This document shows, one piece after another, positions 1 to 64,000 of a stretch of 64,000 nt of DNA (position 1 is its first letter; each line of letters starts with the position of its first letter). The DNA is from Hyphomicrobium sp. (GTDB lineage Bacteria > Pseudomonadota > Alphaproteobacteria > Rhizobiales > Hyphomicrobiaceae): positions 1 through 64,000 of the forward strand of contig PERL01000005.1 in the NCBI GenBank assembly GCA_002928735.1. Reading direction: 5' to 3'. The translations under genes and the position numbers were made by a program. The notes under the pieces are model-generated. The model was not told where the DNA came from. It made no database searches and worked only from the letters and a program-made list of their open reading frames with translations.

Positions 1-216
1 AAGCGGCTTGAGGTTGAACGCGACGTGGCGATGCGGAAGGACCCTTATTTCGATTATGGCGAAGCGCTGTTGCAGATCGCGATCGTGCTGGCGTCGATCT
101 CGATCATCACCAAGGGTTCCATGCTGCTGGCCGCCAGCGGCCTGCTGGCGGCAGCGGGTGGTTTTCTGGCTTTCAATGGCTTTACGCTGGCATTCGCGAT
201 CCCCGGGCTGGGCTGA
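1..216 (+). CDS. DUF4337-type membrane protein, C-terminal fragment
   Basis: The frame is open from the first base of the window, so the gene is cut at its 5' end and only about 71 C-terminal residues are present. They show a short charged stretch (KRLEVERD) followed by two hydrophobic helices separated by a glycine-rich turn, ending in IPGLG. This agrees with the C-terminus of DUF4337 proteins, small inner-membrane proteins of unknown function with a cytoplasmic helical region and terminal membrane helices. The family call is from memory of the pattern. It converges on the M23 peptidase gene with 3 bases between the stops. Confidence 0.6.
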   Translation, partial: KRLEVERDVAMRKDPYFDYGEALLQIAIVLASISIITKGSMLLAASGLLAAAGGFLAFNGFTLAFAIPGLG

Positions 217-219
217 GAC

Positions 220-1224
220 CTATTCTGTAAGGGTCCAACTACGGAAGGCTTCCACTGCGGTCGTGCCGTTGCGGACAACGCGCGCTGTCCCGGCATAGGT
301 CCCGGGCGACCAGGCGCTTTGCGTGAGACGTTTGCCGGCATAGGCGATCCATGTGGCCTTGTTGCGCTCGAGCGGCTTTGACGTGGACTGTGCCGCAAAG
401 CCGCCGGGACCTTCGACGTTCAACATGACGACATCGCCGGCTTTGAGATTGATCAACCGGGCGAAGAAAACCACCTGTTTGCTGGTGGATGTTGGCGGAG
501 CGATGCCGCCGTCGACTTCCGCCTGTTTCAGGTCCGGCAGCGCGCTTGTGAAGCCCGCTGCTATGATTTCGCCGTTGGTGTAGCGGTGGGCCGGGCGAAC
601 AGTTTCGTCCCACAATCCTGGAGTGGCAGACGGATCGCGTTGGCAAGCGGCGTTGCGCTCGGCGCCCGTGAAGGGATCAATCGCTTTGCCGTTGCGGCGG
701 ACGGTCAGGTGCAGATGCGCGAATTCAGCAAGACCCGAATAGCCGACCGCGCCCAATACCGTTCCCTTATCGACCTTATCGCCGACGGTGGCTTTCACGC
801 TGCCCGACTGCATGTGGCAGTACTGAGTTTCCCATCCGTCACCGTGATCGATCACGACGCCGTTGCCGCATTCGCGATTGGCGACGAGGCTGCGGCTTTC
901 AGCGTTGGCGAAACGGTCCGGCATGCCATCGCGGACGCCTTTGACGGTGCCGGCAGCCGCAGCGAGCACATCAACACCGGTCGCGGCGTCGCGGGCGGAG
1001 AGGAGGCGAAAGTCAGTGCCGTCGTGATTGTCATAGGTGGCGCTGCCGCAGGCAAAATCCTGGACGGCCGGGCCGGGGTCAATATCAACATAACTCTGGA
1101 TAAAGCAGGTGCGGCCGAGGTCGCAGGCCACCGGGAGGCCGAGTTGCAGGGGGTCGGCAGAAGCCAACGCGGGGCACAAAATGCAGCCTCCCAATGTCAG
1201 GCTGAGCAGCAGACGGCGACCCAT
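220..1224 (-). CDS. secreted M23 family metallopeptidase (LytM-like)
   Basis: A 334-residue exported protein with a signal peptide (MGRRLLLSLTLGGCILCPALASA). The LytM core follows with the zinc-ligand pattern HDGTD (H-x3-D) and, further on, HLHLTV, the HxH half of the site; EFAHLHL sits in the expected GYSG-x-n-HLH context. M23 enzymes cleave peptide crosslinks in peptidoglycan. The region after about residue 200 is an extra C-terminal beta-rich domain with no recognised catalytic motif. The start at 1224 was chosen because GGAG lies 6 bases upstream; the frame itself is open further upstream. Substrate peptide bond and any regulatory partner are unknown. Confidence 0.85.
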   Translation of the reverse strand: MGRRLLLSLTLGGCILCPALASADPLQLGLPVACDLGRTCFIQSYVDIDPGPAVQDFACGSATYDNHDGTDFRLLSARDAATGVDVLAAAAGTVKGVRDGMPDRFANAESRSLVANRECGNGVVIDHGDGWETQYCHMQSGSVKATVGDKVDKGTVLGAVGYSGLAEFAHLHLTVRRNGKAIDPFTGAERNAACQRDPSATPGLWDETVRPAHRYTNGEIIAAGFTSALPDLKQAEVDGGIAPPTSTSKQVVFFARLINLKAGDVVMLNVEGPGGFAAQSTSKPLERNKATWIAYAGKRLTQSAWSPGTYAGTARVVRNGTTAVEAFRSWTLTE

Positions 1225-1362
1225 TTTCATCTCCAATAGTGGCTGCGACGACCCGGCGGGTGGTGCCACTTGCGGGCGTAGAGCCGGGAGGCTAGCAGTA
1301 CCGCCGGAACATTCATCCGGCGCCTGCCGCCTCGCAACCCGACAGATAGGTTACCCCCTCCC

Positions 1363-2478
1363 ATGACGACCAAAAAGCTTCTCCTCCTTCCCGGCGACGG
1401 CATCGGCGTCGAGACCATGGCCGAGGTGGAGCGGCTGATTGCGTTCTTCAACGGACGGAAGAACGGGGTGCGCTTCGAAACCGAAAGCGATCTGGTCGGA
1501 GGGGCGGCGTATGACGCGCACGGCGTGGCCGTGACGGATGAGTGCGTGGCGAAAGCCAAGGCGGCGGACGCGGTGATTTTCGGCGCCGTGGGCGGGCCGA
1601 AGTGGGCGGGCGTGCCGTATGCGGCGCGGCCGGAAGCCGGGCTTCTGCGCCTGCGCAAGGATCTGGGGCTCTTCGCCAACCTGCGGCCGGCGATCTGCTA
1701 TCCGGCGCTGGCGGATGCCTCGTCGCTCAAGCGCGAACTCGTCGAAGGGCTCGACATCATGATCGTGCGCGAGCTGACGGGCGGGGTCTACTTCGGGGAG
1801 CCGAAAGAGATCGTGACGCTGGAGAACGGCGAGAAGCGCGCTGTCGATACGCAACTCTACACGACGCACGAGATCGAACGCATCGCCAAGGTCGCCTTCG
1901 ATCTGGCGCGCAAGCGCGGCAACAAGGTGCATTCGGCAGAGAAGCACAACGTGATGCGCACGGGCGTGCTGTGGAAGGAAGTGGTGACCGCTGTCCACGC
2001 GTCGTATGCGCCGGACGTCCAACTGGAGCATATCTTGGCCGACAACTGCGCGATGCAGCTGGTGCGCAATCCCAAGCAGTTCGACGTCATCGTGACCGAC
2101 AACCTGTTCGGCGATGTTCTCTCGGACGAGGCCGCGATGTGCACGGGGTCGCTCGGGATGTTGCCATCGGCATCTCTCGGCGCGCCGGATGCAAAGACGG
2201 GCAAGCGGATGTCGCTTTATGAGCCGGTGCATGGCTCGGCGCCGGATATTGCCGGCCAGGGGCTCGCAAATCCGATCGCCACGGTCGCGTCCTTCGGGAT
2301 GGCGCTGCGCTACTCGCTCGACATGGCGGCAGAGGCCGACATTGTCGATCAGGCGATTGCGGCGGTGCTCGCTAGCGGCTTGCGCACGGGCGATATCATG
2401 CAGCCGGGCATGACCAAGGTTGGCACCAGCGAGATGGGCAAAGCCATTGTGGACGCCGTGGCGAAACTCGTTGCGTGA
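1363..2478 (+). CDS. leuB: 3-isopropylmalate dehydrogenase
   Basis: Oxidatively decarboxylates 3-isopropylmalate to 2-oxoisocaproate with NAD+ in leucine biosynthesis, in the cytoplasm. At 371 residues it has the normal length. Visible family features are LLPGDGIG at the N-terminus, the substrate-binding arginines in [16 protein letters not shown], the [10 protein letters not shown] lysine region, the [13 protein letters not shown] metal-binding aspartates and the [15 protein letters not shown]-binding loop. In many Hyphomicrobiales leuB is followed by asd; here asd is about 4.7 kb downstream, with unrelated genes in between. Confidence 0.97.
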
Positions 2479-2505
2479 CGGGCGAGCCAGCCTACGGCTG
2501 ACCGG

Positions 2506-2877
2506 TTATTCTTCGCTGTTGGATTCTTGAGTTTGGCGTTCTTCCTCGCAGTCGCTGCGGGAGGCAAACACCAAGTATTCCGATTTTTCGCCGGCTTGCG
2601 TGCATACGCGGGCGGGTTTGCCAGACGCTGTGTTGGTGATTGGATTGAGATCGCAGGTGAAGTCCTGGGATTTGAATTGTGCCAGCCGCTTGTCGTCGAC
2701 GGCGGCGCACTTTGCCTTAGCCGGATTGGAAAACCAATTGAACGTGAACTGGCCCTTCAACGAGTCGATGCCGTCAGCGAACGACGGAGTTGCGGGCAGC
2801 ATGGCGGCGAGGACGGCCGCGAGGATTGCCTTCTTGATGCTTTGATCGTGACGGGACGCGAGCTGCAAAATGCGCAT
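2506..2877 (-). CDS. small secreted protein of unknown function
   Basis: A 123-residue protein with a clear signal peptide (SIKKAILAAVLAAMLPATPSFA) and a mature part carrying four cysteines (AKCAAV, FTCDLN, RVCTQA, SDCEEE) that could form two disulfides in the periplasm. The C-terminus is very acidic and glutamine/serine rich. The ATG at 2877 is preceded at proper distance by AGAGGT. No family was recognised. It converges on leuB with a 27-base gap. Confidence 0.65.
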   Translation of the reverse strand: MRILQLASRHDQSIKKAILAAVLAAMLPATPSFADGIDSLKGQFTFNWFSNPAKAKCAAVDDKRLAQFKSQDFTCDLNPITNTASGKPARVCTQAGEKSEYLVFASRSDCEEERQTQESNSEE

Positions 2878-2972
2878 TGGGGCCACCTCTGTTAGCCGAG
2901 TTCGCGGACATTGGCACAGCGCCTGTAATAGCCCAGTTCCTTATGGAACACGACGCACCGGCGCGAGGCCAA

Positions 2973-3479
2973 TTAGAGAGCGGATACGGCGTCGCCGATT
3001 TTGATGGTGCCGCCTTCGACGATGCGGGCGGTGATGCCGCCACGGCTGCGTATCGCATTATAGCCGCCGGGGCCGAAGATTTCCTCCATGTGGCTGCACG
3101 GGGCGCATTCGCCGGAGGTTTCGAGTACCGCGTCACCGATGCGGAACCGGCGGCCTTTGAGGGCTGCGAGGTTGATGCCAGCGGTGACGAGGTTGCGGCG
3201 GAGGAGTGCGGGATCGACGGACGGGCGGCCGAGGAAGGCGGCGATCGCTGCGATATCTTCCTCGGCTATCAGCGTCACTTGGCGGGCGCCGTTGCTGCTT
3301 GTCTTGTAACGATCGCCCGCGATGCCGCGGCTGGCGATCAGGGTGGCTTCGGTCACTTCGATCACCACGGCGCGACGCTCGGGACGCAAGCCAATCCATT
3401 TCAGCTGGCCCGGGCGCATGGGGGAGGCCAGTAACTCGGCGATTGACGTTGGTTGCGTGCGGCTCGTTGAGGTGGACAC
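2973..3479 (-). CDS. MOSC domain-containing protein
   Basis: A 168-residue single MOSC-domain protein. The domain is the sulfur-carrier and molybdenum-cofactor-binding fold found in the C-termini of Mo cofactor sulfurases and in YiiM-type proteins. The family pattern is visible in the N-terminal RGIAGDRY, the RRNLVTAGINL segment and the conserved cysteine in LETSGECAPCSHMEE. It uses a GTG start 6-7 bases after AGG. A role in sulfuration or a Mo-dependent redox system is inferred only from the domain. No Mo enzyme is nearby. Confidence 0.85.
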   Translation of the reverse strand: MSTSTSRTQPTSIAELLASPMRPGQLKWIGLRPERRAVVIEVTEATLIASRGIAGDRYKTSSNGARQVTLIAEEDIAAIAAFLGRPSVDPALLRRNLVTAGINLAALKGRRFRIGDAVLETSGECAPCSHMEEIFGPGGYNAIRSRGGITARIVEGGTIKIGDAVSAL

Positions 3480-3574
3480 GGGAGACCTGCTTTACTTGCG
3501 CGACGGCTAGCGACCGATACGCACCAAGTGCACGACTCCGATGAGCATTTCAATGCAACGGCGATCTGCGCGGA

Positions 3575-3856
3575 TCATCCGGCATTGCGGGGTGGCGTTG
3601 TCTGCGGCGGCGGCTGGACGCGTTTGCTTTGTTCGTCCATCCACGGGGCCGGGTCATCGGACAGCGTGCTGTTGAGGGCCGAGAGGGCGTAATCGATAGC
3701 GCGGGTGCAGAGGCGGCCCTCGATGGTGCAGGCATCGACGGCGGCGTCTTTGATCGCAAGGAGGCCCTGGCCGATTTCCGACTGCTGTGCCGGACTGGCC
3801 GTGGCGAGGGCGTAGGCGGTGAAGCCGAGCAACGCGAACTTGTAGAGCCTGGGCAT
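3575..3856 (-). CDS. small exported protein of unknown function
   Basis: A 93-residue protein with a short hydrophobic N-terminal export signal (LYKFALLGFTAYALATASPA) and a mature part with two cysteines (DACTIEGRLCTRAIDYAL) followed by a proline-rich tail. This Cys-x6-Cys pattern is common in small periplasmic proteins of Rhizobiales, but no family could be named. The ATG at 3856 has AAGG seven bases upstream. Confidence 0.55.
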   Translation of the reverse strand: MPRLYKFALLGFTAYALATASPAQQSEIGQGLLAIKDAAVDACTIEGRLCTRAIDYALSALNSTLSDDPAPWMDEQSKRVQPPPQTTPPRNAG

Positions 3857-4031
3857 GGGGATGCCTTAAGGAACAGACGCAGAACTCAGGCACACTCCCA
3901 TGCGAGGAGTTAACGGCGCGTTAACCGGTGCGGGTTCGTCAACACGTTCGCGGACGGCGGGTGGGCGTCGCGTTTAGTGTAATTTTCCTCCGTGGGCTGC
4001 GCGACGTCCGGTGACGGTGTAGAGATGCGGC

Positions 4032-4763
4032 ATGCAAAGCACCGTCGATTTCGACACCATCTATGCGCAGGATCTCGTCTACGTGCCGGGATGCTGGCAG
4101 CTGTGCGGCAATGCGAATTGCTGCAGCTTCAGCCGTCAGAAGGACCGCTTTCGGCTGATGGGTAGCGCCGGAGCGCAGGAATTACCGCTGCTGCCGGGCG
4201 AGTTTGCATACCTGCAGTCGCGCGACCTGCTCGGGCAATTCGGCGACTATCAGCACCGGGTGGCAGAGTACCGTTTCGGGGGGCGGGTTCTCTCCATCGA
4301 AAGCCTGATCAGCCGCAACCCGGGATGCGCATGCGCGCACGCGACTCGCACGACGGTGTGCCGGCTCTATCCGTTTCTGCCGGTGTTCGATTTGGACCGG
4401 GCGGTGGTGGGCGTGGAGCGGCTCGGCATCTATGAGGTGCTGGAAGACCTGGCGGGCGAGGGACGCATTTGCCAAGTGGACACGATCCCCGAGGGTGAGC
4501 GGGTGAAATTCACCGCGATCGCCGGTGCCATCGCTGCCGATCCGGTGGCGGCCTTCTATGCCGATGCGTACCGGATCGCGCAGACGCATGCGCGGCAGCG
4601 GCTGGTGCAGCTCAAGGGTGACCGTCAAACCGACATCTACTCGGTTTTCGAGATGGCCGTGCTGCGGCAGAGGCTGATCGATCACGCCGCGCTCGGTGCC
4701 GAGCTTGAGACCCGCGTCCGTGCGCTCGAGGAGAGACACGGCGCACTGGGGCTTGCTGCTTAA
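4032..4763 (+). CDS. cysteine-rich protein, possible metal-binding (YkgJ-like) protein
   Basis: A 243-residue cytoplasmic protein with no signal peptide and two cysteine clusters: CWQLCGNANCCSF near residue 22 and CACAHATRTTVCRLYPFLPV around residue 97. The second resembles the C-x-n-C-x2-YP end of YkgJ-type zinc/iron-binding proteins, and the CC pair in the first also fits that family. The rest is charged and helical. A metal or Fe-S centre is inferred from spacing only. It converges on the CoA-disulfide-reductase-like gene, with stop codons overlapping by 4 bases. Confidence 0.6.
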   Translation: MQSTVDFDTIYAQDLVYVPGCWQLCGNANCCSFSRQKDRFRLMGSAGAQELPLLPGEFAYLQSRDLLGQFGDYQHRVAEYRFGGRVLSIESLISRNPGCACAHATRTTVCRLYPFLPVFDLDRAVVGVERLGIYEVLEDLAGEGRICQVDTIPEGERVKFTAIAGAIAADPVAAFYADAYRIAQTHARQRLVQLKGDRQTDIYSVFEMAVLRQRLIDHAALGAELETRVRALEERHGALGLAA

Positions 4764-6397
4764 GTTTCGGATTGCTGGACGGCGAGGACGCCGCCGGAGA
4801 GCGTTTTGGCGTCATAGCCGTTCTGCAGCAGAATGCGCGTGGCGAGGTAGGCGCGCTGGCCGGAGCGGCAAATGACGGCGATTTCGCGGTCGCGGGGGAT
4901 CTCTGTGAGGCGCGCGCGGAGTTGCTTCAAGGGGATATTAAGCGCGCCCGGAACGGCATAGGCCGCGATCTCGGCGGGTTCGCGGACATCCAGAAGCAGG
5001 CTCGTGTTGCCGGCGTTCCAATGGGCAAGCGGCATATCATGGCGCAGCACGTTAGCGGCGATCATGCCGGCGAAGTTGGCCGCATCCTTCGCACTGCCGT
5101 ATTGCGGCGCGTAGCAGAGCTCTGCTTCTTCCAGATCGTAAACCGTTCCGCCCATTTGGATAAGCGTGGCGATCACGTCGATGCGGCGGTCGACGCCTTC
5201 TTCGCCGTAGGCCTGTGCGCCAAAGATGCGGCCGTCGGATTTGGCGAAGATGAGCTTCATGGAGATCATCTTGGCACCGGGGTAATAGCGGGCGTGGTGA
5301 TTGGGATAGAGATAGATCTTTTCGTAGTCCGTGCGGCCGAGGCGGCGCAGGGTTTTTTCGCTGGCCCCGGTCCAGGCAAAGGTGGTTCCGAAGAGGCCTA
5401 TAATGGCCGTGCCTTGTACGCCGCGGAAGGTCGATGAGCGGCCGGCGATATTGTCGGCTGCGATGCGGCCTTGGCGATTGGCGGGGCCGGCGAGGGCGAG
5501 AAGTGTGTCGGCCCCCGTCACGATGTCGCGCACTTCGACGGCGTCGCCAACGGCATAGATGGCGGGATCGCTGGTGCGCATGTGGGCATCGACCTTGATG
5601 CCGCCGCGTTCTCCGAGGGCAAGGCCCGCCGACTTGGCGAGCGCCGTATCGGGGCGTACGCCAAGGGCGAGGATAACGATGTCGGCTGGATAGGTAGCAC
5701 CCGATTTGGTGGCGACGTCGATCACGCCATTTGAATTTTGTGCGAATCCGGTGACGCCTTCGCCAAGGACCAGCGTGACACCGTGCTGACGAAGCAAAGC
5801 TTCGGCGGGCCGAGCCTGCTCGACGTCGAGGGGCGCCAAAATCTGATCGGCCATTTCGACAAGGGTGACGGCGAGGCCCTGGTGGACGAGGTTTTCGACC
5901 ATCTCCAGGCCGATGAAACCGCCGCCGATGACGACCGCGCGTTTGCCCTTCGGGTTAGCTCCGAGCCGATGGCGGATGGCGCGGGCATCGGGGACAGTGC
6001 GGACATGGAAGATGCCGGGCAGGTTGATGCCGGGCAGCGGCGGCTTGATGGATGTAGCGCCGGGGGCAAGGACGAGTTTGTCGTAGGTCTCCGCGTGTGC
6101 AGCGCCGCTAACCAAGTCACGTAGTTGGACCGTCTTGGCCATTGCGTCGATGGCTACCGCTTCGGTGCCGGTGCGGACGTCGACGGCGAACTGGTCCCGA
6201 AAAAGTTGCGGGTTAGCGATCAGTAGGCTCGCTTCATCCTCGATCACGCCGCCGACGTGGTAGGGCAGGCCACAGTTGGCGTAAGAGACATACGGGCCGC
6301 GTTCGATCATGACGATCTCGGCGGCTTCGTCGACACGCCGCAGCCGCGCCGCACATGACGCGCCCCCTGCGACGCCGCCGATAATCACAACCTTCAT
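4760..6397 (-). CDS. CoA-disulfide reductase-like flavoprotein fused to a rhodanese domain
   Basis: A 545-residue fusion. Residues 1-about 440 form a pyridine nucleotide-disulfide oxidoreductase: FAD-binding GGVAGGAS at the N-terminus, the single active cysteine in SYANCGLPY (Cys42), and an NAD(P)H-binding VVIGGGFIGLE segment. The last about 90 residues are a rhodanese domain with active cysteine in VICRSGQRAY (about residue 510). This architecture matches CoA-disulfide or persulfide reductases of the CoADR-RHD type, which reduce CoA disulfides, polysulfide or persulfides with NAD(P)H. The ATG at 6397 follows AAAAGGG; an earlier TTG two codons upstream is less likely. The true substrate is not determinable here. 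Confidence 0.9.
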   Translation of the reverse strand: MKVVIIGGVAGGASCAARLRRVDEAAEIVMIERGPYVSYANCGLPYHVGGVIEDEASLLIANPQLFRDQFAVDVRTGTEAVAIDAMAKTVQLRDLVSGAAHAETYDKLVLAPGATSIKPPLPGINLPGIFHVRTVPDARAIRHRLGANPKGKRAVVIGGGFIGLEMVENLVHQGLAVTLVEMADQILAPLDVEQARPAEALLRQHGVTLVLGEGVTGFAQNSNGVIDVATKSGATYPADIVILALGVRPDTALAKSAGLALGERGGIKVDAHMRTSDPAIYAVGDAVEVRDIVTGADTLLALAGPANRQGRIAADNIAGRSSTFRGVQGTAIIGLFGTTFAWTGASEKTLRRLGRTDYEKIYLYPNHHARYYPGAKMISMKLIFAKSDGRIFGAQAYGEEGVDRRIDVIATLIQMGGTVYDLEEAELCYAPQYGSAKDAANFAGMIAANVLRHDMPLAHWNAGNTSLLLDVREPAEIAAYAVPGALNIPLKQLRARLTEIPRDREIAVICRSGQRAYLATRILLQNGYDAKTLSGGVLAVQQSET

Positions 6398-6518
6398 GCT
6401 CAAGCCCTTTTCGACAATCTGAAGCGGCGAAACCTTGCCACCCTTGTGCTGGAAGGTCAGGGACTAGCGTCACATACTGGTGTGCCACGTGCGCGAGGTC
6501 AAAGCGGCGGCTACGGCA

Positions 6519-6953
6519 TCAGACGCTTTCGCCGTCGACGCACGTTTTGGGTTGGTTGGCGAACCAGCCGCGGGCGGTCCAGGCGGGTTTGCCGGGCGCT
6601 TTGCTGGCTTGCTCCTGCGTGCGGGCGACGAAGTGGAACTCAAAGCAGTTTTCACTCGCTTTGTGGACGCGGTAGCAGCCGCCGGCGGGATCGTCGTCGT
6701 AGATCGTGCAAAAGGTTCCGGCGCGGACGGACCATTTGCCAGTGGAGGTGCGGCGGGCGTCGGTATAGCGGACGGTCCCGTCGCGGGCGTAGGTTTCGTC
6801 GAAGGTGTCGCCATTTTCATATTCACCGGAGATGTCCCGGCCCGCGAAAGTGCCCGTGAGATCGGCATCGGTCATCCAGACGGGGCCGGCGAGGCTTTGA
6901 ACCGTCATCGCCGCGAAGAGTGCCAATGCTGGCAATGTCCGATAGGCCCGCAT
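6519..6953 (-). CDS. secreted protein of unknown function
   Basis: A 144-residue protein with a signal peptide (YRTLPALALFAAMTVQSLA). The mature chain contains a beta-rich pattern (GRDISGEYENGDTFDETYARDG) and four cysteines, including FCTIYDD, GGCYRVHK and NCFEFHF, typical of small periplasmic beta-barrel or lipocalin-like proteins. The ATG at 6953 was preferred over the longer frame because AAGGAC lies 8 bases upstream and the signal peptide then starts immediately. No family name can be given. Confidence 0.6.
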   Translation of the reverse strand: MRAYRTLPALALFAAMTVQSLAGPVWMTDADLTGTFAGRDISGEYENGDTFDETYARDGTVRYTDARRTSTGKWSVRAGTFCTIYDDDPAGGCYRVHKASENCFEFHFVARTQEQASKAPGKPAWTARGWFANQPKTCVDGESV

Positions 6954-7202
6954 TTGCCGTGGTCCTTGTGTTGATGCCCAACTCAATGTTAGCGCGAGGG
7001 AGGGGCGGTCTCGTGGCGGATTGGCCCGTCAGCCGTCGGGGCCTTTCAACGCGTTCTGCGGGCCGGCACCGGGCCCGCGCGACCCCAAGTCCGCCTTGAA
7101 AGACGGGGCTGGCGCGCGTAAGGGATCGCTACCTCATAGGGCCGCTTAGCGCGGCACCCGGCGTGCGCAGCATTCCGGCAATAAATTCAAGGATTTCGCC
7201 AC

Positions 7203-8231
7203 ATGGGCTACAGAATTGCCGTCGTCGGCGCCACCGGCAACGTGGGCCGGGAAATGATGAATGTGCTGATCGAGCGGCGGTTTCCCGTCAGCGAGATTCA
7301 TGCGCTGGCCTCGCGCCGTTCGGTCGGGACGGAGGTGTCCTACGGCGACAAAACGATCAAGTGCCAGGATCTGGAGCAGTTCGATTTTTCGAAGGTGGAC
7401 ATCTGCCTGATGTCGGCCGGTTCGAGCGTGGCCAAGGAATGGGCGCCGAGGATCGGCGCCAAGGGCTGCGTCGTGATCGATAACTCGTCGTGCTGGCGAT
7501 ACGATCAGGATGTTCCGCTGATCGTGCCGGAGGTCAATGCCGATGCTATTCGCGGGTATACAAAGAAGAACATCATCGCGAACCCGAATTGCTCCACGGC
7601 GCAGCTGGTGGTGGCGCTCAAGCCGCTGCACGACGCGGCGAAAATCACGCGCGTAATCGTCTCGACTTACCAGTCCGTTTCCGGCGCCGGCAAGGACGCC
7701 ATGGACGAGCTTTGGCAGCAGACCAAGGCCAAGTACGTGCCGGGCACCGAGGTTGAACCGAAGAAGTTCAGCAAGCAGATCGCCTTCAACTGCATTCCTC
7801 ACATCGATGTCTTCATGGAAGACGGCTACACGAAAGAGGAATGGAAGATGATGGTGGAGACAAAGAAGATCCTCGATCCGAAAATCCGGCTGACGGCGAC
7901 CTGCGTTCGGGTCCCAGTGTTCGTTGGCCATTCGGAATCCGTCAACATCGAGTTCGAGCGCCCGATCAGCCCCGAAGAGGCGCGCGAGATTTTGCGCAAT
8001 GCGCCGGGCATTCTGGTTGTCGATAAGCGGGAACCCGGCGGGTATGCGACGCCTGTCGAAGCGGCGGGCGAATTCTCGACGTTCGTGTCGCGTATTCGCG
8101 AAGACGCAACGGCTGAGAACGGTCTGGCGCTGTGGATCGTGTCCGACAACCTGCTCAAGGGTGCGGCGCTCAACGCGGTCCAGATTGCAGAATCGATGAT
8201 CGAACAGAACCTGCTGAAGTCCGCCGCTTAG
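7203..8231 (+). CDS. asd: aspartate-semialdehyde dehydrogenase
   Basis: Reduces aspartyl-4-phosphate to aspartate-4-semialdehyde with NADPH, the branch point for lysine/diaminopimelate, threonine and methionine. The 342 residues begin with the NADP-binding VVGATGNVGREM, carry the catalytic cysteine in ANPNCSTAQ (Cys130), and the HSESVNIEF substrate-binding histidine region. The gene is followed by a strong intrinsic terminator. dapF, the diaminopimelate epimerase gene, lies 4 kb away on the other strand. Confidence 0.97.
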   Translation: MGYRIAVVGATGNVGREMMNVLIERRFPVSEIHALASRRSVGTEVSYGDKTIKCQDLEQFDFSKVDICLMSAGSSVAKEWAPRIGAKGCVVIDNSSCWRYDQDVPLIVPEVNADAIRGYTKKNIIANPNCSTAQLVVALKPLHDAAKITRVIVSTYQSVSGAGKDAMDELWQQTKAKYVPGTEVEPKKFSKQIAFNCIPHIDVFMEDGYTKEEWKMMVETKKILDPKIRLTATCVRVPVFVGHSESVNIEFERPISPEEAREILRNAPGILVVDKREPGGYATPVEAAGEFSTFVSRIREDATAENGLALWIVSDNLLKGAALNAVQIAESMIEQNLLKSAA

Positions 8232-8257
8232 CCTTCGGCGCTGGTGTTATAAAACAC

Positions 8258-8290
8258 AACCGCCGGTCGCAGGACCGGCGGTTTGTTATT
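8258..8290 (+). terminator. intrinsic terminator after asd
   Basis: An 11-bp perfect stem, AACCGCCGGTC pairing with GACCGGCGGTT, closes a GCAG tetraloop and is followed by TTGTTATT. It ends the asd transcript and also separates it from the convergent MarR gene. Confidence 0.85.
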
Positions 8291-8314
8291 CAGGCCGTGG
8301 AGCGGTACCCGGAT

Positions 8315-8812
8315 TTAGACGGCCGGAGGATCGTCGCGAATCTTGCCCAGCGCCGTGACGATTGTTCCCAGATCAGTGAGGAAGCGCTCGCGCTGAGCGG
8401 CCGGCAAAGCGGACAAAATCCGCTCGTCGACGCGGCGGGCAACGGGATCGGCCGTGCGCAGCGACTTCCAGCCATCATCTGTCAGCCGAACAGCGTAAGC
8501 GCGGGCATCCTCACGGGTGCGGCGGCGGCTGAGGAGGCCCTTTTTCAGCATGCGGCGGACAATATCGGCCAGCGTCGAGCGGTCGATGCCCGTTTTCTCA
8601 ACGAGTTGGGTCTGGCTCAGACCTTCGTTTTGGGAAACCGTCAGTAGCACCGCATATTGGCGCGGCGTCAGATCGTCCAGCCCCATCTCAACCTGGAAAA
8701 TATCCGCAGCACACTGACCCGCGCGATGCAGCAGGTGGATGGGGGACCGGTCGAGCTCGTTCGACGAGGCCTGAGGTGATTGTGCGTCTTTCGCCATTGC
8801 TTGCATGTTCAT
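8315..8812 (-). CDS. MarR family transcriptional regulator
   Basis: A 165-residue winged-helix repressor. The core is visible as LTPRQYAVLLTV (helix 1-2), QTQLVEKTGIDRSTLADIVRRM (recognition helices) and the wing KKGLLSRRRTREDARAYAVRLTDDG, which carries the usual D-x-R wing arginines. MarR proteins bind pseudo-palindromes and usually respond to small phenolic ligands or oxidation. The ATG at 8812 has AGAG 7 bases upstream. No divergently transcribed target gene abuts it, so the regulon cannot be guessed; autoregulation is possible (see the inverted repeat at 8840). Confidence 0.9.
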   Translation of the reverse strand: MNMQAMAKDAQSPQASSNELDRSPIHLLHRAGQCAADIFQVEMGLDDLTPRQYAVLLTVSQNEGLSQTQLVEKTGIDRSTLADIVRRMLKKGLLSRRRTREDARAYAVRLTDDGWKSLRTADPVARRVDERILSALPAAQRERFLTDLGTIVTALGKIRDDPPAV

Positions 8813-8839
8813 GGGATATCTCTGCGCGGACACAGCAGA

Positions 8840-8856
8840 TAAACACTGTTTGTTTA
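8840..8856. promoter_or_regulatory. possible MarR operator
   Basis: TAAAC-N7-GTTTA is an inverted repeat in an AT-rich patch (through about 8870) that lies 28 bases upstream of the marR start codon. Its size and location suit an autoregulatory site, but the match to any characterised operator was not tested. Confidence 0.35.
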
Positions 8857-9000
8857 TTCTATAACATACTGTCCACGATTTGTAGAAAATAGTAGTTCGC
8901 TGACACCGTCCACCAAAAAGACAGGCGGTGTGAATGATCCGTAAACGATCGAACCGAACTGGTGCGCGGTGGTATTCGGCGTTGCAAAAAGCGCGGCGGT

Positions 9001-9600
9001 CTAGTCCTTCAGCTCATGCGTTTTGAGCAGTCCCATCTGCGCTATACCGAATATCATCGTAAGTGGCATTATGCCGAAGACCTTGAAACTGACCCATGTA
9101 TCGGTCGGAAAATTGCGCCAAACAATCTCGTTGAGAACCGCCAGCGCAATGAAGAACAGGCCCCAACGCAGTGTGAGTTGACGCCAGCCTTCGTCGGTCA
9201 ATCTGAAGACTTCACCAAAGAGGTGGCGCAGCAGCGAATGACCAAAAATAAGTCCGCCGAGGAGAACCGAGGCGAAGATCAAATTGACGATGGTGGGCTT
9301 CAGTTTGATGAACAGGTCGTCTTCGAGCCAGAGGGTGAGGCCTCCGAAGATGATGACGAAAAATGCCGAAACGAGCGGCATGATCGCAAGTTTGCCGAAC
9401 ATGATGCGCGAGGCGATGATCGAGACCGCGGTGGCCGCGATGAGAACGCCCGTGCCCCAGAAGATGCCGGCACGTGAGTTGACAATAAAAAAGACGATCA
9501 GGGGGCCGAGCTCGACCAGCAGCTTCCAAAGCTGCTGCGAATCAATCTCGGGTTCGGACTTTTCCGGCCGATCCTCTTTGGCGGATTGCTGTTCGGTCAT
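9001..9600 (-). CDS. yciB: YciB/IspZ family inner-membrane protein (septation protein A), copy 1
   Basis: A 199-residue polytopic protein. After a charged N-terminus it has the family signature KLLVELGPLIVFFIVNSRAGIF and about five membrane helices, with DEGWRQLTLRWGLFFIALAVLNEIVWR in the second half. YciB family proteins affect septation and envelope synthesis. The start at 9600 was chosen for the GAGAGG box 5 bases upstream; the frame is open to 9657. It lies downstream of a second yciB-like gene and ftsY on the same strand. Confidence 0.9.
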   Translation of the reverse strand: MTEQQSAKEDRPEKSEPEIDSQQLWKLLVELGPLIVFFIVNSRAGIFWGTGVLIAATAVSIIASRIMFGKLAIMPLVSAFFVIIFGGLTLWLEDDLFIKLKPTIVNLIFASVLLGGLIFGHSLLRHLFGEVFRLTDEGWRQLTLRWGLFFIALAVLNEIVWRNFPTDTWVSFKVFGIMPLTMIFGIAQMGLLKTHELKD

Positions 9601-9672
9601 CGCGGCCTCTCGAGGTGTCGGTTCCGGTACGGCTTCTGGTTTTGGCATGGCGCCCAAAGCTCAGCCAGGGCT

Positions 9673-10428
9673 TTAGGCTTGGGGGTCTGCACTGGAGTGG
9701 CCCGGCCGCTTGATGTGTTCGGCAATGGGCTGAGCGGTGGCGGCGGCGGCAGCCAGGGAGGCCGTCGCACCCGCTTCGTCGGGAACCGGCAGATGATGGC
9801 GCTGCATCCAACGGGTCAGCAACCAAGCGTAGAACCCGCTCAGCGGCATGATGATGGCAATCTTGAAGGCGATCCAGATGTTCACGCCGCTCATCTCATG
9901 ACCCAGCACATTGTAGATTTGTGTGTCATGGAAGGTGAGCCGGACCACTTCGTTCAGAACAGCCGTCATCACGAAGAACCAGGCGAAGCTGCGCGTGAAG
10001 GTGTTCCAGCCTTGCTTGGTGTAGTGAAATGTCTTGCCGAAGACGTATTGGAAGAAGTTCCGGTCTAGCCAGAGGCCGACGAACAGGAACAGCGCAAACA
10101 TCGCGTTGAAGATCGTAACCTTGATCTGAACCCACATCGGATCGCCGGTGACGATGGTCAGGGCGCCGAAGACGACCGTCACTGTCGAGGCGATCAGCGG
10201 GAAGACCGGTGGGCGGCCGAACATGTAGAACATGACGGCGATGGCGAGCATGGTGGTGAGAATCAACGCCCAGGTGCCGGTATTGATATCGTAGATGGCG
10301 TTGACGATGAACATTGTTACGAGCGGGCCGAACTCGCTGAGGATGTTGATCGTCTGCTCTGCGTTGAAGGGAAAAAACCGGCGTTTACGTTTGGCCGGAG
10401 ATGGGTTGGTCTGGGGCGCGCTGATCAT
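9673..10428 (-). CDS. YciB/IspZ family inner-membrane protein, copy 2
   Basis: A 251-residue paralogue of the next gene, with the same signature blocks (ILSEFGPLVTMFIVNAIYDIN and TKQGWNTFTRSFAWFFVMTAVLNEVVR). It has a basic N-terminus (AKRKRRFF) and a 35-residue Ala-rich cytoplasmic tail that copy 1 lacks. It begins 6 bases after the ftsY stop, so ftsY and both copies look like one operon. Which copy is the functional equivalent of the single copy in related genomes cannot be told from the sequence. Confidence 0.88.
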   Translation of the reverse strand: MISAPQTNPSPAKRKRRFFPFNAEQTINILSEFGPLVTMFIVNAIYDINTGTWALILTTMLAIAVMFYMFGRPPVFPLIASTVTVVFGALTIVTGDPMWVQIKVTIFNAMFALFLFVGLWLDRNFFQYVFGKTFHYTKQGWNTFTRSFAWFFVMTAVLNEVVRLTFHDTQIYNVLGHEMSGVNIWIAFKIAIIMPLSGFYAWLLTRWMQRHHLPVPDEAGATASLAAAAATAQPIAEHIKRPGHSSADPQA

Positions 10429-10434
10429 GGGGTC

Positions 10435-11565
10435 TTAGGATCCGGCAATGGCATTGGCGAAGTCGCGCGCCTGGAACGGCTGGAGATCGTCGATCCCCTC
10501 ACCGACACCGATCGCGTGCACGGGTAGCTGGTGTTTGGCGGCAATCGCGACAAGGATGCCGCCGCGGGCCGTGCCGTCGAGTTTGGTCATCACCAAACCC
10601 GTCACCCCTGCCCGCTTGCCGAAGATTTCGACCTGCTGCAGAGCATTTTGCCCGGTGGTGGCGTCGAGGACGAGTAGAACATCGTGCGGCGCGACCGGAT
10701 CGAGCTTCTTGAGAACGCGCGAGACTTTTTCCAGCTCTTCCATCAGCGCTTGCTTGTTCTGCAACCGGCCGGCGGTATCCACGATGAGAATATCGACGCC
10801 CTGGTCTTTGGCGGTTTTCAGCGCCTCGTAGGCGAGGCCTGAGGATTCCGCGCCGACAGCAGAGGAGACGACATCGCAGCCGGTGCGTTCGCCCCAGACT
10901 TTCAGCTGGTCGATGGCGGCCGCACGGAAGGTGTCGCCGGCTGCGAGCAAGACCGATTTGCCTTGGGCTTTGAACCGGGCCGCAAGCTTGCCGATCGTCG
11001 TGGTCTTGCCGCCGCCGTTCACGCCGACGACGAGAATGACGTGAGGACGGTTGGCGGGCGAGACTTCGAGGGGTTTTGCGACGGGGGCGAGGACGGCTTC
11101 GACTTCAGAGGCGAGAATTTCGCGCACCTCGTCGGCGGAGATGCCCTTTTCGAAGCGGCCTTTGGCGATGCGATCGATGATGCGGCTGGAGGTCTCGACA
11201 CCCAGATCCGACTGAATGAGCAGATCTTCCAGATCCTCTAGCGTGGCACCGTCAAGCTTGCGCTTGGTGAAGAGGCCGGTGATGCCATCGGTGAGTTTGG
11301 ATGAGGTGCGGGTCAGGCCGGACTTCAGACGCTGGAACCAGCTCTTCGGCGGTTCCGGTTCGGCGGAGGGCAATGGCGCGGCAGCGGCGGTTTCAGAGAT
11401 GACCGGCTCTGTTGTGTCTTGCTCAGTAACTGCGGCAGGGCTCGCGCCCTCGTCTTCGGCGGATACAGGCTCTGGCGCGGACCCCAAGGCGGGCGCGGCT
11501 TCTCCCTTGCCGCCGAAAAGGCGGCCGAACAGTCCAGGCTTTTTCTTTTGGGCTTCGTCCGTCAC
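10435..11565 (-). CDS. ftsY: signal recognition particle receptor FtsY
   Basis: SRP receptor GTPase that docks Ffh-ribosome complexes at the membrane. The first about 75 residues are the acidic A domain ([20 protein letters not shown] and Glu/Ala-rich stretch). The NG domain follows with G1 [21 protein letters not shown]3 DTAGR, G4 [10 protein letters not shown] and the C-terminal [12 protein letters not shown]. At 376 residues the length is normal. Its partner ffh is 3.6 kb away on the opposite strand. Confidence 0.97.
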
Positions 11566-11980
11566 GCCCTGACCTCGATCACCGGCCGAATGGCGGCCGC
11601 TTCCAGACTATAAATCGACGGGTTGAGCGGCGTGCCGATCACCATCGTCCCGGTATGACTTACTCTGTTGACGTTCATGATGACACCCGCTCGTGGCGGC
11701 TGTTTGAGGGCCATCTTTGCGAGGGCCATTTTCCGAAGAGCCGCATGCGGACCGGCCCATTCGACCTTCCTGGCGCAAACCCGTGACGGGCGCCATGACG
11801 AACTTGCGCGCGAGCTGCGGCATTCGAGCCTCCGGGCGCTTCCGTTTGCCCGGCATCGATTGAAATTGCTGATAAGTCAGAAGATATGCGCGGCATGCGA
11901 CTGGTGATGCATTTCACTTGCTGGTTGCTGTTGAAGGACATCGCGAAGCGCTGACCGGCTCAATCATGACAGTGGCGTGT
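11566..11980. other. 415-bp gap between dapF and ftsY
   Basis: In many Hyphomicrobiales mtaB lies between dapF and ftsY; no mtaB sequence is recognisable here. The gap holds only short open frames, including one of 43 codons on the + strand (11655-11786, MTYSVDVHDD...) that has no ribosome binding site. No terminator or repeat was seen. Whether it is a decayed gene or leader DNA is undecided. Confidence 0.5.
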
Positions 11981-12862
11981 CTATGCGCCGGCGGCGGTGG
12001 GCGTGCGGGTCCACCGGTCTTCGTATTCCCATTGGACTGGGCCCCTCATGAGGATGCGATTGGCGTCGGTCCACGTGATCACCAGGGGTCCGCCGGGAAG
12101 GTGAACCGTGACGGTGCGGTCGACGAGTTTCTTGCGCATGGCTGCGACCGCAGCGGCGCAGGCGGCGGTGCCGCAGGCCTGGGTGAGGCCGGTGCCGCGT
12201 TCCCAGACGCGCAGCTTGATTTCGGAGCGCGAGCGGACTTCGGCGAGCGAGATATTGGCGCGCTCAGGGAAGAGCGGATGATTTTCAAGGAGCGGGCCGA
12301 AACGGGCCAGATCGTGGGCGTTGACGTCGTCGACCCAGAAAATCGCATGCGGATTGCCTACGTTGACGACGGAGGGCGAGTGAAGCACCGGAGCGTCGAT
12401 CGGGCCGATCTGCAGTTCAATGCCCCGGGTGTCGTGGAAGGGTTCCGCCAACGGGATTTCGTTCCAGGCAAAGCGCGGTTCGCCCATGTCGACGGTGATG
12501 CGGTCGATGCCTTCGACGTTGACGTCGAGGAGACCTGCCTTGGTCTCGAAGCGCACACTGGAGCGGCCGGTCTTTTGGCTTTCCAGCCATCCGATGCAGC
12601 GCGTGCCGTTGCCGCAGGCAGCGCTTTCCGAGCCGTCGGTGTTAAAGATCACGACGAAAGCGTCGGTTCCAGCGCGGCGCGGCGAATAAAGCACCATCAT
12701 CTGATCAAAGTGGGACCGGGGCGCAGCGGCGATCGCGCGGGCATCGGCGGGGGTGAGTTGGACCGTTGAACCGCGCAGATCAACGACCACGATCTCGTTG
12801 CCGAGGCCGTTCATCTTATGAAAGTTGAGCGCCAGTGGGGCGCGTGTAGCGGGTTCGCTCAT
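11981..12862 (-). CDS. dapF: diaminopimelate epimerase
   Basis: Interconverts LL- and meso-diaminopimelate for lysine and peptidoglycan synthesis. The two catalytic cysteines are visible, [11 protein letters not shown] and [11 protein letters not shown], with the N-terminal signature [13 protein letters not shown] and the substrate segment [11 protein letters not shown]. The ATG at 12862 gives the usual 293-residue length; the frame is open 48 codons further upstream. Confidence 0.97.
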
Positions 12863-12996
12863 GGGCGGTATATGGCCGAGCGGTGCGGAAAAGACAAATG
12901 CCGTGGCGTCCCAGAGGGGATGTGCCCGCGGTTGTTTGGCGATCCGATGCTCCCTATCTGTGGGGCTGACCTTTTCTCGCAGATTTGGAGAATTCG

Positions 12997-14151
12997 ATGC
13001 GCCCACTTCGCCTTGTGCCGGTTTTTGCGGTGGCCGTGGCTGCCATCGCCGGTCCCGCTGCCGGTGCGCAGACCGATGCGCCGAAGCCGGAGCAGCCCAG
13101 CCGCGTGAAGGCTGAGACGTTTGCGGCGGGCCTCTCGCATCCTTGGGGCATGCAGTTTCTGCCGGATGGCCGCATTCTCGTGACGGAAAAGCCCGGGAGG
13201 CTGCGGATCGTGGGCAAGGACGGCAAAGCCGGGCCGGCCATTGGCGGCGTGCCGGAGGTGTTCGCGAAGGGGCAGGGCGGGCTGCTCGACGTGTTGCTGG
13301 CGAAGGATTTCGGTGAGTCCGGCGGTGATGTCTATTTTTCGTATTCGGAGCCGCGCGAGGGTGGAGCGGCGGCCACTGCTGTGGCGCGCGGCCAACTTGT
13401 TCTCGAGGGCGCGGGCGGAGGAAAGCTGGAAAATGTGACGACGATTTTCCAGCAGCAGCCGGCGATCGAGGGTTCGACCAGTCATTTTGGTTCGCGGCTG
13501 GTTTGGGCGCCGGATGGCGGACTGTTTGTGACGACAGGTGACCGCGGAAATGCGCGCGAGGAGGTGCAGAAGCCAGCGTCGCTGATCGGCAAGGTGATCA
13601 AACTGATGCCGGATGGGGCGGCGGCTGACCCAACACCCGCCCAGACGGGTTGGGATGCGAAAATCTGGTCGATGGGACATCGCAACATTCAAGGGGCGGC
13701 GATCGATCCCACTACTGGGGCGTTGTGGACGGTGGAGCACGGGGCTCGGGGCGGGGATGAATTGAATCAGCCGCAGCGGGGGAAGAACTATGGATGGCCG
13801 CTGATCAGCTATTCGAACGAGTATTTCGGCGGTGCGATCGGAGAGACTGCGAAAGAGGGCCTGGAACAGCCAGTTTATTACTGGGTTCCGTCCATCGCGA
13901 CGTCGGGGCTCGCGATTTACACGGGTGATTTGTTTCCGGAATGGAAGGGCAACTTCTTCGTCGGTGGATTAAAGGGAGCCGTATTGGCTCGGCTGATTTT
14001 GAAAGATGGGACCGTCGTTGCCGAGGAAACGTTGCTGCAGGATTTGGAGCAACGCATCCGAGACGTGCGTCAGGGGCCCGATGGCGCGCTGTGGGTGCTG
14101 ACAGACGACGCGCGCGATGGCCAGATCGTGCGGCTAACACCGCAAAAGTGA
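12997..14151 (+). CDS. soluble PQQ-dependent sugar (aldose) dehydrogenase
   Basis: A 384-residue periplasmic six-bladed propeller of the GSDH/sorbosone dehydrogenase family with a signal peptide ([17 protein letters not shown]). Family landmarks include [61 protein letters not shown] and NYGWPLISY. These enzymes oxidise aldoses with PQQ and calcium. Which sugar is used cannot be told. The ATG at 12997 sits 6 bases after GGAG. It is transcribed toward an EF-hand lipoprotein gene. No PQQ synthesis genes are in the window. Confidence 0.88.
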
Positions 14152-14164
14152 TCGGGGGCCGTGA

Positions 14165-14701
14165 TCAATAACCGCCGCCCTGCCGGCCCGGGACTTGCTG
14201 GTCGGTGTTGGGCGCGGTGCCGCCCTTGGGTGCATCGACTTGCAGGATGCGCACGGACTCGTTGCGATCGATGCGGCAATCGCCGTTTTTGTCGAGCTGC
14301 TTGAAGGCGACGTTCTGCTTGCCGGTCATTTCTTCAACTGTCACTTTGCCATCGCCATTCGCGTCGTAATAGGAACGGTCGGCGACGGAGAAGAGCTGGT
14401 CGGTTTTGGCCATCGTTTGGAATTCGGCATCGATGAGCGTGCCATCACCGTCGCCATCGGATTCGCGGTGGAGAGTGGTGACGTAGTTTTTCCACTCGTC
14501 GCAGGTGACGGCGCCGTCTTTGTCGAAGTCCCAGGTTTGGGCGGCGCCGATGAAGGTGCGGTCGACGCCGGAACCGGAGCTGAAGGGATTGCCGCCGCCG
14601 GTGAGGGAGGGCATTGAACTGCAGCCACCAAGGACCGCGGCAAGACCGGTCGCGAGTGCCAGGGGCGTGGGCTTTCTAGAAAGCCGAATTGTTGCCGTCA
14701 T
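14165..14701 (-). CDS. EF-hand domain lipoprotein
   Basis: A 178-residue lipoprotein: hydrophobic signal ending in the lipobox LGGC (Cys27), then a Gly/Ser linker and four EF-hand-like loops. These are DFDKDGAVTCDEW, DGDGDGTLIDAEF, DANGDGKVTVEEM and DKNGDCRIDRNES, each with aspartates at alternate positions. Calcium binding is likely for the first three; the fourth has Cys in the DG position. The start at 14701 follows a GGGGGG box. A link to the convergent calcium-requiring sugar dehydrogenase is speculation. Confidence 0.85.
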   Translation of the reverse strand: MTATIRLSRKPTPLALATGLAAVLGGCSSMPSLTGGGNPFSSGSGVDRTFIGAAQTWDFDKDGAVTCDEWKNYVTTLHRESDGDGDGTLIDAEFQTMAKTDQLFSVADRSYYDANGDGKVTVEEMTGKQNVAFKQLDKNGDCRIDRNESVRILQVDAPKGGTAPNTDQQVPGRQGGGY

Positions 14702-14896
14702 CGTTCCCCCCGAGCGGTGCGCCGCAGGCCCCCTCCGTGCGCGCCGTCTTTTTTCGTTAGCTATCGCGGTCGCGCGGCCCGGGGCAATCCTCGCCACGTT
14801 CGCCGGACCACTTGATAACCGGAAAATTGCGGCATTCGCATGGGGACAACATTGGGGAACAGCCCCGGGTGGCCCATTGTCTGTCCAGAAGACCAG

Positions 14897-14912
14897 TGAC
14901 TCACGTGAAACG
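14897..14912. promoter_or_regulatory. weak parS-like site
   Basis: TGACTCACGTGAAACG matches the 16-base parS consensus TGTTTCACGTGAAACA at 13 positions, with the core CACGTG intact. It lies 33 kb from parAB and could bind ParB weakly or be coincidental. Confidence 0.35.
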
Positions 14913-14972
14913 GTCAAGCACACTGGTTGTTGCTACATTCTTTACCGGCGCATTGGGCCGCGCCGGTTCTCG

Positions 14973-15001
14973 TTGACAGAACGGGCCGCTTCCCCGATTG
15001 T
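14973..15001 (+). promoter_or_regulatory. possible sigma-70 promoter of ffh
   Basis: TTGACA at 14973-14978 is followed after 17 bases by GATTGT at 14996-15001, leaving a leader of about 130 bases before the ffh start. The -35 box is perfect, the -10 box is poor. Confidence 0.35.
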
Positions 15002-15135
15002 CCGGCCCGAAATCCGGCCCTGACATTCAGAGCCGCCGACCGGTCCGCATCCTTCGGGATGCTTGTCCGGAGGTCAACATCCGACAGCGCGTTGCGCTCT
15101 CGGGTGCAAACGTCATTTGTTCGCTGGGATCCTCG

Positions 15136-16719
15136 ATGTTCCAAAGCCTTTCGGACCGGTTGTCCGGTGTCCTTGATAAGCTTCGCGGCCGTGGTGCGCT
15201 GACCGACAGCGACGTCGCGGAAGCGATGCGCGAGGTCCGCCGCGCGCTGCTCGAAGCGGACGTGGCGCTCGACGTGGTCAAGGATTTCACGGAAGCGGTG
15301 AAGGCGAAGGCCATCGGCGCGGATGTCGTGAAATCGGTGACGCCGGGCCAGATGGTCGTGAAGATCGTCAACGACGAACTCGTGCGGGTGCTGGGCTCGG
15401 ACGCCGATCCGATCAATCTCGCCGCCGTGCCGCCGGTGGCGATCCTGATGGTGGGTCTGCAAGGGTCGGGCAAAACGACAACGTCGGCCAAGATTGGCTA
15501 TCGGCTCACCAACCGGGACCGCAAGAAAGTTTTGATGGCGTCGCTCGATACGCGGCGTCCGGCGGCGCAGGAACAGTTGCGCGTGCTCGGCGAGCAGACG
15601 CAGGTTGCAACGCTGCCGATCATTGCCGGGCAGACGCCCTTGCAGATCGCCGACCGCGCCATGACGGCAGCGAAGCTCGGCGGTTACGACGTCGTGATCC
15701 TCGATACGGCTGGGCGTATCACGCTCGACGAAGAGCTGATGCGGGAAGTGGCGGAGGTGAAAGCCGCCACGAACCCGCACGAAGTGCTGCTCGTGGTGGA
15801 CAGCCTTACGGGTCAGGACGCGGTGAACACGGCGAAGGCCTTCGATGAGCGCCTGTCGATCACCGGCACGGTTCTGACGCGTGCCGATGGCGACGGGCGC
15901 GGCGGCGCGGCTTTGTCGATGCGCGCGGTCACGGGCAAGCCGATCAAGCTGATCGGTGTTGGTGAAAAGTGGGACGCGCTCGAAGACTTCGATCCCAAGC
16001 GGATCGCCGGACGCATCCTCGGCATGGGCGATATCGTCGGCCTTGTCGAAAAGGCGGCGCAGAACCTCGACATCGAGAAGGCGACGAAGATCGCCCTCAA
16101 GATGAAGAAGGGCGAATTCGATCTCGACGATCTATCCGAGCAGCTGCGGCAGATGGAGAAGCTTGGCGGGGCTGGTGGGATCATGGGCATGCTTCCCGGC
16201 ATCGGTAAGCTCAAGAACCAGATCAACGAGAGCGGTTTCAACAAGGATGTCGTGCGGCAGCGGGCGATCATCTCGTCGATGACGCCGAAAGAGCGGCGGC
16301 TGCCGAAGGTGCTCGACGCCAAGCGCAAGCGGCGGATCGCGGCCGGTTCAGGCACGCGCGTGGAAGACATCAATAAGCTGCTGAAGATGCACCGCCAGAT
16401 GGCGGATATGATGAAAACGATGGGCCGGAACCCCGGCATGATGGCCAAAATGGCCGGTGCGATGGGCATTTCGCCGATGGGCGGAATGGGTAAGGGGCCA
16501 AGCGAAGCCGAACTGATGAAGATGCAGGAAGAGCTGGCATCGCTCGATCCGAAGGCGCTTGAACAGCTGCCGCCGGAGTTGCGCGCGTCGCTTCCTAAAG
16601 GTTTGCCTGGATTGGGTGGCGGCGCACCGGCGAAGGGTTTGCCGGGACTGGGCGGCGGAGCGTTGCCCGGTCTTGGTGGCGGCCCGCGTTTCCCCGGCCT
16701 GCCGGGCAAGAAGAAGTAG
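15136..16719 (+). CDS. ffh: signal recognition particle protein Ffh (SRP54)
   Basis: GTPase and signal-sequence-binding subunit of the SRP. It is 527 residues: N domain (MFQSLSDRLSGVLDKLRGRG), G domain with GLQGSGKTTTSAKIG, DTRRPAAQEQL, DTAGR and TRADGDGRGGAAL, then a methionine-rich M domain (MADMMKTMGRNPGMMAKMAGAMG). It ends with a tail of LPGLGGG repeats, common in alphaproteobacterial Ffh. The ATG at 15136 was chosen because the protein then starts at the conserved N-terminus; the frame is open further upstream. It begins an ffh-(unknown)-rpsP series. Confidence 0.97.
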   Translation: MFQSLSDRLSGVLDKLRGRGALTDSDVAEAMREVRRALLEADVALDVVKDFTEAVKAKAIGADVVKSVTPGQMVVKIVNDELVRVLGSDADPINLAAVPPVAILMVGLQGSGKTTTSAKIGYRLTNRDRKKVLMASLDTRRPAAQEQLRVLGEQTQVATLPIIAGQTPLQIADRAMTAAKLGGYDVVILDTAGRITLDEELMREVAEVKAATNPHEVLLVVDSLTGQDAVNTAKAFDERLSITGTVLTRADGDGRGGAALSMRAVTGKPIKLIGVGEKWDALEDFDPKRIAGRILGMGDIVGLVEKAAQNLDIEKATKIALKMKKGEFDLDDLSEQLRQMEKLGGAGGIMGMLPGIGKLKNQINESGFNKDVVRQRAIISSMTPKERRLPKVLDAKRKRRIAAGSGTRVEDINKLLKMHRQMADMMKTMGRNPGMMAKMAGAMGISPMGGMGKGPSEAELMKMQEELASLDPKALEQLPPELRASLPKGLPGLGGGAPAKGLPGLGGGALPGLGGGPRFPGLPGKKK

Positions 16720-16725
16720 GCGCCC

Positions 16726-17172
16726 ATGTATCCCGATCAACTTGGCGATATCTGGAAGATCGCGATCCCGCTGTCGACGCTGATGATGGCGTTTGCTTCG
16801 GCGCTATTCGGCTTTCTCGCCTGGCGCGGCGAGGGCGCACGGCGGCGGGCGGAAGCGCGGCGGCAGCGCCTGGAGTCGACGGTGGATGATCTGGCCGAAC
16901 TGTTTGCCGCCATCCCACACAGCCCGTCGAAGTGGGATCAATCCTTCACCGAGTCGTTCATCGAGAAGGTCTGCAAGGTGGACTTCAAGATCGACGACGA
17001 CAACCCGCACGCGGACGAACTCGTCCGCGCGATTCAGAACATCCTCCCGCGGAATGCATCCAACCGCGATGAGGAGCACATGACGAAGTACAACGCCGCC
17101 CGCGTCGTGGCGAAGAAGTACCTCGACGTGGAGTGGAAGAAATTCAAGACCGAAACCGGAACAGACAGCTAA
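16726..17172 (+). CDS. single-pass membrane protein of unknown function
   Basis: A 148-residue protein 6 bases after the ffh stop and 21 bases before rpsP, so almost certainly in the ffh-rpsP transcript. One N-terminal membrane helix (IPLSTLMMAFASALFGFLAW) is followed by an arginine-rich juxtamembrane helix and a charged helical cytoplasmic domain. In relatives ffh and rpsP are usually neighbours, so this is an inserted or lineage-specific gene. No family recognised. Confidence 0.65.
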   Translation: MYPDQLGDIWKIAIPLSTLMMAFASALFGFLAWRGEGARRRAEARRQRLESTVDDLAELFAAIPHSPSKWDQSFTESFIEKVCKVDFKIDDDNPHADELVRAIQNILPRNASNRDEEHMTKYNAARVVAKKYLDVEWKKFKTETGTDS

Positions 17173-17193
17173 ACCCGAAAGGACACGAAAACC

Positions 17194-17556
17194 ATGGCAG
17201 CCAAGATCCGTTTGTCACGCGGTGGCGCGAAGAAGCGTCCCTACTACTACATCGTCGTTGCGCACACGGCCTCGCCGCGTGACGGCCGCTACATCGAGCA
17301 GATTGGCACGTTTGATCCGATGCTGAAGAAGGACAATCCGGAGCGCGTGAAGCTCGACGCCGACCGCGCCAAGCATTGGCTCTCGGTGGGCGCGCAGCCA
17401 ACCGATCGCGTCGCCCGCTTCCTTGACGCGGCCGGCCTTTTGAAGCGCACGCCGATCAAGAGCGTGCAGAAGGCGCTGCCGAAGAAGAAGGCGCAGGAGC
17501 GCGCTGCTGCTGCTGCCGAGAAGGCCGCCAAGGCTGCCGAAGCCGCTGCCGGCTGA
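17194..17556 (+). CDS. rpsP: 30S ribosomal protein S16
   Basis: Small-subunit assembly protein. The N-terminus [20 protein letters not shown] and the segments [14 protein letters not shown] and [20 protein letters not shown] are characteristic. The protein is 120 residues; the last 35 form a Lys/Ala-rich extension usual in alphaproteobacteria. A strong intrinsic terminator follows. Confidence 0.97.
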
Positions 17557-17588
17557 GGCGTCGACGCCACGTCGTGCCTGCGACAGAG

Positions 17589-17615
17589 AAAGGGAGCTTC
17601 GTGCTCCCTTTTTTC
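17589..17615 (+). terminator. intrinsic terminator after rpsP
   Basis: The stem AAAGGGAGC / GCTCCCTTT with a short TTCGT loop is followed by TTTTCT. It places rimM, which normally follows rpsP closely, in a separate transcription unit. Confidence 0.85.
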
Positions 17616-17668
17616 TGAGCGCCGATGAAAGACAATGATCGGAGTTATTCGAAACGTGGAGTCTTGAT

Positions 17669-17911
17669 ATGATTCTTGCTTTCGACATCCTCGCTATGAT
17701 TGGAGCGTTTGCTTCTGCGCTCCTCTGGTTCATGGCGAGCGGAAAATCGTTGAGGCGATTGAACAAAGGCGAAGAGATCGACGAACACGACATCAATCGC
17801 ATCGTGACAGCGTTCAATCGTAATCAGATCCTCAACGGACGGGCAGCGCTTGCGACTGGCGTATCGGCAACTGCGGTTGGCTTGCGATTTGTCGCCCAGT
17901 TTGCCGGATAG
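17669..17911 (+). CDS. small membrane protein of unknown function
   Basis: An 80-residue protein with an N-terminal membrane helix (AMIGAFASALLWFMASG), a charged middle (KSLRRLNKGEEIDEHDINRIV) and a second hydrophobic stretch near the C-terminus. It lies between the rpsP terminator and an HTH gene. No family recognised; it may be an accessory insertion in the rpsP-rimM interval. Confidence 0.5.
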   Translation: MILAFDILAMIGAFASALLWFMASGKSLRRLNKGEEIDEHDINRIVTAFNRNQILNGRAALATGVSATAVGLRFVAQFAG

Positions 17912-17977
17912 TGACCACCTACGTCTTTCTTCCTTCGTTGGATATGACACTGGCCCAGCTTTTGCTGAACAGTGATC

Positions 17978-18553
17978 ATGAGCGGATTAAAGCGGGTTCT
18001 CGATCGCCTGGGGCTGAAGCAGACGGATTTCGCCCGTTTGCTTGATGTCAGCCCGCGCACTGTCAGTCTTTGGGCGACTGGTGAAGTCACCTTGCCGGGG
18101 CCGGTCAAAGCATATCTGAGGATGTTGCAGTTTGCCGACGAGTCCCGGCGCACGTTGGAGTTCGCGCGACTGGTGGCGAAGTCCCCTGCCGTACACGACG
18201 GTCTCTACAGTCTGCGGTATGGACCACCCGGAGTGCCTTTAAATCCCGGCGAAAAGGGAGATGGCATCGCTCTCCTCAAGGCGGGCCGGATCGTGGGGTC
18301 GGATGCAGGGGGAGGAAAATTCGAGGGCAGCTACCGGTTTGACAGCGCCCGCCAGACGTATCATTTCCGTGTGTGGTTGCGCGTGCCGCCCGAAGGGCAG
18401 TTGATGACGGGTTTGGAGACGGGGCAGGCGGGGGCGCTGGTCGAAGTGGTAGCCGATCTCGACCGGCCCGATCCGTTCGCCACCACAGTGGCGCACGTCG
18501 AGGGCCGGCCGTTGAACCTCACACTCACCTACCTTGGGCCGCTGCCCGGCTGA
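17978..18553 (+). CDS. HTH protein with possible GrlR-like C-terminal domain
   Basis: About 191 residues. Residues 3-60 form a Cro/C1-type helix-turn-helix (LKQTDFARLLDVSPRTVSLWATGEV). From about residue 75 the sequence GLYSLRYGPPG, GIALLKAGRIVGSDAGGGKFEGSYRFD looks like the GrlR-type beta domain found in small bacterial regulators. The start is ATG 17978; GTG 17972 is also possible. It lies 29 bases before rimM and may be cotranscribed with it. The domain call for the second half is from pattern memory. Confidence 0.6.
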   Translation: MSGLKRVLDRLGLKQTDFARLLDVSPRTVSLWATGEVTLPGPVKAYLRMLQFADESRRTLEFARLVAKSPAVHDGLYSLRYGPPGVPLNPGEKGDGIALLKAGRIVGSDAGGGKFEGSYRFDSARQTYHFRVWLRVPPEGQLMTGLETGQAGALVEVVADLDRPDPFATTVAHVEGRPLNLTLTYLGPLPG

Positions 18554-18582
18554 TCGCACGGACTTAAACGGAAAGACACACG

Positions 18583-19140
18583 ATGGTCGACCCTGATCGC
18601 CTTATTCTGCTCGGCGAGATCGGCTCTGCTCACGGCATCAAAGGTGAGGTCAGCATCCGCACGTTCACCGAGGACCCAGCCGATATCGCGGCGTATGGAC
18701 CGCTGAGCGACAAAGCGGGGAAACGAACATTCAAAATTGCTGGGCTGCGTGTGTCAGCCAAGGCCGTGATCGCGCGGCTGCAGGGCGTGGATGATCGAAC
18801 GGCGGCGGAGAAGTTGCGCAATACCGGGCTCTATGTGAAGCGCAGCCAGCTCCCCGAATTGGAGCCTGGGGCCTATTATTACGAGGACCTCGCGGGATTA
18901 GCGGCGGTCGATCCGGACGGGTCCGTATTGGGAACTGTCGTGGGTGTCGTCAATTACGGTGCGGGCGATCTCGTCGAGATCTCCCGGCCCGGTGAGCGGG
19001 AGACGCTGTTGGTGCCATTTACGAAAGAGGCCGTACCGGCCGTGGACATCGAGACGGGCCGCGTGACCGTTGTGCTGCCTAAGTTTGCCGATGATGATGG
19101 TGAGGCGGGCACGGCGGACGGACTGGTCGAAGAGGAGTAG
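18583..19140 (+). CDS. rimM: 16S rRNA processing protein RimM
   Basis: Binds ribosomal protein S19 and helps mature the 30S head. At 185 residues it shows the N-terminal RimM domain (ILLGEIGSAHGIKGEVSIRTFTEDP) and the C-terminal PRC-barrel (YYYEDLAGLAAVDPDGSVLGTVVGV and LLVPFTKEAVPAVDIETGRV). In related genomes trmD and rplS follow; here a rhodanese gene follows 6 bases later and neither trmD nor rplS is in the window. Confidence 0.95.
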   Translation: MVDPDRLILLGEIGSAHGIKGEVSIRTFTEDPADIAAYGPLSDKAGKRTFKIAGLRVSAKAVIARLQGVDDRTAAEKLRNTGLYVKRSQLPELEPGAYYYEDLAGLAAVDPDGSVLGTVVGVVNYGAGDLVEISRPGERETLLVPFTKEAVPAVDIETGRVTVVLPKFADDDGEAGTADGLVEEE

Positions 19141-19146
19141 ACTGTG

Positions 19147-19719
19147 ATGACGCGATCGATCACCGCGAGCGCTTTGGCTGTTCTGCTCGCCTTTGCGGTG
19201 CCGGCGCTGGCCGAGCAACCCTCGCCGCTGGATGCGGTGGAGGCGGATTTGCGCAAGAGCTATCCGGCCGTTGCCGTGATGGGCTCGGAAGAGCTTGCGA
19301 CGCTGGAGAAGGGTGGTGTCGAGGTGTTGCTCCTCGACGCGCGGACGGACGCGGAGTTTGGCGTCAGCCGGATCCCAGGTGCGCAGCGCGTTGATCCCCG
19401 GATGTCGGCGAAGCAATTTCAATCGACCTTTGGTGCGAACCTCAAGGGCAAGAAGGTCGTGGTCTATTGCGCGGTGGGCGGGCGGAGCTCGGACCTCGCC
19501 AGCCGCATTGACGCGGCGGCGAAGGATGCCGGGGCTACGGGGGTCTATAATCTCGAGGGTGGTATTTTCCGCTGGCATAACGAGAAGCGGGCGCTTGAGG
19601 GTCCATCGGGGCCGACCGACGAAGTGCATCCGTTCAGCCCGAATGCGGCCTCGTTGATCAAGCGGCAGGAGGGGATTGCCTACCGGCCGGGAACGTCGAA
19701 GCTGGGCAAAGCGGACTAA
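19147..19719 (+). CDS. periplasmic rhodanese-like protein
   Basis: About 190 residues with a signal peptide (ITASALAVLLAFAVPALA) and one rhodanese domain. Landmarks are LLDARTDAEFGVSRIPGAQRV and the active-site loop VVYCAVGGRSSDLA, whose cysteine could carry a persulfide. The GTG at 19144 and ATG at 19147 are adjacent; the ATG was taken. It follows rimM by 6 bases and is probably cotranscribed, which is an unusual pairing of an export-targeted sulfur-transfer protein with a ribosome maturation factor. Confidence 0.85.
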   Translation: MTRSITASALAVLLAFAVPALAEQPSPLDAVEADLRKSYPAVAVMGSEELATLEKGGVEVLLLDARTDAEFGVSRIPGAQRVDPRMSAKQFQSTFGANLKGKKVVVYCAVGGRSSDLASRIDAAAKDAGATGVYNLEGGIFRWHNEKRALEGPSGPTDEVHPFSPNAASLIKRQEGIAYRPGTSKLGKAD

Positions 19720-19728
19720 AGATCGCTG

Positions 19729-20967
19729 CTAGATCGCTTCGCCGCGCAAGAGGCGGGGCAAGTCGCCCGAGAGGCCGGCAGCTTCCGTGACGAACATCTG
19801 CTTGATCGCCGGCATGCGATCGACGAGGCCGAGGCCTGCGTCGCGCACGGCGCGCATGACCGTGTTGTCGGACGAGAAGAGGCGGTTGAGGCCGTCGAAT
19901 GTTGCGGTGGAGACAGCGCTATCAAAGCGGCGCCAGCGTTCGTAGCGTGTCAGGACTTCGGCATTGCCGATATCGAGGCCGAGGCGGGCGGCGTCGATGA
20001 GAACTTCGGCGAGGGCAGCGGCATCGCGGAGCGCGAGATTGAGCCCTTGCCCTGCGATCGGGTGGACGCCGTGGGCGGCGTCGCCGATCAGCGCGAAACG
20101 GTCGGCAACATAAGCGCGGGCGAGATGCATCGAGAGTGGCCAGGACTGGCGGCCGCCGATCAACGTGATTTCGCCCAAGCGGCCGCCGAAGCGTTTATCG
20201 ACTTCGTCGCGGAAGGCCGCGTCGTCGAGGGCGAGGATGCGGGCGGCTTCGCTGCTTTCTTCGCTCCAGGTGATGCAGGAGCGGTTGCCGGTGAGCGGGA
20301 GAATGGCGAAGGGGCCGGCGGGGAGAAAATGCTGGACGGCGGTGGCGTCGTGCGGACGCTCGTGCGCGACCCAAGTGACGATGCCGGTTTGGTCGTAGGA
20401 CCAGCCGATCAGTTTTATGCCGGCTTTATCGCGTAACGAGGACTGGCGCCCTTCGGCGGAGACCAGAACGCGGGTTTTCAGGATGCGGCCATCGGCGAGC
20501 GTTAGTTTGAGTCCGGCTGCATCGATTTCGGACTGCGTGATTTCGCCGGGGGTGATGCGGTCGATGGCGAGAAAGTCGGCGACGCGGAGTGCCAGTGCGG
20601 AAACGATTTCGCTGGCGGGCACGATGTGAGTGGCCGGTTCGCCGTCTTCGAGAACGTTGTCGTAGGTAAGGACGATGGGGCGGATGCCGTCGTCGAGGCG
20701 GCTGTCGGTGATTTCAATGCGGCGGACGGGCTGTGCATGCGGGGCGACGGGCGACCAGGCGCCGAGGGCTTGCAGCATGTGGCGCGAGGCGGCGGAGAAC
20801 GCGTAGGCACGGACGTCGTGGCGGACGGCGGTGGGCGGCCATGTGCGATCGACGAGGGCGATGCGCAAATCTCCTTCGCTGGCTTCGGCGAGGGCGAGGG
20901 CGAGCGACAGGCCGGCGGCACTCGCGCCGGAGATGACGACATCATAGTGCTTCAGAGATGCTGACAT
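19729..20967 (-). CDS. UbiH/UbiF/VisC/COQ6 family FAD-dependent hydroxylase
   Basis: A 412-residue flavoprotein monooxygenase probably hydroxylating the ubiquinone ring. Visible are the Rossmann segment DVVISGASAAGLSLALALAE, the ALVDR strand end, and the second FAD motif FALIGDAAHGVHPIAGQGLN followed by LRDAAALAEVL. The exact ring position (UbiH, UbiI, UbiF or UbiL type) cannot be decided by eye. The ATG at 20967 has GAGG 4 bases upstream; the frame is open 7 codons further. Confidence 0.88.
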   Translation of the reverse strand: MSASLKHYDVVISGASAAGLSLALALAEASEGDLRIALVDRTWPPTAVRHDVRAYAFSAASRHMLQALGAWSPVAPHAQPVRRIEITDSRLDDGIRPIVLTYDNVLEDGEPATHIVPASEIVSALALRVADFLAIDRITPGEITQSEIDAAGLKLTLADGRILKTRVLVSAEGRQSSLRDKAGIKLIGWSYDQTGIVTWVAHERPHDATAVQHFLPAGPFAILPLTGNRSCITWSEESSEAARILALDDAAFRDEVDKRFGGRLGEITLIGGRQSWPLSMHLARAYVADRFALIGDAAHGVHPIAGQGLNLALRDAAALAEVLIDAARLGLDIGNAEVLTRYERWRRFDSAVSTATFDGLNRLFSSDNTVMRAVRDAGLGLVDRMPAIKQMFVTEAAGLSGDLPRLLRGEAI

Positions 20968-21043
20968 TCCGCCTCGGTTGCTTGACACGCCGCGGGGCTA
21001 GCTTGCCAATGGCGATCCGCTCTTCTCCCTAGCATCCGACATC

Positions 21044-21952
21044 ATGGCCGTCATGTCCGAACCCGCGCCCAAGACATCCGCTCTCGCCTCGCTGCTCTCG
21101 ATCCTCGATCTGGAGACGTTGGAGCAGAACCTGTTCCGGGGGAGGAGCCCGGCGGATGGCTGGCAGAGGGTGTTCGGGGGGCAGGTGCTGGGACAGGCGC
21201 TGGTGGCGGCTTCGCGGACGGTGGAGGAAGCGGGCCGGGCTGCGCACTCGCTGCATGGGTATTTCCTGTTGGCCGGGGATCCGAAGCATGCGTTGATCTA
21301 CGAAGTCGAGCGGACGCGGGACGGGGGGAGTTTTTCAACCCGGCGAGTGAAGGCCGTCCAGCACGGGCGGGTCATCTTTACCATGAGCGTGTCGTTTCAC
21401 CGGCCGGAGGAGGGGTTTGAACATGCGGCGCCGATGCCGGATGTGCCGCCGCCGGAAACGTTGCCCAACGCGCAGGAGCTGATCGCGCGGTTCGTCGACA
21501 AGCTGCCGGACAATATGCGCAGCTACTGGAGCCGAGAGCGGCCCATCGAGATGAAGCCCGTCGATGTGCGGCGGTATCTGAGCAACGAGCCGGCGGAGCC
21601 GCAGCAGGCGATCTGGATGCGGGCTGCGGGGGCTTTGCCGGACGATCCAGCGTTGCATCAATGCGTTTTGGCATATGCGTCGGATTTTACGCTTTTGGAC
21701 ACAGCGCTGATCGCACACGGGAAGGTGTTGTTCGATCCCGAGATCCAGCTGGCCAGCCTGGACCATGCCATGTGGCTGCACCGGCCGTTCCGGGCGGATG
21801 ATTGGCTTTTGTATGCTCAGGACAGTCCGTCGACGCACGCGGCGCGGGGGTTTTGCCGGGGGTCATTTTTTGACCGGCAGGGGCGGCTGATCGCGTCGGT
21901 GGCGCAAGAGGGACTGATCCGGCGCAAGTCAACGGCGTTTGTGGTCAAATAG
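21044..21952 (+). CDS. tesB: acyl-CoA thioesterase II
   Basis: Hydrolyses medium- and long-chain acyl-CoA. The 302-residue protein is a double hot-dog enzyme: FGGQVLGQALVAASRTV and HSLHGYFLLAGDPKHALIYEVE in the first fold, and LAYASDFTLLDTAL plus SLDHAMWLHRPFRADDWLLYAQDSP, with the catalytic aspartate, in the second. The length is normal for the family. It reads toward glnK but is separated from it by a regulated promoter region. Confidence 0.95.
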   Translation: MAVMSEPAPKTSALASLLSILDLETLEQNLFRGRSPADGWQRVFGGQVLGQALVAASRTVEEAGRAAHSLHGYFLLAGDPKHALIYEVERTRDGGSFSTRRVKAVQHGRVIFTMSVSFHRPEEGFEHAAPMPDVPPPETLPNAQELIARFVDKLPDNMRSYWSRERPIEMKPVDVRRYLSNEPAEPQQAIWMRAAGALPDDPALHQCVLAYASDFTLLDTALIAHGKVLFDPEIQLASLDHAMWLHRPFRADDWLLYAQDSPSTHAARGFCRGSFFDRQGRLIASVAQEGLIRRKSTAFVVK

Positions 21953-21970
21953 TGGGCTGATTGTTTTTTG

Positions 21971-21987
21971 TGCATAATTTTTATGCA
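21971..21987. promoter_or_regulatory. probable NtrC binding site upstream of glnK
   Basis: The 17-base TGCATAATTTTTATGCA is a perfect 7-bp inverted repeat around TTT. Its TGCA ends and 17-base length fit the NtrC enhancer pattern (TGCACC-N5-GGTGCA). It lies about 90 bases upstream of the sigma-54 promoter, the expected enhancer distance. Confidence 0.65.
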
Positions 21988-22073
21988 ATTGACTCGGTTG
22001 CAGCCGGGGGGCGGGTTGGGCTGCACAAGAATAAGTCACACCTTTTCAAAGTGTTATCGTCCAAGCCGGCATT

Positions 22074-22089
22074 TGGCACAGGACTTGAC
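22074..22089 (+). promoter_or_regulatory. sigma-54 (-24/-12) promoter of glnK-amtB
   Basis: TGGCACAGGACTTGAC carries the invariant GG at -24 and a GA in place of the usual GC at -12, with 10-base separation. It lies 105 bases before the glnK start. A near-identical element precedes the second ammonium transporter gene on the other strand. Confidence 0.7.
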
Positions 22090-22107
22090 TCCCTAACAGG
22101 CGGCTAA

Positions 22108-22533
<426 letters not shown>

Positions 22534-22581
22534 TCTCACCATCCGTCCTCTCGCCTACCATCCATAACTGGGGAGTTACCT

Positions 22582-24063
22582 ATGACGTTTGCTCTACCCC
22601 GCTGCACCGGACGCCTCGTGGGCGCCGCGGCAGCATTGGCCATGCTGGCGGTTCCCGCCCTGGCGCAAGACGCGGCTCCGCCGACGCCTGACAAGGGCGA
22701 TACGGCCTACATGATGCTCTGCACCGTCCTGGTGCTCTTGATGACCGTTCCCGGTCTGGCTCTTTTCTACGGCGGCCTGGTGCGGACGAAGAACATGCTC
22801 TCCATGTGCATGCAGGTCTTCGCAACGATGTGCCTCGTCATGCTGCTGTGGGTCACCTATGGCTACTCGATGGCCTTCACCAACGGCGGCGCGTTGAACG
22901 ACTTCGTTGGCGGCTTCTCGAAGGCGTTCCTTGCAGGCGTCGATTCCTCGACGCTGGCTGGAACCTTCTCGAACGGGGTCTATATCCCCGAGTACGTCTT
23001 CATCTGCTTCCAGATGACCTTCGCGGCCATCACGCCGGCCCTCATCCTGGGTGCGGTCGCTGAGCGCATGAAGTTCTCGGCCGTGATGCTGTTCATGGCG
23101 CTGTGGGTGACGTTCATCTACTTCCCAATGGCGCACATGGTCTGGTACTGGGGCGGCCCGGATGCCTTCGGTAACGCTGCTAAGGCTGTTGCGGCTGCTG
23201 CGGACGGCGAAGCCAAAATTGCGGCTCAGGCTGCTCTCGATGGCGTGCTGGCCGATGCCGGTCTGCTGTTCAAGTGGGGCGCCTTCGACTTCGCCGGTGG
23301 CACCGTCGTTCACATCAACGCCGGTATCGCTGGTCTGGTGGCCTGCCTCGTTCTTGGCAAGCGCATCGGTTATGGCAAGGAAGCCATGCCGCCGCACTCG
23401 CTGGTCATGTGCATGATCGGCGCAGCTCTCCTTTGGGTCGGCTGGTTCGGGTTCAACGTTGGTTCGAACCTCGAAGCCAACGGCTGGATCGGCGTCGTGA
23501 TGATCAACACGTTCGTCGCTACCGCTGCCGCGGCCATCTCGTGGATGGTTGTGGAGTGGCTCGCGAAGGGCAAGCCATCGCTGCTCGGCCTCGTGTCCGG
23601 TGTGATCGCGGGTCTGGTGGCCATCACGCCAGCTTGCGGTTTTGCAGGCGTGTTCGGTTCGATCATCCTCGGCCTCGTTGCCGGTATCGTCTGCTTCGTG
23701 TTCTGCTCTGCGGTGAAGCACGCGTTCGGGTATGACGACAGCCTCGACGTTTTCGGCATCCACGGCGTGGGCGGCATCATCGGCGCACTCGCAACGGGCC
23801 TCCTGATCAATCCGGATTTCGGCGGCTCGGGCATCCCCGACTACCTGTCGAAGCCAGGTGAACTGACCACCGCGCCCTACGACATGATCTTCCAGGTCAC
23901 GGCGCAGGCGAAGGCGGTCGGCTTCACGATCCTGTTCTCGGGTCTGGGCACGCTGGTCCTACTTCTCCTGGTCAAGCTGGTCGTGGGTCTGCGTCCTTCG
24001 GAAGAGAAGGAACGCGAAGGCCTCGACATTACGGATCACGGCGAACGCGCCTACAACTACTGA
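22582..24063 (+). CDS. amtB: ammonium transporter AmtB
   Basis: A 493-residue inner-membrane ammonium channel with a cleavable signal peptide (ALAMLAVPALA) and 11 membrane helices. The twin-histidine pore is visible: GGTVVHINAGIAGL and GIHGVGGIIGA. The substrate entry segment MVWYWGG and the cytoplasmic tail ending EREGLDITDHGERAYNY are typical of AmtB regulated by GlnK. GGGGAG lies 6 bases before the ATG. Confidence 0.96.
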   Translation: MTFALPRCTGRLVGAAAALAMLAVPALAQDAAPPTPDKGDTAYMMLCTVLVLLMTVPGLALFYGGLVRTKNMLSMCMQVFATMCLVMLLWVTYGYSMAFTNGGALNDFVGGFSKAFLAGVDSSTLAGTFSNGVYIPEYVFICFQMTFAAITPALILGAVAERMKFSAVMLFMALWVTFIYFPMAHMVWYWGGPDAFGNAAKAVAAAADGEAKIAAQAALDGVLADAGLLFKWGAFDFAGGTVVHINAGIAGLVACLVLGKRIGYGKEAMPPHSLVMCMIGAALLWVGWFGFNVGSNLEANGWIGVVMINTFVATAAAAISWMVVEWLAKGKPSLLGLVSGVIAGLVAITPACGFAGVFGSIILGLVAGIVCFVFCSAVKHAFGYDDSLDVFGIHGVGGIIGALATGLLINPDFGGSGIPDYLSKPGELTTAPYDMIFQVTAQAKAVGFTILFSGLGTLVLLLLVKLVVGLRPSEEKEREGLDITDHGERAYNY

Positions 24064-24072
24064 GTTCGATCG

Positions 24073-24104
24073 GGGATCGCGGGCGTATGCTCGCGATCCC
24101 TTTT
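24073..24104 (+). terminator. intrinsic terminator after amtB
   Basis: The stem GGGATCGCG / CGCGATCCC with a 10-base loop is followed by TTTTCA, ten bases past the amtB stop. Confidence 0.7.
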
Positions 24105-24149
24105 CACGTTTCTCCCGAGCACGGACTTCCCCTAGACGTGCTCCTCCCT

Positions 24150-24186
24150 GGACCTGGACCGCGCAAGCGCTCCAGGTCCTTTTTTA
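24150..24186 (+). terminator. second intrinsic terminator downstream of amtB
   Basis: The stem GGACCTGGA / TCCAGGTCC is followed by TTTTTTATTT. It reinforces the first hairpin 46 bases upstream and protects the convergent L,D-transpeptidase gene. Confidence 0.8.
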
Positions 24187-24200
24187 TTTGGCGGCCGCGA

Positions 24201-24731
24201 TCACGGGATGAGGATGCGGGCGCCGGGCTTCAGTCGCGTGAGGAGGCGCATGAGGTCTGGGCGGCGCAGCGCGATGCAGCCTTCGGTGGGTGCGAAGCCC
24301 GGGCGGGCGACGTGCATGAAGATGGCGCTGCCGCGGCCCCGGACGCGGGGGCGGCGATTGCAGTCGAGGACGACGACCACATCGTAAAGCCCGTCTGGCC
24401 GCCACATCTCTTCGGCGGAAGCGGGATAGGGATGGCAGACGGGACGGTTGTAGTTGCGGTCGGCGGGCGCATCGCACCAGCCAGAGGAGGAACGGATGAT
24501 CTTCAGGGGCAACCCGGTTTGCGGGCGCGGGCAGCGATCGGGCCGGTAATAGACACTTTCGAGGCGAAAAACCCCAGAGGGGGTTGCGCCATCGCCCTCG
24601 CGCTTCAGGGCCCGGCGGCCCGAGCGGCCCAAGGCGCTTGGATAGGCGCGGCCGCCAACGAAAAGCATGCCGCGCACCGATCTCCGCGAGAGCGCGTGTA
24701 CTAACAGTTGACCTCGTGGCTGATTTCTCAT
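24201..24731 (-). CDS. L,D-transpeptidase (YkuD) domain protein
   Basis: About 176 residues. The catalytic signature is IFMHVARPGFAPTEGCIALRRPDLMRLL, an H-x-n-G-C-x-A/R-x arrangement with the nucleophilic cysteine in TEGCI. Upstream is the substrate loop GDGATPSGVFRLESVYYRPDR. No obvious signal peptide is present after the preferred start (ATG 24731 or 24734), so it may be exported by another route or act at the cytoplasmic face. The family makes or remodels 3-3 crosslinks or attaches proteins to murein. The frame is open upstream to 24950 with no recognisable domain. Confidence 0.75.
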   Translation of the reverse strand: MRNQPRGQLLVHALSRRSVRGMLFVGGRAYPSALGRSGRRALKREGDGATPSGVFRLESVYYRPDRCPRPQTGLPLKIIRSSSGWCDAPADRNYNRPVCHPYPASAEEMWRPDGLYDVVVVLDCNRRPRVRGRGSAIFMHVARPGFAPTEGCIALRRPDLMRLLTRLKPGARILIP

Positions 24732-24891
24732 CATTTTCCACGTCGGAATACCTTGCCTTTGCTCGCCCCGCCAGGGCCGTCGCGGCATAATGTCAACTGC
24801 CGGAACGGCGCCGGTTGAGATGACCACATGCCACGACGCGATCTTGTTTCCGGCGGGCCGGCCAAAAAATTGAATTTGAGGGGACGTTCGC

Positions 24892-25575
24892 ATGACCGCA
24901 CGCCGTATCCTGCTCGTTGATGACGACGAGGATCTGCGCGGATCGCTCAAAGATCAGCTGTCGCTCTATGACGAGTTCGATGTCTTCGATGCCAACACGG
25001 CGACGAAGGGCATGGACCGCGCGCGCGCCGATCAGCCGGACCTATTGGTGTTCGACGTCAACCTGCCGGACATGGACGGGCGGGAGGCGGTGAAGCAATT
25101 GCGGAAAGGCGGGTTCAAGCCGCCGATCATCATGCTGACGGCGAACGACTCGGATGCGGACCAGATTCTCGGCCTCGACTCGGGCGCCAACGATTATGTG
25201 ACGAAGCCGTTCAAATTCGCCGTGCTGCTGGCGCGCATCCGGGCGCAGCTGCGCCAACATGAGCAGAGCGAAGACGCCGTGTTCCAGATCGGCCCTTATA
25301 CTTTCAAGCCGGCGGCGAAAATCCTTCTCGACGAGAAGGGCGGCAAAGTGCGGCTAACGGAGAAAGAAACGTCGATCTTGAAGTTTCTTTATCGCGCCGG
25401 CGACAAGGTGGTGCCGCGCGATACGCTGCTTTTGGAGGTGTGGGGCTATAACGCGGGTGTGACGACGCACACGCTGGAAACGCACATCTACCGGCTCAGG
25501 CAGAAGATTGAAAAAGACCCGTCAAACGCTGAAATCCTGATCACCGAAAGCGGCGGATACCGGCTGGCGCCGTGA
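24892..25575 (+). CDS. OmpR-family response regulator, CenR/OtpR-like
   Basis: A 227-residue regulator. The receiver has the acidic pocket DDDED, the phosphoacceptor in VFDVNLPDMDG (Asp55) and the lysine in YVTKPF (Lys105). The C-terminal winged helix (LTEKETSILKFLYRAGDKVV, TTHTLETHIYRLRQKIEKDPS) is very close to the alphaproteobacterial CenR/OtpR group, which governs envelope integrity and stress. The neighbouring cyclic-nucleotide-binding gene recalls the OtpR arrangement in Brucella. No cognate kinase is in the window. Confidence 0.85.
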   Translation: MTARRILLVDDDEDLRGSLKDQLSLYDEFDVFDANTATKGMDRARADQPDLLVFDVNLPDMDGREAVKQLRKGGFKPPIIMLTANDSDADQILGLDSGANDYVTKPFKFAVLLARIRAQLRQHEQSEDAVFQIGPYTFKPAAKILLDEKGGKVRLTEKETSILKFLYRAGDKVVPRDTLLLEVWGYNAGVTTHTLETHIYRLRQKIEKDPSNAEILITESGGYRLAP

Positions 25576-25711
25576 GTCTTGCGGCGATATCAACGAGCTT
25601 CCAGTTATAGTCATCAACGCTCTATCCCCAGGGCCATCCACAGGCCCCTGGACCGGCTCTCGCGAATCGGCCGACCGTCCTGCCAACAGAGCAAGGCAAG
25701 CCCACTTCCGG

Positions 25712-26257
25712 GTGATGCAGCGCGCGTTGGATATGTTGACCATGGCTATCGATTCGTTCGTCAAACCGATGCTGAAGCTGGAGATCTTTCAGGGGCTGCG
25801 GCCGCTGCAGATCACGGAGATTGCGCGGCGCGCCTATCGCGTCGTTTACAAACCGGGCGACACCATCATCCGCGAAGACGAAGAGGGCGATGCAGCTGTC
25901 ATCATCGTTTCGGGTGAGGCGGTGCGGATTGCTGGACCGGCGCTTGAGGAACCGGCGGAAGCTGTTCCCGAAGGGTCGCTGCTCGGCGAAATGGCGATGC
26001 TGATCGAAACACGGCATTCGTCGACGATCGTGGCGCGGACGACGGTGCGGGCTTTGCGAATTGCGCGCGAGGATCTGCAGGACCAAATGGCTGAAGATTC
26101 CGCCTTGGCCGACCATTTCGTGCAACGGATCACGGCGCGTTTGTCGACGGTGCTCGAGAGCTTGAAGGCTATCGACAACATGGTTGCCGATAGCGCCTCT
26201 ATCGTGCCGGCGTCGCGCGGCAACAGCGCCACTCAAAATCCCATCCACGTGCACTAA
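25712..26257 (+). CDS. cyclic nucleotide-binding domain protein
   Basis: About 181 residues, with one cNMP-binding domain as in cAMP-dependent kinase regulatory subunits: YKPGDTIIREDEEGDAAVIIVSGEAVR and the phosphate-binding cassette PEGSLLGEMAMLIETRHSSTIVART, in which ETRHSS replaces the usual RAA. No HTH follows; the C-terminal 50 residues are helical. The start is uncertain among codons at 25712, 25715, 25733 and 25742. It follows the CenR/OtpR-like gene by 136 bases and may act in the same pathway. Confidence 0.7.
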   Translation: MMQRALDMLTMAIDSFVKPMLKLEIFQGLRPLQITEIARRAYRVVYKPGDTIIREDEEGDAAVIIVSGEAVRIAGPALEEPAEAVPEGSLLGEMAMLIETRHSSTIVARTTVRALRIAREDLQDQMAEDSALADHFVQRITARLSTVLESLKAIDNMVADSASIVPASRGNSATQNPIHVH

Positions 26258-26280
26258 ACCTGACAGACAGTGCGGCCGGC

Positions 26281-26324
26281 CCAAAAGAAAAGCGCCCAAC
26301 TCCGGGGGGCGAAGTTGGGCGCTT
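26281..26324 (-). terminator. intrinsic terminator on the minus strand
   Basis: AAGCGCCCAAC / GTTGGGCGCTT is an 11-bp stem whose minus-strand transcript continues into TTCTTTTGG. It may end the candidate sRNA or read-through from lolA, whose stop is 240 bases away. Confidence 0.7.
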
Positions 26325-26425
26325 GCGCTCTCGCGCTAGACACCGGGAGGGAAGCCGGCGTCTCAGGCGCGTCACCGGGTAGACGGGGGGGAGCTACCAA
26401 CAGAAAGGCGACGCTGCCTGTCTGA
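26282..26425 (-). ncRNA. candidate small RNA with C-rich loops
   Basis: In the gap between two convergent genes the minus strand can fold into several hairpins. One is GGTAG-CTCCCCCCCGT-CTACC (26398-26378) with a loop of seven C. A second is CCGG-CTTCCCTC-CCGG (26358-26343). Last is an 11-bp terminator-like stem (26324-26290) followed by TTTTCTTTT. C-rich anti-Shine-Dalgarno loops plus a Rho-independent end are typical of alphaproteobacterial trans-acting sRNAs. A possible -35 (TTGAAA, 26457-26452) precedes it; the -10 is weak. No homology was tested. Confidence 0.4.
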
Positions 26426-26561
26426 GGGTTAGTTAAGCGCAGGTTTTTGAATTTCAATAGACCCTCCCCGTGTAGATCACGAAATCGTGATCAATATTTC
26501 ACGGGTTATCCCCAGGCTCCACTTGCCCGGTACTGATGAGCCACACCCGAATAAACGGCGT

Positions 26562-27350
26562 TTAGTTTGGCGTCGCGAGGGGATTGTTCGAGACGCCCTG
26601 AATTTTGAAGGCTGCCGGATCGAGTTTTTCGCCTGTCTTGACGTCGGCAAGCTCAACCCGGGTCTCGACGCCCTGGGCGTCGGTTGTCACCCATTCCTTG
26701 AGTTCGACGGCGGGTTTGGTGGACAGATACACCTTGATGCGGCCGGGGGTGTCCGGGCTCTTATCCTGGAGGGCTACGACCATCAGGTCTTCAGCCTCCT
26801 GGACTTCCATGATCTTGGCGTCCCTGGCGAGATCGACATCCTTGCGCAGCAGGAGGCGGAATGGCGTTTGATCGAGCTGGATGCGGTCTTCGTTGCGCAG
26901 GTCGAGATCCTGGATCGCGAGCTGTTGGCCGTCGGAAATGATGATCTGCTTGGAGGGCAAGGCATAATCGAAGCGGAACTTGCCGGGGCGCAGGAGCGAG
27001 AATTTGCCCTTCATCTTCTTCTGGTCGGACGTCGTCTGAACGAAACTGCCCTTGAGGGTGCTGATGCCGTTGAAATAGTCGCTGACGGCTTTGACCACTT
27101 TCATCTGCGCTTCGTCGAGCGTGATGCCCTGATTGCCAGACGAAACTTCGGCACTCCAGGCGGTGCCGCCGGTGGCGGGTTGACCAGAGGGCGCAGGGGC
27201 GGCAGCAGGCGCGGGGGTAGCCGGCGCGGCAGGGGCAGCGGGGGTTGGGGCGGCGGGGGCCGGTTTGGCCTCTTGCGCGAGAACGGGGAGCGCGCAGCTC
27301 AGGGTTGTCACCAGGAAAAGGCCGAGGCCGGATGCCTTAGCGGTCCACAT
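26562..27350 (-). CDS. lolA: outer-membrane lipoprotein carrier protein LolA
   Basis: Periplasmic chaperone that ferries lipoproteins from the LolCDE transporter to the outer membrane. The 262-residue precursor has a signal peptide (GLFLVTTLSCALPVLA), a 40-residue Ala/Pro-rich linker, then the half-barrel LolA fold with the landmark SDYFNGISTLKGSFVQTTSDQKKMKGKF and LLRPGKFRFDYALPSKQIIISDG. The Ala/Pro linker is a local feature of this clade. It sits directly downstream of ftsK, as in other Rhizobiales. Confidence 0.92.
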   Translation of the reverse strand: MWTAKASGLGLFLVTTLSCALPVLAQEAKPAPAAPTPAAPAAPATPAPAAAPAPSGQPATGGTAWSAEVSSGNQGITLDEAQMKVVKAVSDYFNGISTLKGSFVQTTSDQKKMKGKFSLLRPGKFRFDYALPSKQIIISDGQQLAIQDLDLRNEDRIQLDQTPFRLLLRKDVDLARDAKIMEVQEAEDLMVVALQDKSPDTPGRIKVYLSTKPAVELKEWVTTDAQGVETRVELADVKTGEKLDPAAFKIQGVSNNPLATPN

Positions 27351-27518
27351 TCTTCATTTCCCCCGATTCGTCCGTTCGCCAGCGTTGTGCCGTGCCTGAG
27401 CGAATGTCGGAACAATGCGACGAACTGAGGGCCAATCCCTCAAATCCGGGGCCATAAGTAGCGGGTTTCGGCGGCGCTGCAATGGGGCACGATGGGGGGC
27501 AGGTGGGCGCGGTGGATT

Positions 27519-30179
27519 TCAGGCCGCAGGTTTGAGGATTTCGCGGCGGCCCGTGGTGCCGGCGGTTGAAATGATGCCGTCATGTTCCAGGCGATCGATG
27601 ATGTCGGCCGCGCGATTGTAGCCGATCTGAAGCCGGCGCTGGATGTAGGACGTGGAGACCTTGCGTTCGCGAAGGACGAGGTCGCGGGCGCGTTCATAAA
27701 GGTCGTCGCTGCCGGAGCCGGTGGCGGGGTTGCCGAGTGTTGGGTCGTCACTGGCGCCGTCGGTGATGCCGTCGACATAGTGGGGCTCGCCGTGGCTCTT
27801 CAAGTGATTGGCGACGGCCTCGACTTCTTCGTCGGAGACGAAGGGGCCGTGGACGCGCGTGATGGAGCCGGCGCCGCCGGAGAACAGCATGTCGCCCTGA
27901 CCGAGGAGCTGTTCGGCGCCCTGCTCGTTGAGGATGGTGCGGCTGTCGATTTTCGACGTGACCTTGAAGCTGATGCGAGTCGGGAAGTTGGCCTTGATGG
28001 TGCCGGTGATGATGTCGACCGACGGGCGCTGCGTGGCCATGATGAGGTGGATGCCGGCGGCGCGGGCCATCTGGGCGAGGCGCTGGACGGCGCCTTCGAT
28101 GTCCTTGCCGGCGACAATCATCAGGTCGGCGAATTCGTCCACCACGATGACGATGTAGGGCATCGGCTTGGCGTCGATGATCTGGGTTTCGAAGCGGGGT
28201 TCGCCGGTGGCGCGATCAAAGCCCGTCTGCACGGTGCGGGCCAGCGTTTCACCCCGCTCGGCGGCGGCGCGGACGCGCTGGTTGAAGGCTTCGATGTTAC
28301 GCACGGACAGTGCGGCCATGCGCTTGTAGCGCTCTTCCATTTCGGTGACGGCCCAGCCAAGGGCTGCGACCGCCTTGTGGGGGTCGGTGACGACGGGCGT
28401 CAGAAGATGCGGAATGCCATTATAAACCGACAGTTCCAGCATCTTGGGGTCGATCATAATGAGGCGGCACTGGTCCGGCGCGAGACGGTAGAGCAGCGAC
28501 AGGATCATGGCGTTGACGCCGACAGACTTGCCCGAGCCCGTGGTGCCGGCGACGAGCAAATGCGGCATGCGCGCGAGATCGGCGATGATGGGCTCGCCGC
28601 CGATGGATTTGCCAAGCGCCAGCGGCAGGATGGCTTTCGAGGCGCGGAAAGGTTCACTGTCCAGCATTTCACGGAGCACGACGGCGTCGCGCTTCACGTT
28701 GGGCAGTTCGAGGCCGATGGCGTTACGGCCGGGGACGACGGCGGCGCGGACGCTGGTGACGCTCATGGAGCGGGCGATGTCGTCGGCGAGCGCGATGACA
28801 CGGGCGGATTTCGTGCCGCGCGTCGGTTCGAATTCATAGAGCGTGACGACGGGGCCGGGTTTGATGTCGCGCATCTCGCCTTTGACGCCGTAGTCGGCGA
28901 GCACATCGAGAAGCTGCTGACCAGTGGCGCGGGCGGCTGCCTGAGAAAGGGCGGGGGCGGGACCGTTTTGGGCAGGGCGCTTCAAGAGTTCGAGCGGCGG
29001 ACGCAGAAGTGCTTTCGGCGCGGCTGAGGGGCGACGCGCAGCACGGGGTTTGGGTTCGGCTGCGGGGGCCGGCAGATCATGCTCTGCCGGGACTTGGCGG
29101 TTGGCCGGTGCGAAGCGCTCAGCGATGGAGCGTCCGCGGCGGGTTTCTTCGTCCTCGATTTCGAATTCGTCGTCGACGTCGTCGCGTGAGCCGGGGCGGA
29201 GAACGCGCAGGCTATCGAAGTGCGAGGCGAAACGTTCGGCGAAACTTTGCTCTCCGATGTCGGCGATGGGCCCATCCAGATGAGGTCCGGTCAGGTCCGG
29301 GCCGGCGGGTTCGAACTGGGCGTTGTCGAACTGGGCTTCATCGAACTGAGGGGGGACAGCGGGCTTGCTGGACGAGAAGGCGGCGCGGAGGCGCTGCCGG
29401 AGATTGGGCAGTGAGCCGGGCTCGGCGGCGATAGGTTCGTCATCGTCCTCATCGTTGCCTGAGGACTGGAAGGCGGGTTCGGCCGCAAAAGGCGTTGCGG
29501 GCATGGGGGCGGACGGCGCGGCGTTGCGGTCGCTGCGCATGCTGAGGTGCCAATTTTCGACGTTGCTGCCAGAGCGCAATTGGGTCCAGGCGGCTTGCGC
29601 GGTTTCTTTGGCGTTCGCGCCAATGCTCTCGATGACGGCGGCCATGCCGGCGGCTAGGAGGGCGAGGCCACCGATCGTCCAGGCCAAGGCCGGTGTGGTG
29701 ACGTTGCCAACGATGGAGCGGACAAAAGTGGCCGCGAGGTCGCCGAGGATGCCGCCCATCGCGTAGTGCAACGGCCAGCCGGTAATGACGGGAAGGCTGG
29801 ACAGCGCACCGGCCAGCAGAACGATCGACAGCGCGTAGCAGGCGCCTTTGGTGCGGAAATTATAGATGCGCTCGTTGCGGATGAGATCGATGGCCCAGAG
29901 CATGGGCGCGAACAGGCAAACGATGGCGCCAAAGCCCAGCATCTGGATCAGAATATCGGAGAGGATGGCGCCGACAGGGCCGCCGGCGTTGCCAGTTCCG
30001 GCACCGCCCGGGTTGGTCAGGCTCGGGTCGTTGGCCGACCAGGTGAGGAGGCTGGCCCAGGCGAAGGCCAAAAGCGCAAGGATCAGGACGCCGCCCGTGC
30101 GTGCGCTGAGGCCGAGCAGGCGTGCTTCCACGCGCTCAGGCAATAGGGCATCGTACTTTTCTTCACGCAACGCGGACAT
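27519..30179 (-). CDS. ftsK: DNA translocase FtsK
   Basis: An 886-residue division and chromosome-segregation motor at the septum. It has four N-terminal membrane helices (about residues 28-200), a variable acidic/Pro-rich linker, and a RecA-like motor with Walker A GTTGSGKSVGVN (about residue 545) and Walker B IVVDEFADL. The gamma domain (last 65 residues, SYIQRRLQIGYNRAADIIDRLE) binds KOPS-like polar sequences. The length is typical of alphaproteobacterial FtsK, shorter than the E. coli protein because the linker is short. Confidence 0.97.
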   Translation of the reverse strand: MSALREEKYDALLPERVEARLLGLSARTGGVLILALLAFAWASLLTWSANDPSLTNPGGAGTGNAGGPVGAILSDILIQMLGFGAIVCLFAPMLWAIDLIRNERIYNFRTKGACYALSIVLLAGALSSLPVITGWPLHYAMGGILGDLAATFVRSIVGNVTTPALAWTIGGLALLAAGMAAVIESIGANAKETAQAAWTQLRSGSNVENWHLSMRSDRNAAPSAPMPATPFAAEPAFQSSGNDEDDDEPIAAEPGSLPNLRQRLRAAFSSSKPAVPPQFDEAQFDNAQFEPAGPDLTGPHLDGPIADIGEQSFAERFASHFDSLRVLRPGSRDDVDDEFEIEDEETRRGRSIAERFAPANRQVPAEHDLPAPAAEPKPRAARRPSAAPKALLRPPLELLKRPAQNGPAPALSQAAARATGQQLLDVLADYGVKGEMRDIKPGPVVTLYEFEPTRGTKSARVIALADDIARSMSVTSVRAAVVPGRNAIGLELPNVKRDAVVLREMLDSEPFRASKAILPLALGKSIGGEPIIADLARMPHLLVAGTTGSGKSVGVNAMILSLLYRLAPDQCRLIMIDPKMLELSVYNGIPHLLTPVVTDPHKAVAALGWAVTEMEERYKRMAALSVRNIEAFNQRVRAAAERGETLARTVQTGFDRATGEPRFETQIIDAKPMPYIVIVVDEFADLMIVAGKDIEGAVQRLAQMARAAGIHLIMATQRPSVDIITGTIKANFPTRISFKVTSKIDSRTILNEQGAEQLLGQGDMLFSGGAGSITRVHGPFVSDEEVEAVANHLKSHGEPHYVDGITDGASDDPTLGNPATGSGSDDLYERARDLVLRERKVSTSYIQRRLQIGYNRAADIIDRLEHDGIISTAGTTGRREILKPAA

Positions 30180-30193
30180 TGGGGCGAACGTCT

Positions 30194-31435
30194 TTACGCT
30201 GAACCTTGAACAATTCGTTCGAGCGCCTCCTTCACCACATCAGCTGGTTGGACCAACGCGACCCGGACGTAGGCGTCTCCCGGGTTGCGCCCGTCCTGGC
30301 CCGGCTGGGCGAGGAAAGCACCGGGTATCACCTTGACGCCGAAGGATTTCCATAAGGTTACCGTGGCCTTGGCGCCGCCGCCGACGTGGCTCATATCGAG
30401 CCAAAGGCAGAAGCCGCCGGCGGGGCGCTGGTATCCGAAATGGCCGGACAGGATGCTGTCGGCATCGGCGAACTTATGGCGATAGACGGCGCGGGCGGCC
30501 TCGACGTGAGCTTCGTCGGCCCAGGCCGCGGCGGAGGCATGCTGGATGGGGCCGGGGACCTGGGGCGCGCACATGTTACGGATCTCGGCATAGGCCGAGA
30601 GGAAGGTGGGATCGCCGGCGCAGAAGCCCGACCGCATGCCGGGGAGGTTGGAGCGCTTTGATAGAGAGTTGAAGACGACGAGATTGCGGAAGCGCTCGGG
30701 CGTGCTGGCGGCGACGGTAAGCGCGCCGACGGGCGCGGCGTCCGTGTAGATCTCCGAGTAGCACTCGTCGAAGAACAGCATGAGGTCGTGACGGCGGGCG
30801 AGGGCAAGGGCCTTGGCGATGTAGGCCGGGGTTGCGACGGCGCCTTGCGGGTTGGACGGCGAGCCGATGAAGAGGGCGGCCGCGCGCGCGAGGAGCGCAG
30901 TGTCAGCGGCCAGAGCATCGAGGTCGGGGAGGAAGCCGGTTTCGCTGGTGGCATTCAAGAAGACGGCTTCAGCGCCGCAGCCCAGTGCACCGGCGATGTA
31001 GGCCGAATAGTACGGATTGCACATAACGATGGCGGGATTTTCGACGCTGCGTTTGCGCGCGACGGCGGGGATGCACGCCAGCGTGAGGCCTTCGCGCGAT
31101 CCGTTGAGTGCCAGAATTTCAGTGGCAGGGTCGATGTCGTGGACCGCAGAGCGCCGGCCGATCCACGCGGCGATGGCGGCGCGCAACTCATCAGAACCTT
31201 TGATCGGTGGATACTTGCCGAAGCTCGCGGCGGCTTCGGCGATTTTGGCTGCGATGAAATCCGGCATCGCTTCGCGCGGTTCGCCGATGGTGAGTTCGAT
31301 GGGCCGAGCATGACCTGGCGTGATGCCATCGAGCAATTCGCGCAACTGTGTAAAGGGCGAACGGATCGTGCCGTTGGTGAGCGCTGCCGCGCCGCGGATG
31401 TGCCCTAGGGACTCACGCTCTGCAAATTTCGTCAT
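30194..31435 (-). CDS. class I/II PLP-dependent aminotransferase, DapC-like
   Basis: A 413-residue fold-type I aminotransferase. It shows LTIGEPREAMPDF, the N-terminal FGKYPPIKGSDELR, the GSPSNPQG and DECYSEIY motifs and the PLP-binding lysine in FNSLSKRSNLPGMRSGF (Lys260). The SLSKRSNLPG box resembles DapC-type N-succinyldiaminopimelate aminotransferases, which would fit with the asd and dapF genes here, but the assignment is by similarity of one motif. The start at 31435 is preferred because it opens with the family's MTKFAERE; the frame is open a further 113 codons upstream. It lies 14 bases upstream of ftsK. Confidence 0.85.
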   Translation of the reverse strand: MTKFAERESLGHIRGAAALTNGTIRSPFTQLRELLDGITPGHARPIELTIGEPREAMPDFIAAKIAEAAASFGKYPPIKGSDELRAAIAAWIGRRSAVHDIDPATEILALNGSREGLTLACIPAVARKRSVENPAIVMCNPYYSAYIAGALGCGAEAVFLNATSETGFLPDLDALAADTALLARAAALFIGSPSNPQGAVATPAYIAKALALARRHDLMLFFDECYSEIYTDAAPVGALTVAASTPERFRNLVVFNSLSKRSNLPGMRSGFCAGDPTFLSAYAEIRNMCAPQVPGPIQHASAAAWADEAHVEAARAVYRHKFADADSILSGHFGYQRPAGGFCLWLDMSHVGGGAKATVTLWKSFGVKVIPGAFLAQPGQDGRNPGDAYVRVALVQPADVVKEALERIVQGSA

Positions 31436-31640
31436 CGGCACTGTCACTCCGGTCTCTGGTCGTGCGGCGAATCGCTTATCCTTTTGCAGACGAGGCGTCC
31501 ACAAGCGGGCGTCCTGACGCGGGAGCGCCGGTTCGTTTCCCTTCCGCCAATAATCAAAAGCCTGCGCACGCCAAGCGTCGGCAGCATAGACCGAGATCAC
31601 TATCACAGGTGCGGCGCCGACCGTGCCAGAGGGGGTTACC

Positions 31641-31958
31641 TTGACATCAACCAATCCGCTTCGCCGCTTCGCAGCCGCCCTGGCTGTTGCGGTCGTTTCC
31701 GCCGCCGCGTTGGTTACGGCCAACGCAGCTTCCGCCCGCGACGTCAGCCCTGCCGTGAAGCGGGCCTGCGCCAACGATTACTTCGCCCATTGCAGCATGC
31801 ATCCCGTCGGCACGCCGGCGGTGCGAAAGTGCATGCGGGCGGTGGGCCCGCGCCTGTCCAAACCGTGCATCGGCGCGCTGGCGGCAGCCGGTGAAGTCAC
31901 CAAAGCGGACCGCAAGCGCTACAAGACGGCATCGACCAACAAATCGCGCCGCAACTAG
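31641..31958 (+). CDS. small secreted cysteine-rich protein
   Basis: A 105-residue protein with a signal peptide (FAAALAVAVVSAAALVTANAASA) and a mature cysteine pattern ACANDYFAHCSMHPVGT...RKCMRAV...SKPCIGAL, ending in a very basic tail. Four cysteines spaced like this recur in short exported proteins of Rhizobiales with no known role. The TTG at 31641 follows GAGGGGG by 6 bases and is preferred over the GTG at 31623. A strong terminator follows. Confidence 0.6.
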   Translation: MTSTNPLRRFAAALAVAVVSAAALVTANAASARDVSPAVKRACANDYFAHCSMHPVGTPAVRKCMRAVGPRLSKPCIGALAAAGEVTKADRKRYKTASTNKSRRN

Positions 31959-31991
31959 TTTTGCCACGCAGCAGCAGTGCAGCATGCATGA

Positions 31992-32028
31992 AGCCCGGCG
32001 TACCGATGAGGTCCGCCGGGCTCTTTTT
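31992..32028 (+). terminator. intrinsic terminator
   Basis: The stem AGCCCGGCG / CGCCGGGCT is followed by CTTTTTTG. It ends the transcript of the small secreted protein and separates it from the convergent ammonium transporter gene. Confidence 0.85.
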
Positions 32029-32036
32029 TGCCGGCG

Positions 32037-33266
32037 TTAGACGCGGCCCATGCGGACATCTTCTTCCGGATTGGCGCTGATCTTGTGAACCGAGAGGTCG
32101 GCGCCCTGTCGCTCTTCTTCCGGTGACAGGCGGATGCCAACGGTCACCTTCAAGAGGCCATAGACAGCAAGACCGGCGAGGAAGCCGAAACCCGCGCCGG
32201 CCACCGAGCCGACGAGTTGGGAGGCGAACGTGACGCCGCCGAGACCGCCGAGGGCTTCCGAGCCGAAGATCCCGCACGCGATGCCGCCCCAGAGCCCGCA
32301 GAGGCCATGCAGCGGCCAGACGCCGAGAACGTCGTCGATGGCCCAGCGGTTGGTGGCCACCTGGAACATTTGCACGAAGATCACGCCAGCGACCGCACCC
32401 GTGACGAGGGCCCCGACGGGATGCATCAGATCGGACCCGGCGCAGACGGCGACGAGGCCCGCGAGCGCGCCGTTATGAACGAAGCCGGGGTCGTTGCGGC
32501 CAGCGAAGAGAGCCGCGAGGATGCCGCCGCACATGGCGAGAAGTGAGTTCATGGCGACGAGGCCCGAGACGCCCTTGAGGCTCTGGGCGCTCATGACGTT
32601 GAATCCGAACCAGCCGACACAGAGCATCCACGACCCCATGGCGAGCCAGGGAATCGATGACGGCGGGATGCCAAAGGAGCGGCCCTTGTCGTAGCGGCCA
32701 AGACGCGCGCCGAGCAGAAGCACGGCGGCGAGGCCGATCCAGCCGCCGAAGGCGTGGACGACGATGGAGCCAGCGAAATCGTGGAAGTCCGCGCCCAGGG
32801 TTTCTTTGAAGAGGCCGTCCTGGAGTCCGAAGTTGCGGTTCCAGACGGCACCCTCAATCAACGGATAGGCGAGACCCACGATCACCGCCGTGGCGATGCA
32901 TTGGGGAGTGAACCGCGCCCGCTCGGCGATGCCGCCCGACACGATCGCGGGGATCGCGGCGGCAAACGTGCAGAGGAAGAAGAACTTCACCAGCGAAATG
33001 CCCTGCGGACCGAAGCCCTCTGCGCCGCCTGAGATGATTGAAGCCGGGGCGAGGAAGCTGACCCCGTAGGCGATCCAGTAGCCGATAAAGAAATACGTGA
33101 CGGTCGAGATGGCGAAATCGACGAGGATTTTCACCATCGCGTTGACCTGGTTCTTATGCCGGACCGTGCCGACTTCCAGGAACGCGAAACCGCCATGCAT
33201 GGCGAAGACGAGGATCGCCCCCATCAATAGAAAGAAGACGTCCGAACCGGATTGAAGTTGTTCCAT
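32037..33266 (-). CDS. second ammonium transporter
   Basis: A 409-residue Amt-family channel without the cleavable signal of the other copy. Twin-histidine pore segments are SIVVHAFGGWIG and PLHGLCGLWGG; the second carries Cys where AmtB-like copies have Val/Gly. GAVWNRNFGLQDG and the shorter cytoplasmic tail differ from the glnK-linked protein, so this belongs to a separate Amt subfamily. It has no glnK beside it but is preceded by a sigma-54-type promoter like that of glnK-amtB. Confidence 0.93.
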   Translation of the reverse strand: MEQLQSGSDVFFLLMGAILVFAMHGGFAFLEVGTVRHKNQVNAMVKILVDFAISTVTYFFIGYWIAYGVSFLAPASIISGGAEGFGPQGISLVKFFFLCTFAAAIPAIVSGGIAERARFTPQCIATAVIVGLAYPLIEGAVWNRNFGLQDGLFKETLGADFHDFAGSIVVHAFGGWIGLAAVLLLGARLGRYDKGRSFGIPPSSIPWLAMGSWMLCVGWFGFNVMSAQSLKGVSGLVAMNSLLAMCGGILAALFAGRNDPGFVHNGALAGLVAVCAGSDLMHPVGALVTGAVAGVIFVQMFQVATNRWAIDDVLGVWPLHGLCGLWGGIACGIFGSEALGGLGGVTFASQLVGSVAGAGFGFLAGLAVYGLLKVTVGIRLSPEEERQGADLSVHKISANPEEDVRMGRV

Positions 33267-33348
33267 AGCCCCCTGCTCCCACCGCGTGATGCGTTTTTGC
33301 GCAGCCGCTCTTGAATTGAGCGGTCTGCTGCGGTGGGATGCAGCGTGA

Positions 33349-33363
33349 TCAAGTTCTGTGCCA
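33349..33363 (-). promoter_or_regulatory. sigma-54 (-24/-12) promoter of second amt
   Basis: Reading leftward, TGGCACAGAACTTGA has GG and GA at the -24/-12 spacing. It differs by one base from the glnK element. It lies 83 bases upstream of the amt start. Confidence 0.6.
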
Positions 33364-33460
33364 GATCATGTACTTGCAAAAGTTGACGACATAACAATTG
33401 GATAGGCAAAACGGGCCAACGCCGCGGCGGCGGCATCAGCTCGTTTTATCATCACTCTAT

Positions 33461-33477
33461 TGCCTGTAATTGCGGCA
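33461..33477. promoter_or_regulatory. possible NtrC site upstream of second amt
   Basis: TGCCTGTAATTGCGGCA is 17 bases with TGC/GCA ends, about 100 bases upstream of the sigma-54 element. The inverted symmetry is weaker than at glnK. Confidence 0.35.
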
Positions 33478-33497
33478 GACGTTTGCGCAGCGAAACG

Positions 33498-34382
33498 TCA
33501 GCGCGTGCGGCGCGGGTTCTTGTAGAGGTCCGCTTCCTGGGTCTCGATGCGCGGCTTGACCTTACCGCGGCGGACATCGCGGTAGAGCGACTTCATATGG
33601 CGGCGGCTGTCGGCGTTAAAGATCATCATGCCGGCGAACAGCTTCATCACGGTGAGGAGACGCTTGTCGGCGTGGCCTTGCTTGACTTTGCAGTGCCACT
33701 TGCCGCCCAGCGAGAAGACTTTGCCGTCGATGGCGCCGACGACGTTGCCGTGCTGATCGTAGAGCGTGTAATCGCCGGCCAGATCGATGAGGTCGCGCTT
33801 CAAACGATAGAATTCGGGCTGGTTGTCGTTCATGAGGAAGAACGAGAAATTATCCGGCATGAACGGCCACTTGTTGGCCGAGCGCTCGAGGTAGATGAGG
33901 AAGTTGTCGTCGTCGGTGTTGATGGAGAAGGCGGTGACGGGCAGGCCGCGGGCGCCAATCGTCATCTGAAGGCTGCGGCCGATCATGAGATCCATGGTGG
34001 CGCGCCAATTAACGGTGTCGCTGAACAGCTTGAAGACGAGGCGCTTGTCCATCCCGGTCTGCTGCTTCCAGAGATCTTCGCGGTAGCCGATAAGGCCGGT
34101 GCGCTCGCCGTTTTCGATAACTTCAGCGAAGATATCCATGTCGGAAGTGAATTGGCGCGACTTGGCGCGGTTGCGCGACCGCTTATAGACGCCGAATTCG
34201 ATCTTATTGAAGTTGGTGATCCAGACATCGACTGTGAAGCGGTGCCAGCCGTCCTTGCCGGGTTTGGGGGCTTTCGACGGACCTTTTTTGGCGGTGGCCC
34301 GCTCGGCGAGTTCTTCGCGTGCGGCGTCGCTTGCGGCGGCGTCAGCGGCCGCATCGGCGCTGCGGGCAACGATCGTCGTCAT
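33498..34382 (-). CDS. conserved protein of unknown function (possible tubby/LURP-like fold)
   Basis: A 294-residue cytoplasmic protein. It begins with about 40 Ala/Lys-rich residues. A dense beta-rich body follows (TVDVWITNFNKIEFGVYK, LVFKLFSDTVNWRATMDLMIG, YDQHGNVVGAIDGKVFSLGG) and a basic C-terminus (RRHMKSLYRDVRRGKVKPRIE). The YDQHGNVVGAIDGKVF segment is reminiscent of LURP-one/tubby C-terminal-like domains, but the family was not recognised with certainty. It is a complete gene with normal codon use. Function unknown. Confidence 0.6.
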   Translation of the reverse strand: MTTIVARSADAAADAAASDAAREELAERATAKKGPSKAPKPGKDGWHRFTVDVWITNFNKIEFGVYKRSRNRAKSRQFTSDMDIFAEVIENGERTGLIGYREDLWKQQTGMDKRLVFKLFSDTVNWRATMDLMIGRSLQMTIGARGLPVTAFSINTDDDNFLIYLERSANKWPFMPDNFSFFLMNDNQPEFYRLKRDLIDLAGDYTLYDQHGNVVGAIDGKVFSLGGKWHCKVKQGHADKRLLTVMKLFAGMMIFNADSRRHMKSLYRDVRRGKVKPRIETQEADLYKNPRRTR

Positions 34383-34609
34383 GGTGCTCTCCGTCAGAGA
34401 ATCAGTTGCTGAACGGTAGCATCCGGACCGTCGCGGCCACGGGCGAGTGGTGGAAAAGCTTTGGATAACTGGCGATCGACGGCGCCGAAGGGGGCGAAAC
34501 CTTGGTGTCGTTGTGCATTCACAGGGGTGATGTTATTTTCACCCGGTTCATCACACGCGGTTCCGTGTCCGTCCGTCACGGTCGCATGACTGATTGGAGG
34601 GACCCATCG

Positions 34610-34972
34610 ATGACCAGCGCACCTGTGACACGCCTCTTGCCGACCGGTGGCGGGGCTGATCCGATTACCGAGGATTTGGACGGCTGGACGGTGGTTGGCG
34701 GCCAGCCCACCATGAAAACCTATGTGCAGCACACGTCGGCTGACGGTTCGATGGTCTCGGGCTACTGGGAGGCGACGCCGGGCACTTACCGGGCGGTTTA
34801 TACCGGTTTTGAGTTCGTCCACCTATTGAAGGGCCGTGTCGTCATTACGCCGGATGGAGGCGACGCGGTGGAGATGACGGCGGGATGCGCGTTCGTCGTG
34901 GAGCCGGGCTTTACCGGCACATGGGAGATTAAAGAACCCGTGGCGAAGCACTTCACCGCGCAGAACACTTAG
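34610..34972 (+). CDS. cupin domain protein (DUF861-like)
   Basis: A 120-residue single-domain cupin: MVSGYWEATPGTYRAVY is the first motif and EFVHLLKGRVVITPDGGDAVEMTAGCAFVVEPGFTGTWEI the second. It has no bound-metal histidine set that can be defined with confidence. The ATG at 34610 is preceded by GGAGGGAC. It is convergent with, and overlaps by 4 bases, the YggS-type gene. Function unknown; DUF861 cupins are related to EutQ. Confidence 0.8.
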   Translation: MTSAPVTRLLPTGGGADPITEDLDGWTVVGGQPTMKTYVQHTSADGSMVSGYWEATPGTYRAVYTGFEFVHLLKGRVVITPDGGDAVEMTAGCAFVVEPGFTGTWEIKEPVAKHFTAQNT

Positions 34973-35637
34973 CCGCTGCGCGCACCGAAAATGGCGCTGC
35001 CGACGCGGATGTGGGTGGCGCCAAGCGCGATGGCCGTTTCGAAGTCGTCGCTCATACCCATGCTGAGGCCGGTGAGGCCGTTTTCGGCTGCGAGTTTGGC
35101 GAGCAGGCCGAAGTGCAGGGCAGCCTCCTCGTCGACGGGGGGGATGCACATGAGGCCGGTGATCGGGAGTTCCAGCTTGTTGCGGCATATGTTGACGAAG
35201 GCCGTTGTCATCTGCGGCGGGATGCCGGCCTTTTGCGGTTCCTCGCCGGTGTTGACCTGAACGAAGAGCTCGGGGCTGCGGCCCTGCTTCTTGATTTCTA
35301 CGGCGATGGCTTCGGCGATTTTTGGGCGATCGACGGTGTGGATGGCGTCGAAGAGTTCGACGGCGTCTTTCACCTTGTTCGATTGCAGCGGGCCGATGAG
35401 GTGGAGTTTCAGACCGCGGACGCGCTCCATGATCGGCGGCCATTTGGTTTTGGCTTCCTGGACGCGGTTTTCGCCAAAAATGCGCTGGCCGCACTCGATG
35501 ACGGGCAAGATCAGCTCTTCGCCGTAGGTTTTGGAGACGGCGACGAGCGTGATGGAGGCCGGATCGCGATTTGCCGCCTTGGCTGCAATTTCGATGCGGC
35601 TGTGGATCTCGCGGAGGGCTGCGACGGGATCGGTCAT
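34969..35637 (-). CDS. YggS family PLP-binding homeostasis protein
   Basis: A 222-residue TIM-barrel PLP protein (PROSC/YggS type), with PLP lysine in ITLVAVSKTYGEE (Lys36), the QIFGENRVQEA loop, LHLIGPLQSNKV and HIRVGSAIFGAR at the C-terminus. It balances vitamin B6 vitamers and affects amino-acid metabolism. Its ATG overlaps the TGA of fic by 4 bases (ATGA-type), so it is translationally coupled to fic, an unusual pairing. Confidence 0.93.
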   Translation of the reverse strand: MTDPVAALREIHSRIEIAAKAANRDPASITLVAVSKTYGEELILPVIECGQRIFGENRVQEAKTKWPPIMERVRGLKLHLIGPLQSNKVKDAVELFDAIHTVDRPKIAEAIAVEIKKQGRSPELFVQVNTGEEPQKAGIPPQMTTAFVNICRNKLELPITGLMCIPPVDEEAALHFGLLAKLAAENGLTGLSMGMSDDFETAIALGATHIRVGSAIFGARSG

Positions 35638-36782
35638 TTGGGCTTCTTTTTCGCGGTCTGGGGCGGTTCGGAAACCGCCGTGTAGGGCGGGAAGGCGTGG
35701 TCGTCGCGGCCGAGGAGATCCATGTATTTGCGATGCACGAAGAGCTTATCGCGGCCGCGCTTTTCTTCGAGCACAACGCCGATTGATGCCAGCTGTTTCA
35801 GATAGCGCGACGCGGCGTGGCGTTCGGCGATGCCGCTGTCGATCAGGTGGCCGATGCGCACGTAGGGCTGGGCGAAGATCACCTGGATGAGATCGTGCGA
35901 GTAGAGGTTCGGCGCGGTGACTTTCACGTGTTCGGCGGTGTGGAGCATCAGGTCGCGGATGGCGCGGATGCGGGCGTTGGTCCACGTCGCGGTGACTTCG
36001 ACGGCTTGGAGAATGTAGAGCACCCAGGGTTCCCAATCGCCCCGTTCGGTGACGCCTTGAAGCAAGCGATAGTAGTCGCCTTTGGTGCGGACGATATAGC
36101 GGCTGAGGTAAAGTGTCGGGATGTCGAGCAGGCCGGCTTGGATGAGGGACAGGACATTGAGAATTCGGCCGGTGCGGCCGTTGCCGTCGATGAAGGGATG
36201 GATCGCTTCGAATTGGTAATGGAGGACTGCCATGCGGACGAGGGGATCGAGATCATCGTCGGCGTTGGCGAAGCGCTCCCAGTTGGACAGGAGATCGCGC
36301 AGCTTGGCCTCGCCTTCCGGCGGCGTGTAGATGACTTCGCCGGTGAAGGTGTTTTTTAGTTCGGTGCCGGGCGTTTTGCGGACATCCATGTCGACGCCTT
36401 TGATGGCGCTGCAGACCTCGATGGCGGTGCGGGCGGAGAGGGGACGTTCGGAGAGCATCTGCACGCCGCTGTAGAGGGCGGCGCGGTAGCGGAGCGCTTC
36501 CTTGGCGGAGGGGTCGCCGGCTTCGTCGCGCTGGCTGGCCTCGCGGAACAGGGCGTCGTTGGTCGTGACGATGTTTTCGATCTCGGAACTGTCCTTGGCT
36601 TCAAGGAGGGGAATGGTGTTCACGAGGACGGATTGGTCGGGGATCAGTTCGCCGGCGCGGCGTAGGTCGGCAATGGCGGTGCGGGCGAGGACGCACTTTT
36701 TCAGCACCGCCTTGGTTTCGAGGTCGGTGGGGGGCGGGAGAAGCGGCAGATCGTTGTACGGGCGGCGGGCGTCGTAGGGCAT
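35634..36782 (-). CDS. Fic-family protein with C-terminal winged helix
   Basis: A 382-residue protein that transfers AMP or a related group to a hydroxyl side chain. The catalytic motif is intact: HPFIDGNGRTGR (residues 195-206). The class II self-inhibition motif is in the N-terminal helix (SSEIEN, residues 65-70, S-x3-E-N). From about residue 295 a winged-helix-like segment follows (HLIDSGIAERHAASRYLKQLASIGVVLEEKRGRDKL). The architecture is that of SoFic-type proteins. It is translationally coupled to yggS and its upstream region carries an unusual repeated module. The target protein is unknown. Confidence 0.92.
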   Translation of the reverse strand: MPYDARRPYNDLPLLPPPTDLETKAVLKKCVLARTAIADLRRAGELIPDQSVLVNTIPLLEAKDSSEIENIVTTNDALFREASQRDEAGDPSAKEALRYRAALYSGVQMLSERPLSARTAIEVCSAIKGVDMDVRKTPGTELKNTFTGEVIYTPPEGEAKLRDLLSNWERFANADDDLDPLVRMAVLHYQFEAIHPFIDGNGRTGRILNVLSLIQAGLLDIPTLYLSRYIVRTKGDYYRLLQGVTERGDWEPWVLYILQAVEVTATWTNARIRAIRDLMLHTAEHVKVTAPNLYSHDLIQVIFAQPYVRIGHLIDSGIAERHAASRYLKQLASIGVVLEEKRGRDKLFVHRKYMDLLGRDDHAFPPYTAVSEPPQTAKKKPK

Positions 36783-36793
36783 GTGCGGACCTT

Positions 36794-37013
36794 ATATGGA
36801 ACCATATTTCATTTTTGGTTCCATATTGGGCAGGATATGGTGTTGGGGACGCCGTGTCCAGGGGATATGGCACCATTTCTTTGATTCGGCGACATATGGG
36901 CGTGGATAGGGCATCTGGGATGCCATAACCGCCTTTTATGGAACTCAAACTGGATTTTTGTTCCATATCGTAGAGGATATGGCGACGGCGGCGACATATC
37001 GGGGAGGATATGG
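36794..37013. repeat. duplicated inverted-repeat module upstream of fic
   Basis: ATGGAAC-N15-GTTCCAT (36796-36824) followed after 7 bases by AGGATATGG (36832-36840) is repeated as ATGGAAC-N15-GTTCCAT (36938-36966) with AGGATATGG (36974-36982), the same spacing 142 bases downstream. Two more GGATATGG elements lie at 36863-36870 and 37006-37013. GCGACATAT also occurs twice. The block lies in the 367-bp gap between fic (-) and leuS (+), and looks like a multi-site operator. Confidence 0.7.
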
Positions 37014-37149
37014 CGACGAAATGCCGAAACATCGACATGTCGATCGGGAGGCCCCATGCGTCGGCGTCGCCTTGACCCCCTACAGGCTTTCGGGCTCTGT
37101 ACGGCCGACTTCCGTTCACCATCTCTCTCCATCAAATTCGACAGGCCCA

Positions 37150-39759
37150 ATGGCAACCGAACGCTACAACGCTCCCGACCGCGAACACCACTGGCAGGCG
37201 GCCTGGGATGAGGCCCAGATTTTCGTGGCCGGCGCCGATCAATCGAAGCCCAAATGCTACGTGCTGGAGATGTTCCCGTATCCGTCCGGGCGGATCCACA
37301 TGGGGCATGTGCGCAACTACGCGATGGGCGACGTGTTCGCGCGCTACAAGCGGGCGAAGGGGTTCAACGTTCTGCATCCGATGGGGTGGGACGCATTCGG
37401 CATGCCGGCGGAAAACGCGGCGCTGGAGCGCAAGACGCATCCGGCTGCGTGGACCTACGCCAACATCGACGCGATGAAGGCGCAGCTCAAATCGATGGGT
37501 CTGTCGCTCGACTGGTCGCGCGAGATCGCGACGTGCAACGTTGCCTATTACAAGCACCAGCAGGCGATCTTCCTGAAGCTCCTGGAAAAGGGGCTCGCGT
37601 ATCGCGGTCCCGGCAAGGTGAACTGGGATCCGGTCGACCAGACGGTGCTGGCGAACGAGCAGGTGATCGACGGGCGGGGGTGGCGTTCGGGCGCGCTCGT
37701 CGAGCAGCGCCAGATGCAAGTCTGGTATTTCAAGATTTCGGAATTCGCGGACGATCTTTTGAAGGCGCTCGGCACGCTCGATAAGTGGCCGGAGAAAGTG
37801 CGCCTGATGCAGGCAAACTGGATTGGCCGGTCGGAGGGGATGTCGGTTCGCTGGGCGCTCGATGCGACGGGCGCGCCAGAGGGCGAGACAGAGATCGAAG
37901 TCTTCACGACGCGTCCAGATACGTTGTTCGGCGCGTCGTTCGTGGCGATTGCGGCCGATCATCCGCTGGCGCGGAAGATGGCGGAGAGCAACCCAGCTCT
38001 CAAAGAGTTCGCGGACGAATGCCGCCGGCGCGGAACGTCGGTGATCGAGATCGAAAAGGGCGAGAAGCTCGGGTTCGATACGGGGCTCAAGGTGCGCCAT
38101 CCGCTCGATCCGGACTGGTTGGTGCCCGTGTGGGTGGCGAATTTCGTGCTGATGGATTACGGCACCGGCGCCATTTTCGGCTGTCCGGCGGGGGATCAGC
38201 GCGACCTCGATTTTGCCCGAAAATACGGGCTTCCTGTGATCCCGGTGGTGTTGCCGGCGGGCGCGGATGCGGCGGCATTCAGGATTGAAAATCAGGCCGT
38301 CGATGGCGACGGCACGATGATCAATTCGCGCTTTCTCGATGGGCTTTCGACGGCGGATGCGTTCCAGAAGGTCGCCGACAGACTCGAAGCGGAAACGCTC
38401 GACGGCCGGCCGGTGGGCAAGCGCCAGGTGCGGTTCCGGCTGAAGGATTGGGGCGTTTCGCGGCAGCGCTATTGGGGTTGCCCGATCCCGGTCATTCATT
38501 GCGAAACGTGCGGCGTGGTGCCGGTGCCGGCAAAGGATCTGCCGGTGGAGTTGCCAGAGGATGCGACGTTCGACAAGCCGGGTAATCCGCTGGAGCGGCA
38601 CCCGACGTGGAAAAATTGCGCGTGTCCGCAGTGCGGGAAGCCGGCGCGGCGCGAGACGGACACGATGGATACGTTCGTCGACAGCTCCTGGTACTACGGC
38701 CGCTTTACCGCGCCCGGCAGCGACACGGCGATCGACGCAAGAGCTGCGAATTACTGGCTGCCGGTCGATCAATACATCGGCGGCATCGAGCACGCGATTT
38801 TGCATCTGCTGTACTCGCGCTTTTTCTGGCGGGCGATGGGTGCGGCGGGGGCTGCTCCGGCGAGCGTGACGGAGCCGTTCGCGGCGTTGTTTACGCAGGG
38901 TATGGTCACGCACGAGACGTACAAATCGGAGTCTGGCTCCTGGCTGTTGCCGACGGACGTGACGATCGAAGGCGAGGGCGAGGGCCGGCGCGCGACAGAA
39001 ATCGCGACCGGCAAGCCGGCCAGCATCGGCTCGATCGAGAAGATGTCGAAGTCGAAGAAGAACCTCGTCGACCCTGACGACATCATCCAGCATTGGGGTG
39101 CCGACTGCGCGCGCTGGTTTATGCTTTCCGACAGCCCTCCGGAGCGCGACGTGATCTGGACGGAGGCAGGCGTGCAGGGGGCTGGGCGGTTCATCCAGCG
39201 GATCTGGCGGCTGGTGAACGACATCGCGGATCGTCAGGCGGGCAAAGCATCAGCCGCGCCGTCCGAGGATGCGATGGAGGTGCGGCGGGCAGCGCATAAG
39301 GCGCTGGACGCGGTCGGCCGCAACATCGAGGCGCTGCGGTTCAATGTGGCCGTGGCCCAGATTTATGAGTTGACCAACGCCATCTCGTCGGCTTTGGGCA
39401 AGACGGGCGAAGATCTCGACGCGGCGCTGCACGAGTCGGCCGTAATGCTCGTGAAGATGATCGCCCCGATGATGCCGCATCTGGCCGAGGAATGCTGGGC
39501 GCGGCTCGGATACAACACTCTGCTCGCCAAAGAACCCTGGCCGGAGGCCGATCCGGCGTTGCTCGTTGACGATCGCGTAACCCTTGCCGTACAGGTCAAT
39601 GGTAAGCGGCGGGGGGAGATAACCCTCGCGCGAGCCGCCACAAATGCCGAGGCTGAGGCCGCGGCGCTGGCACTCGAGCCCGTCGTGAAAGCCCTTGAGG
39701 GGCGGCCGGCCAAAAAGGTCATCGTCGTGCCTCAGAGGATCGTGAATATCGTTGCCTGA
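37150..39759 (+). CDS. leuS: leucyl-tRNA synthetase
   Basis: An 869-residue class I synthetase. It has the HIGH-type motif [15 protein letters not shown], the connective-peptide editing segment ([15 protein letters not shown]), and KMSKS ([10 protein letters not shown]). The ATG at 37150 opens the expected [16 protein letters not shown]; the frame continues upstream through the repeat region. It begins the conserved leuS-lptE-holA series. Confidence 0.97.
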
Positions 39760-39766
39760 GGCGCGT

Positions 39767-40330
39767 ATGATCGAAGCTCGACGCAACGAAACGGACGGCC
39801 GTATCGGGACGCGCACATGGCGCGCACTGAGCGGCCTTGTGTTGCTTGGCGGGATGCTTCTCGGCGGCTGCGGCGATGGTGGGTTCCGGCCCATGTATGG
39901 TGGCGCCGGTATTGGCGGGGCGGCCGCGTCCGAGAAATTGGCGCAAGTCGACATCTCGACCATCCCGGGACGGGTTGGGCAGCAGCTGCGCAACGAATTC
40001 ATCTATCAGGCGTCCGGCGGCGCGGCGCGGCCGGAACCGATCTACCGGCTGGAAGTGGCCGTGCGCGAATCCGTGACGTCGACCCTCATCGATCAGGCCG
40101 GTGACTCGCGCGGTCAGGTTTATAATCTCGACGCCGCATTCAAGCTCGTGCGCATCGCCGACAGTCAGGTCGTGATGGAAGGCAAGAGCTACTCGCGGGC
40201 TGCGTTCGACCGCTTTAGCTCGATCTACTCGAACGTGCGGGCGCGCGAAGAAGCTGAAACGCGTGCGGCTAAGACCATGGCGGAAGAACTGCGCACGCGC
40301 ATCAGCGCGTATGTCGCCACCGCCGCGTAA
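39767..40330 (+). CDS. lptE: LPS-assembly lipoprotein LptE
   Basis: A 187-residue outer-membrane lipoprotein that plugs LptD and helps place LPS in the outer leaflet. The lipobox is LLGGC (Cys35), followed by GDGGFRPMYG, a hallmark of alphaproteobacterial LptE, and by GQQLRNEFIYQASG. The ATG at 39767 has GAGG 5 bases upstream and lies 8 bases past the leuS stop. Identification rests on these motifs and the conserved position between leuS and holA. Confidence 0.9.
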   Translation: MIEARRNETDGRIGTRTWRALSGLVLLGGMLLGGCGDGGFRPMYGGAGIGGAAASEKLAQVDISTIPGRVGQQLRNEFIYQASGGAARPEPIYRLEVAVRESVTSTLIDQAGDSRGQVYNLDAAFKLVRIADSQVVMEGKSYSRAAFDRFSSIYSNVRAREEAETRAAKTMAEELRTRISAYVATAA

Positions 40331-40336
40331 TTCGAC

Positions 40337-41365
40337 ATGGTGGCCGTCAAGGCGCATCAGGCTCAGGCCTTTCTCAAATCCCCCGATCCGCGCTACAGCG
40401 CCTATCTGATCTTTGGTGGCGATGCTGGCCTCGTCAGCGAGCGCGCGGCGGGGATTGCGAAGGCCATTGCCGCCAACGATACGCCGCCTGGTGAAATCGT
40501 GCGGCTCGACGAGATCGATATCGAAGCCGATCCAGACAAACTTTCCGTCGAACTGCTGACGATCCCCATGTTCGGTGGGCGCAAGATCGTGCGCGTCGAG
40601 ACCAGCCGGCGTGTCACCACGAACATGTTGAAGCCGCTGCTGGACGGACACGCGCTGGCGGGCGTGCTGATCGTTGAGGCTGGCAATCTCAAGAAGGACG
40701 ACGCGCTGCGGTTGGCCTTCGAAAAGGCTCCGAACGCGGCCGCTATTGCTTGCTATACGGACGACGGGCGCGACCTCGATGCGGTGATTAGCGAGGTCCT
40801 GCAGCCACTGCGGCTGACGATCACGCCCGGAGCGCGGCAGATGCTGGTCAGCCGGCTGGGCGCGGATCGCGTCATGTCGCGCGGGGAGATCGAGAAGCTC
40901 GCGCTTTATGCGCAGGGGCAGGGGCAGATCACCGAAGACGACGTGGAGGCGGTTGTTGGAGACGCGGCGGAACTGACGATCGACCGGATCGTCAATGCGT
41001 CGGCGTTGGGAGACGGCGCGGCGGCGGTGACGGAACTGCAGCGAGCGTTGCATGCGGGTGAGAGCGCGCAAGGCATCATCTATGCGGTGCAGCGGCATTT
41101 CACGCGGTTGCACCGGCTGCGCGCTGCGGTCGATGGCGGCAAATCGATCGAGCAGACAATCGGCGAGATGCGGCCGCCGATCCATTTCAAGCAAAAGGAT
41201 GCGCTGGCGGCGCAATTGCGGACGTGGCGGGCGGAAGCGCTGGACGCGGCGCTGGCCGGTATCGCGACCGCGGCACGAGCGGCGCGCATGACTTCGGCGC
41301 TGGAGGATCTGCTGGCCGAGCGGCTTGTGCTGACCCTCTCACGGCTGGCGCGCCCGGCCCGCTAA
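40337..41365 (+). CDS. holA: DNA polymerase III delta subunit
   Basis: A clamp-loader subunit that opens the beta clamp. The 342 residues show the family start (KAHQAQAFLKSPDPRYSAYLIFGGDAGLVSERA), then LLTIPMFGGRKIVRVE and the C-terminal AMAA/helix region (LHAGESAQGIIYAVQRHFTRLHRLRAAVDGGKS). It starts 6 bases after lptE. Confidence 0.95.
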   Translation: MVAVKAHQAQAFLKSPDPRYSAYLIFGGDAGLVSERAAGIAKAIAANDTPPGEIVRLDEIDIEADPDKLSVELLTIPMFGGRKIVRVETSRRVTTNMLKPLLDGHALAGVLIVEAGNLKKDDALRLAFEKAPNAAAIACYTDDGRDLDAVISEVLQPLRLTITPGARQMLVSRLGADRVMSRGEIEKLALYAQGQGQITEDDVEAVVGDAAELTIDRIVNASALGDGAAAVTELQRALHAGESAQGIIYAVQRHFTRLHRLRAAVDGGKSIEQTIGEMRPPIHFKQKDALAAQLRTWRAEALDAALAGIATAARAARMTSALEDLLAERLVLTLSRLARPAR

Positions 41366-41454
41366 ATCCGGCTACCCATCGCCAAAGTGACCCAGTTGCA
41401 CCTAACGGCGCGGACCCTATAGTCCGCGCGAGTTTTTCTGCCCGAGGAGCCTCC

Positions 41455-42453
41455 ATGACCGCCGCCCGTTTCGCCGTTGCCGCCATCGGCAATGCCATCG
41501 TCGACATTATCGGCCGCTGTGATGATTCGTTTCTGGCGAAGCACGGGGCGGCGAAGGGATCGATGCGGCTGGTCGATGCGCAGACAATCGAGGCGCTCTA
41601 CGGAGAAATGGGCCCGGGGATCGAAATCTCCGGCGGGTCGGCGGCCAATACGATGGTTGGCATTGCGTCGTTCGGCGGCAAGGCGGCCTTTATCGGCAAG
41701 GTGGCGGGCGACGAATTCGGGCGGATTTTCCGGCACGATATCGGGGCTGCGGGCGTGGCCTTCGACACGGCGCCCGTCAACGGCAAGGCGCCGACGTCGC
41801 GGTCGCTCATTCTCGTCACGCCGGACGGCGAGCGGACGATGAACACATTTCTCGGCATCAGTACCGATCTCGATCACGGCGAGGTGGACGCTGCGACCGT
41901 GACCGGCGCGGACGTCGTTTATCTGGAAGGGTATTTGTTCGATCAGCCGCAGGCCAAGGCGGCGTTCCGGCAGGCGGTGTCGCTGGCGAATGCTGCCGGG
42001 CGGACGGTTGCGCTGACATTATCGGATGGGTTTTGTGTGGACCGGCACCGGGCGGAATTTCTGGAGCTTATCCGGTCAGGCGTTGGCATCCTGTTCGCCA
42101 ATGAAGCGGAAATCACTTCGCTTTATGAGACGGCGAACTTCGACGAGGCCGCGCGGCGGGCTGCTGCGGATACGAAGTTGGCTGTGCTCACGCGGAGTGC
42201 GAAGGGCTCGCTGATTCTGGCGGACGGCAAGGCGCATGAAATACCGGTCGATCCGGTGGCCGAAGTCGTCGATACGACGGGTGCGGGCGATCTTTATGCT
42301 GCGGGCTTTTTGTATGGGCTAACTGCGGGCCGCGACTTGGCGACGGCGGGGCGGCTGGGCAGCTTGGCTGCGGCGGAAATCATTTCGCACGTTGGGGCGC
42401 GGCCGCAGACCAATTTGGGTGAATTGGCCCGTGCGCGTGGATTGATTTCGTGA
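41455..42453 (+). CDS. PfkB-family carbohydrate kinase, probable adenosine kinase
   Basis: A 332-residue ribokinase-fold enzyme. The N-terminal GNAIVDIIGRC and SGGSAANTMVGIASFGG (glycine-rich substrate loop) and the catalytic VVDTTGAGDLYAAGFLYGLT (anion hole and catalytic Asp) are intact. Its closest resemblance is to the adenosine-kinase subgroup of alphaproteobacteria; substrate not proven. The ATG at 41455 has GAGGAG upstream. It is inserted between holA and the parAB side of the origin region. Confidence 0.88.
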   Translation: MTAARFAVAAIGNAIVDIIGRCDDSFLAKHGAAKGSMRLVDAQTIEALYGEMGPGIEISGGSAANTMVGIASFGGKAAFIGKVAGDEFGRIFRHDIGAAGVAFDTAPVNGKAPTSRSLILVTPDGERTMNTFLGISTDLDHGEVDAATVTGADVVYLEGYLFDQPQAKAAFRQAVSLANAAGRTVALTLSDGFCVDRHRAEFLELIRSGVGILFANEAEITSLYETANFDEAARRAAADTKLAVLTRSAKGSLILADGKAHEIPVDPVAEVVDTTGAGDLYAAGFLYGLTAGRDLATAGRLGSLAAAEIISHVGARPQTNLGELARARGLIS

Positions 42454-42481
42454 TTCCCTCGAATTGGTTTTAAGCTAGCTT

Positions 42482-42522
42482 TTGCGATATTGCAGTTGCG
42501 TTGCAGGGCCAAGATCTTTGCG
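42482..42522. promoter_or_regulatory. TGC-rich repeats, possible PhaR-type sites
   Basis: TTGC occurs at 42482, 42490, 42496 and 42501 and again near 42518, with TGCGTTGCA (42497-42505) at the centre. TGC/GCA-rich clusters are the binding pattern of the PHB-cycle repressor PhaR/AniA, which controls phasin genes. It lies about 200 bases before the HTH/phasin-like gene. Confidence 0.35.
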
Positions 42523-42704
42523 TTGTAGCTGAATCGGCCCGTTTCGTTCTCGCGGCCATACAAGTCCGAGGTGTAATTGCGCAACAGAAACAGTCTCTTC
42601 GGGCCGTTTCTTTACGTATTCCTAATTAAACTCCCTGGAAAATGAAACGAATTGCGGCATCCTTTTGGTGTTTTCCGCATTTCACTTTGCAGGGTCATAA
42701 ACGA

Positions 42705-43277
42705 ATGGCACAGAAGACCGCGGCACGCGGCCGGCCGAAGGGCACGGGCCTCGATGATGCCGGTCCCCTCGCGGCCATTGCCGAATTGATTGCCGCTAAT
42801 CCCGGCATGAAACCGACCACGGCCATCAAGGCACTTGGATTTAACGATCCGTCGACAGTGCGCCGTTTGCGCGACAAATATCAGCAGCGATATGCGCCGC
42901 GCGATGTGCCTCCGGCTCAGCCGCCGACCAATAACGTGATCGCGCTCAAGCCGCGCAATACGAGCGCTCAGCGCAACGTGCGCCCGGCCGATCCAGATTC
43001 TCCCCGGCCTTCTTCGCCAGCGGCGAAGGACAGGGATGACGGTTCGTCAACGGCTTCGGACGAGCACCCGGCAAGGCCGGATGCGAAGGTGAAGCCCGAT
43101 CTCTTTGCAGCGGCTTATGCAGCCAGCATTGCCACGGCAAAGACGGCGATCCATCTGCACTACAAGACGATGTGGTACGCGTTTCATTTGTCGCCTTATG
43201 CGTGTGTGATACGGAATAACGAATTTACGCATCTCGTCCTGTCGAGCTTGACGGAAAAGGACAAGCCTTCGCGGTGA
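42705..43277 (+). CDS. unknown protein with HTH-like N-terminus and phasin-like C-terminus
   Basis: About 190 residues in three parts. The first is an N-terminal HTH-like segment (AAIAELIAANPGMKPTTAIKALGFNDPSTVRRLRDKYQ). The second is a 70-residue Pro/Ser/Asp-rich linker. The third is a C-terminal amphipathic, Ala-rich stretch (DLFAAAYAASIATAKTAIHLHYKTMWY) that resembles the helical region of granule-bound phasins. The start at 42705 gives a compact N-terminus; an upstream ATG at 42642 is less likely. A strong terminator follows. Function is unknown; a granule-associated DNA-binding role is a guess. Confidence 0.5.
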   Translation: MAQKTAARGRPKGTGLDDAGPLAAIAELIAANPGMKPTTAIKALGFNDPSTVRRLRDKYQQRYAPRDVPPAQPPTNNVIALKPRNTSAQRNVRPADPDSPRPSSPAAKDRDDGSSTASDEHPARPDAKVKPDLFAAAYAASIATAKTAIHLHYKTMWYAFHLSPYACVIRNNEFTHLVLSSLTEKDKPSR

Positions 43278-43326
43278 TCGCGACCCGCGGATGCACGCCC
43301 GCCTGAAAGCCCACTCCAAAAACTTT

Positions 43327-43356
43327 AAAGGCCGCTCCCCAAGCGGCCTTTTCTTT
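43327..43356 (+). terminator. intrinsic terminator
   Basis: AAAGGCCGCT / AGCGGCCTTT is a 10-bp stem with a CCCCA loop, followed by TCTTTTT. It ends the HTH/phasin-like gene and faces the convergent coaA. Confidence 0.85.
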
Positions 43357-43374
43357 TTGCAGATCGTCGCTGCA

Positions 43375-44442
43375 TCAGAGTTTACGCAGCGCGACGGATT
43401 CGACGCGATGGTCGGCCGTTTTGCGCAGGATAAGGCGGGCGCGCTGGCGGGTTGGAAGAATATTCTCTTCGAGATTCTTTAGGTTGATATCCGACCAGAG
43501 TTCGAGAGCGCGCGCCTTGGCTACGTCAGGCGACATGCCGGCATATTTGTGGAAGTAGGCGCCGGGATCGCGGAAGGCGGTGGAGCGCAGGCGCATGAAG
43601 CGTTCGAGGTACCATTCCTCGATCACATCCGGATCGGCGTCGATATAGATTGAGAAATCAAAGAAATCGGAGACAAAGGGAATGCCCGCGCCATCTTTTG
43701 GCAGGCGGCCGGGCTGGAGAACGTTAAGGCCTTCCACGATCAGAATATCGGGCCGGCGAAAGATGGCCTTTTGGTCTTCCAGAATGTCGTAGTGGAAGTG
43801 CGAATAGACGGGGGCTTCGACCTGATCCTTGCCGGATTTCACGTCAGCTAAGAATTGTAGGAGGGCTGCTGTATCGAAGCTCTCGGGGAAGCCCTTGCGG
43901 TTCATGATCCCGCGCGCTTCGAGGTCGGCGTTGGGGAGAAGAAAGCCGTCCGTCGTGATCAGGTCGACGCGGGGATGGTCGGGCCAACGAGCAAGCAGCG
44001 CTTTCAGCACGCGGGCCGTGGTGCTTTTGCCGACGGCAACCGAGCCGGCAACGCCGATGATAAAGGGGACGCGGTTGTCGCCGTGGCCCAGGAAGGTGGT
44101 CGTCACAGCATGGAGGCGCTGAAGGGCGGCGACGTAGAGATTCAAAAGACGCGAGAGGGGGAGATAAATCTGCTCCACTTCCTCGACTGAGAGCTCCTCG
44201 ATGATACCGGACAGCTGCTCGAGCTCTTCGGGCAGTAGGGTCATCGGCGTGTCGGCGCGAAGGCGGGCCCAATCGCTGCGCGAAAAGATCCGATAGGGAG
44301 AAAAAACCAGGTCTTCGCCGACTTGCGCGGACGCCGTTGGAGCGGCGCGGCGCTTCTTGGCTCGCGTGTCCGGTAAGCGCAGATCTTTCTGCCGCTTGCG
44401 CCGATTTTGCTTACGCTGTTGTGCTGGACTCACGTGAAACAC
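43375..44442 (-). CDS. coaA: pantothenate kinase
   Basis: Phosphorylates pantothenate in CoA synthesis. The type I enzyme is recognised by [16 protein letters not shown] (Walker A), [30 protein letters not shown] and YSHFHYDI. The GTG at 44442 gives 355 residues with a basic 45-residue N-terminal extension; its start region overlaps a parS-like 16-mer. It lies 18 bases downstream of hisE on the same strand, as in many Rhizobiales. Confidence 0.95.
44426..44441. promoter_or_regulatory. weak parS-like site at the coaA start
   Basis: Minus-strand TGTTTCACGTGAGTCC matches parS at 13 of 16 positions and keeps CACGTG. It encodes the first codons of coaA and is 0.5 kb beyond the parB stop. It could be a degenerate ParB site. 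Confidence 0.45.
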
Positions 44443-44460
44443 TGTCCCCGGCTGGAGGAA

Positions 44461-44784
44461 TTACGGCTTCTGGCGGGCGGCTTTTTCGGCGTGGCCGGAG
44501 GTACCCTGCCGGGCTTTCAGTTCGGCCAAAACGTCGGCAAGCGGAATATTGCGCGACTCCAGTAGCACCAGAAGGTGAAAGAAGACGTCGGCGGCTTCAG
44601 CTTTGAGGGCCGCTTCATCCTGGGCAGTCGCGGCAATGACGGCTTCGACGGCCTCTTCGCCGAATTTTTTGGCGCAGCGCGCGGGGCCCGCGTCGAGAAG
44701 AGATTTTGTATAAGAAGCATCGGCCGTCGCTTTGCGGCGGGCCTGGATGGTCGCAGCCAATTCGGTCAGGATGGCATCGGACAT
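44461..44784 (-). CDS. hisE: phosphoribosyl-ATP pyrophosphohydrolase
   Basis: Second step of histidine biosynthesis, hydrolysing PRATP to PRAMP. The all-alpha NTP-PPase signature is intact: EEAVEAVIAATAQ with the E-E-x2-E metal ligands, and AADVFFHLLVLLES. The ATG at 44784 gives 107 residues, which fits family length; the frame is open 16 codons upstream. Confidence 0.94.
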   Translation of the reverse strand: MSDAILTELAATIQARRKATADASYTKSLLDAGPARCAKKFGEEAVEAVIAATAQDEAALKAEAADVFFHLLVLLESRNIPLADVLAELKARQGTSGHAEKAARQKP

Positions 44785-44915
44785 GGCTTCGATCCGGGGA
44801 GCGAGGACTGGATGGGCATAACGGCTCAACATGGGCGATGCCCGACTGACCCGGTTCCGTCAAGGACTTCCGGCCGCCGTGGCAAATCCTCGGGCGGCCG
44901 ACCCGGCCCGAAACT

Positions 44916-45806
44916 TTACTCGCTCATGCCAGTCAGGCGCAGCCGGATGTAATCGAGTTGGTCGAAGTTGCCGAATTTGATGGTCATGACGCCGCTTTCG
45001 CCCGAGCTGCGCTTAATCTCCACCTTGAGGCCGAGGGCGTCGGTGAGTTCCTTTTCGAAGGCGCGGGTGTCGGCGTCTTTATCGCGGACCTTGCGGGCGC
45101 CGGATGATCCGGCATTGCCGATCGGGCCGGCCTGGACCAGGGCTTCGACTTCGCGGACGTTGAGGCTGTCTTCGATGATCTTCTGGGCGAGCGCTTCAGC
45201 GTCGTCGCGGCCGACGAGGGCGCGGGCGTGGCCGGCGGTGAGCGAACCGTTTTGCACGAGGGACTGCACGGAGGCGGGCAGCTTCAGAAGGCGCAGCGTG
45301 TTGGTGACGTGGCTGCGGCTCTTGCCGATGATCTCGGAGACCTGCTCCTGGCTGTAGTCGAAGCGCTCGATGAGATCGCGGTAGCCGGAGGCTTCTTCAA
45401 TGGCGTTGAGGTCGGCGCGCTGAACGTTCTCGATGATGGCGAGTTCGAGGACTTCCTTGTCGTCGAGGATGCGGACGATCACAGGGACCGTGTGCAGACC
45501 GGCGCGCTGTGCGGCCCGCCAGCGGCGTTCGCCGGCGACAATTTCGAAGCGCTGCTCGTTGTCAGGATCGGGCCGGACGATGATCGGCTGGACGAGGCCC
45601 TTTTGGCGGATCGACTCGGCTAATTCGGCCAGTTCGTCGTCGCGGAAATCCTTGCGTGGGTTGAAGCGGCCGCCGCGGAGAAGATCGGTGCCGACGACGC
45701 GCTGTTCGCCCTCGGCGGGGCCGCGCGGCGTTGCAATCGTGGGCGTATCACCGATCAGTGACGCGAGACCACGGCCAAGGCGGCTCTTCTGCAGGGGCAC
45801 GTTCAT
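44916..45806 (-). CDS. parB: chromosome partitioning protein ParB
   Basis: Binds parS and, with CTP, spreads on DNA for segregation. The 296-residue protein shows the N-terminal ParA-interaction stretch (KSRLGRGLASLIGDTP), the CTP-binding boxes FNPRKDFRDDELAELAESIRQKGLVQPI and EIVAGERRWRAAQRAGLHTVPVIV, and a HTH with SEIIGKSRSHVTNTLRLLKLP. The ATG at 45806 was taken because it opens MNVPLQKSRLGRG. It is paired with parA 78 bases upstream. Confidence 0.97.
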   Translation of the reverse strand: MNVPLQKSRLGRGLASLIGDTPTIATPRGPAEGEQRVVGTDLLRGGRFNPRKDFRDDELAELAESIRQKGLVQPIIVRPDPDNEQRFEIVAGERRWRAAQRAGLHTVPVIVRILDDKEVLELAIIENVQRADLNAIEEASGYRDLIERFDYSQEQVSEIIGKSRSHVTNTLRLLKLPASVQSLVQNGSLTAGHARALVGRDDAEALAQKIIEDSLNVREVEALVQAGPIGNAGSSGARKVRDKDADTRAFEKELTDALGLKVEIKRSSGESGVMTIKFGNFDQLDYIRLRLTGMSE

Positions 45807-45884
45807 CGTTGTCTTCACCTTTGCAAAGGTCTGCAATCCATTGTTGTTACGCACTCCAACATGCACAGCCCCAGCGGGGATAAT

Positions 45885-46718
45885 TTACGCAGCTTTGGTT
45901 TGACGCTCGCGCTCGATGATTTCGGTGGCAAGGCGAATGTAGGCCTGGCTGCCGGCGCAATCGTAATCGTAGAGAAGGATCGGCTTGCCGTGCGAGGGCG
46001 CTTCCGCGACGCGCGTGTTGCGCGGGATGACGCTCTCGTAAACCTTGGGACCGAAGAAGGCGCGGACGTTGTCGGCGACTTCGCGCGACAGCGATGTGCG
46101 CGCGTCGTGCATCGTCAGCACAACGCCCTGGATTTCGAGGCGCGGGTTCAGCGTGGCGCGGATCTGATCGATGGAATCCTTCAACTGCGAAATGCCTTCG
46201 AGTGCGAAGAACTCACACTGCACGGGGACGATGACGGCGTTGGCGGCGGCCAGCGCGTTGAGTGTCAGCAAGTTCAGCGACGGCGGGCAGTCGATCAGGA
46301 TGTAGCTGTAGGCCGGCTGACCCGGCGTGGCGCGGGCGCGGCCGATAAGAGCGGTGACAGCGTCGCGGAGTTTGTAAGGGCGGCCGGCGTCGTTGATGAG
46401 ATCGTGCTCGATGCCAACGAGGTCGCTGTTGGCGGGGACGATCGACAAGCCTGGGACTGCCGTTTGCACGGCCGCGTCGGTGAGCGAGACGGCGCCGGTC
46501 AGCACATCATACGCCGTGCGGGTCCGGGCTTCGGGGGGTACGCCGAGGCCGGTCGAGGCGTTGCCTTGCGGATCGAGGTCGAGGACCAGGACTTGCTCGC
46601 CGATGGCGGCGAGCGCCGTGCCAAGGTTGATGGCCGTCGTGGTTTTGCCGACGCCGCCCTTCTGGTTGGCGACGGCGAGGACCCTGAGACCCGGGCTTAC
46701 TGTGTTCGTGCCAGTCAC
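45885..46718 (-). CDS. parA: chromosome partitioning ATPase ParA (Soj)
   Basis: Walker-type ATPase that drives ParB-parS complexes. The 277 residues have the deviant Walker A VANQKGGVGKTTTAINL, and CPPSLNLLTLNALAAA with the switch II. It sits 78 bases before parB and 30 bases after rsmG, the usual origin-proximal order. Confidence 0.97.
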   Translation of the reverse strand: MTGTNTVSPGLRVLAVANQKGGVGKTTTAINLGTALAAIGEQVLVLDLDPQGNASTGLGVPPEARTRTAYDVLTGAVSLTDAAVQTAVPGLSIVPANSDLVGIEHDLINDAGRPYKLRDAVTALIGRARATPGQPAYSYILIDCPPSLNLLTLNALAAANAVIVPVQCEFFALEGISQLKDSIDQIRATLNPRLEIQGVVLTMHDARTSLSREVADNVRAFFGPKVYESVIPRNTRVAEAPSHGKPILLYDYDCAGSQAYIRLATEIIERERQTKAA

Positions 46719-46748
46719 GGGGCTTTCCCTCCGTTAGGCGGCGGGCGT

Positions 46749-47417
46749 TCAAGCCCGCGGATTGAGGTTTCGGACGCACACAATGCGCGCGTCGGGGTCG
46801 GTCAAGCTGGGTTTTAGCTCCAACTCGAAGTCCCAGACGGCGCGAGCGGCGTCAACCTCTTTCTCCGCGTCGCGCCCTTTGAGGAACAGGCCCAGGGTTT
46901 GGGCCTGCCAGAAAGGATGGGCGAGGCAAAAAAGGTCAGTCAACGGCGCCAAGGCACGGGCCGAAACCACGTCTACTGGCCCAACCTTATCGCGAGTCGA
47001 GGATGATTCGATTCGTGTCCCCAAGATGTCCACAGGGCACCCGGCCTGCCGGGCTGCCTCGCGGAGGAAGGCGGCCTTGCGGGAATCGCTTTCGACCAGG
47101 GTGACGCGCAGGTCTGGGCTGGTGGATGCTGGGTCTCGGGCCATGAGGGCTATGACGAGGCCGGGAAAGCCGGCGCCGGAGCCGAAATCGGCCCAGGTGC
47201 GGGTGCCGGGGGGTGTCAGGGCCCAGAGTTGCGCGGAATCGGCGAAGTGGCGGGACCAAATGCCGTCGAGGGTGCTGGGGGCGACGAGTTGGACGGCCTT
47301 CTGCCATTGTTTGAGCAAGGCGGCGTAAGCTTTGAATTTTACTCCCGTTTCACGTGAAACCCCGAACGCGCGCTGAAAGCTGGCGGCGTCGGTGACGGGG
47401 GTGGATAAGTTGGTCAT
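46749..47417 (-). CDS. rsmG: 16S rRNA (guanine-N7)-methyltransferase G
   Basis: Methylates G527 of 16S rRNA. The 222-residue Rossmann methyltransferase has the SAM motif [17 protein letters not shown] and the [15 protein letters not shown] segment. The sequence [11 protein letters not shown] near the N-terminus is encoded by a parS-like site, as in many bacteria. Its ATG overlaps the mnmG stop by 4 bases. Confidence 0.96.
47346..47361. promoter_or_regulatory. parS-like site inside rsmG
   Basis: CGTTTCACGTGAAACC matches the parS 16-mer at 14 positions and is itself almost perfectly palindromic. It encodes VSRET near the rsmG N-terminus, a location where parS is common. It is 0.6 kb upstream of parA. 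Confidence 0.85.
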
Positions 47418-49342
47418 GCACGGTTAAGCCGGGCGGGGGCAGCGGCCTTGGCGGCCTTTTTGACGGCGGCGAGCAGCAGGGTCAGGCCGGCGGGCGTCAT
47501 GCCATCAATGCGGGCGGCATGGGCCAGTGTGCGGGGCTGATGCTGGGTCAGCTTCTGGCGGACTTCGTTGGAGAGGCTCTGGATCGCAGCGAAGTCGAAT
47601 CCGGCTGGAATCGCAATGGCTTCGTCGCGTTTCAAGGCGGCGACGTCTTCTTCCTGGCGGCGGACATAAGCGGCGTAACGAGCGTCGGTTTCGATCTGGG
47701 CCGCGATGGCCGGGGCAATGGCGTTGAGTTCGGGCCAGATGGCGGCGAGGCGGTCGAATGTGATGTCGGGGAAGGCCATCAGCTCAAACGCCGAGCGGCG
47801 GCGGCCGTCGTGATTGATCACAAGGCCGGCGTTTGCGGCTTCGTTGGGGGTCAGCGTCAGGCGGTCGAGCACGGCGCGGCCGGCGTCAAGCGTCGCCATG
47901 CGGGCAGAAAAGGCGGTTTCGCGCTCGGGGCCGACGCAGCCGATGGCACGGCCGAGGGGGGTCAGGCGCTGATCGGCGTTGTCCGCGCGGAGTTTTAATC
48001 GGAATTCGGCGCGCGAGGTAAACATGCGATAGGGCTCGGTGACGCCTCGGGTGACGAGGTCGTCGATCATGACGCCGATATAGGCGTCGGAGCGGGAGAG
48101 CACGAAGGTGCGGTGGCCGCCGCCGGCCGCGAGCGCGGCGTTGATGCCGGCGACGATTCCCTGGGCGGCGGCTTCTTCGTAGCCCGTGGTGCCGTTGATC
48201 TGGCCGGCGAGGAACAGGCCCGGCAAGCGTTTGACTTCGAGGGTGGATTCCAGCTCGCGCGGGTCAATTGTGTCGTATTCGATGGCGTAGCCGGGGCGCA
48301 GAATCGTGACCTGTTCGAGGCCCGGAATCGTGCGGATAAAGGCTTCTTGGACCTCGGCGGGGAGGGAGGTCGAGATGCCGTTCGGGTAGACCGTCGGGTC
48401 GTCGAGGCCCTCGGGTTCGAGGAAGATCTGGTGGGTTTCGCGTTGCTCGAAGCGGACCACCTTGTCTTCGATCGAGGGGCAATAGCGGGGTCCGACGCTT
48501 TCGATTTGGCCGCTGTACATGGGCGAGCGGCTGAGGTTTTCGCGGATGATGCGGTGAGTTTCGGGCGTGGTTTCGGTGACGCCGCAGGCGATCTGGGGCG
48601 TCGTGATGGCCGTGGTCAGGAAGGAGAAGGGGACCGGGGGGTCGTCGCCCGGCTGGCTGGCGAGGCGATCCCAGGCAATCGTGCGACCGTCGAGGCGGGC
48701 GGGGGTGCCGGTCTTGAGGCGGCCCATGGCCAATCCGGAGTTATAGAGGCGTTCCGAGAGACCCTTCGCGGGGGCTTCGCCGTGGCGGCCGGCGGGGGTG
48801 CGGGTTTCGCCGAGGTGGATCAGGCCATTAAGGAAGGTGCCGGTGGTGAGGACTACGGCGGCGGCGCGCAGTTCGCGGCCATCTTCCAGCTTGAGGCCAG
48901 AGACGCGGCCGTTCTCAACGATGAGGTCGTGGACGGCGCCTTCGACGACTGTGAGGCCGGGGGTGGCGCGGATCGCTGACTGCATGGCCTGGCGGTAGAG
49001 CTTGCGGTCGGCCTGGGCGCGGGGGCCCTGGACGGCGGGGCCCTTGGAGCGGTTGAGCAGGCGGAACTGGATGCCGGCGGCGTCGGCGACGCGGCCCATG
49101 AGGCCGTCGAGGGCGTCGACTTCGCGGACGAGATGGCCCTTGCCGAGGCCGCCGATGGCCGGGTTGCACGACATTTCGCCGATGGTTGCGAAGCGGTGAG
49201 TGACCAGCACGGTCGAAGCGCCCATGCGGGCTGCGGCGGCGGCGGCTTCCGTACCAGCGTGGCCGCCGCCCACGACGATCACGTCATAGGTGTTCAGGGC
49301 TGGGGTGTGCTGGGCCGGCGAAAGGGTGTTGACAGGGCTCAT
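47414..49342 (-). CDS. mnmG: tRNA uridine 5-carboxymethylaminomethyl modification enzyme MnmG
   Basis: FAD-dependent partner of MnmE in making cmnm5U34. The 642-residue protein has [23 protein letters not shown] (FAD-binding), the signature [41 protein letters not shown], and a helical C-terminus. The ATG at 49342 opens the family's N-terminus with a short tail; the frame is open to 49414. Confidence 0.97.
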
Positions 49343-49419
49343 GGGCGTTCTTCTAGCCGAAAACGCGGAGAGGAAAAGTGCTGAAACGGGGCTAACCGAT
49401 TCCAGAACCGTCAAGAATT

Positions 49420-49435
49420 GGTTTCACGTGAAACT
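49420..49435. promoter_or_regulatory. parS-like site upstream of mnmG
   Basis: GGTTTCACGTGAAACT matches parS at 14 of 16 positions; the 12-base centre GTTTCACGTGAAAC is a perfect palindrome. Confidence 0.85.
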
Positions 49436-49478
49436 GGGGTGGGGGAATCAGGGGACCGTGGGTGAGGGTTTAACAGAG

Positions 49479-49494
49479 TGTTTCACGTGAATCA
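49479..49494. promoter_or_regulatory. parS-like site, 15 of 16 match
   Basis: TGTTTCACGTGAATCA differs from the consensus at one base and is identical, with three more bases (TT after it), to the site at 51036. Confidence 0.85.
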
Positions 49495-49575
49495 TTCGTT
49501 TGCCGGTGGGGGAATCGCGGGTCGTTATTTCAAGGGCGCGGCGAGGGCCGGTTAGTCGAAGAGAGGTAATTTTTA

Positions 49576-49672
49576 CACCGTCACCCCCGCGAAAGCGGGA
49601 GCCCAGGCAAGCTTTTGACAGATCGCATCAACAGACGCTTGCACGGATCCCGGCCTTCGCCGGGATGACGGT
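49576..49672. repeat. intergenic repeat with inverted ends
   Basis: The left end ACCGTCACCCCCGCG and the right end GGGATGACGGT form inverted termini. Each end also carries its own small hairpin: CCCGCGAAAGCGGG near 49585 and CCCGGCCTTCGCCGGG near 49649. This is the pattern of a REP/mosaic intergenic repeat common in alphaproteobacteria. The copy number in this genome cannot be judged from one window. Confidence 0.6.
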
Positions 49673-49799
49673 GGAGGAGGTCGGGTTTCAGTTCGCAGCG
49701 GCGGGTGATGCCCCCATAGCTTGGCGTACACGCTGCGGGCTGCGCGCTGGCGTACTATGATGTCGAATAATCATCACTTCCTTTTGGCAGGAAAACACC

Positions 49800-50147
49800 G
49801 TGAACTGGTCAGGCAAGTTATATCAAATCTACGAAGAGCGTTGGTGGAACACGTTATTTGCGACGACGATGTTCTTCGAAATTAAGGCTCTCCGCTTGCG
49901 ACACCCTCTTTATGTCGGGCAACGCGCACTGATAACAAATTGGTATCAAGAGGTGGAAGCACTTCGCACGCACTTTGAGTCCTTTGATCATTGGTGGGAA
50001 TTTCAAAAAACAGTCTGCGACGATATTGGCGACTATCTGCTGATCGGTCGAACTCCGCCGCGCGATCGGTGCGTATTCAGGGGTGGAGCCGGAATCGGGC
50101 TCAAAGCGTATGCAGAATCGTTCCCTGGCTATCGGAAATATAGTTGA
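49800..50147 (+). CDS. unknown protein, accessory gene
   Basis: A 115-residue protein rich in Trp, Tyr and Phe (ERWWNTLFATTMFFEIKALRLRHPLYVG) with no recognised domain and no membrane helix. The GTG at 49800 has AGGA 7 bases upstream. Base composition is visibly lower in GC than neighbours. With the next gene it lies in the mnmG-mnmE interval that is short in relatives, so it is probably acquired. Confidence 0.5.
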   Translation: MNWSGKLYQIYEERWWNTLFATTMFFEIKALRLRHPLYVGQRALITNWYQEVEALRTHFESFDHWWEFQKTVCDDIGDYLLIGRTPPRDRCVFRGGAGIGLKAYAESFPGYRKYS

Positions 50148-50187
50148 AAGAAGATCAAGTTTATTGGGGTAGGGGAAGCGACCTCCA

Positions 50188-50790
50188 ATGGCCACGCTCT
50201 CACAACAGTTGCCTCGCTATGTTCACGTGCTCCCGGCTGACTATGTTCAGGCGATAGGCGAAGTAGTCGTAAGTTGGTCGTTCTTCGAGGTGGACCTTGA
50301 TGCAGCGATCCAGTTCTTTCGCTTACACCCTGATGCACGGAATCTTGCCGAACAGATACCAAGCAGCATAAAGGGTCGGCTCAAGCTGTTTCGGCACAGC
50401 GCCGACGCATCATTTGCTCAATACCCCGCTGTGCGATCGCGCTTTAGTGCTATCGGTCAGACGGCCTCTCATCTAGCTGCGCAACGCCATGATCTTACAC
50501 ACGCTCGCTGGAGAGGAAACGAGGGCGGCCCTTACAGCGGCTATTCTATACGTTTTGGGGACTGGAGGACGGCGAGGCAGGTGGTCAGCAATAAGGACGA
50601 AATATTGCGGATAGCGCGACAAGTAAACGAGATGCACTTTGACTTGTGTAATATTCTTGGTGCCGGTTTTCCGAAAAATAGTGACGAACTACTTTTGCCC
50701 GAAGAGATCACTGCCATGAAAAAGTTCCGAGCCGATCATGTGCCGCCGTTGCCAATTCCGGCCACGATGGGCTGGCAAAACCTTCCTTGA
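50188..50790 (+). CDS. unknown protein, accessory gene
   Basis: A 200-residue cytoplasmic protein, mostly helical: DYVQAIGEVVVSWSFFEVDLDAAIQFFRLHPDA, followed by SIKGRLKLFRHSADA and a LAAQRHDLTHARWRGNEGG segment. GEVVVSWSFFEVDLDAA recalls a helical bundle seen in small abortive-infection or HEPN-like proteins, but no catalytic motif was confirmed. It follows the previous gene by 40 bases and shares its low GC. Confidence 0.5.
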   Translation: MATLSQQLPRYVHVLPADYVQAIGEVVVSWSFFEVDLDAAIQFFRLHPDARNLAEQIPSSIKGRLKLFRHSADASFAQYPAVRSRFSAIGQTASHLAAQRHDLTHARWRGNEGGPYSGYSIRFGDWRTARQVVSNKDEILRIARQVNEMHFDLCNILGAGFPKNSDELLLPEEITAMKKFRADHVPPLPIPATMGWQNLP

Positions 50791-50851
50791 ATTGTCAGTG
50801 AGGCGGCTAAGTTGGGTTGGTGGGGAGCCGGAGCGTGAGCGGAGGCGACCG

Positions 50852-50992
50852 CGGTAACCCGCCGAGGCTTGCTGAGGTGGCGGGCAAGTAGCTTGGTTCG
50901 TGGGTGTGTTGGCGGGTTACGGTTTCTGGCGCTGCCGCTTCACGTCGCGCCCAATATCGCGCGCGACGATCGGAGCGCTACGCTAACCCGCC
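50852..50992. repeat. palindromic intergenic repeats (TAACCCGCC family)
   Basis: CGGTAACCCGCC (50852-50863), GGCGGGTTACGG (50911-50922) and CTAACCCGCC (50982-50991) form one inverted pair and a third partial copy. Such arms are typical of REP-like repeats between alphaproteobacterial genes. Confidence 0.55.
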
Positions 50993-51035
50993 CTTCGGGC
51001 TACGGGCTGAGATGTTCCGTCATGATTCACAGCCA

Positions 51036-51051
51036 TGTTTCACGTGAATCA
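51036..51051. promoter_or_regulatory. parS-like site, 15 of 16 match
   Basis: TGTTTCACGTGAATCA lies just beyond the mnmE stop. It is identical to the site at 49479, and the flanking bases ATT also match. The two lie on either side of the accessory gene pair. Confidence 0.85.
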
Positions 51052-51077
51052 TTGGTTGGTGCGTGGCGCGTTCCGAC

Positions 51078-52430
51078 TCACTTTCCGATGCAGAAGCGGC
51101 TGAAGATTTGGCCGAGGATGTCTTCGACGTCGATGCGGCCGGTGAGGCGGCCCAGCGCGTGGGCGGCTCGGCGGAGGTCTTCGGCGCGAAGTTCGGGTTC
51201 GTGCGGGTTGCCCTCCAGGAAGACGCAGAGATGATGGTGGGTGTCGGCGACGAGGGCGCGCTGGCGGGCGTTCGTCAGGGCGGCGGGCAGGCCGCGGTCG
51301 TCGAGGCGATCTTTGGCAATGGCGGCGAGGCGCGCGGTGAGGTCATCGAGGCCTTGGCCGGTCTTGGCTGAGACGAGGACGCTGTCGTCGGGGAGGGCTG
51401 GCGGGGCGCCGGTTTTGATCAGGTCGGCTTTGTTGCGGACGAGGAGCACGCGGTCGCTGACGGGCACGAGGTCCGGGGGGAGTTGGATTTCGGGGGCGCC
51501 GGGGTCGACCAGCCAGAGGATCAGGTCGGCTGCGCGGGCGGCCTCGAGCGTGCGGCGGATGCCCTCCTGTTCGACGCGCAGTTCGGTCTGGCGGATGCCG
51601 GCGGTGTCGGAGAGCAGGACCGGGTAGCCGCCGAGGTCGAGGCGGACTTCGATCACGTCGCGGGTGGTGCCGGCTTCCTCGGAGACGATGGCGGCGGGGC
51701 GGCGGGCGAGCGCGTTCAGGAGGCTGGATTTGCCGACGTTGGGCGGGCCGGCAAGGGTGACGCGGAAGCCGTCGCGGAGGATCTCGCCGCGGTTGGCATC
51801 GTCCAGGTGGTGTCGAATGGCGGCTTCCAGGCTTTCGACGCTGGCGCGGGCCTGGGCGATGCTCTGGTCGCTGACGTCGGCTTCGTCGGAGAAGTCGATG
51901 GCGGCTTCGGTCAGCGCCAGGGCGTCGAGGAGGGTGGCGCGCCAACTTTCGACGAGGGCGGAGAGTCCGCCGATGGCCTGGCGCAGGGCCTGGCGGCGTT
52001 GGGCTTCGGTTTCGGCGTCGATGAGGTCGGCGAGGCCTTCGGCTTCGGCGAGGTCGATCTTACCGTTGTCGAAGGCGCGGCGGGCGAATTCGCCGGGTTC
52101 GGCGAGGCGGAAGCCGTGGATGGAAGCGAGGGCCTCCACGAGGCTTGCTACGACCGCGCGGCCGCCGTGGAGCATCAATTCGACGACGTCTTCGCCGGTG
52201 AAGCTCTTCGGTCCGGGGAACCAGATGACGAGGCCGCGATCGAGGGGGCGGCTGTCGATCGGATGGATGAACGTGCGCGCGGAGGCGATGCGCGGCTTGG
52301 GGCGGGGCCTCGTCATCAGGGCCAGGACCTGGCTGGCTCGAGGGCCGGAGACGCGAATGACGGCGACGCCCGCACGGCCGGGCGCGGTCGAGAGGGCATA
52401 GATCGTCGGCGTTTCAGTAGGGGGCGGCAT
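51078..52430 (-). CDS. mnmE: tRNA uridine-5-carboxymethylaminomethyl modification GTPase MnmE
   Basis: Works with MnmG on wobble uridine. The 450 residues comprise the N-terminal folate-binding domain (TIYALSTAPGRAGVAVIRVSGPRA), a helical domain interrupted by a G domain with GPPNVGKSSLLNALARRPAAIVS, DTAGIR and NKADLI, and the C-terminal catalytic-cysteine motif FCIGK. The ATG at 52430 was chosen because it gives the normal length and starts at the conserved APGRAG region; the frame is open 68 codons further. Confidence 0.97.
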   Translation of the reverse strand: MPPPTETPTIYALSTAPGRAGVAVIRVSGPRASQVLALMTRPRPKPRIASARTFIHPIDSRPLDRGLVIWFPGPKSFTGEDVVELMLHGGRAVVASLVEALASIHGFRLAEPGEFARRAFDNGKIDLAEAEGLADLIDAETEAQRRQALRQAIGGLSALVESWRATLLDALALTEAAIDFSDEADVSDQSIAQARASVESLEAAIRHHLDDANRGEILRDGFRVTLAGPPNVGKSSLLNALARRPAAIVSEEAGTTRDVIEVRLDLGGYPVLLSDTAGIRQTELRVEQEGIRRTLEAARAADLILWLVDPGAPEIQLPPDLVPVSDRVLLVRNKADLIKTGAPPALPDDSVLVSAKTGQGLDDLTARLAAIAKDRLDDRGLPAALTNARQRALVADTHHHLCVFLEGNPHEPELRAEDLRRAAHALGRLTGRIDVEDILGQIFSRFCIGK

Positions 52431-52622
52431 CGGCACCTGCGGGTTGTGCCTGTGCTTACCACGCGGGGGCGGACCGGGGCGACCGTCGCGGTGTTTCGCG
52501 GGGAACAATCGGGCGCGTTCGAGAGTCCTATTCTGTGCGGTTAGGCGATGGCCGGACAAGTGGCCATCGCGGGTTAACCATGCTCTTACCGCTTGTTGAC
52601 AAATATCATGTACGGCATTGAA

Positions 52623-52635
52623 CTTGTTCAACAAG
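52623..52635. promoter_or_regulatory. operator-like palindrome upstream of desaturase gene
   Basis: CTTGTT-C-AACAAG is a perfect 6-bp inverted repeat around one base, lying at the edge of the TTGACA (52596-52601) promoter region. Confidence 0.45.
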
Positions 52636-52647
52636 AGTGAAGCGGCG

Positions 52648-52664
52648 GCCTGTTGATAACAGGC
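52648..52664. promoter_or_regulatory. operator-like palindrome upstream of desaturase gene
   Basis: GCCTGTT-GAT-AACAGGC is a perfect 7-bp inverted repeat, 33 bases before the start codon. The pair could serve a repressor of fatty-acid desaturation. Confidence 0.5.
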
Positions 52665-52696
52665 TTACTGAACGACAGTCGCGCAGGAGTCCGATC

Positions 52697-54064
52697 ATGC
52701 AGAGTGCACCGCTGGCGGCGTCTCAGCCTGAACCCAAATCTTGGGCCCTCGATAAGTCCGTTGCGCGGGAATTGCAGCGGCTGAAGGAGCGGGACAACCA
52801 CACGAACCATCGCTATCTCGCGGTGAACTACGCGATCTTTATCGCGACGGTGGCAGCCACGCTGTGGGCGTTCTCATATGCAGAGACATCGGGACTAGGA
52901 GCCTGGCTGACGGTGCCGGCGACCGTGCTGGCGGTGATCATCATCGGCGGGTTCCAGCATCAGCTGGGCGGGGCGATCCACGAGGGCACGCATTACATTC
53001 TGTTCGCCGACCGGAAGAAGAACGAGATCATCTCCGACTGGTTTGCGGCGTTCCCGATCTACACGTCGACGTATGCGTTCCGGCTGCATCATCTCGCGCA
53101 TCATCAGTTCGTCAACGATCCCGTGCGCGATCCGAATTTCGCGCAGGCCGAGATGTCGGGGCATTGGCTCGATTTTCCGCTGACGCAGTATGAGCTTCTG
53201 ATGGGCGTGATCCGGCAGCTCAATCCGGTTCGGCTTGTGAAGTATGTCATGGCGCGGGCGCGGTACAGCGCGATTGGATCGGACGATAACCCGTATGCCG
53301 ACAAGACGCGGATGGGGTCGCCGTGGACGGTGCGCGTGGGCGCGCTGTTTGCGGTGTTCATGCCGGCGGTTGCGATTGCGCTCATCCTGCATGGGGATTG
53401 GCTGGCGCTTCTGATTGCACACATGGCCATTTCCGCGGCGGTGCTCGGCTACTATGCGCTCATCCCGGAAGAGGACTTCGCGCGGAGCCGGATCAATCCG
53501 ATCGTGTCGCATCGGGTGACAGCGCTCGGGCGAATGGGCTTCCTGGCGATGCTCTACGGGGCACTGTCGCTGACGTGTTATCTGACAGGCGCGCCGGCTT
53601 GGGGCTGGTATGGGCTGTTGTGGATCCTCCCGTTGTTCACGACGTTCCCGCTGTTCATGATCGCACGCGAGTGGGTGCAACATGGCAACGCGGATCGCGG
53701 GCGGCTGACGAACTCGCGCATCTTTTTCGTGAACCCCGTAGTGCGCTGGCTCGTGTTCCCGTGGGGCATGGACTACCACCTGCCGCATCACATCTATTGC
53801 TCGGTGCCGCACTACAAGCTGAAGGACCTGCACGAGGTGCTGCTGAACGATCCGGAGTATCGCGAGAAGGGCATGGTCGTGCACGGGGTGTTGGGCCAGG
53901 GCGCGCCGGGCATGCCATCGATCGTGGAGGTGCTGGGTCCGCGCTACACGATGACGGGCGAGGAGATCAGCGTGCAGGACGATACGCTGGAATTGGCGGA
54001 TGTGAACGATAAGGCCGCCATCGCCAGCCACAGCGAGGCCTCGCGTCAGGGCGCGCCGCGATAG
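52697..54064 (+). CDS. membrane fatty acid desaturase
   Basis: A 455-residue di-iron membrane desaturase. Three histidine boxes are present: HEGTH (residues 95-99), HHLAHH (131-136) and HLPHH near residue 360, between membrane-helix pairs. It would introduce a double bond into membrane acyl chains (or a related substrate). The ATG at 52697 has AGGAG 7 bases upstream. It stands between mnmE and rho and is not part of the usual origin gene set. The substrate is unknown. Confidence 0.9.
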   Translation: MQSAPLAASQPEPKSWALDKSVARELQRLKERDNHTNHRYLAVNYAIFIATVAATLWAFSYAETSGLGAWLTVPATVLAVIIIGGFQHQLGGAIHEGTHYILFADRKKNEIISDWFAAFPIYTSTYAFRLHHLAHHQFVNDPVRDPNFAQAEMSGHWLDFPLTQYELLMGVIRQLNPVRLVKYVMARARYSAIGSDDNPYADKTRMGSPWTVRVGALFAVFMPAVAIALILHGDWLALLIAHMAISAAVLGYYALIPEEDFARSRINPIVSHRVTALGRMGFLAMLYGALSLTCYLTGAPAWGWYGLLWILPLFTTFPLFMIAREWVQHGNADRGRLTNSRIFFVNPVVRWLVFPWGMDYHLPHHIYCSVPHYKLKDLHEVLLNDPEYREKGMVVHGVLGQGAPGMPSIVEVLGPRYTMTGEEISVQDDTLELADVNDKAAIASHSEASRQGAPR

Positions 54065-54086
54065 GTTGGATATTGCTCGGATATAG

Positions 54087-54118
54087 AAAAAGGGCCGCTG
54101 AAATCAGCGGCCCTTTTG
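54087..54118. terminator. bidirectional intrinsic terminator
   Basis: AAAAGGGCCGCTG / CAGCGGCCCTTTT with an AAAT loop is flanked by A-run and T-run, so it can end both the desaturase and rho transcripts. Confidence 0.85.
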
Positions 54119-54146
54119 ATATTCGCAGCGGCGCGGATCGAACGCG

Positions 54147-55412
54147 TCAGGTGTTCATCTGCTGGAAGAACTCGCTGTTGGTCTTGGTCGACTTAAGTTT
54201 GTCGATGAGGAACTCGATCGAATCCATCGTGCCCATCGGGTTGAGGATGCGGCGGAGAACATAGACCTTCTTGAGCTGATCCTTCGGAATGAGCAGGTCT
54301 TCCTTACGGGTGCCGGAACGGGCGACGTCGATCGCCGGGAACACGCGCTTATCGGAGACCTTGCGGTCGAGGATGACTTCCGAGTTACCGGTGCCCTTGA
54401 ATTCTTCGAAGATGACTTCGTCCATGCGCGAGCCGGTCTCAACCAGCGCGGTGGCGATGATGGTGAGCGAACCGCCTTCTTCGATATTACGCGCGGCGCC
54501 GAAGAAGCGCTTGGGCCGCTGGAGGGCGTTGGAATCCACACCGCCGGTGAGGACCTTGCCAGAAGACGGAACGACGGTGTTGTAGGCGCGGCCGAGACGC
54601 GTGATCGAATCCAAGAGGATGACCACGTCGCGCTTGTGTTCGACGAGGCGCTTGGCCTTTTCGATCACCATTTCGGAGACCTGGACGTGGCGTGAGGGCG
54701 GTTCGTCGAAGGTGGAGGCGATAACCTCGCCCTTCACGGTGCGCTGCATGTCGGTGACTTCTTCCGGGCGCTCGTCGATGAGCAGCACCATCAGATAGCA
54801 CTCGGGATGATTGGTGGAGATCGCGTGCGCGATGTTCTGGAGGAGGACCGTTTTGCCGGTGCGGGGCGGAGCAACGATAAGGCCGCGCTGGCCTTTCCCA
54901 AGCGGGGCGACGATATCGATGACGCGGGCGGAGAAGTCCTTGATGGTGGGATCTTCGATTTCCATCTTGAGCCACTTCGTCGGGTAGAGCGGCGTCAGGT
55001 TGTCGAAGTGGATCTTGTGTTTAGTGGCTTCGGGGTCTTCGAAATTGATCTTGTTGACCTTGACGAGGGCGAAGTAGCGTTCGCCTTCCTTTGGGCTGCG
55101 GATCTGGCCTTCAACCGTGTCGCCGGTGCGGAGTGCAAAGCGGCGGATCTGGCTGGGCGAGATGTAAATGTCGTCAGGGCCCGGCAGATAATTCGCATCG
55201 GGCGAACGCAGGAAGCCGAAACCGTCTTGGAGGACTTCGACGACGCCGATGCCGGTGATTTCGATATCTTTGGCGGCGAGCTGTTTCAGCGTCGCAAACA
55301 TCAATTCTTGCTTGCGCAGGGTGCTCGCGTTTTCAACGCCGACCTCTTCCGCGAAGCTCAATAGCTCCGTCGGTGTTTTGCGCTTGAGGTCTTCGAGCTT
55401 TACTTCACTCAT
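54147..55412 (-). CDS. rho: transcription termination factor Rho
   Basis: Hexameric RNA helicase. At 421 residues it has the N-terminal cold-shock-like RNA domain ([27 protein letters not shown]), the Walker [22 protein letters not shown], and [11 protein letters not shown] and the C-terminal R loop. The neighbours hemJ and hemE are the usual ones. Confidence 0.98.
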
Positions 55413-55650
55413 AAATGGCTCCGCATGGGCTGCGGCGATGGAGGGGGTCTTGGGCCGCGCGCCGGGGTCTGGGTGGGGGAGAAAAAGCGCAGTCTTGTGC
55501 TGAGCTTGATTGGCCGGTGCGAGCCGCTGACTGGGGCCGACCTGGACCTTTTCGCGGCCGGAGAGACCGCGAAGTCTTTGTTGAGACCCGGCAGTGTTAG
55601 CAGAATCGCCAAGAAAACAAAAGCGATTCCTGTGACGGCCCCGGAGAGCG

Positions 55651-56178
55651 TCAGAAGGGCTTTACGATCACCAAAATCACAATGGCTACCATTAGCAGCG
55701 TGGGGACCTCGTTGACGATGCGCCAATGACGGGGGGGCTTTTCATTGGCGTCCTGGCCGAAGCGGCGGACGGAGGCCGAAAAATATCCGTGTACGCCTGA
55801 TAGCGCGATTGCGAGGGCCAGTTTGGCGTGCAGCCAGCCGCTCGAGAAAAAGCCGGCCTGGTAGGCGAGCCAGAGGCCAAGGACCCAGGAAATGATCATC
55901 GCCGGGGTCATGATGATGTGCAGGAGGCGGCGCTCCATCACCTTGAAGGTCTCGGACTGGACGGAGCCCTTTGGCGCATCGCAGTGGTAGATCAACAGGC
56001 GCGGCAGGTAGAGGAGGCCCGCCATCCACGAGATGATTGCGATGACGTGGACCGACTTGATCCAAAGATAAGCGGCTTCGCCGAAGAGCCAGATCGTCAG
56101 TGCTGTGACCGCGACGGTGATGGCGAGCGCGGTGCCCGCGCGCCCGGCGGCGGACTTCTCCTCGACCGCCGTGGTCAT
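55651..56178 (-). CDS. hemJ: protoporphyrinogen oxidase HemJ
   Basis: A 175-residue four-helix membrane protein that oxidises protoporphyrinogen IX. The signature is [29 protein letters not shown] (haem-ligand histidine) and [26 protein letters not shown]. It overlaps hemE by 4 bases, and hemE encodes the enzyme acting two steps earlier in haem synthesis. Confidence 0.95.
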
Positions 56179-57245
56179 GCAGAAACCTTGTTGAAGGCGC
56201 GGACGCGATCGACAAGGCGGGCGACGTTTTCAGGCGGCGTATCTGGCACGATGCCGTGGCCAAGATTGAAGATATGCGGCAGGCCGTGCATCGCTTCCAA
56301 TGTCTCATCAATGCGGCGATCGAGGGCGTCTCCGCCGGCGACGAGAAGCAGAGGGTCGATGTTTCCTTGGACAGCGATTCCCGCATCCTTGGCAAGGGCG
56401 CGCATGTCTCGCAGCGGCATTGCGGTATCGCAGCCAACGCCGCGAACGCCGGTTTCCTTGACGAAACCGAGTGCATTCGAGCCCGCGCCGCGCGGGAAGC
56501 CGATGACCGGAACGTTCGGGTGGCGCTTTTTCAGATCGCGCACGAGGCGCGCAGTCGGCGCGGTGACCCAGGCTGCGAATTCGCGATCGGGCAGCGTGCC
56601 GGCCCAACTGTCGAAGACCATCACGGTATCGGCGCCGGCTTTGATTTGCTGGTCGAGATAATCAACCGACGTGTCGACGAGGATGTCGATCAACTGCTGG
56701 AAACCCTTCGGGTCGCGGTAGGCGAAGCGGCGGGCGGCGGCCTGGTCGGAGGAGCCTTCGCCGCCGACGACGTACGTGGCGACTGTCCAGGGGGCGCCGC
56801 AGAAACCGATGAGCGTGGTTTCTTTCGGCAGATCCTGGCGGAGCCGTGAAACGGTTTCGCAGATGAGGCCGAATTTTTCGCCGGTCTTGCCGCGATCGAG
56901 GCGGGTCAATTCGGCGGTCGATGTGATCGGCTCGAGCTTGGGACCTTCGCCTTCGAGGAAGGCCACAGATTGGCCGAGCGCGTCGGGGACGACGAGAATG
57001 TCGGAGAAGAGGATCGCCGCGTCGAAGCCGTAGCGGCGGATCGGCTGCAGCGTCACTTCGGCAGCCAGAGCCGGGGTGTAGCACAGCTTCAGGAACCCGC
57101 CGGCCTCGGTCCGCGTGGCGCGGTATTCGGCGAGGTAGCGGCCCGCCTGGCGCATGAGCCAAATGGGTGGGGTGGGAAGCACCTCACCGCCAAGCACCTT
57201 GAGCAGTTTGCGATCGTTTTGGCCTTTGGCCCCCGCACTCGACAT
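56175..57245 (-). CDS. hemE: uroporphyrinogen decarboxylase
   Basis: Decarboxylates the four acetates of uroporphyrinogen III to give coproporphyrinogen III. The 356-residue protein has the substrate-binding IWLMRQAGRYLAEYRATR near the N-terminus and GFCGAPWTVATYVVGGEGS in the centre. It points away from a gap with origin features; that is the usual hemE-oriC arrangement in this group. Confidence 0.97.
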   Translation of the reverse strand: MSSAGAKGQNDRKLLKVLGGEVLPTPPIWLMRQAGRYLAEYRATRTEAGGFLKLCYTPALAAEVTLQPIRRYGFDAAILFSDILVVPDALGQSVAFLEGEGPKLEPITSTAELTRLDRGKTGEKFGLICETVSRLRQDLPKETTLIGFCGAPWTVATYVVGGEGSSDQAAARRFAYRDPKGFQQLIDILVDTSVDYLDQQIKAGADTVMVFDSWAGTLPDREFAAWVTAPTARLVRDLKKRHPNVPVIGFPRGAGSNALGFVKETGVRGVGCDTAMPLRDMRALAKDAGIAVQGNIDPLLLVAGGDALDRRIDETLEAMHGLPHIFNLGHGIVPDTPPENVARLVDRVRAFNKVSA

Positions 57246-57660
57246 TCCGGTCCCTTAAATCCTTAGAGAGAGTCTTTCTAGGTTTCTTCTTTGACTCTTA
57301 GACCGAGGGATTGCGGGAATTGAGTGGTCATCCCCAGGTTCTCCAACGGGTCTTCGATGTGCACCGCGTGACTGACACCATGTAGTGGCAGATCGCGCTG
57401 ACAGTCTACCAGGGTCGGATGCGGCATTGGAAGTCAGTGTGTTGCGGTTAGCGATGCGCCGGCAACTCTCGGGGACAGGCTGGGGAAAGGTGACTAACCG
57501 GCGGGGAGGAAAATGCTTCTCCACGGGCAGGGAGGAAAATGGGTCAGGACTATCCCGGCGGGGCCGAATGTGGGTATCTGGCAGGGCAAGTCCACACTTG
57601 GATGGGGAGAGGGTCGGCCGCCCGCCCCACGCCGTTGATAACCCGGTCTTTTGTCCACAG
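57246..57660. other. predicted chromosome replication origin (oriC)
   Basis: A 415-bp gap between divergent hemE and ppsR, the position of the mapped or inferred origin in several alphaproteobacteria. It holds an 8-of-9 DnaA box (TTGTCCACA, 57651-57659). Weaker boxes lie at 57328-57336, 57517-57525, 57569-57577 (minus) and 57633-57641 (minus). It also holds two GANTC methylation sites (57270-57274 and 57293-57297) in an A/T-richer segment on the hemE side, and a direct repeat GGGAGGAAAATG at 57504 and 57530. No TTAA-N7-TTAA CtrA box was seen. Confidence 0.7.
57651..57659 (+). promoter_or_regulatory. DnaA box, strongest in oriC candidate
   Basis: TTGTCCACA differs from TTATCCACA at one position and lies one base before the ppsR start codon. 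Confidence 0.65.
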
Positions 57661-58512
57661 ATGCCGAACAGCCCGCCCAGTTACTATCATATGCATCTCG
57701 TGTCCGATTCGACGGGCGACACGCTGACGGCGATCGCGAAGGCCGCGGCGGCGCAATACGCGACGTTGAAGCCAATCGAGCATATGCATCCGTTGGTGCG
57801 GACTCCGCGGCAGTTGAAGCGCGTGCTGCAGGAGATCGAGCAGGCGCCGGGGATCGTGCTCTATACGATCGTCAATCGGGAACTTGTTGCGACGCTAGAA
57901 GACCGGTGCCGCGATTTGAATGTGCCGGCGCATGCGGTGCTGCAACCGATCATGCAGGTGTTCGAATCGTATTTGGGCGCGCCGCAGACGCCAACGGTGG
58001 CGGGGCAGCATGTGCTGGATGCCAGCTACTTCAAGCGAATCGATGCGTTGAATTTCACCATGCAGCACGACGACGGGCGGCTGCCGGAAGACCTCAACAA
58101 GGCGGATATCATTCTACTGGGAATTTCTCGGACGTCGAAAACGCCGACGAGCATCTATCTCGCGCAGCGCGGATATAAGACGACAAACCTGCCGTTGGTG
58201 CCGGAGATTCCCTTGCCGCCCGCGCTGACGGAGCCGCATTCCGCTTTTGTCGTGTGTCTGGTGGCGAGCGTCGATCGCATCACGGAGGTGCGGCGTAACC
58301 GGGCGCTGTTGATGTCGGACCGCGATATCAACGCCTATGCGGATCGCACACAGATTACGGAGGAAATCGCGTATTCGCGGCGCATTTGCGCGGACAACGG
58401 TTGGCCGGTGATCGATGTGACGCGCAAGTCCGTCGAGGAGACGGCGGCGACGGTGATTCAATTGATGAACGACCGGCGATCCGATTCGCGCTTGGCCGAG
58501 AATTCGCCATGA
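57661..58512 (+). CDS. ppsR: pyruvate, phosphate dikinase/PEP synthase regulatory protein
   Basis: Bifunctional kinase/phosphorylase (DUF299) controlling pyruvate dikinase or PEP synthase. The 283-residue protein has YYHMHLVSDSTGDTLTAIAKAA at the N-terminus, LLGISRTSKTPTSIYLAQRG (nucleotide-binding) and CADNGWPVIDVTRKSVEETAA. The ATG at 57661 is directly next to a DnaA box and has no clear ribosome binding site. It is the first gene of the ppsR-maf-aroE-coaE-dnaQ series. This is the homologue of the gene flanking oriC in Caulobacter. Confidence 0.94.
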   Translation: MPNSPPSYYHMHLVSDSTGDTLTAIAKAAAAQYATLKPIEHMHPLVRTPRQLKRVLQEIEQAPGIVLYTIVNRELVATLEDRCRDLNVPAHAVLQPIMQVFESYLGAPQTPTVAGQHVLDASYFKRIDALNFTMQHDDGRLPEDLNKADIILLGISRTSKTPTSIYLAQRGYKTTNLPLVPEIPLPPALTEPHSAFVVCLVASVDRITEVRRNRALLMSDRDINAYADRTQITEEIAYSRRICADNGWPVIDVTRKSVEETAATVIQLMNDRRSDSRLAENSP

Positions 58513-59108
58513 GCGGGCGGCTGCTCATTCTGGCGTCGGGATCAGCGGCGCGGCGGCAAATGCTTTCGAATGCCGGGCTGGTGTTCGATGTGGTGCCGGC
58601 GGATATCGATGAAGACGGCGTGCGCGATGTGATGATGGCGGTCGCGCCGCATCCGCAGATTGCGGTGGTGCTTTCGGAGACGAAAGCGCTGTCGGTGGCG
58701 GCCGCGCATCCGGGTGCGATTGTGATTGGATCGGATCAGATCTTGAGCACGGGTGATCAGATTCTTTCAAAGCCGGGTTCGCGGGAGGGCGCGCGGGAGA
58801 CGCTGAGGAGGCTTAGTGGGCGGACGCATTGGCTGCATTCGGCGGTGGCGATTGCGGTGGGCGATGATCTTAGATGGCGGACGGTGGAGAGTGCGGCGCT
58901 GACGATGCGCGACCTCTCGGACGCGGATATCGAGCGTTATCTGGATGCGGCGGGTCCGGGCATTTTTGGCTGTGTCGGTGCGTATCAGATCGAAGGAGCC
59001 GGTGTGCAGCTGTTCGAGCGCGTTGCGGGCGATCACTTCACGATCATGGGGATGCCGTTGCTGCCGCTGTTGGGTCAGTTGCGGCGGATGGATGAGGTGG
59101 CGGCATGA
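58509..59108 (+). CDS. maf: Maf family nucleotide pyrophosphatase
   Basis: Hydrolyses non-canonical or canonical nucleoside triphosphates. The 199 residues show LLILASGSAARRQMLSNAGL, IGSDQILS and RETLRRLSGRTHWLHSAVAI and the IEGAGVQLFERVAGDHFTIMG loop. Its ATG overlaps the ppsR stop (ATGA), a sign of coupling. Confidence 0.94.
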   Translation: MSGRLLILASGSAARRQMLSNAGLVFDVVPADIDEDGVRDVMMAVAPHPQIAVVLSETKALSVAAAHPGAIVIGSDQILSTGDQILSKPGSREGARETLRRLSGRTHWLHSAVAIAVGDDLRWRTVESAALTMRDLSDADIERYLDAAGPGIFGCVGAYQIEGAGVQLFERVAGDHFTIMGMPLLPLLGQLRRMDEVAA

Positions 59109-59938
59109 CGCGCGCGTGCGTTATCGGCTGGCCGATTGAACATTCGCGGTCGCCTATTATTCACGGATATTGGCTGCGGACGTATGGGATCGACGGCAGC
59201 TATACGCGCGAGCCCGTGCGGCCGGAGGAGTTACAGACGTTTCTGGCGTCGCTCGGTGAGCGGGGGTTTGCAGGGTGCAACGTGACCGTGCCGCACAAGG
59301 AGGCGGCACTGGCGTTGGCGGATGTGCCGGATGCGGCGGCTGTGGCGATCGGGGCGGCGAATACGCTGTGGTTGCAGGATGGGCGGCTGTGCGCGTCGAA
59401 TACGGATGCGTATGGCTTCATGACGTATCTGGGGTTGAAAGCGCCGGAGTGGACGAGCCGCGATGCCCCGGTTTTGATTTTGGGCGCGGGGGGTGCGGCG
59501 CGGGCGATCATGCATGGGTTTTTGCAGGCTGATGTGGCGCGCGTGCGGGTGTGCAACCGGTCGCGAGAGCGGAGCGAGGATCTGGTCCGGCATTTTGGAT
59601 CGCGCGTGGAGGCGTGGGACTGGGACGCGCGCAACGATGCAGCACGCGAGGCTGGCGTGATCGTTAATACGACGACGCTCGGCATGAAGGGCGCGGGTGA
59701 TCCGGGGATCGATTTTGCCGGAGTTCATGCCGATACGGTTGTGAGCGATATTGTTTATGTGCCGCTGGAAACGGCGTTTCTGGCCGCGGCGCGAGGGCGC
59801 GGACTGCGTACGGTCGACGGGCTTGGCATGTTGTTGCATCAGGCGGTGCCGGGGTTTGAGAAATGGTTCGGCGTCCGGCCCGAGGTGAGCGATGCGCTTT
59901 ATGATCTGGTGCGCGCGGATATCGAGAGGCCGGTGTGA
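59105..59938 (+). CDS. aroE: shikimate dehydrogenase
   Basis: NADPH-dependent reduction of 3-dehydroshikimate in the aromatic amino acid pathway. The 277-residue protein has GWPIEHSRSPIIHGYWL, the catalytic lysine in GCNVTVPHKEAAL, NTDAYGF and the NADP-binding ILGAGGAARAI. It overlaps maf by 4 bases. Confidence 0.96.
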   Translation: MTRACVIGWPIEHSRSPIIHGYWLRTYGIDGSYTREPVRPEELQTFLASLGERGFAGCNVTVPHKEAALALADVPDAAAVAIGAANTLWLQDGRLCASNTDAYGFMTYLGLKAPEWTSRDAPVLILGAGGAARAIMHGFLQADVARVRVCNRSRERSEDLVRHFGSRVEAWDWDARNDAAREAGVIVNTTTLGMKGAGDPGIDFAGVHADTVVSDIVYVPLETAFLAAARGRGLRTVDGLGMLLHQAVPGFEKWFGVRPEVSDALYDLVRADIERPV

Positions 59939-60555
59939 TGCTGGTCATGGGTCTCACCGGATCGATCGCGATGGGGAAGACGACGGCTGCAGCGCATTTG
60001 CGGTCGCGCGGTGTGCCGGTGTTCGATGCGGATGCGTGTGTGCATGAGATTTATCGGGCGGAAGCGGTGCCGTTGATCGAGGCGGCGTTTCCGGGAACGA
60101 CGGATGCTGGGGGCGTCAATCGCGGGCTCTTGTCGGCGGCGTTACAGCGGGATCCGGCCGGGTTCAAGCGGTTAGAGGCCATCGTGCATCCGCTGGTACG
60201 GGAGCGGGAGGTTGCGTTTCTGCGCGACGCTGCGGCGTCGGGTGCCGCAGTCGCCGTGCTCGATGTGCCGTTGCTCTATGAGACGGGGCTCGATGCGGCG
60301 CTTGATGCGGTGATCGTGGTGAGCGCATGTGCCGAGGCGCAGCGGGAGCGGGCGTTGATGCGGCCTGGGATGACGGCGGAAAAGCTCGATCAGCTGCTGG
60401 CGCGGCAGATGCCGGATGAAGAAAAGCGGCGGCGGGCACATTTCGTTGTGGATACGAACGGGCCGCCGGGGGTCTCGCTGCATCAGCTCGATGCTATTCT
60501 CGGCATGCTGGGTGGACGGCGCGCGCAGGCCTATGCGCGACATTGGTCGGTTTAA
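59938..60555 (+). CDS. coaE: dephospho-CoA kinase
   Basis: Final step of CoA synthesis. The 205-residue P-loop kinase has GLTGSIAMGKTTAA at the N-terminus, DADACVHEIYR, and LDVPLLYETGLDAALDAVIVVSA. Its ATG overlaps the aroE stop at one base. coaA, the first kinase of the pathway, is also in the window. Confidence 0.96.
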   Translation: MLVMGLTGSIAMGKTTAAAHLRSRGVPVFDADACVHEIYRAEAVPLIEAAFPGTTDAGGVNRGLLSAALQRDPAGFKRLEAIVHPLVREREVAFLRDAAASGAAVAVLDVPLLYETGLDAALDAVIVVSACAEAQRERALMRPGMTAEKLDQLLARQMPDEEKRRRAHFVVDTNGPPGVSLHQLDAILGMLGGRRAQAYARHWSV

Positions 60556-60593
60556 GACGAGATGGTGTTTTTGTGGCCGGGGGGCCTTTCAAT

Positions 60594-61328
60594 ATGCTGC
60601 GCGAAATCGTGCTCGATACGGAAACCACGGGACTAGATCCGACGAAGGGCGACCGGCTGATTGAAATCGGCTGCATCGAACTGTTCAATCGAATTCCCAC
60701 GGGGCGCGAGTATCACTGCTTTATCAATCCCGATCGCGATGTGCCGGCGGAGGCGCAGGCGGTGCATGGAATTTCGACGGAGTTTTTGAAGGATAAGGCG
60801 CGCTTTCACCAGGTGGCTGATGCGTTCTTGGAGTTCATCGGCGGGGACGTGCTTGTCATTCATAACGCGTCGTTCGATATCGGGTTCTTGAATGCAGAGC
60901 TGGCGCGACTGAACAAGCCAGCGATCGCAATGAGCCGCGTGGTCGACACGCTGGCGCTGGCGCGGCGCAAGCATCCGGCGGGGCCGAACAACCTCGATGC
61001 GCTGTGCAAACGGTATGGCGTGGATAATTCCAAGCGCACTAAGCACGGCGCGCTGATGGACTCGGTATTGCTGGCCGATGTTTATGTCGAGTTGCTGGGC
61101 GAGCGGCAGGCGACGCTGGGATTGGCGCAGTCGGCTGCGAAAGAAAGCGCGGCGCGGCGGGCGGGGGCGGCACAACGCAAGGCGGCGCAGCGGCCGGCGC
61201 CGCTGCCATCGCGTTTGACGGCGGAGATGGAAGCGGCGCACCGGGCGTTCGTGGAGACGCTGGGCGCGAATGCGCTGTGGCGGCGGTTTTATCCGCAGCC
61301 ACCTGCCGAGACCGATAAGGCGTCGTAA
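60594..61328 (+). CDS. dnaQ: DNA polymerase III epsilon subunit (3'-5' proofreading exonuclease)
   Basis: A 244-residue exonuclease of the DnaQ fold with Exo I IVLDTETTGLDPTKGDRLIEIG, Exo II VIHNASFDIGFLNAEL and Exo III H/D in TKHGALMDSVLLADVYVEL. A C-terminal tail links to the polymerase. The ATG at 60594 was chosen as the start of the conserved MLREIVLDTET; the longer frame begins inside coaE. Confidence 0.96.
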   Translation: MLREIVLDTETTGLDPTKGDRLIEIGCIELFNRIPTGREYHCFINPDRDVPAEAQAVHGISTEFLKDKARFHQVADAFLEFIGGDVLVIHNASFDIGFLNAELARLNKPAIAMSRVVDTLALARRKHPAGPNNLDALCKRYGVDNSKRTKHGALMDSVLLADVYVELLGERQATLGLAQSAAKESAARRAGAAQRKAAQRPAPLPSRLTAEMEAAHRAFVETLGANALWRRFYPQPPAETDKAS

Positions 61329-61334
61329 GGCGCG

Positions 61335-61823
61335 TTACTGCTTTTCGGCGGTTTTGGCCATTTCCTGCTGGCGACGCATATAGAGCGCGCCGAAGTCCAC
61401 CGGATCGAGCCAGAGCGGCGGGTAGCCGCCTTCGCGCGTGACATCGGCGACGATGCGGCGGAGGAAGGGGAACAGCAGCGTCGGGCAGTTGACGAGCAGG
61501 AACGGTTCCATCGCCTGGGGCGGGACGTTCTGCAGGCGGAAGGCGCCGCCGTAGTTGAGTTCGAGCACGTAGATGGTGCCGCCCGAGTGGGAGGCGGTGG
61601 CTGTGAAGGTGATGGCGCTTTCGAAAACGTCGGGCCCGAGGCGCTGCGCTTCGACGTTCACTTCGAGCGCGACCGCGGGACTTTCACCCTCTTTGATCTG
61701 GATTTTGCCCACGTTCGGATTTTCGAAGGACAGATCCTTGATGTGCTGGCCGAGCACTTGGATCTGCATTCCAGCGGGTTGGTTTTCGGTCGCGGCGGCG
61801 CCGCCGTTGGTCTCGTCTGCCAT
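61335..61823 (-). CDS. secB: protein-export chaperone SecB
   Basis: A 162-residue tetrameric chaperone that keeps precursors export-competent for SecA. Visible are QIQVLGQHIKDLSFENPNVG, VFESAITFTATASHSGGTIYVLELNYGGAF, and NCPTLLFPFLRRIVADVTREGGYPPLWLDPVDF. It converges on dnaQ. Confidence 0.96.
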   Translation of the reverse strand: MADETNGGAAATENQPAGMQIQVLGQHIKDLSFENPNVGKIQIKEGESPAVALEVNVEAQRLGPDVFESAITFTATASHSGGTIYVLELNYGGAFRLQNVPPQAMEPFLLVNCPTLLFPFLRRIVADVTREGGYPPLWLDPVDFGALYMRRQQEMAKTAEKQ

Positions 61824-61900
61824 GGGACTTTCGCTGATGTGAGCGCTGATTTGGGGTCGATGAACGCGGGAGCGCTAACACGCGGCGGGGCGGAGGGCAA

Positions 61901-62383
61901 TCAGGGGCGGTTTTCCTTGTCGTCATCTAACCGCTCCCATTCGCCTTCGATGACCGGTGGTTCATCTTGCTTGGGCGGCTGTCTGCGGCGCCAGCGCATA
62001 TTGGTGCGCCGGACCTCGAACGTCGATGAGCCGTCCAGGCGGGCGGCGAGCGCACGGCGGACGAGGACCCGGACGGGCGGTAGCAGCAGGAGAAGGCCAA
62101 GCGCGTCGCCGATGAGGCCGGGCGACATGAGGAAGGCGCCAGCGGCGAAGACGAGGCCACCGTCAGCCAGCGGGGCGATGGGCGCGCGGCCGGCATTCAA
62201 GTCTTCGGAGAGTTTTTCGGCGACCTTGAAACCCTGGCGGCGGAGGACAGCGGCGCCGAGCAGACCGGTGCCAATAATCACGCCGAGGACGGGCCAGAAG
62301 CCCCAGGACTGGCCGGCGCGGATCAGCAGCGCCAGCTCAAGCAGCGGGTATGCGACGAAAATGAGCAGAAGTGCGAGGCGCAT
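61901..62383 (-). CDS. fxsA: FxsA family membrane protein
   Basis: A 160-residue inner-membrane protein with the FxsA pattern: helices LLLIFVAYPLLELALLI, GVIIGTGLLGAAVLRRQG and LLLLLPPVRVLVRRAL, with the ending EGEWERLDDDKENRP, a common C-terminal motif in the group. It is linked to phage exclusion effects in E. coli; the cellular role is unclear. It lies next to secB and tim44, as in other Rhizobiales. Confidence 0.88.
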   Translation of the reverse strand: MRLALLLIFVAYPLLELALLIRAGQSWGFWPVLGVIIGTGLLGAAVLRRQGFKVAEKLSEDLNAGRAPIAPLADGGLVFAAGAFLMSPGLIGDALGLLLLLPPVRVLVRRALAARLDGSSTFEVRRTNMRWRRRQPPKQDEPPVIEGEWERLDDDKENRP

Positions 62384-62685
62384 ACATCAGTCCTGGCGTG
62401 TGTTTTGAGGGGGCTGCGGGCCGCGACATGCCGGCGTGGTCAAGTCGATCAGCAGACCCCGTAACCGGCGGGTTGGCGGTCGCGACACGGTTGGCATCTA
62501 TGCCATTGTGCCCTAAGGTCAAACCCAACACCAACCGCAAACCGAAACGGGCCTTAGAACAGGTCCAATTGCCCGGGGCAGCCATAATGAGCTGTGATTT
62601 CCCGGGCCCACCACCTACATGACAAGGGTCCCGCTCATTTGGGTCCCTGCAAAATGGGCCCCTGCCCGAACTCTTATCCGGAAAG
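62384..62685. other. 302-bp divergent intergenic region between fxsA and tim44
   Basis: It holds a threefold direct repeat near its right end (62626-62662) and a CCCGGGCCC stretch at 62602-62610. No gene was seen. Promoters for both neighbours must lie here but none could be identified with confidence. Confidence 0.5.
62626..62662. repeat. three GGGTCCC-type units at 15-base spacing
   Basis: GGGTCCC (62626-62632), GGGTCCC (62641-62647) and GGGCCCC (62656-62662) recur at exact 15-base intervals just upstream of the tim44-like gene. This phasing (about 1.5 turns) suggests a protein-binding array, but the sites are short. Confidence 0.4.
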
Positions 62686-63438
62686 ATGCCGATGGAAGGC
62701 CAAATCGACCTCTTTACCCTCTTGGCGATGATCGTCGCCGTGATTGCGGTTCTGAAGCTGAGAAGCGTGCTGGGTCAGCGCAGCGATGAAGATGACGCGC
62801 GGATCGAACGCAAGGCGCGGGAGGAAGTTCGCAATCCTGCGACGGCGGGCGCCGGGTCGGACAAGGTCGTGAGCCTGCCGCGGCGGGACCGCGAGGAGCC
62901 GGCGGTCCTCGGGGCGCCTGTCGATACGGAGGAGGCTGACAACCGCGTTCGCGAATTCGCCAAGGGTGACGAGACGGTGGCGGACGGCCTGTTCGCGATC
63001 CGGAAGCTCGATCCGGAATTCGATCCGGGCGCGTTCATTGCAGGCGCAAAGCAAGCCTATGAGATTATCGTGACCTCGTTTGGCGAGGGCAACAAAAAGG
63101 CGTTGCGCGACCTGCTCTCGAAGGACGTGCTGGAAGGTTTCACGGCGGCCATCAACGAGCGGGAAGCGCGCGGCGAGCGGATCGAACAGAATTTCGTCGG
63201 CATCAACAAGGCCGATATTCTGGAAGCGGAACTCAAGAACGGCGTGGCCAACATCACGATGCGCTTCGTGAGCCAGTTGATCACGGCGACGCGCGACAAG
63301 GCAGGCACCATTGTGGCCGGCGATCCGACGAAGATTTCGGACGTGACGGATATCTGGACCTTCAGCCGCGATATTTCGACGGCGCGGGCGCGGTCCAATC
63401 CGAATTGGCGCCTCATCGCCACGCAAGACGCGCACTAA
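62686..63438 (+). CDS. Tim44 domain-containing protein
   Basis: A 250-residue membrane-anchored protein with one N-terminal helix (LFTLLAMIVAVIAVLKLRSVLG), a charged linker, and a C-terminal Tim44-like domain (FIAGAKQAYEIIVTSFGEGNKKALRDLLSKDVLEGF, VTDIWTFSRDISTARARSNPNWRLIATQ). Mitochondrial Tim44 links the translocon to Hsp70; the bacterial function is not settled, but envelope association is likely. It may start at 62692 instead. Confidence 0.9.
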   Translation: MPMEGQIDLFTLLAMIVAVIAVLKLRSVLGQRSDEDDARIERKAREEVRNPATAGAGSDKVVSLPRRDREEPAVLGAPVDTEEADNRVREFAKGDETVADGLFAIRKLDPEFDPGAFIAGAKQAYEIIVTSFGEGNKKALRDLLSKDVLEGFTAAINEREARGERIEQNFVGINKADILEAELKNGVANITMRFVSQLITATRDKAGTIVAGDPTKISDVTDIWTFSRDISTARARSNPNWRLIATQDAH

Positions 63439-63463
63439 AGCCGAGGGCGGGGCGCGTGGGGCC

Positions 63464-64000
63464 ATGGCGAGCACGGATGTCTCACGCGCGCCGGTGACGT
63501 ATGCGGACTTACCGCATTGGCGCGAGGACGATCACGCGGCGGCGTTCGCCGCGTTTCTCATTTCTGCGCGGCGCTTGTTGGAGCGGGCGCGGGAGGGCGC
63601 AAAGCCGGAGAGCCCGGAGGCGCTCTTGCGGGTGGCGCGGATCGCGGTGGACGGTTGCGCGCATATTGAATCAGCCAATGATGCGCGGGCGTTTTTTGAA
63701 GCGCAGTTCGTGCCCCACCGGGTGGTGCATGGCGAGCCGTACGGTCTGCTAACCGGATATTATGAGCCGGTGATCCCGGGGTCGCGGACGCGGACGGAGC
63801 GGTTCACGGTGCCGGTGCTGCGTCGGCCGGCCGATCTTGTGAATGTCGTGTCCGAGAGTGAGCGCGGGGCGAAGGCCGAAGCGTTCACCCATTTGCGCAA
63901 AACGGCGACTGGCATGGAGCCTTATGCCACGCGCGCAGAGATCGAAGAGGGCGCGCTGGCAGGTCTGGGGCTCGAGTTCGTGTGGCTCGAGGATCCGGTG
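63464..64000 (+). CDS. mltA: membrane-bound lytic murein transglycosylase A, 5' part
   Basis: The reading frame starts at ATG 63464 and runs off the window, so 179 N-terminal residues are seen. VVHGEPYGLLTGYYEPVIPGSRTRTERF is the MltA-domain signature near residue 90. MltA cleaves glycan strands between MurNAc and GlcNAc. No lipobox or classic signal peptide is present at the chosen start. The order secB-fxsA-tim44-mltA is typical of the group. Confidence 0.85.
   Translation, partial: MASTDVSRAPVTYADLPHWREDDHAAAFAAFLISARRLLERAREGAKPESPEALLRVARIAVDGCAHIESANDARAFFEAQFVPHRVVHGEPYGLLTGYYEPVIPGSRTRTERFTVPVLRRPADLVNVVSESERGAKAEAFTHLRKTATGMEPYATRAEIEEGALAGLGLEFVWLEDPV

Follow-up and report, generated by a model that had tools for sequence, protein, structure and literature searches.

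The intergenic region between a Fic-domain gene (fic) and leuS in Hyphomicrobium sp. holds a block of inverted repeats, and it raises the question of what the block does and which protein reads it. A preliminary description of the 64,000-nucleotide stretch of DNA analysed here (the window) had reported a duplicated module in front of fic and suggested that the Fic protein may bind it and control its own gene. Both copies of the module, ATGGAAC-N15-GTTCCAT, are present exactly as described, at 36796-36824 and 36938-36966, offset by 142 bp (chance expectation in 64 kb, 0.00) and each followed by N7 and AGGATATGG. The further repeats reported for the block also lie there, including all four copies of GGATATGG and both copies of GCGACATAT in the window, and a whole-genome search (3.3 Mb) found the exact ATGGAAC/GTTCCAT pair only in the fic-leuS block.

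The duplication is real, but as a description it underestimates the block and misses its regularity. The two modules are two of seven inverted pairs in one continuous lattice of 14 half-sites (36796-37038; Table 1), which alternate in strand with successive steps of 28, 13, 18, 12, 28, 13, 18, 12, 28, 13, 18, 13, and 28. An ATG occurs on the expected strand at 12 of the 14 positions, with one mismatch at each of the other two, compared to a mean of 4.1 (sd 0.74; maximum, 8) in 2000 dinucleotide shuffles and to 6 for the next-best lattice anywhere else in the window; scored with a lattice model, the array reaches 112.4 (shuffle maximum, 50.3). A repeat search of the window returned family spacings of 71, 71, and 31 bp, a result of ATG half-sites lying on alternating strands at fixed steps, while Tandem Repeats Finder called no array at the block because the half-sites are conserved and the spacers are not. 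The half-site consensus in the window is ATGGMRYC. Half-site centres are spaced 21, 19-20, 11, and 19-20 bp apart. These distances are close to one or two turns of the helix, which would place the sites on roughly the same face of the DNA.

Table 1. Genes, predicted promoter, and lattice half-sites in the window.
Feature	Position	Strand	Basis or remark
yggS, PLP-binding	34969..35637	-	TIGR00044
fic, SoFic-type protein adenylyltransferase, 382 aa	35634..36782	-	Pfam, NCBIfam, PADLOC, PDB matches, AlphaFold2
Putative operator lattice, 14 half-sites	36783..37045		steps 28/13/18/12-13, about 3.5 repeats at a period of about 71 bp
Half-site 1, ATGGAACC	36796..36803	+	ATG lattice scan
Half-site 2, ATGGAACC; with half-site 1, module 1 (N15)	36817..36824	-	ATG lattice scan
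Predicted fic promoter TGGACA-17-TATCCT, within lattice	36832..36860	-	consensus scan only
Half-site 3, ATGGTGTT	36837..36844	+	ATG lattice scan
Half-site 4, ACGGCGTC, degenerate	36848..36855	-	ATG lattice scan
Half-site 5, ATGGCACC	36867..36874	+	ATG lattice scan
Half-site 6, ATGTCGCC; first GCGACATAT	36888..36895	-	ATG lattice scan
Half-site 7, AGGGCATC, degenerate	36908..36915	+	ATG lattice scan
Half-site 8, ATGGCATC	36919..36926	-	ATG lattice scan
Half-site 9, ATGGAACT	36938..36945	+	ATG lattice scan
Half-site 10, ATGGAACA; with half-site 9, module 2 (N15)	36959..36966	-	ATG lattice scan
Half-site 11, ATGGCGAC	36979..36986	+	ATG lattice scan
Half-site 12, ATGTCGCC; second GCGACATAT	36990..36997	-	ATG lattice scan
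Half-site 13, ATGGCGAC	37010..37017	+	ATG lattice scan
Half-site 14, ATGTCGAT (family consensus), within palindrome ATCGACATGTCGAT	37031..37038	-	ATG lattice scan
leuS	37150..39759	+	Pfam

Based on its matches to the NCBIfam equivalog NF046030 (576.6 bits; curated cut-off, 550) and to SoFic PDB entries (1e-140), the Fic protein is assigned to the SoFic-type AMPylases and, by the PADLOC SoFic model PDLC03963 (E 1.7e-116), to the Sofic anti-phage defence family. The translation contains the Fic motif HPFIDGNGRTGR (HPFIDGNGR), which fits HxFx(D/E)GNGR, and an inhibitory-helix motif at residues 65-70 (SSEIEN) that fits the class II pattern (S/T)xxxE(G/N); the columns of both motifs are mostly invariant in a protein alignment. 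The winged-helix-like segment noticed earlier at the C-terminus corresponds to a Pfam match (PF21248, residues 278-353) and, in an AlphaFold2 model (pLDDT 84.8), to a predicted winged helix at 296-358 with a recognition helix at 321-333 and a wing at 338-349. The end of fic overlaps yggS by 4 bp (35634-35637), and the two genes therefore likely share a transcript. Of 98 lattice loci, 17 have yggS next to fic, including many from Hyphomicrobiaceae, hinting at a conserved fic-yggS transcript in that family. No antitoxin gene was seen beside fic. Elsewhere in the same genome there is only a weak Fic-domain match (L002, G000:C1:375457-375702), and a sister genome (G001) carries a second, distant SoFic-like gene (L102, G001:C21:23969-25018).

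The preliminary description had proposed a search for the module upstream of fic orthologues, and among relatives drawn from reference genomes and plasmids, the lattice was found upstream of 108 of 120 SoFic genes (about 90%). The absence from orthologous loci that the description had named as counting against its reading was not seen. Each locus was scored with the lattice model against ten shuffles, and as this threshold is lenient, the 5% background seen with arbitrary unrelated phage segments (7 of 140 pass) counts as part of that result. In nine loci for which the side was read, the lattice was on the upstream side of the gene in all nine and on the opposite side in none of eight. Over the lattice loci, the median distance from the end of the array to the start of the gene match is 22 bp. 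Across about 99 relatives, exact ATGTCGA occurs 204 times upstream compared to 11 times in an equal amount of coding DNA, and upstream half-sites recur as same-strand pairs 30, 40, and 70 bp apart and as N5, N11, and N15 inverted pairs; the 30, 40, and 70 bp spacings also emerge from a motif-blind count. The lattice period is 70-72 bp, and arrays range from about five or six half-sites in the smallest clear cases (28, 12, 18, 12, 28) to about 15-17 in the longest (L037, L041, L075, and L128). The hosts include Pseudomonadota, and individual loci carry the titles Planctomycetota, Verrucomicrobiota, Acidobacteriota, and Bdellovibrionota. The neighbouring upstream genes vary among loci while the lattice is constant, and the letters of the half-site vary by species while its geometry is kept; most loci have ATGTCGAT, Psychrobacter, Hydrogenovibrio, and Pantoea have ATGTTTAT, and others have ATGTTCA, ATGCACTA, ATGGCGC, or further variants. 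The test failed in 12 of the 120 loci, including all four from Xanthomonas (L054, L057, L064, and L079), where the absence of a lattice occurs together with an altered helix (TRQTAARHL) and self-regulation has perhaps been lost.

Variation in the half-site letters made it possible to ask which residues of SoFic change with them. A covariation scan covered 1428 residue-base pairs in 82 non-redundant loci, and the top rank went to residue 322 against half-site base 4 (z 15.2, a scale on which all values are inflated because the loci share ancestry). Residue 322 also ranked high against bases 5, 6, 7, and 8; high values were likewise obtained for residues 320, 323, and 326. Glutamine at 322 occurs with T4 in 59 of 59 resolved loci, histidine with G4 in five of five, and asparagine with C4 in two of two, while valine or alanine mostly accompanies TTC. 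On a tree built from residues 1-290, which leaves out the winged helix, H322 and G4 changed jointly three times, too few events for a sign test or independent pairs to reach p 0.05. Residues 60, 97, and 117, outside the helix, are also associated with half-site bases, as expected from shared ancestry; a pairing of R326 with base 8 failed when examined on the tree and was dropped. Residue 322 is the N-terminal start of the predicted recognition helix, where a direct contact would be expected to place the strongest pair, and this is the main reason for considering SoFic the binder. Together with the lattice at SoFic loci and its overlap with the predicted fic promoter, the covariation, which is indirect evidence, lends strong support, at the level of sequence, to the earlier suggestion that SoFic itself binds the lattice and autoregulates.

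The lattice core also occurs in phage DNA. At least 102 stretches of viral contigs match RTGTCGA-N15-TCGACAY-N11-RTGTCGA and at least 62 match the N5 version, while spacer-shifted control patterns returned 0 and 0 matches in two scans of viral contigs. SoFic was absent from the surrounding DNA examined at 147 of 150 of these viral loci (one of the three nearby matches, L249, is only a 31% match), from 48 of 50 whole viral contigs, in a search that recovered both true SoFic contigs, and from seven further viral contigs. Contigs bearing the module (L142-L148 and L161-L303) fall into 63 unrelated groups. The copies are intergenic in 68 of 132 cases compared to 23% of random positions, and their neighbours represent 90 PHROG families over 72 proteins, each with at most two members; with no common neighbour family, the copies are not the operator of one operon. 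They form four-site units (-> N15 <- N11 -> N5 <-) in which about one copy in three has a fourth half-site matching 6 or 7 of 7 letters at the predicted place; the lattice positions beyond the unit are empty. The N15 spacer, which was unselected in the scan, has two A/T-rich shoulders and a G/C-tolerant centre. The phage copies (46 groups) and the SoFic arrays (82 loci) share this profile, with r 0.86 and permutation p 5e-5. The sole exact N15 core among 398 bacterial genomes sits upstream of a SoFic gene, and a module with variant letters (ATGTTTA) gave one viral match compared to none in the control, numbers too small to weigh. When single modules from the phage contigs, or the DNA around them, were compared with annotated phages by BLAST, no named phage with the module was returned. 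The simplest reading is that the units may be decoys directed at host SoFic, and we tentatively suggest a role in counter-defence, in which phage DNA could capture SoFic and keep it DNA-bound and inactive or exploit it as a repressor, though the copies may instead serve another phage or host protein of the same specificity.

A Fic protein acting on its own promoter has a precedent in CccR of Yersinia pseudotuberculosis, a dimeric Fic toxin and footprinted autorepressor (PMC9755527). CccR is likewise a Fic AMPylase with a C-terminal HTH and inverted repeats with inner ends ATG/CAT in its own promoter (PMC9755527), and the window protein shares the CccR-type traits of a predicted C-terminal DNA-binding fold and inverted repeats in its own predicted promoter. 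The operator of CccR, however, is one inverted repeat (AGATAATCAT-N26-ATGATAATCT; PMC9755527), whereas the lattice in the window is periodic, its spacers being N5, N11, and N15; the CAT-N26-ATG geometry does not occur in the window lattice, where CAT-to-ATG steps are 12-13 and none is 27. The inhibitory motifs also differ (SARIEG in CccR and SSEIEN in the window), suggesting that the two proteins belong to different Fic subfamilies. SoFic SO_4266 and EcSofic (PDB 3EQX and 3ZCN; PMC12249575) are class II Fic proteins of the same equivalog family as the window protein, with a C-terminal domain, and a Shewanella relative (L061) has the lattice. Their regulation has been ascribed to autoinhibition, dimerisation, and the E. 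coli antitoxin AS1, and the papers found describe no operator; according to a 2023 paper, SoFic had not been shown to bind DNA (PMC10628234). The winged-helix Fic protein CbFic2 of Coxiella burnetii binds DNA, which alters its enzyme activity, but random DNA was used, no specific sites are known, and its N-terminus is a DUF4172 domain (PMC10628234). The open-access journal literature searched contained nothing on SoFic operators or phage copies. Autorepression at one inverted repeat is known from CccR; new here are the periodicity of the lattice and the code by which it is recognised. Toxin-antitoxin operons are autorepressed at multiple, repeated operators by their own product; here the DNA-binding domain is on the enzyme itself.

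The block is very probably a multi-site operator of the adjacent SoFic AMPylase, cooperatively bound and autorepressing, a reading for which CccR is the footprinted winged-helix precedent. SoFic dimers would dock through their C-terminal winged helices on the 14 half-sites and coat the fic promoter cooperatively, and with the predicted promoter inside the lattice blocked, the toxic enzyme would repress its own transcription. That another regulator occupies the lattice, with SoFic merely the regulated gene, is improbable. SoFic binding is read from sequence, which leaves room for such a protein, but the half-site letters track the SoFic recognition helix, with the strongest pair at the predicted DNA-contact position, and the lattice stays constant while the upstream neighbours differ. 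An element regulating chiefly leuS, or a part of its leader, is slightly less probable still. The block does fill the space between leuS and fic, which are neighbours in Hyphomicrobiaceae, but leuS is adjacent at just 18 of 98 lattice loci, and the array thus travels with fic; further, the array ends 13 bp from the fic ATG and about 105 bp from that of leuS. The effect on leuS also raised in the preliminary description gains no support. An Rfam search of the block gave no match, and an RNA element was dropped as a candidate. The two degenerate half-sites are what functionless chance repeats or decaying repeat DNA might leave, but the likelihood of this is negligible, as shuffles never exceeded 8 positions against the 12 of 14 observed, and an origin of this kind is refuted by the comparative data, in which geometry is kept while letters change in 108 loci.

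A role beyond repression for the same contacts is possible, though clearly less likely than autorepression, namely that the array is a DNA scaffold holding SoFic ordered and inactive (or deAMPylating), such that loss or titration of the DNA, for example during phage infection, would free the toxin. The longest arrays, with about 17 half-sites, far exceed what repression would need, orphan modules occur in phages, and how phage activates Sofic is stated to be unknown (PMC12249575). Further, CbFic2 is switched by DNA from AMPylation to deAMPylation via dimerisation (PMC10628234), a link between DNA binding and catalysis that would also have to operate in SoFic. Against a scaffold, the regulatory and toxic activities of CccR are reported to be independent (PMC9755527).

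The anti-phage toxin SoFic is widespread, and the literature describes its control as unknown; the conserved lattice, with autorepression as the preferred reading, makes this regulation testable in any species. Together with the residue-to-base code, the lattice offers natural data of a rare kind on how winged helices achieve specificity and assemble cooperatively. Were the decoy reading of the phage units true, SoFic arrays would act as DNA 'antitoxins' and mimicry of DNA sites would be a new route of counter-defence.

Beyond the SoFic family proper, 9 of 23 genes from a second Fic group (41-47% identity) pass the lattice test, with half-sites such as GTGTTAAA or ATGTATAG and a period of about 41 bp (upstream of L096, L097, L100, L101, L105, L106, L112, L114, and L118). 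The Ilyobacter polytropus plasmid pILYOP02 (Fusobacteria, L155) has two adjoining Fic family genes, and the one tested has a weak and aberrant lattice. SoFic genes on rhizobial plasmids lie near repABC, often with an integrase or recombinase adjacent (L149, L150, L151, L153, and L158), and a recombinase or integrase is beside fic in L157 and L159 as well.
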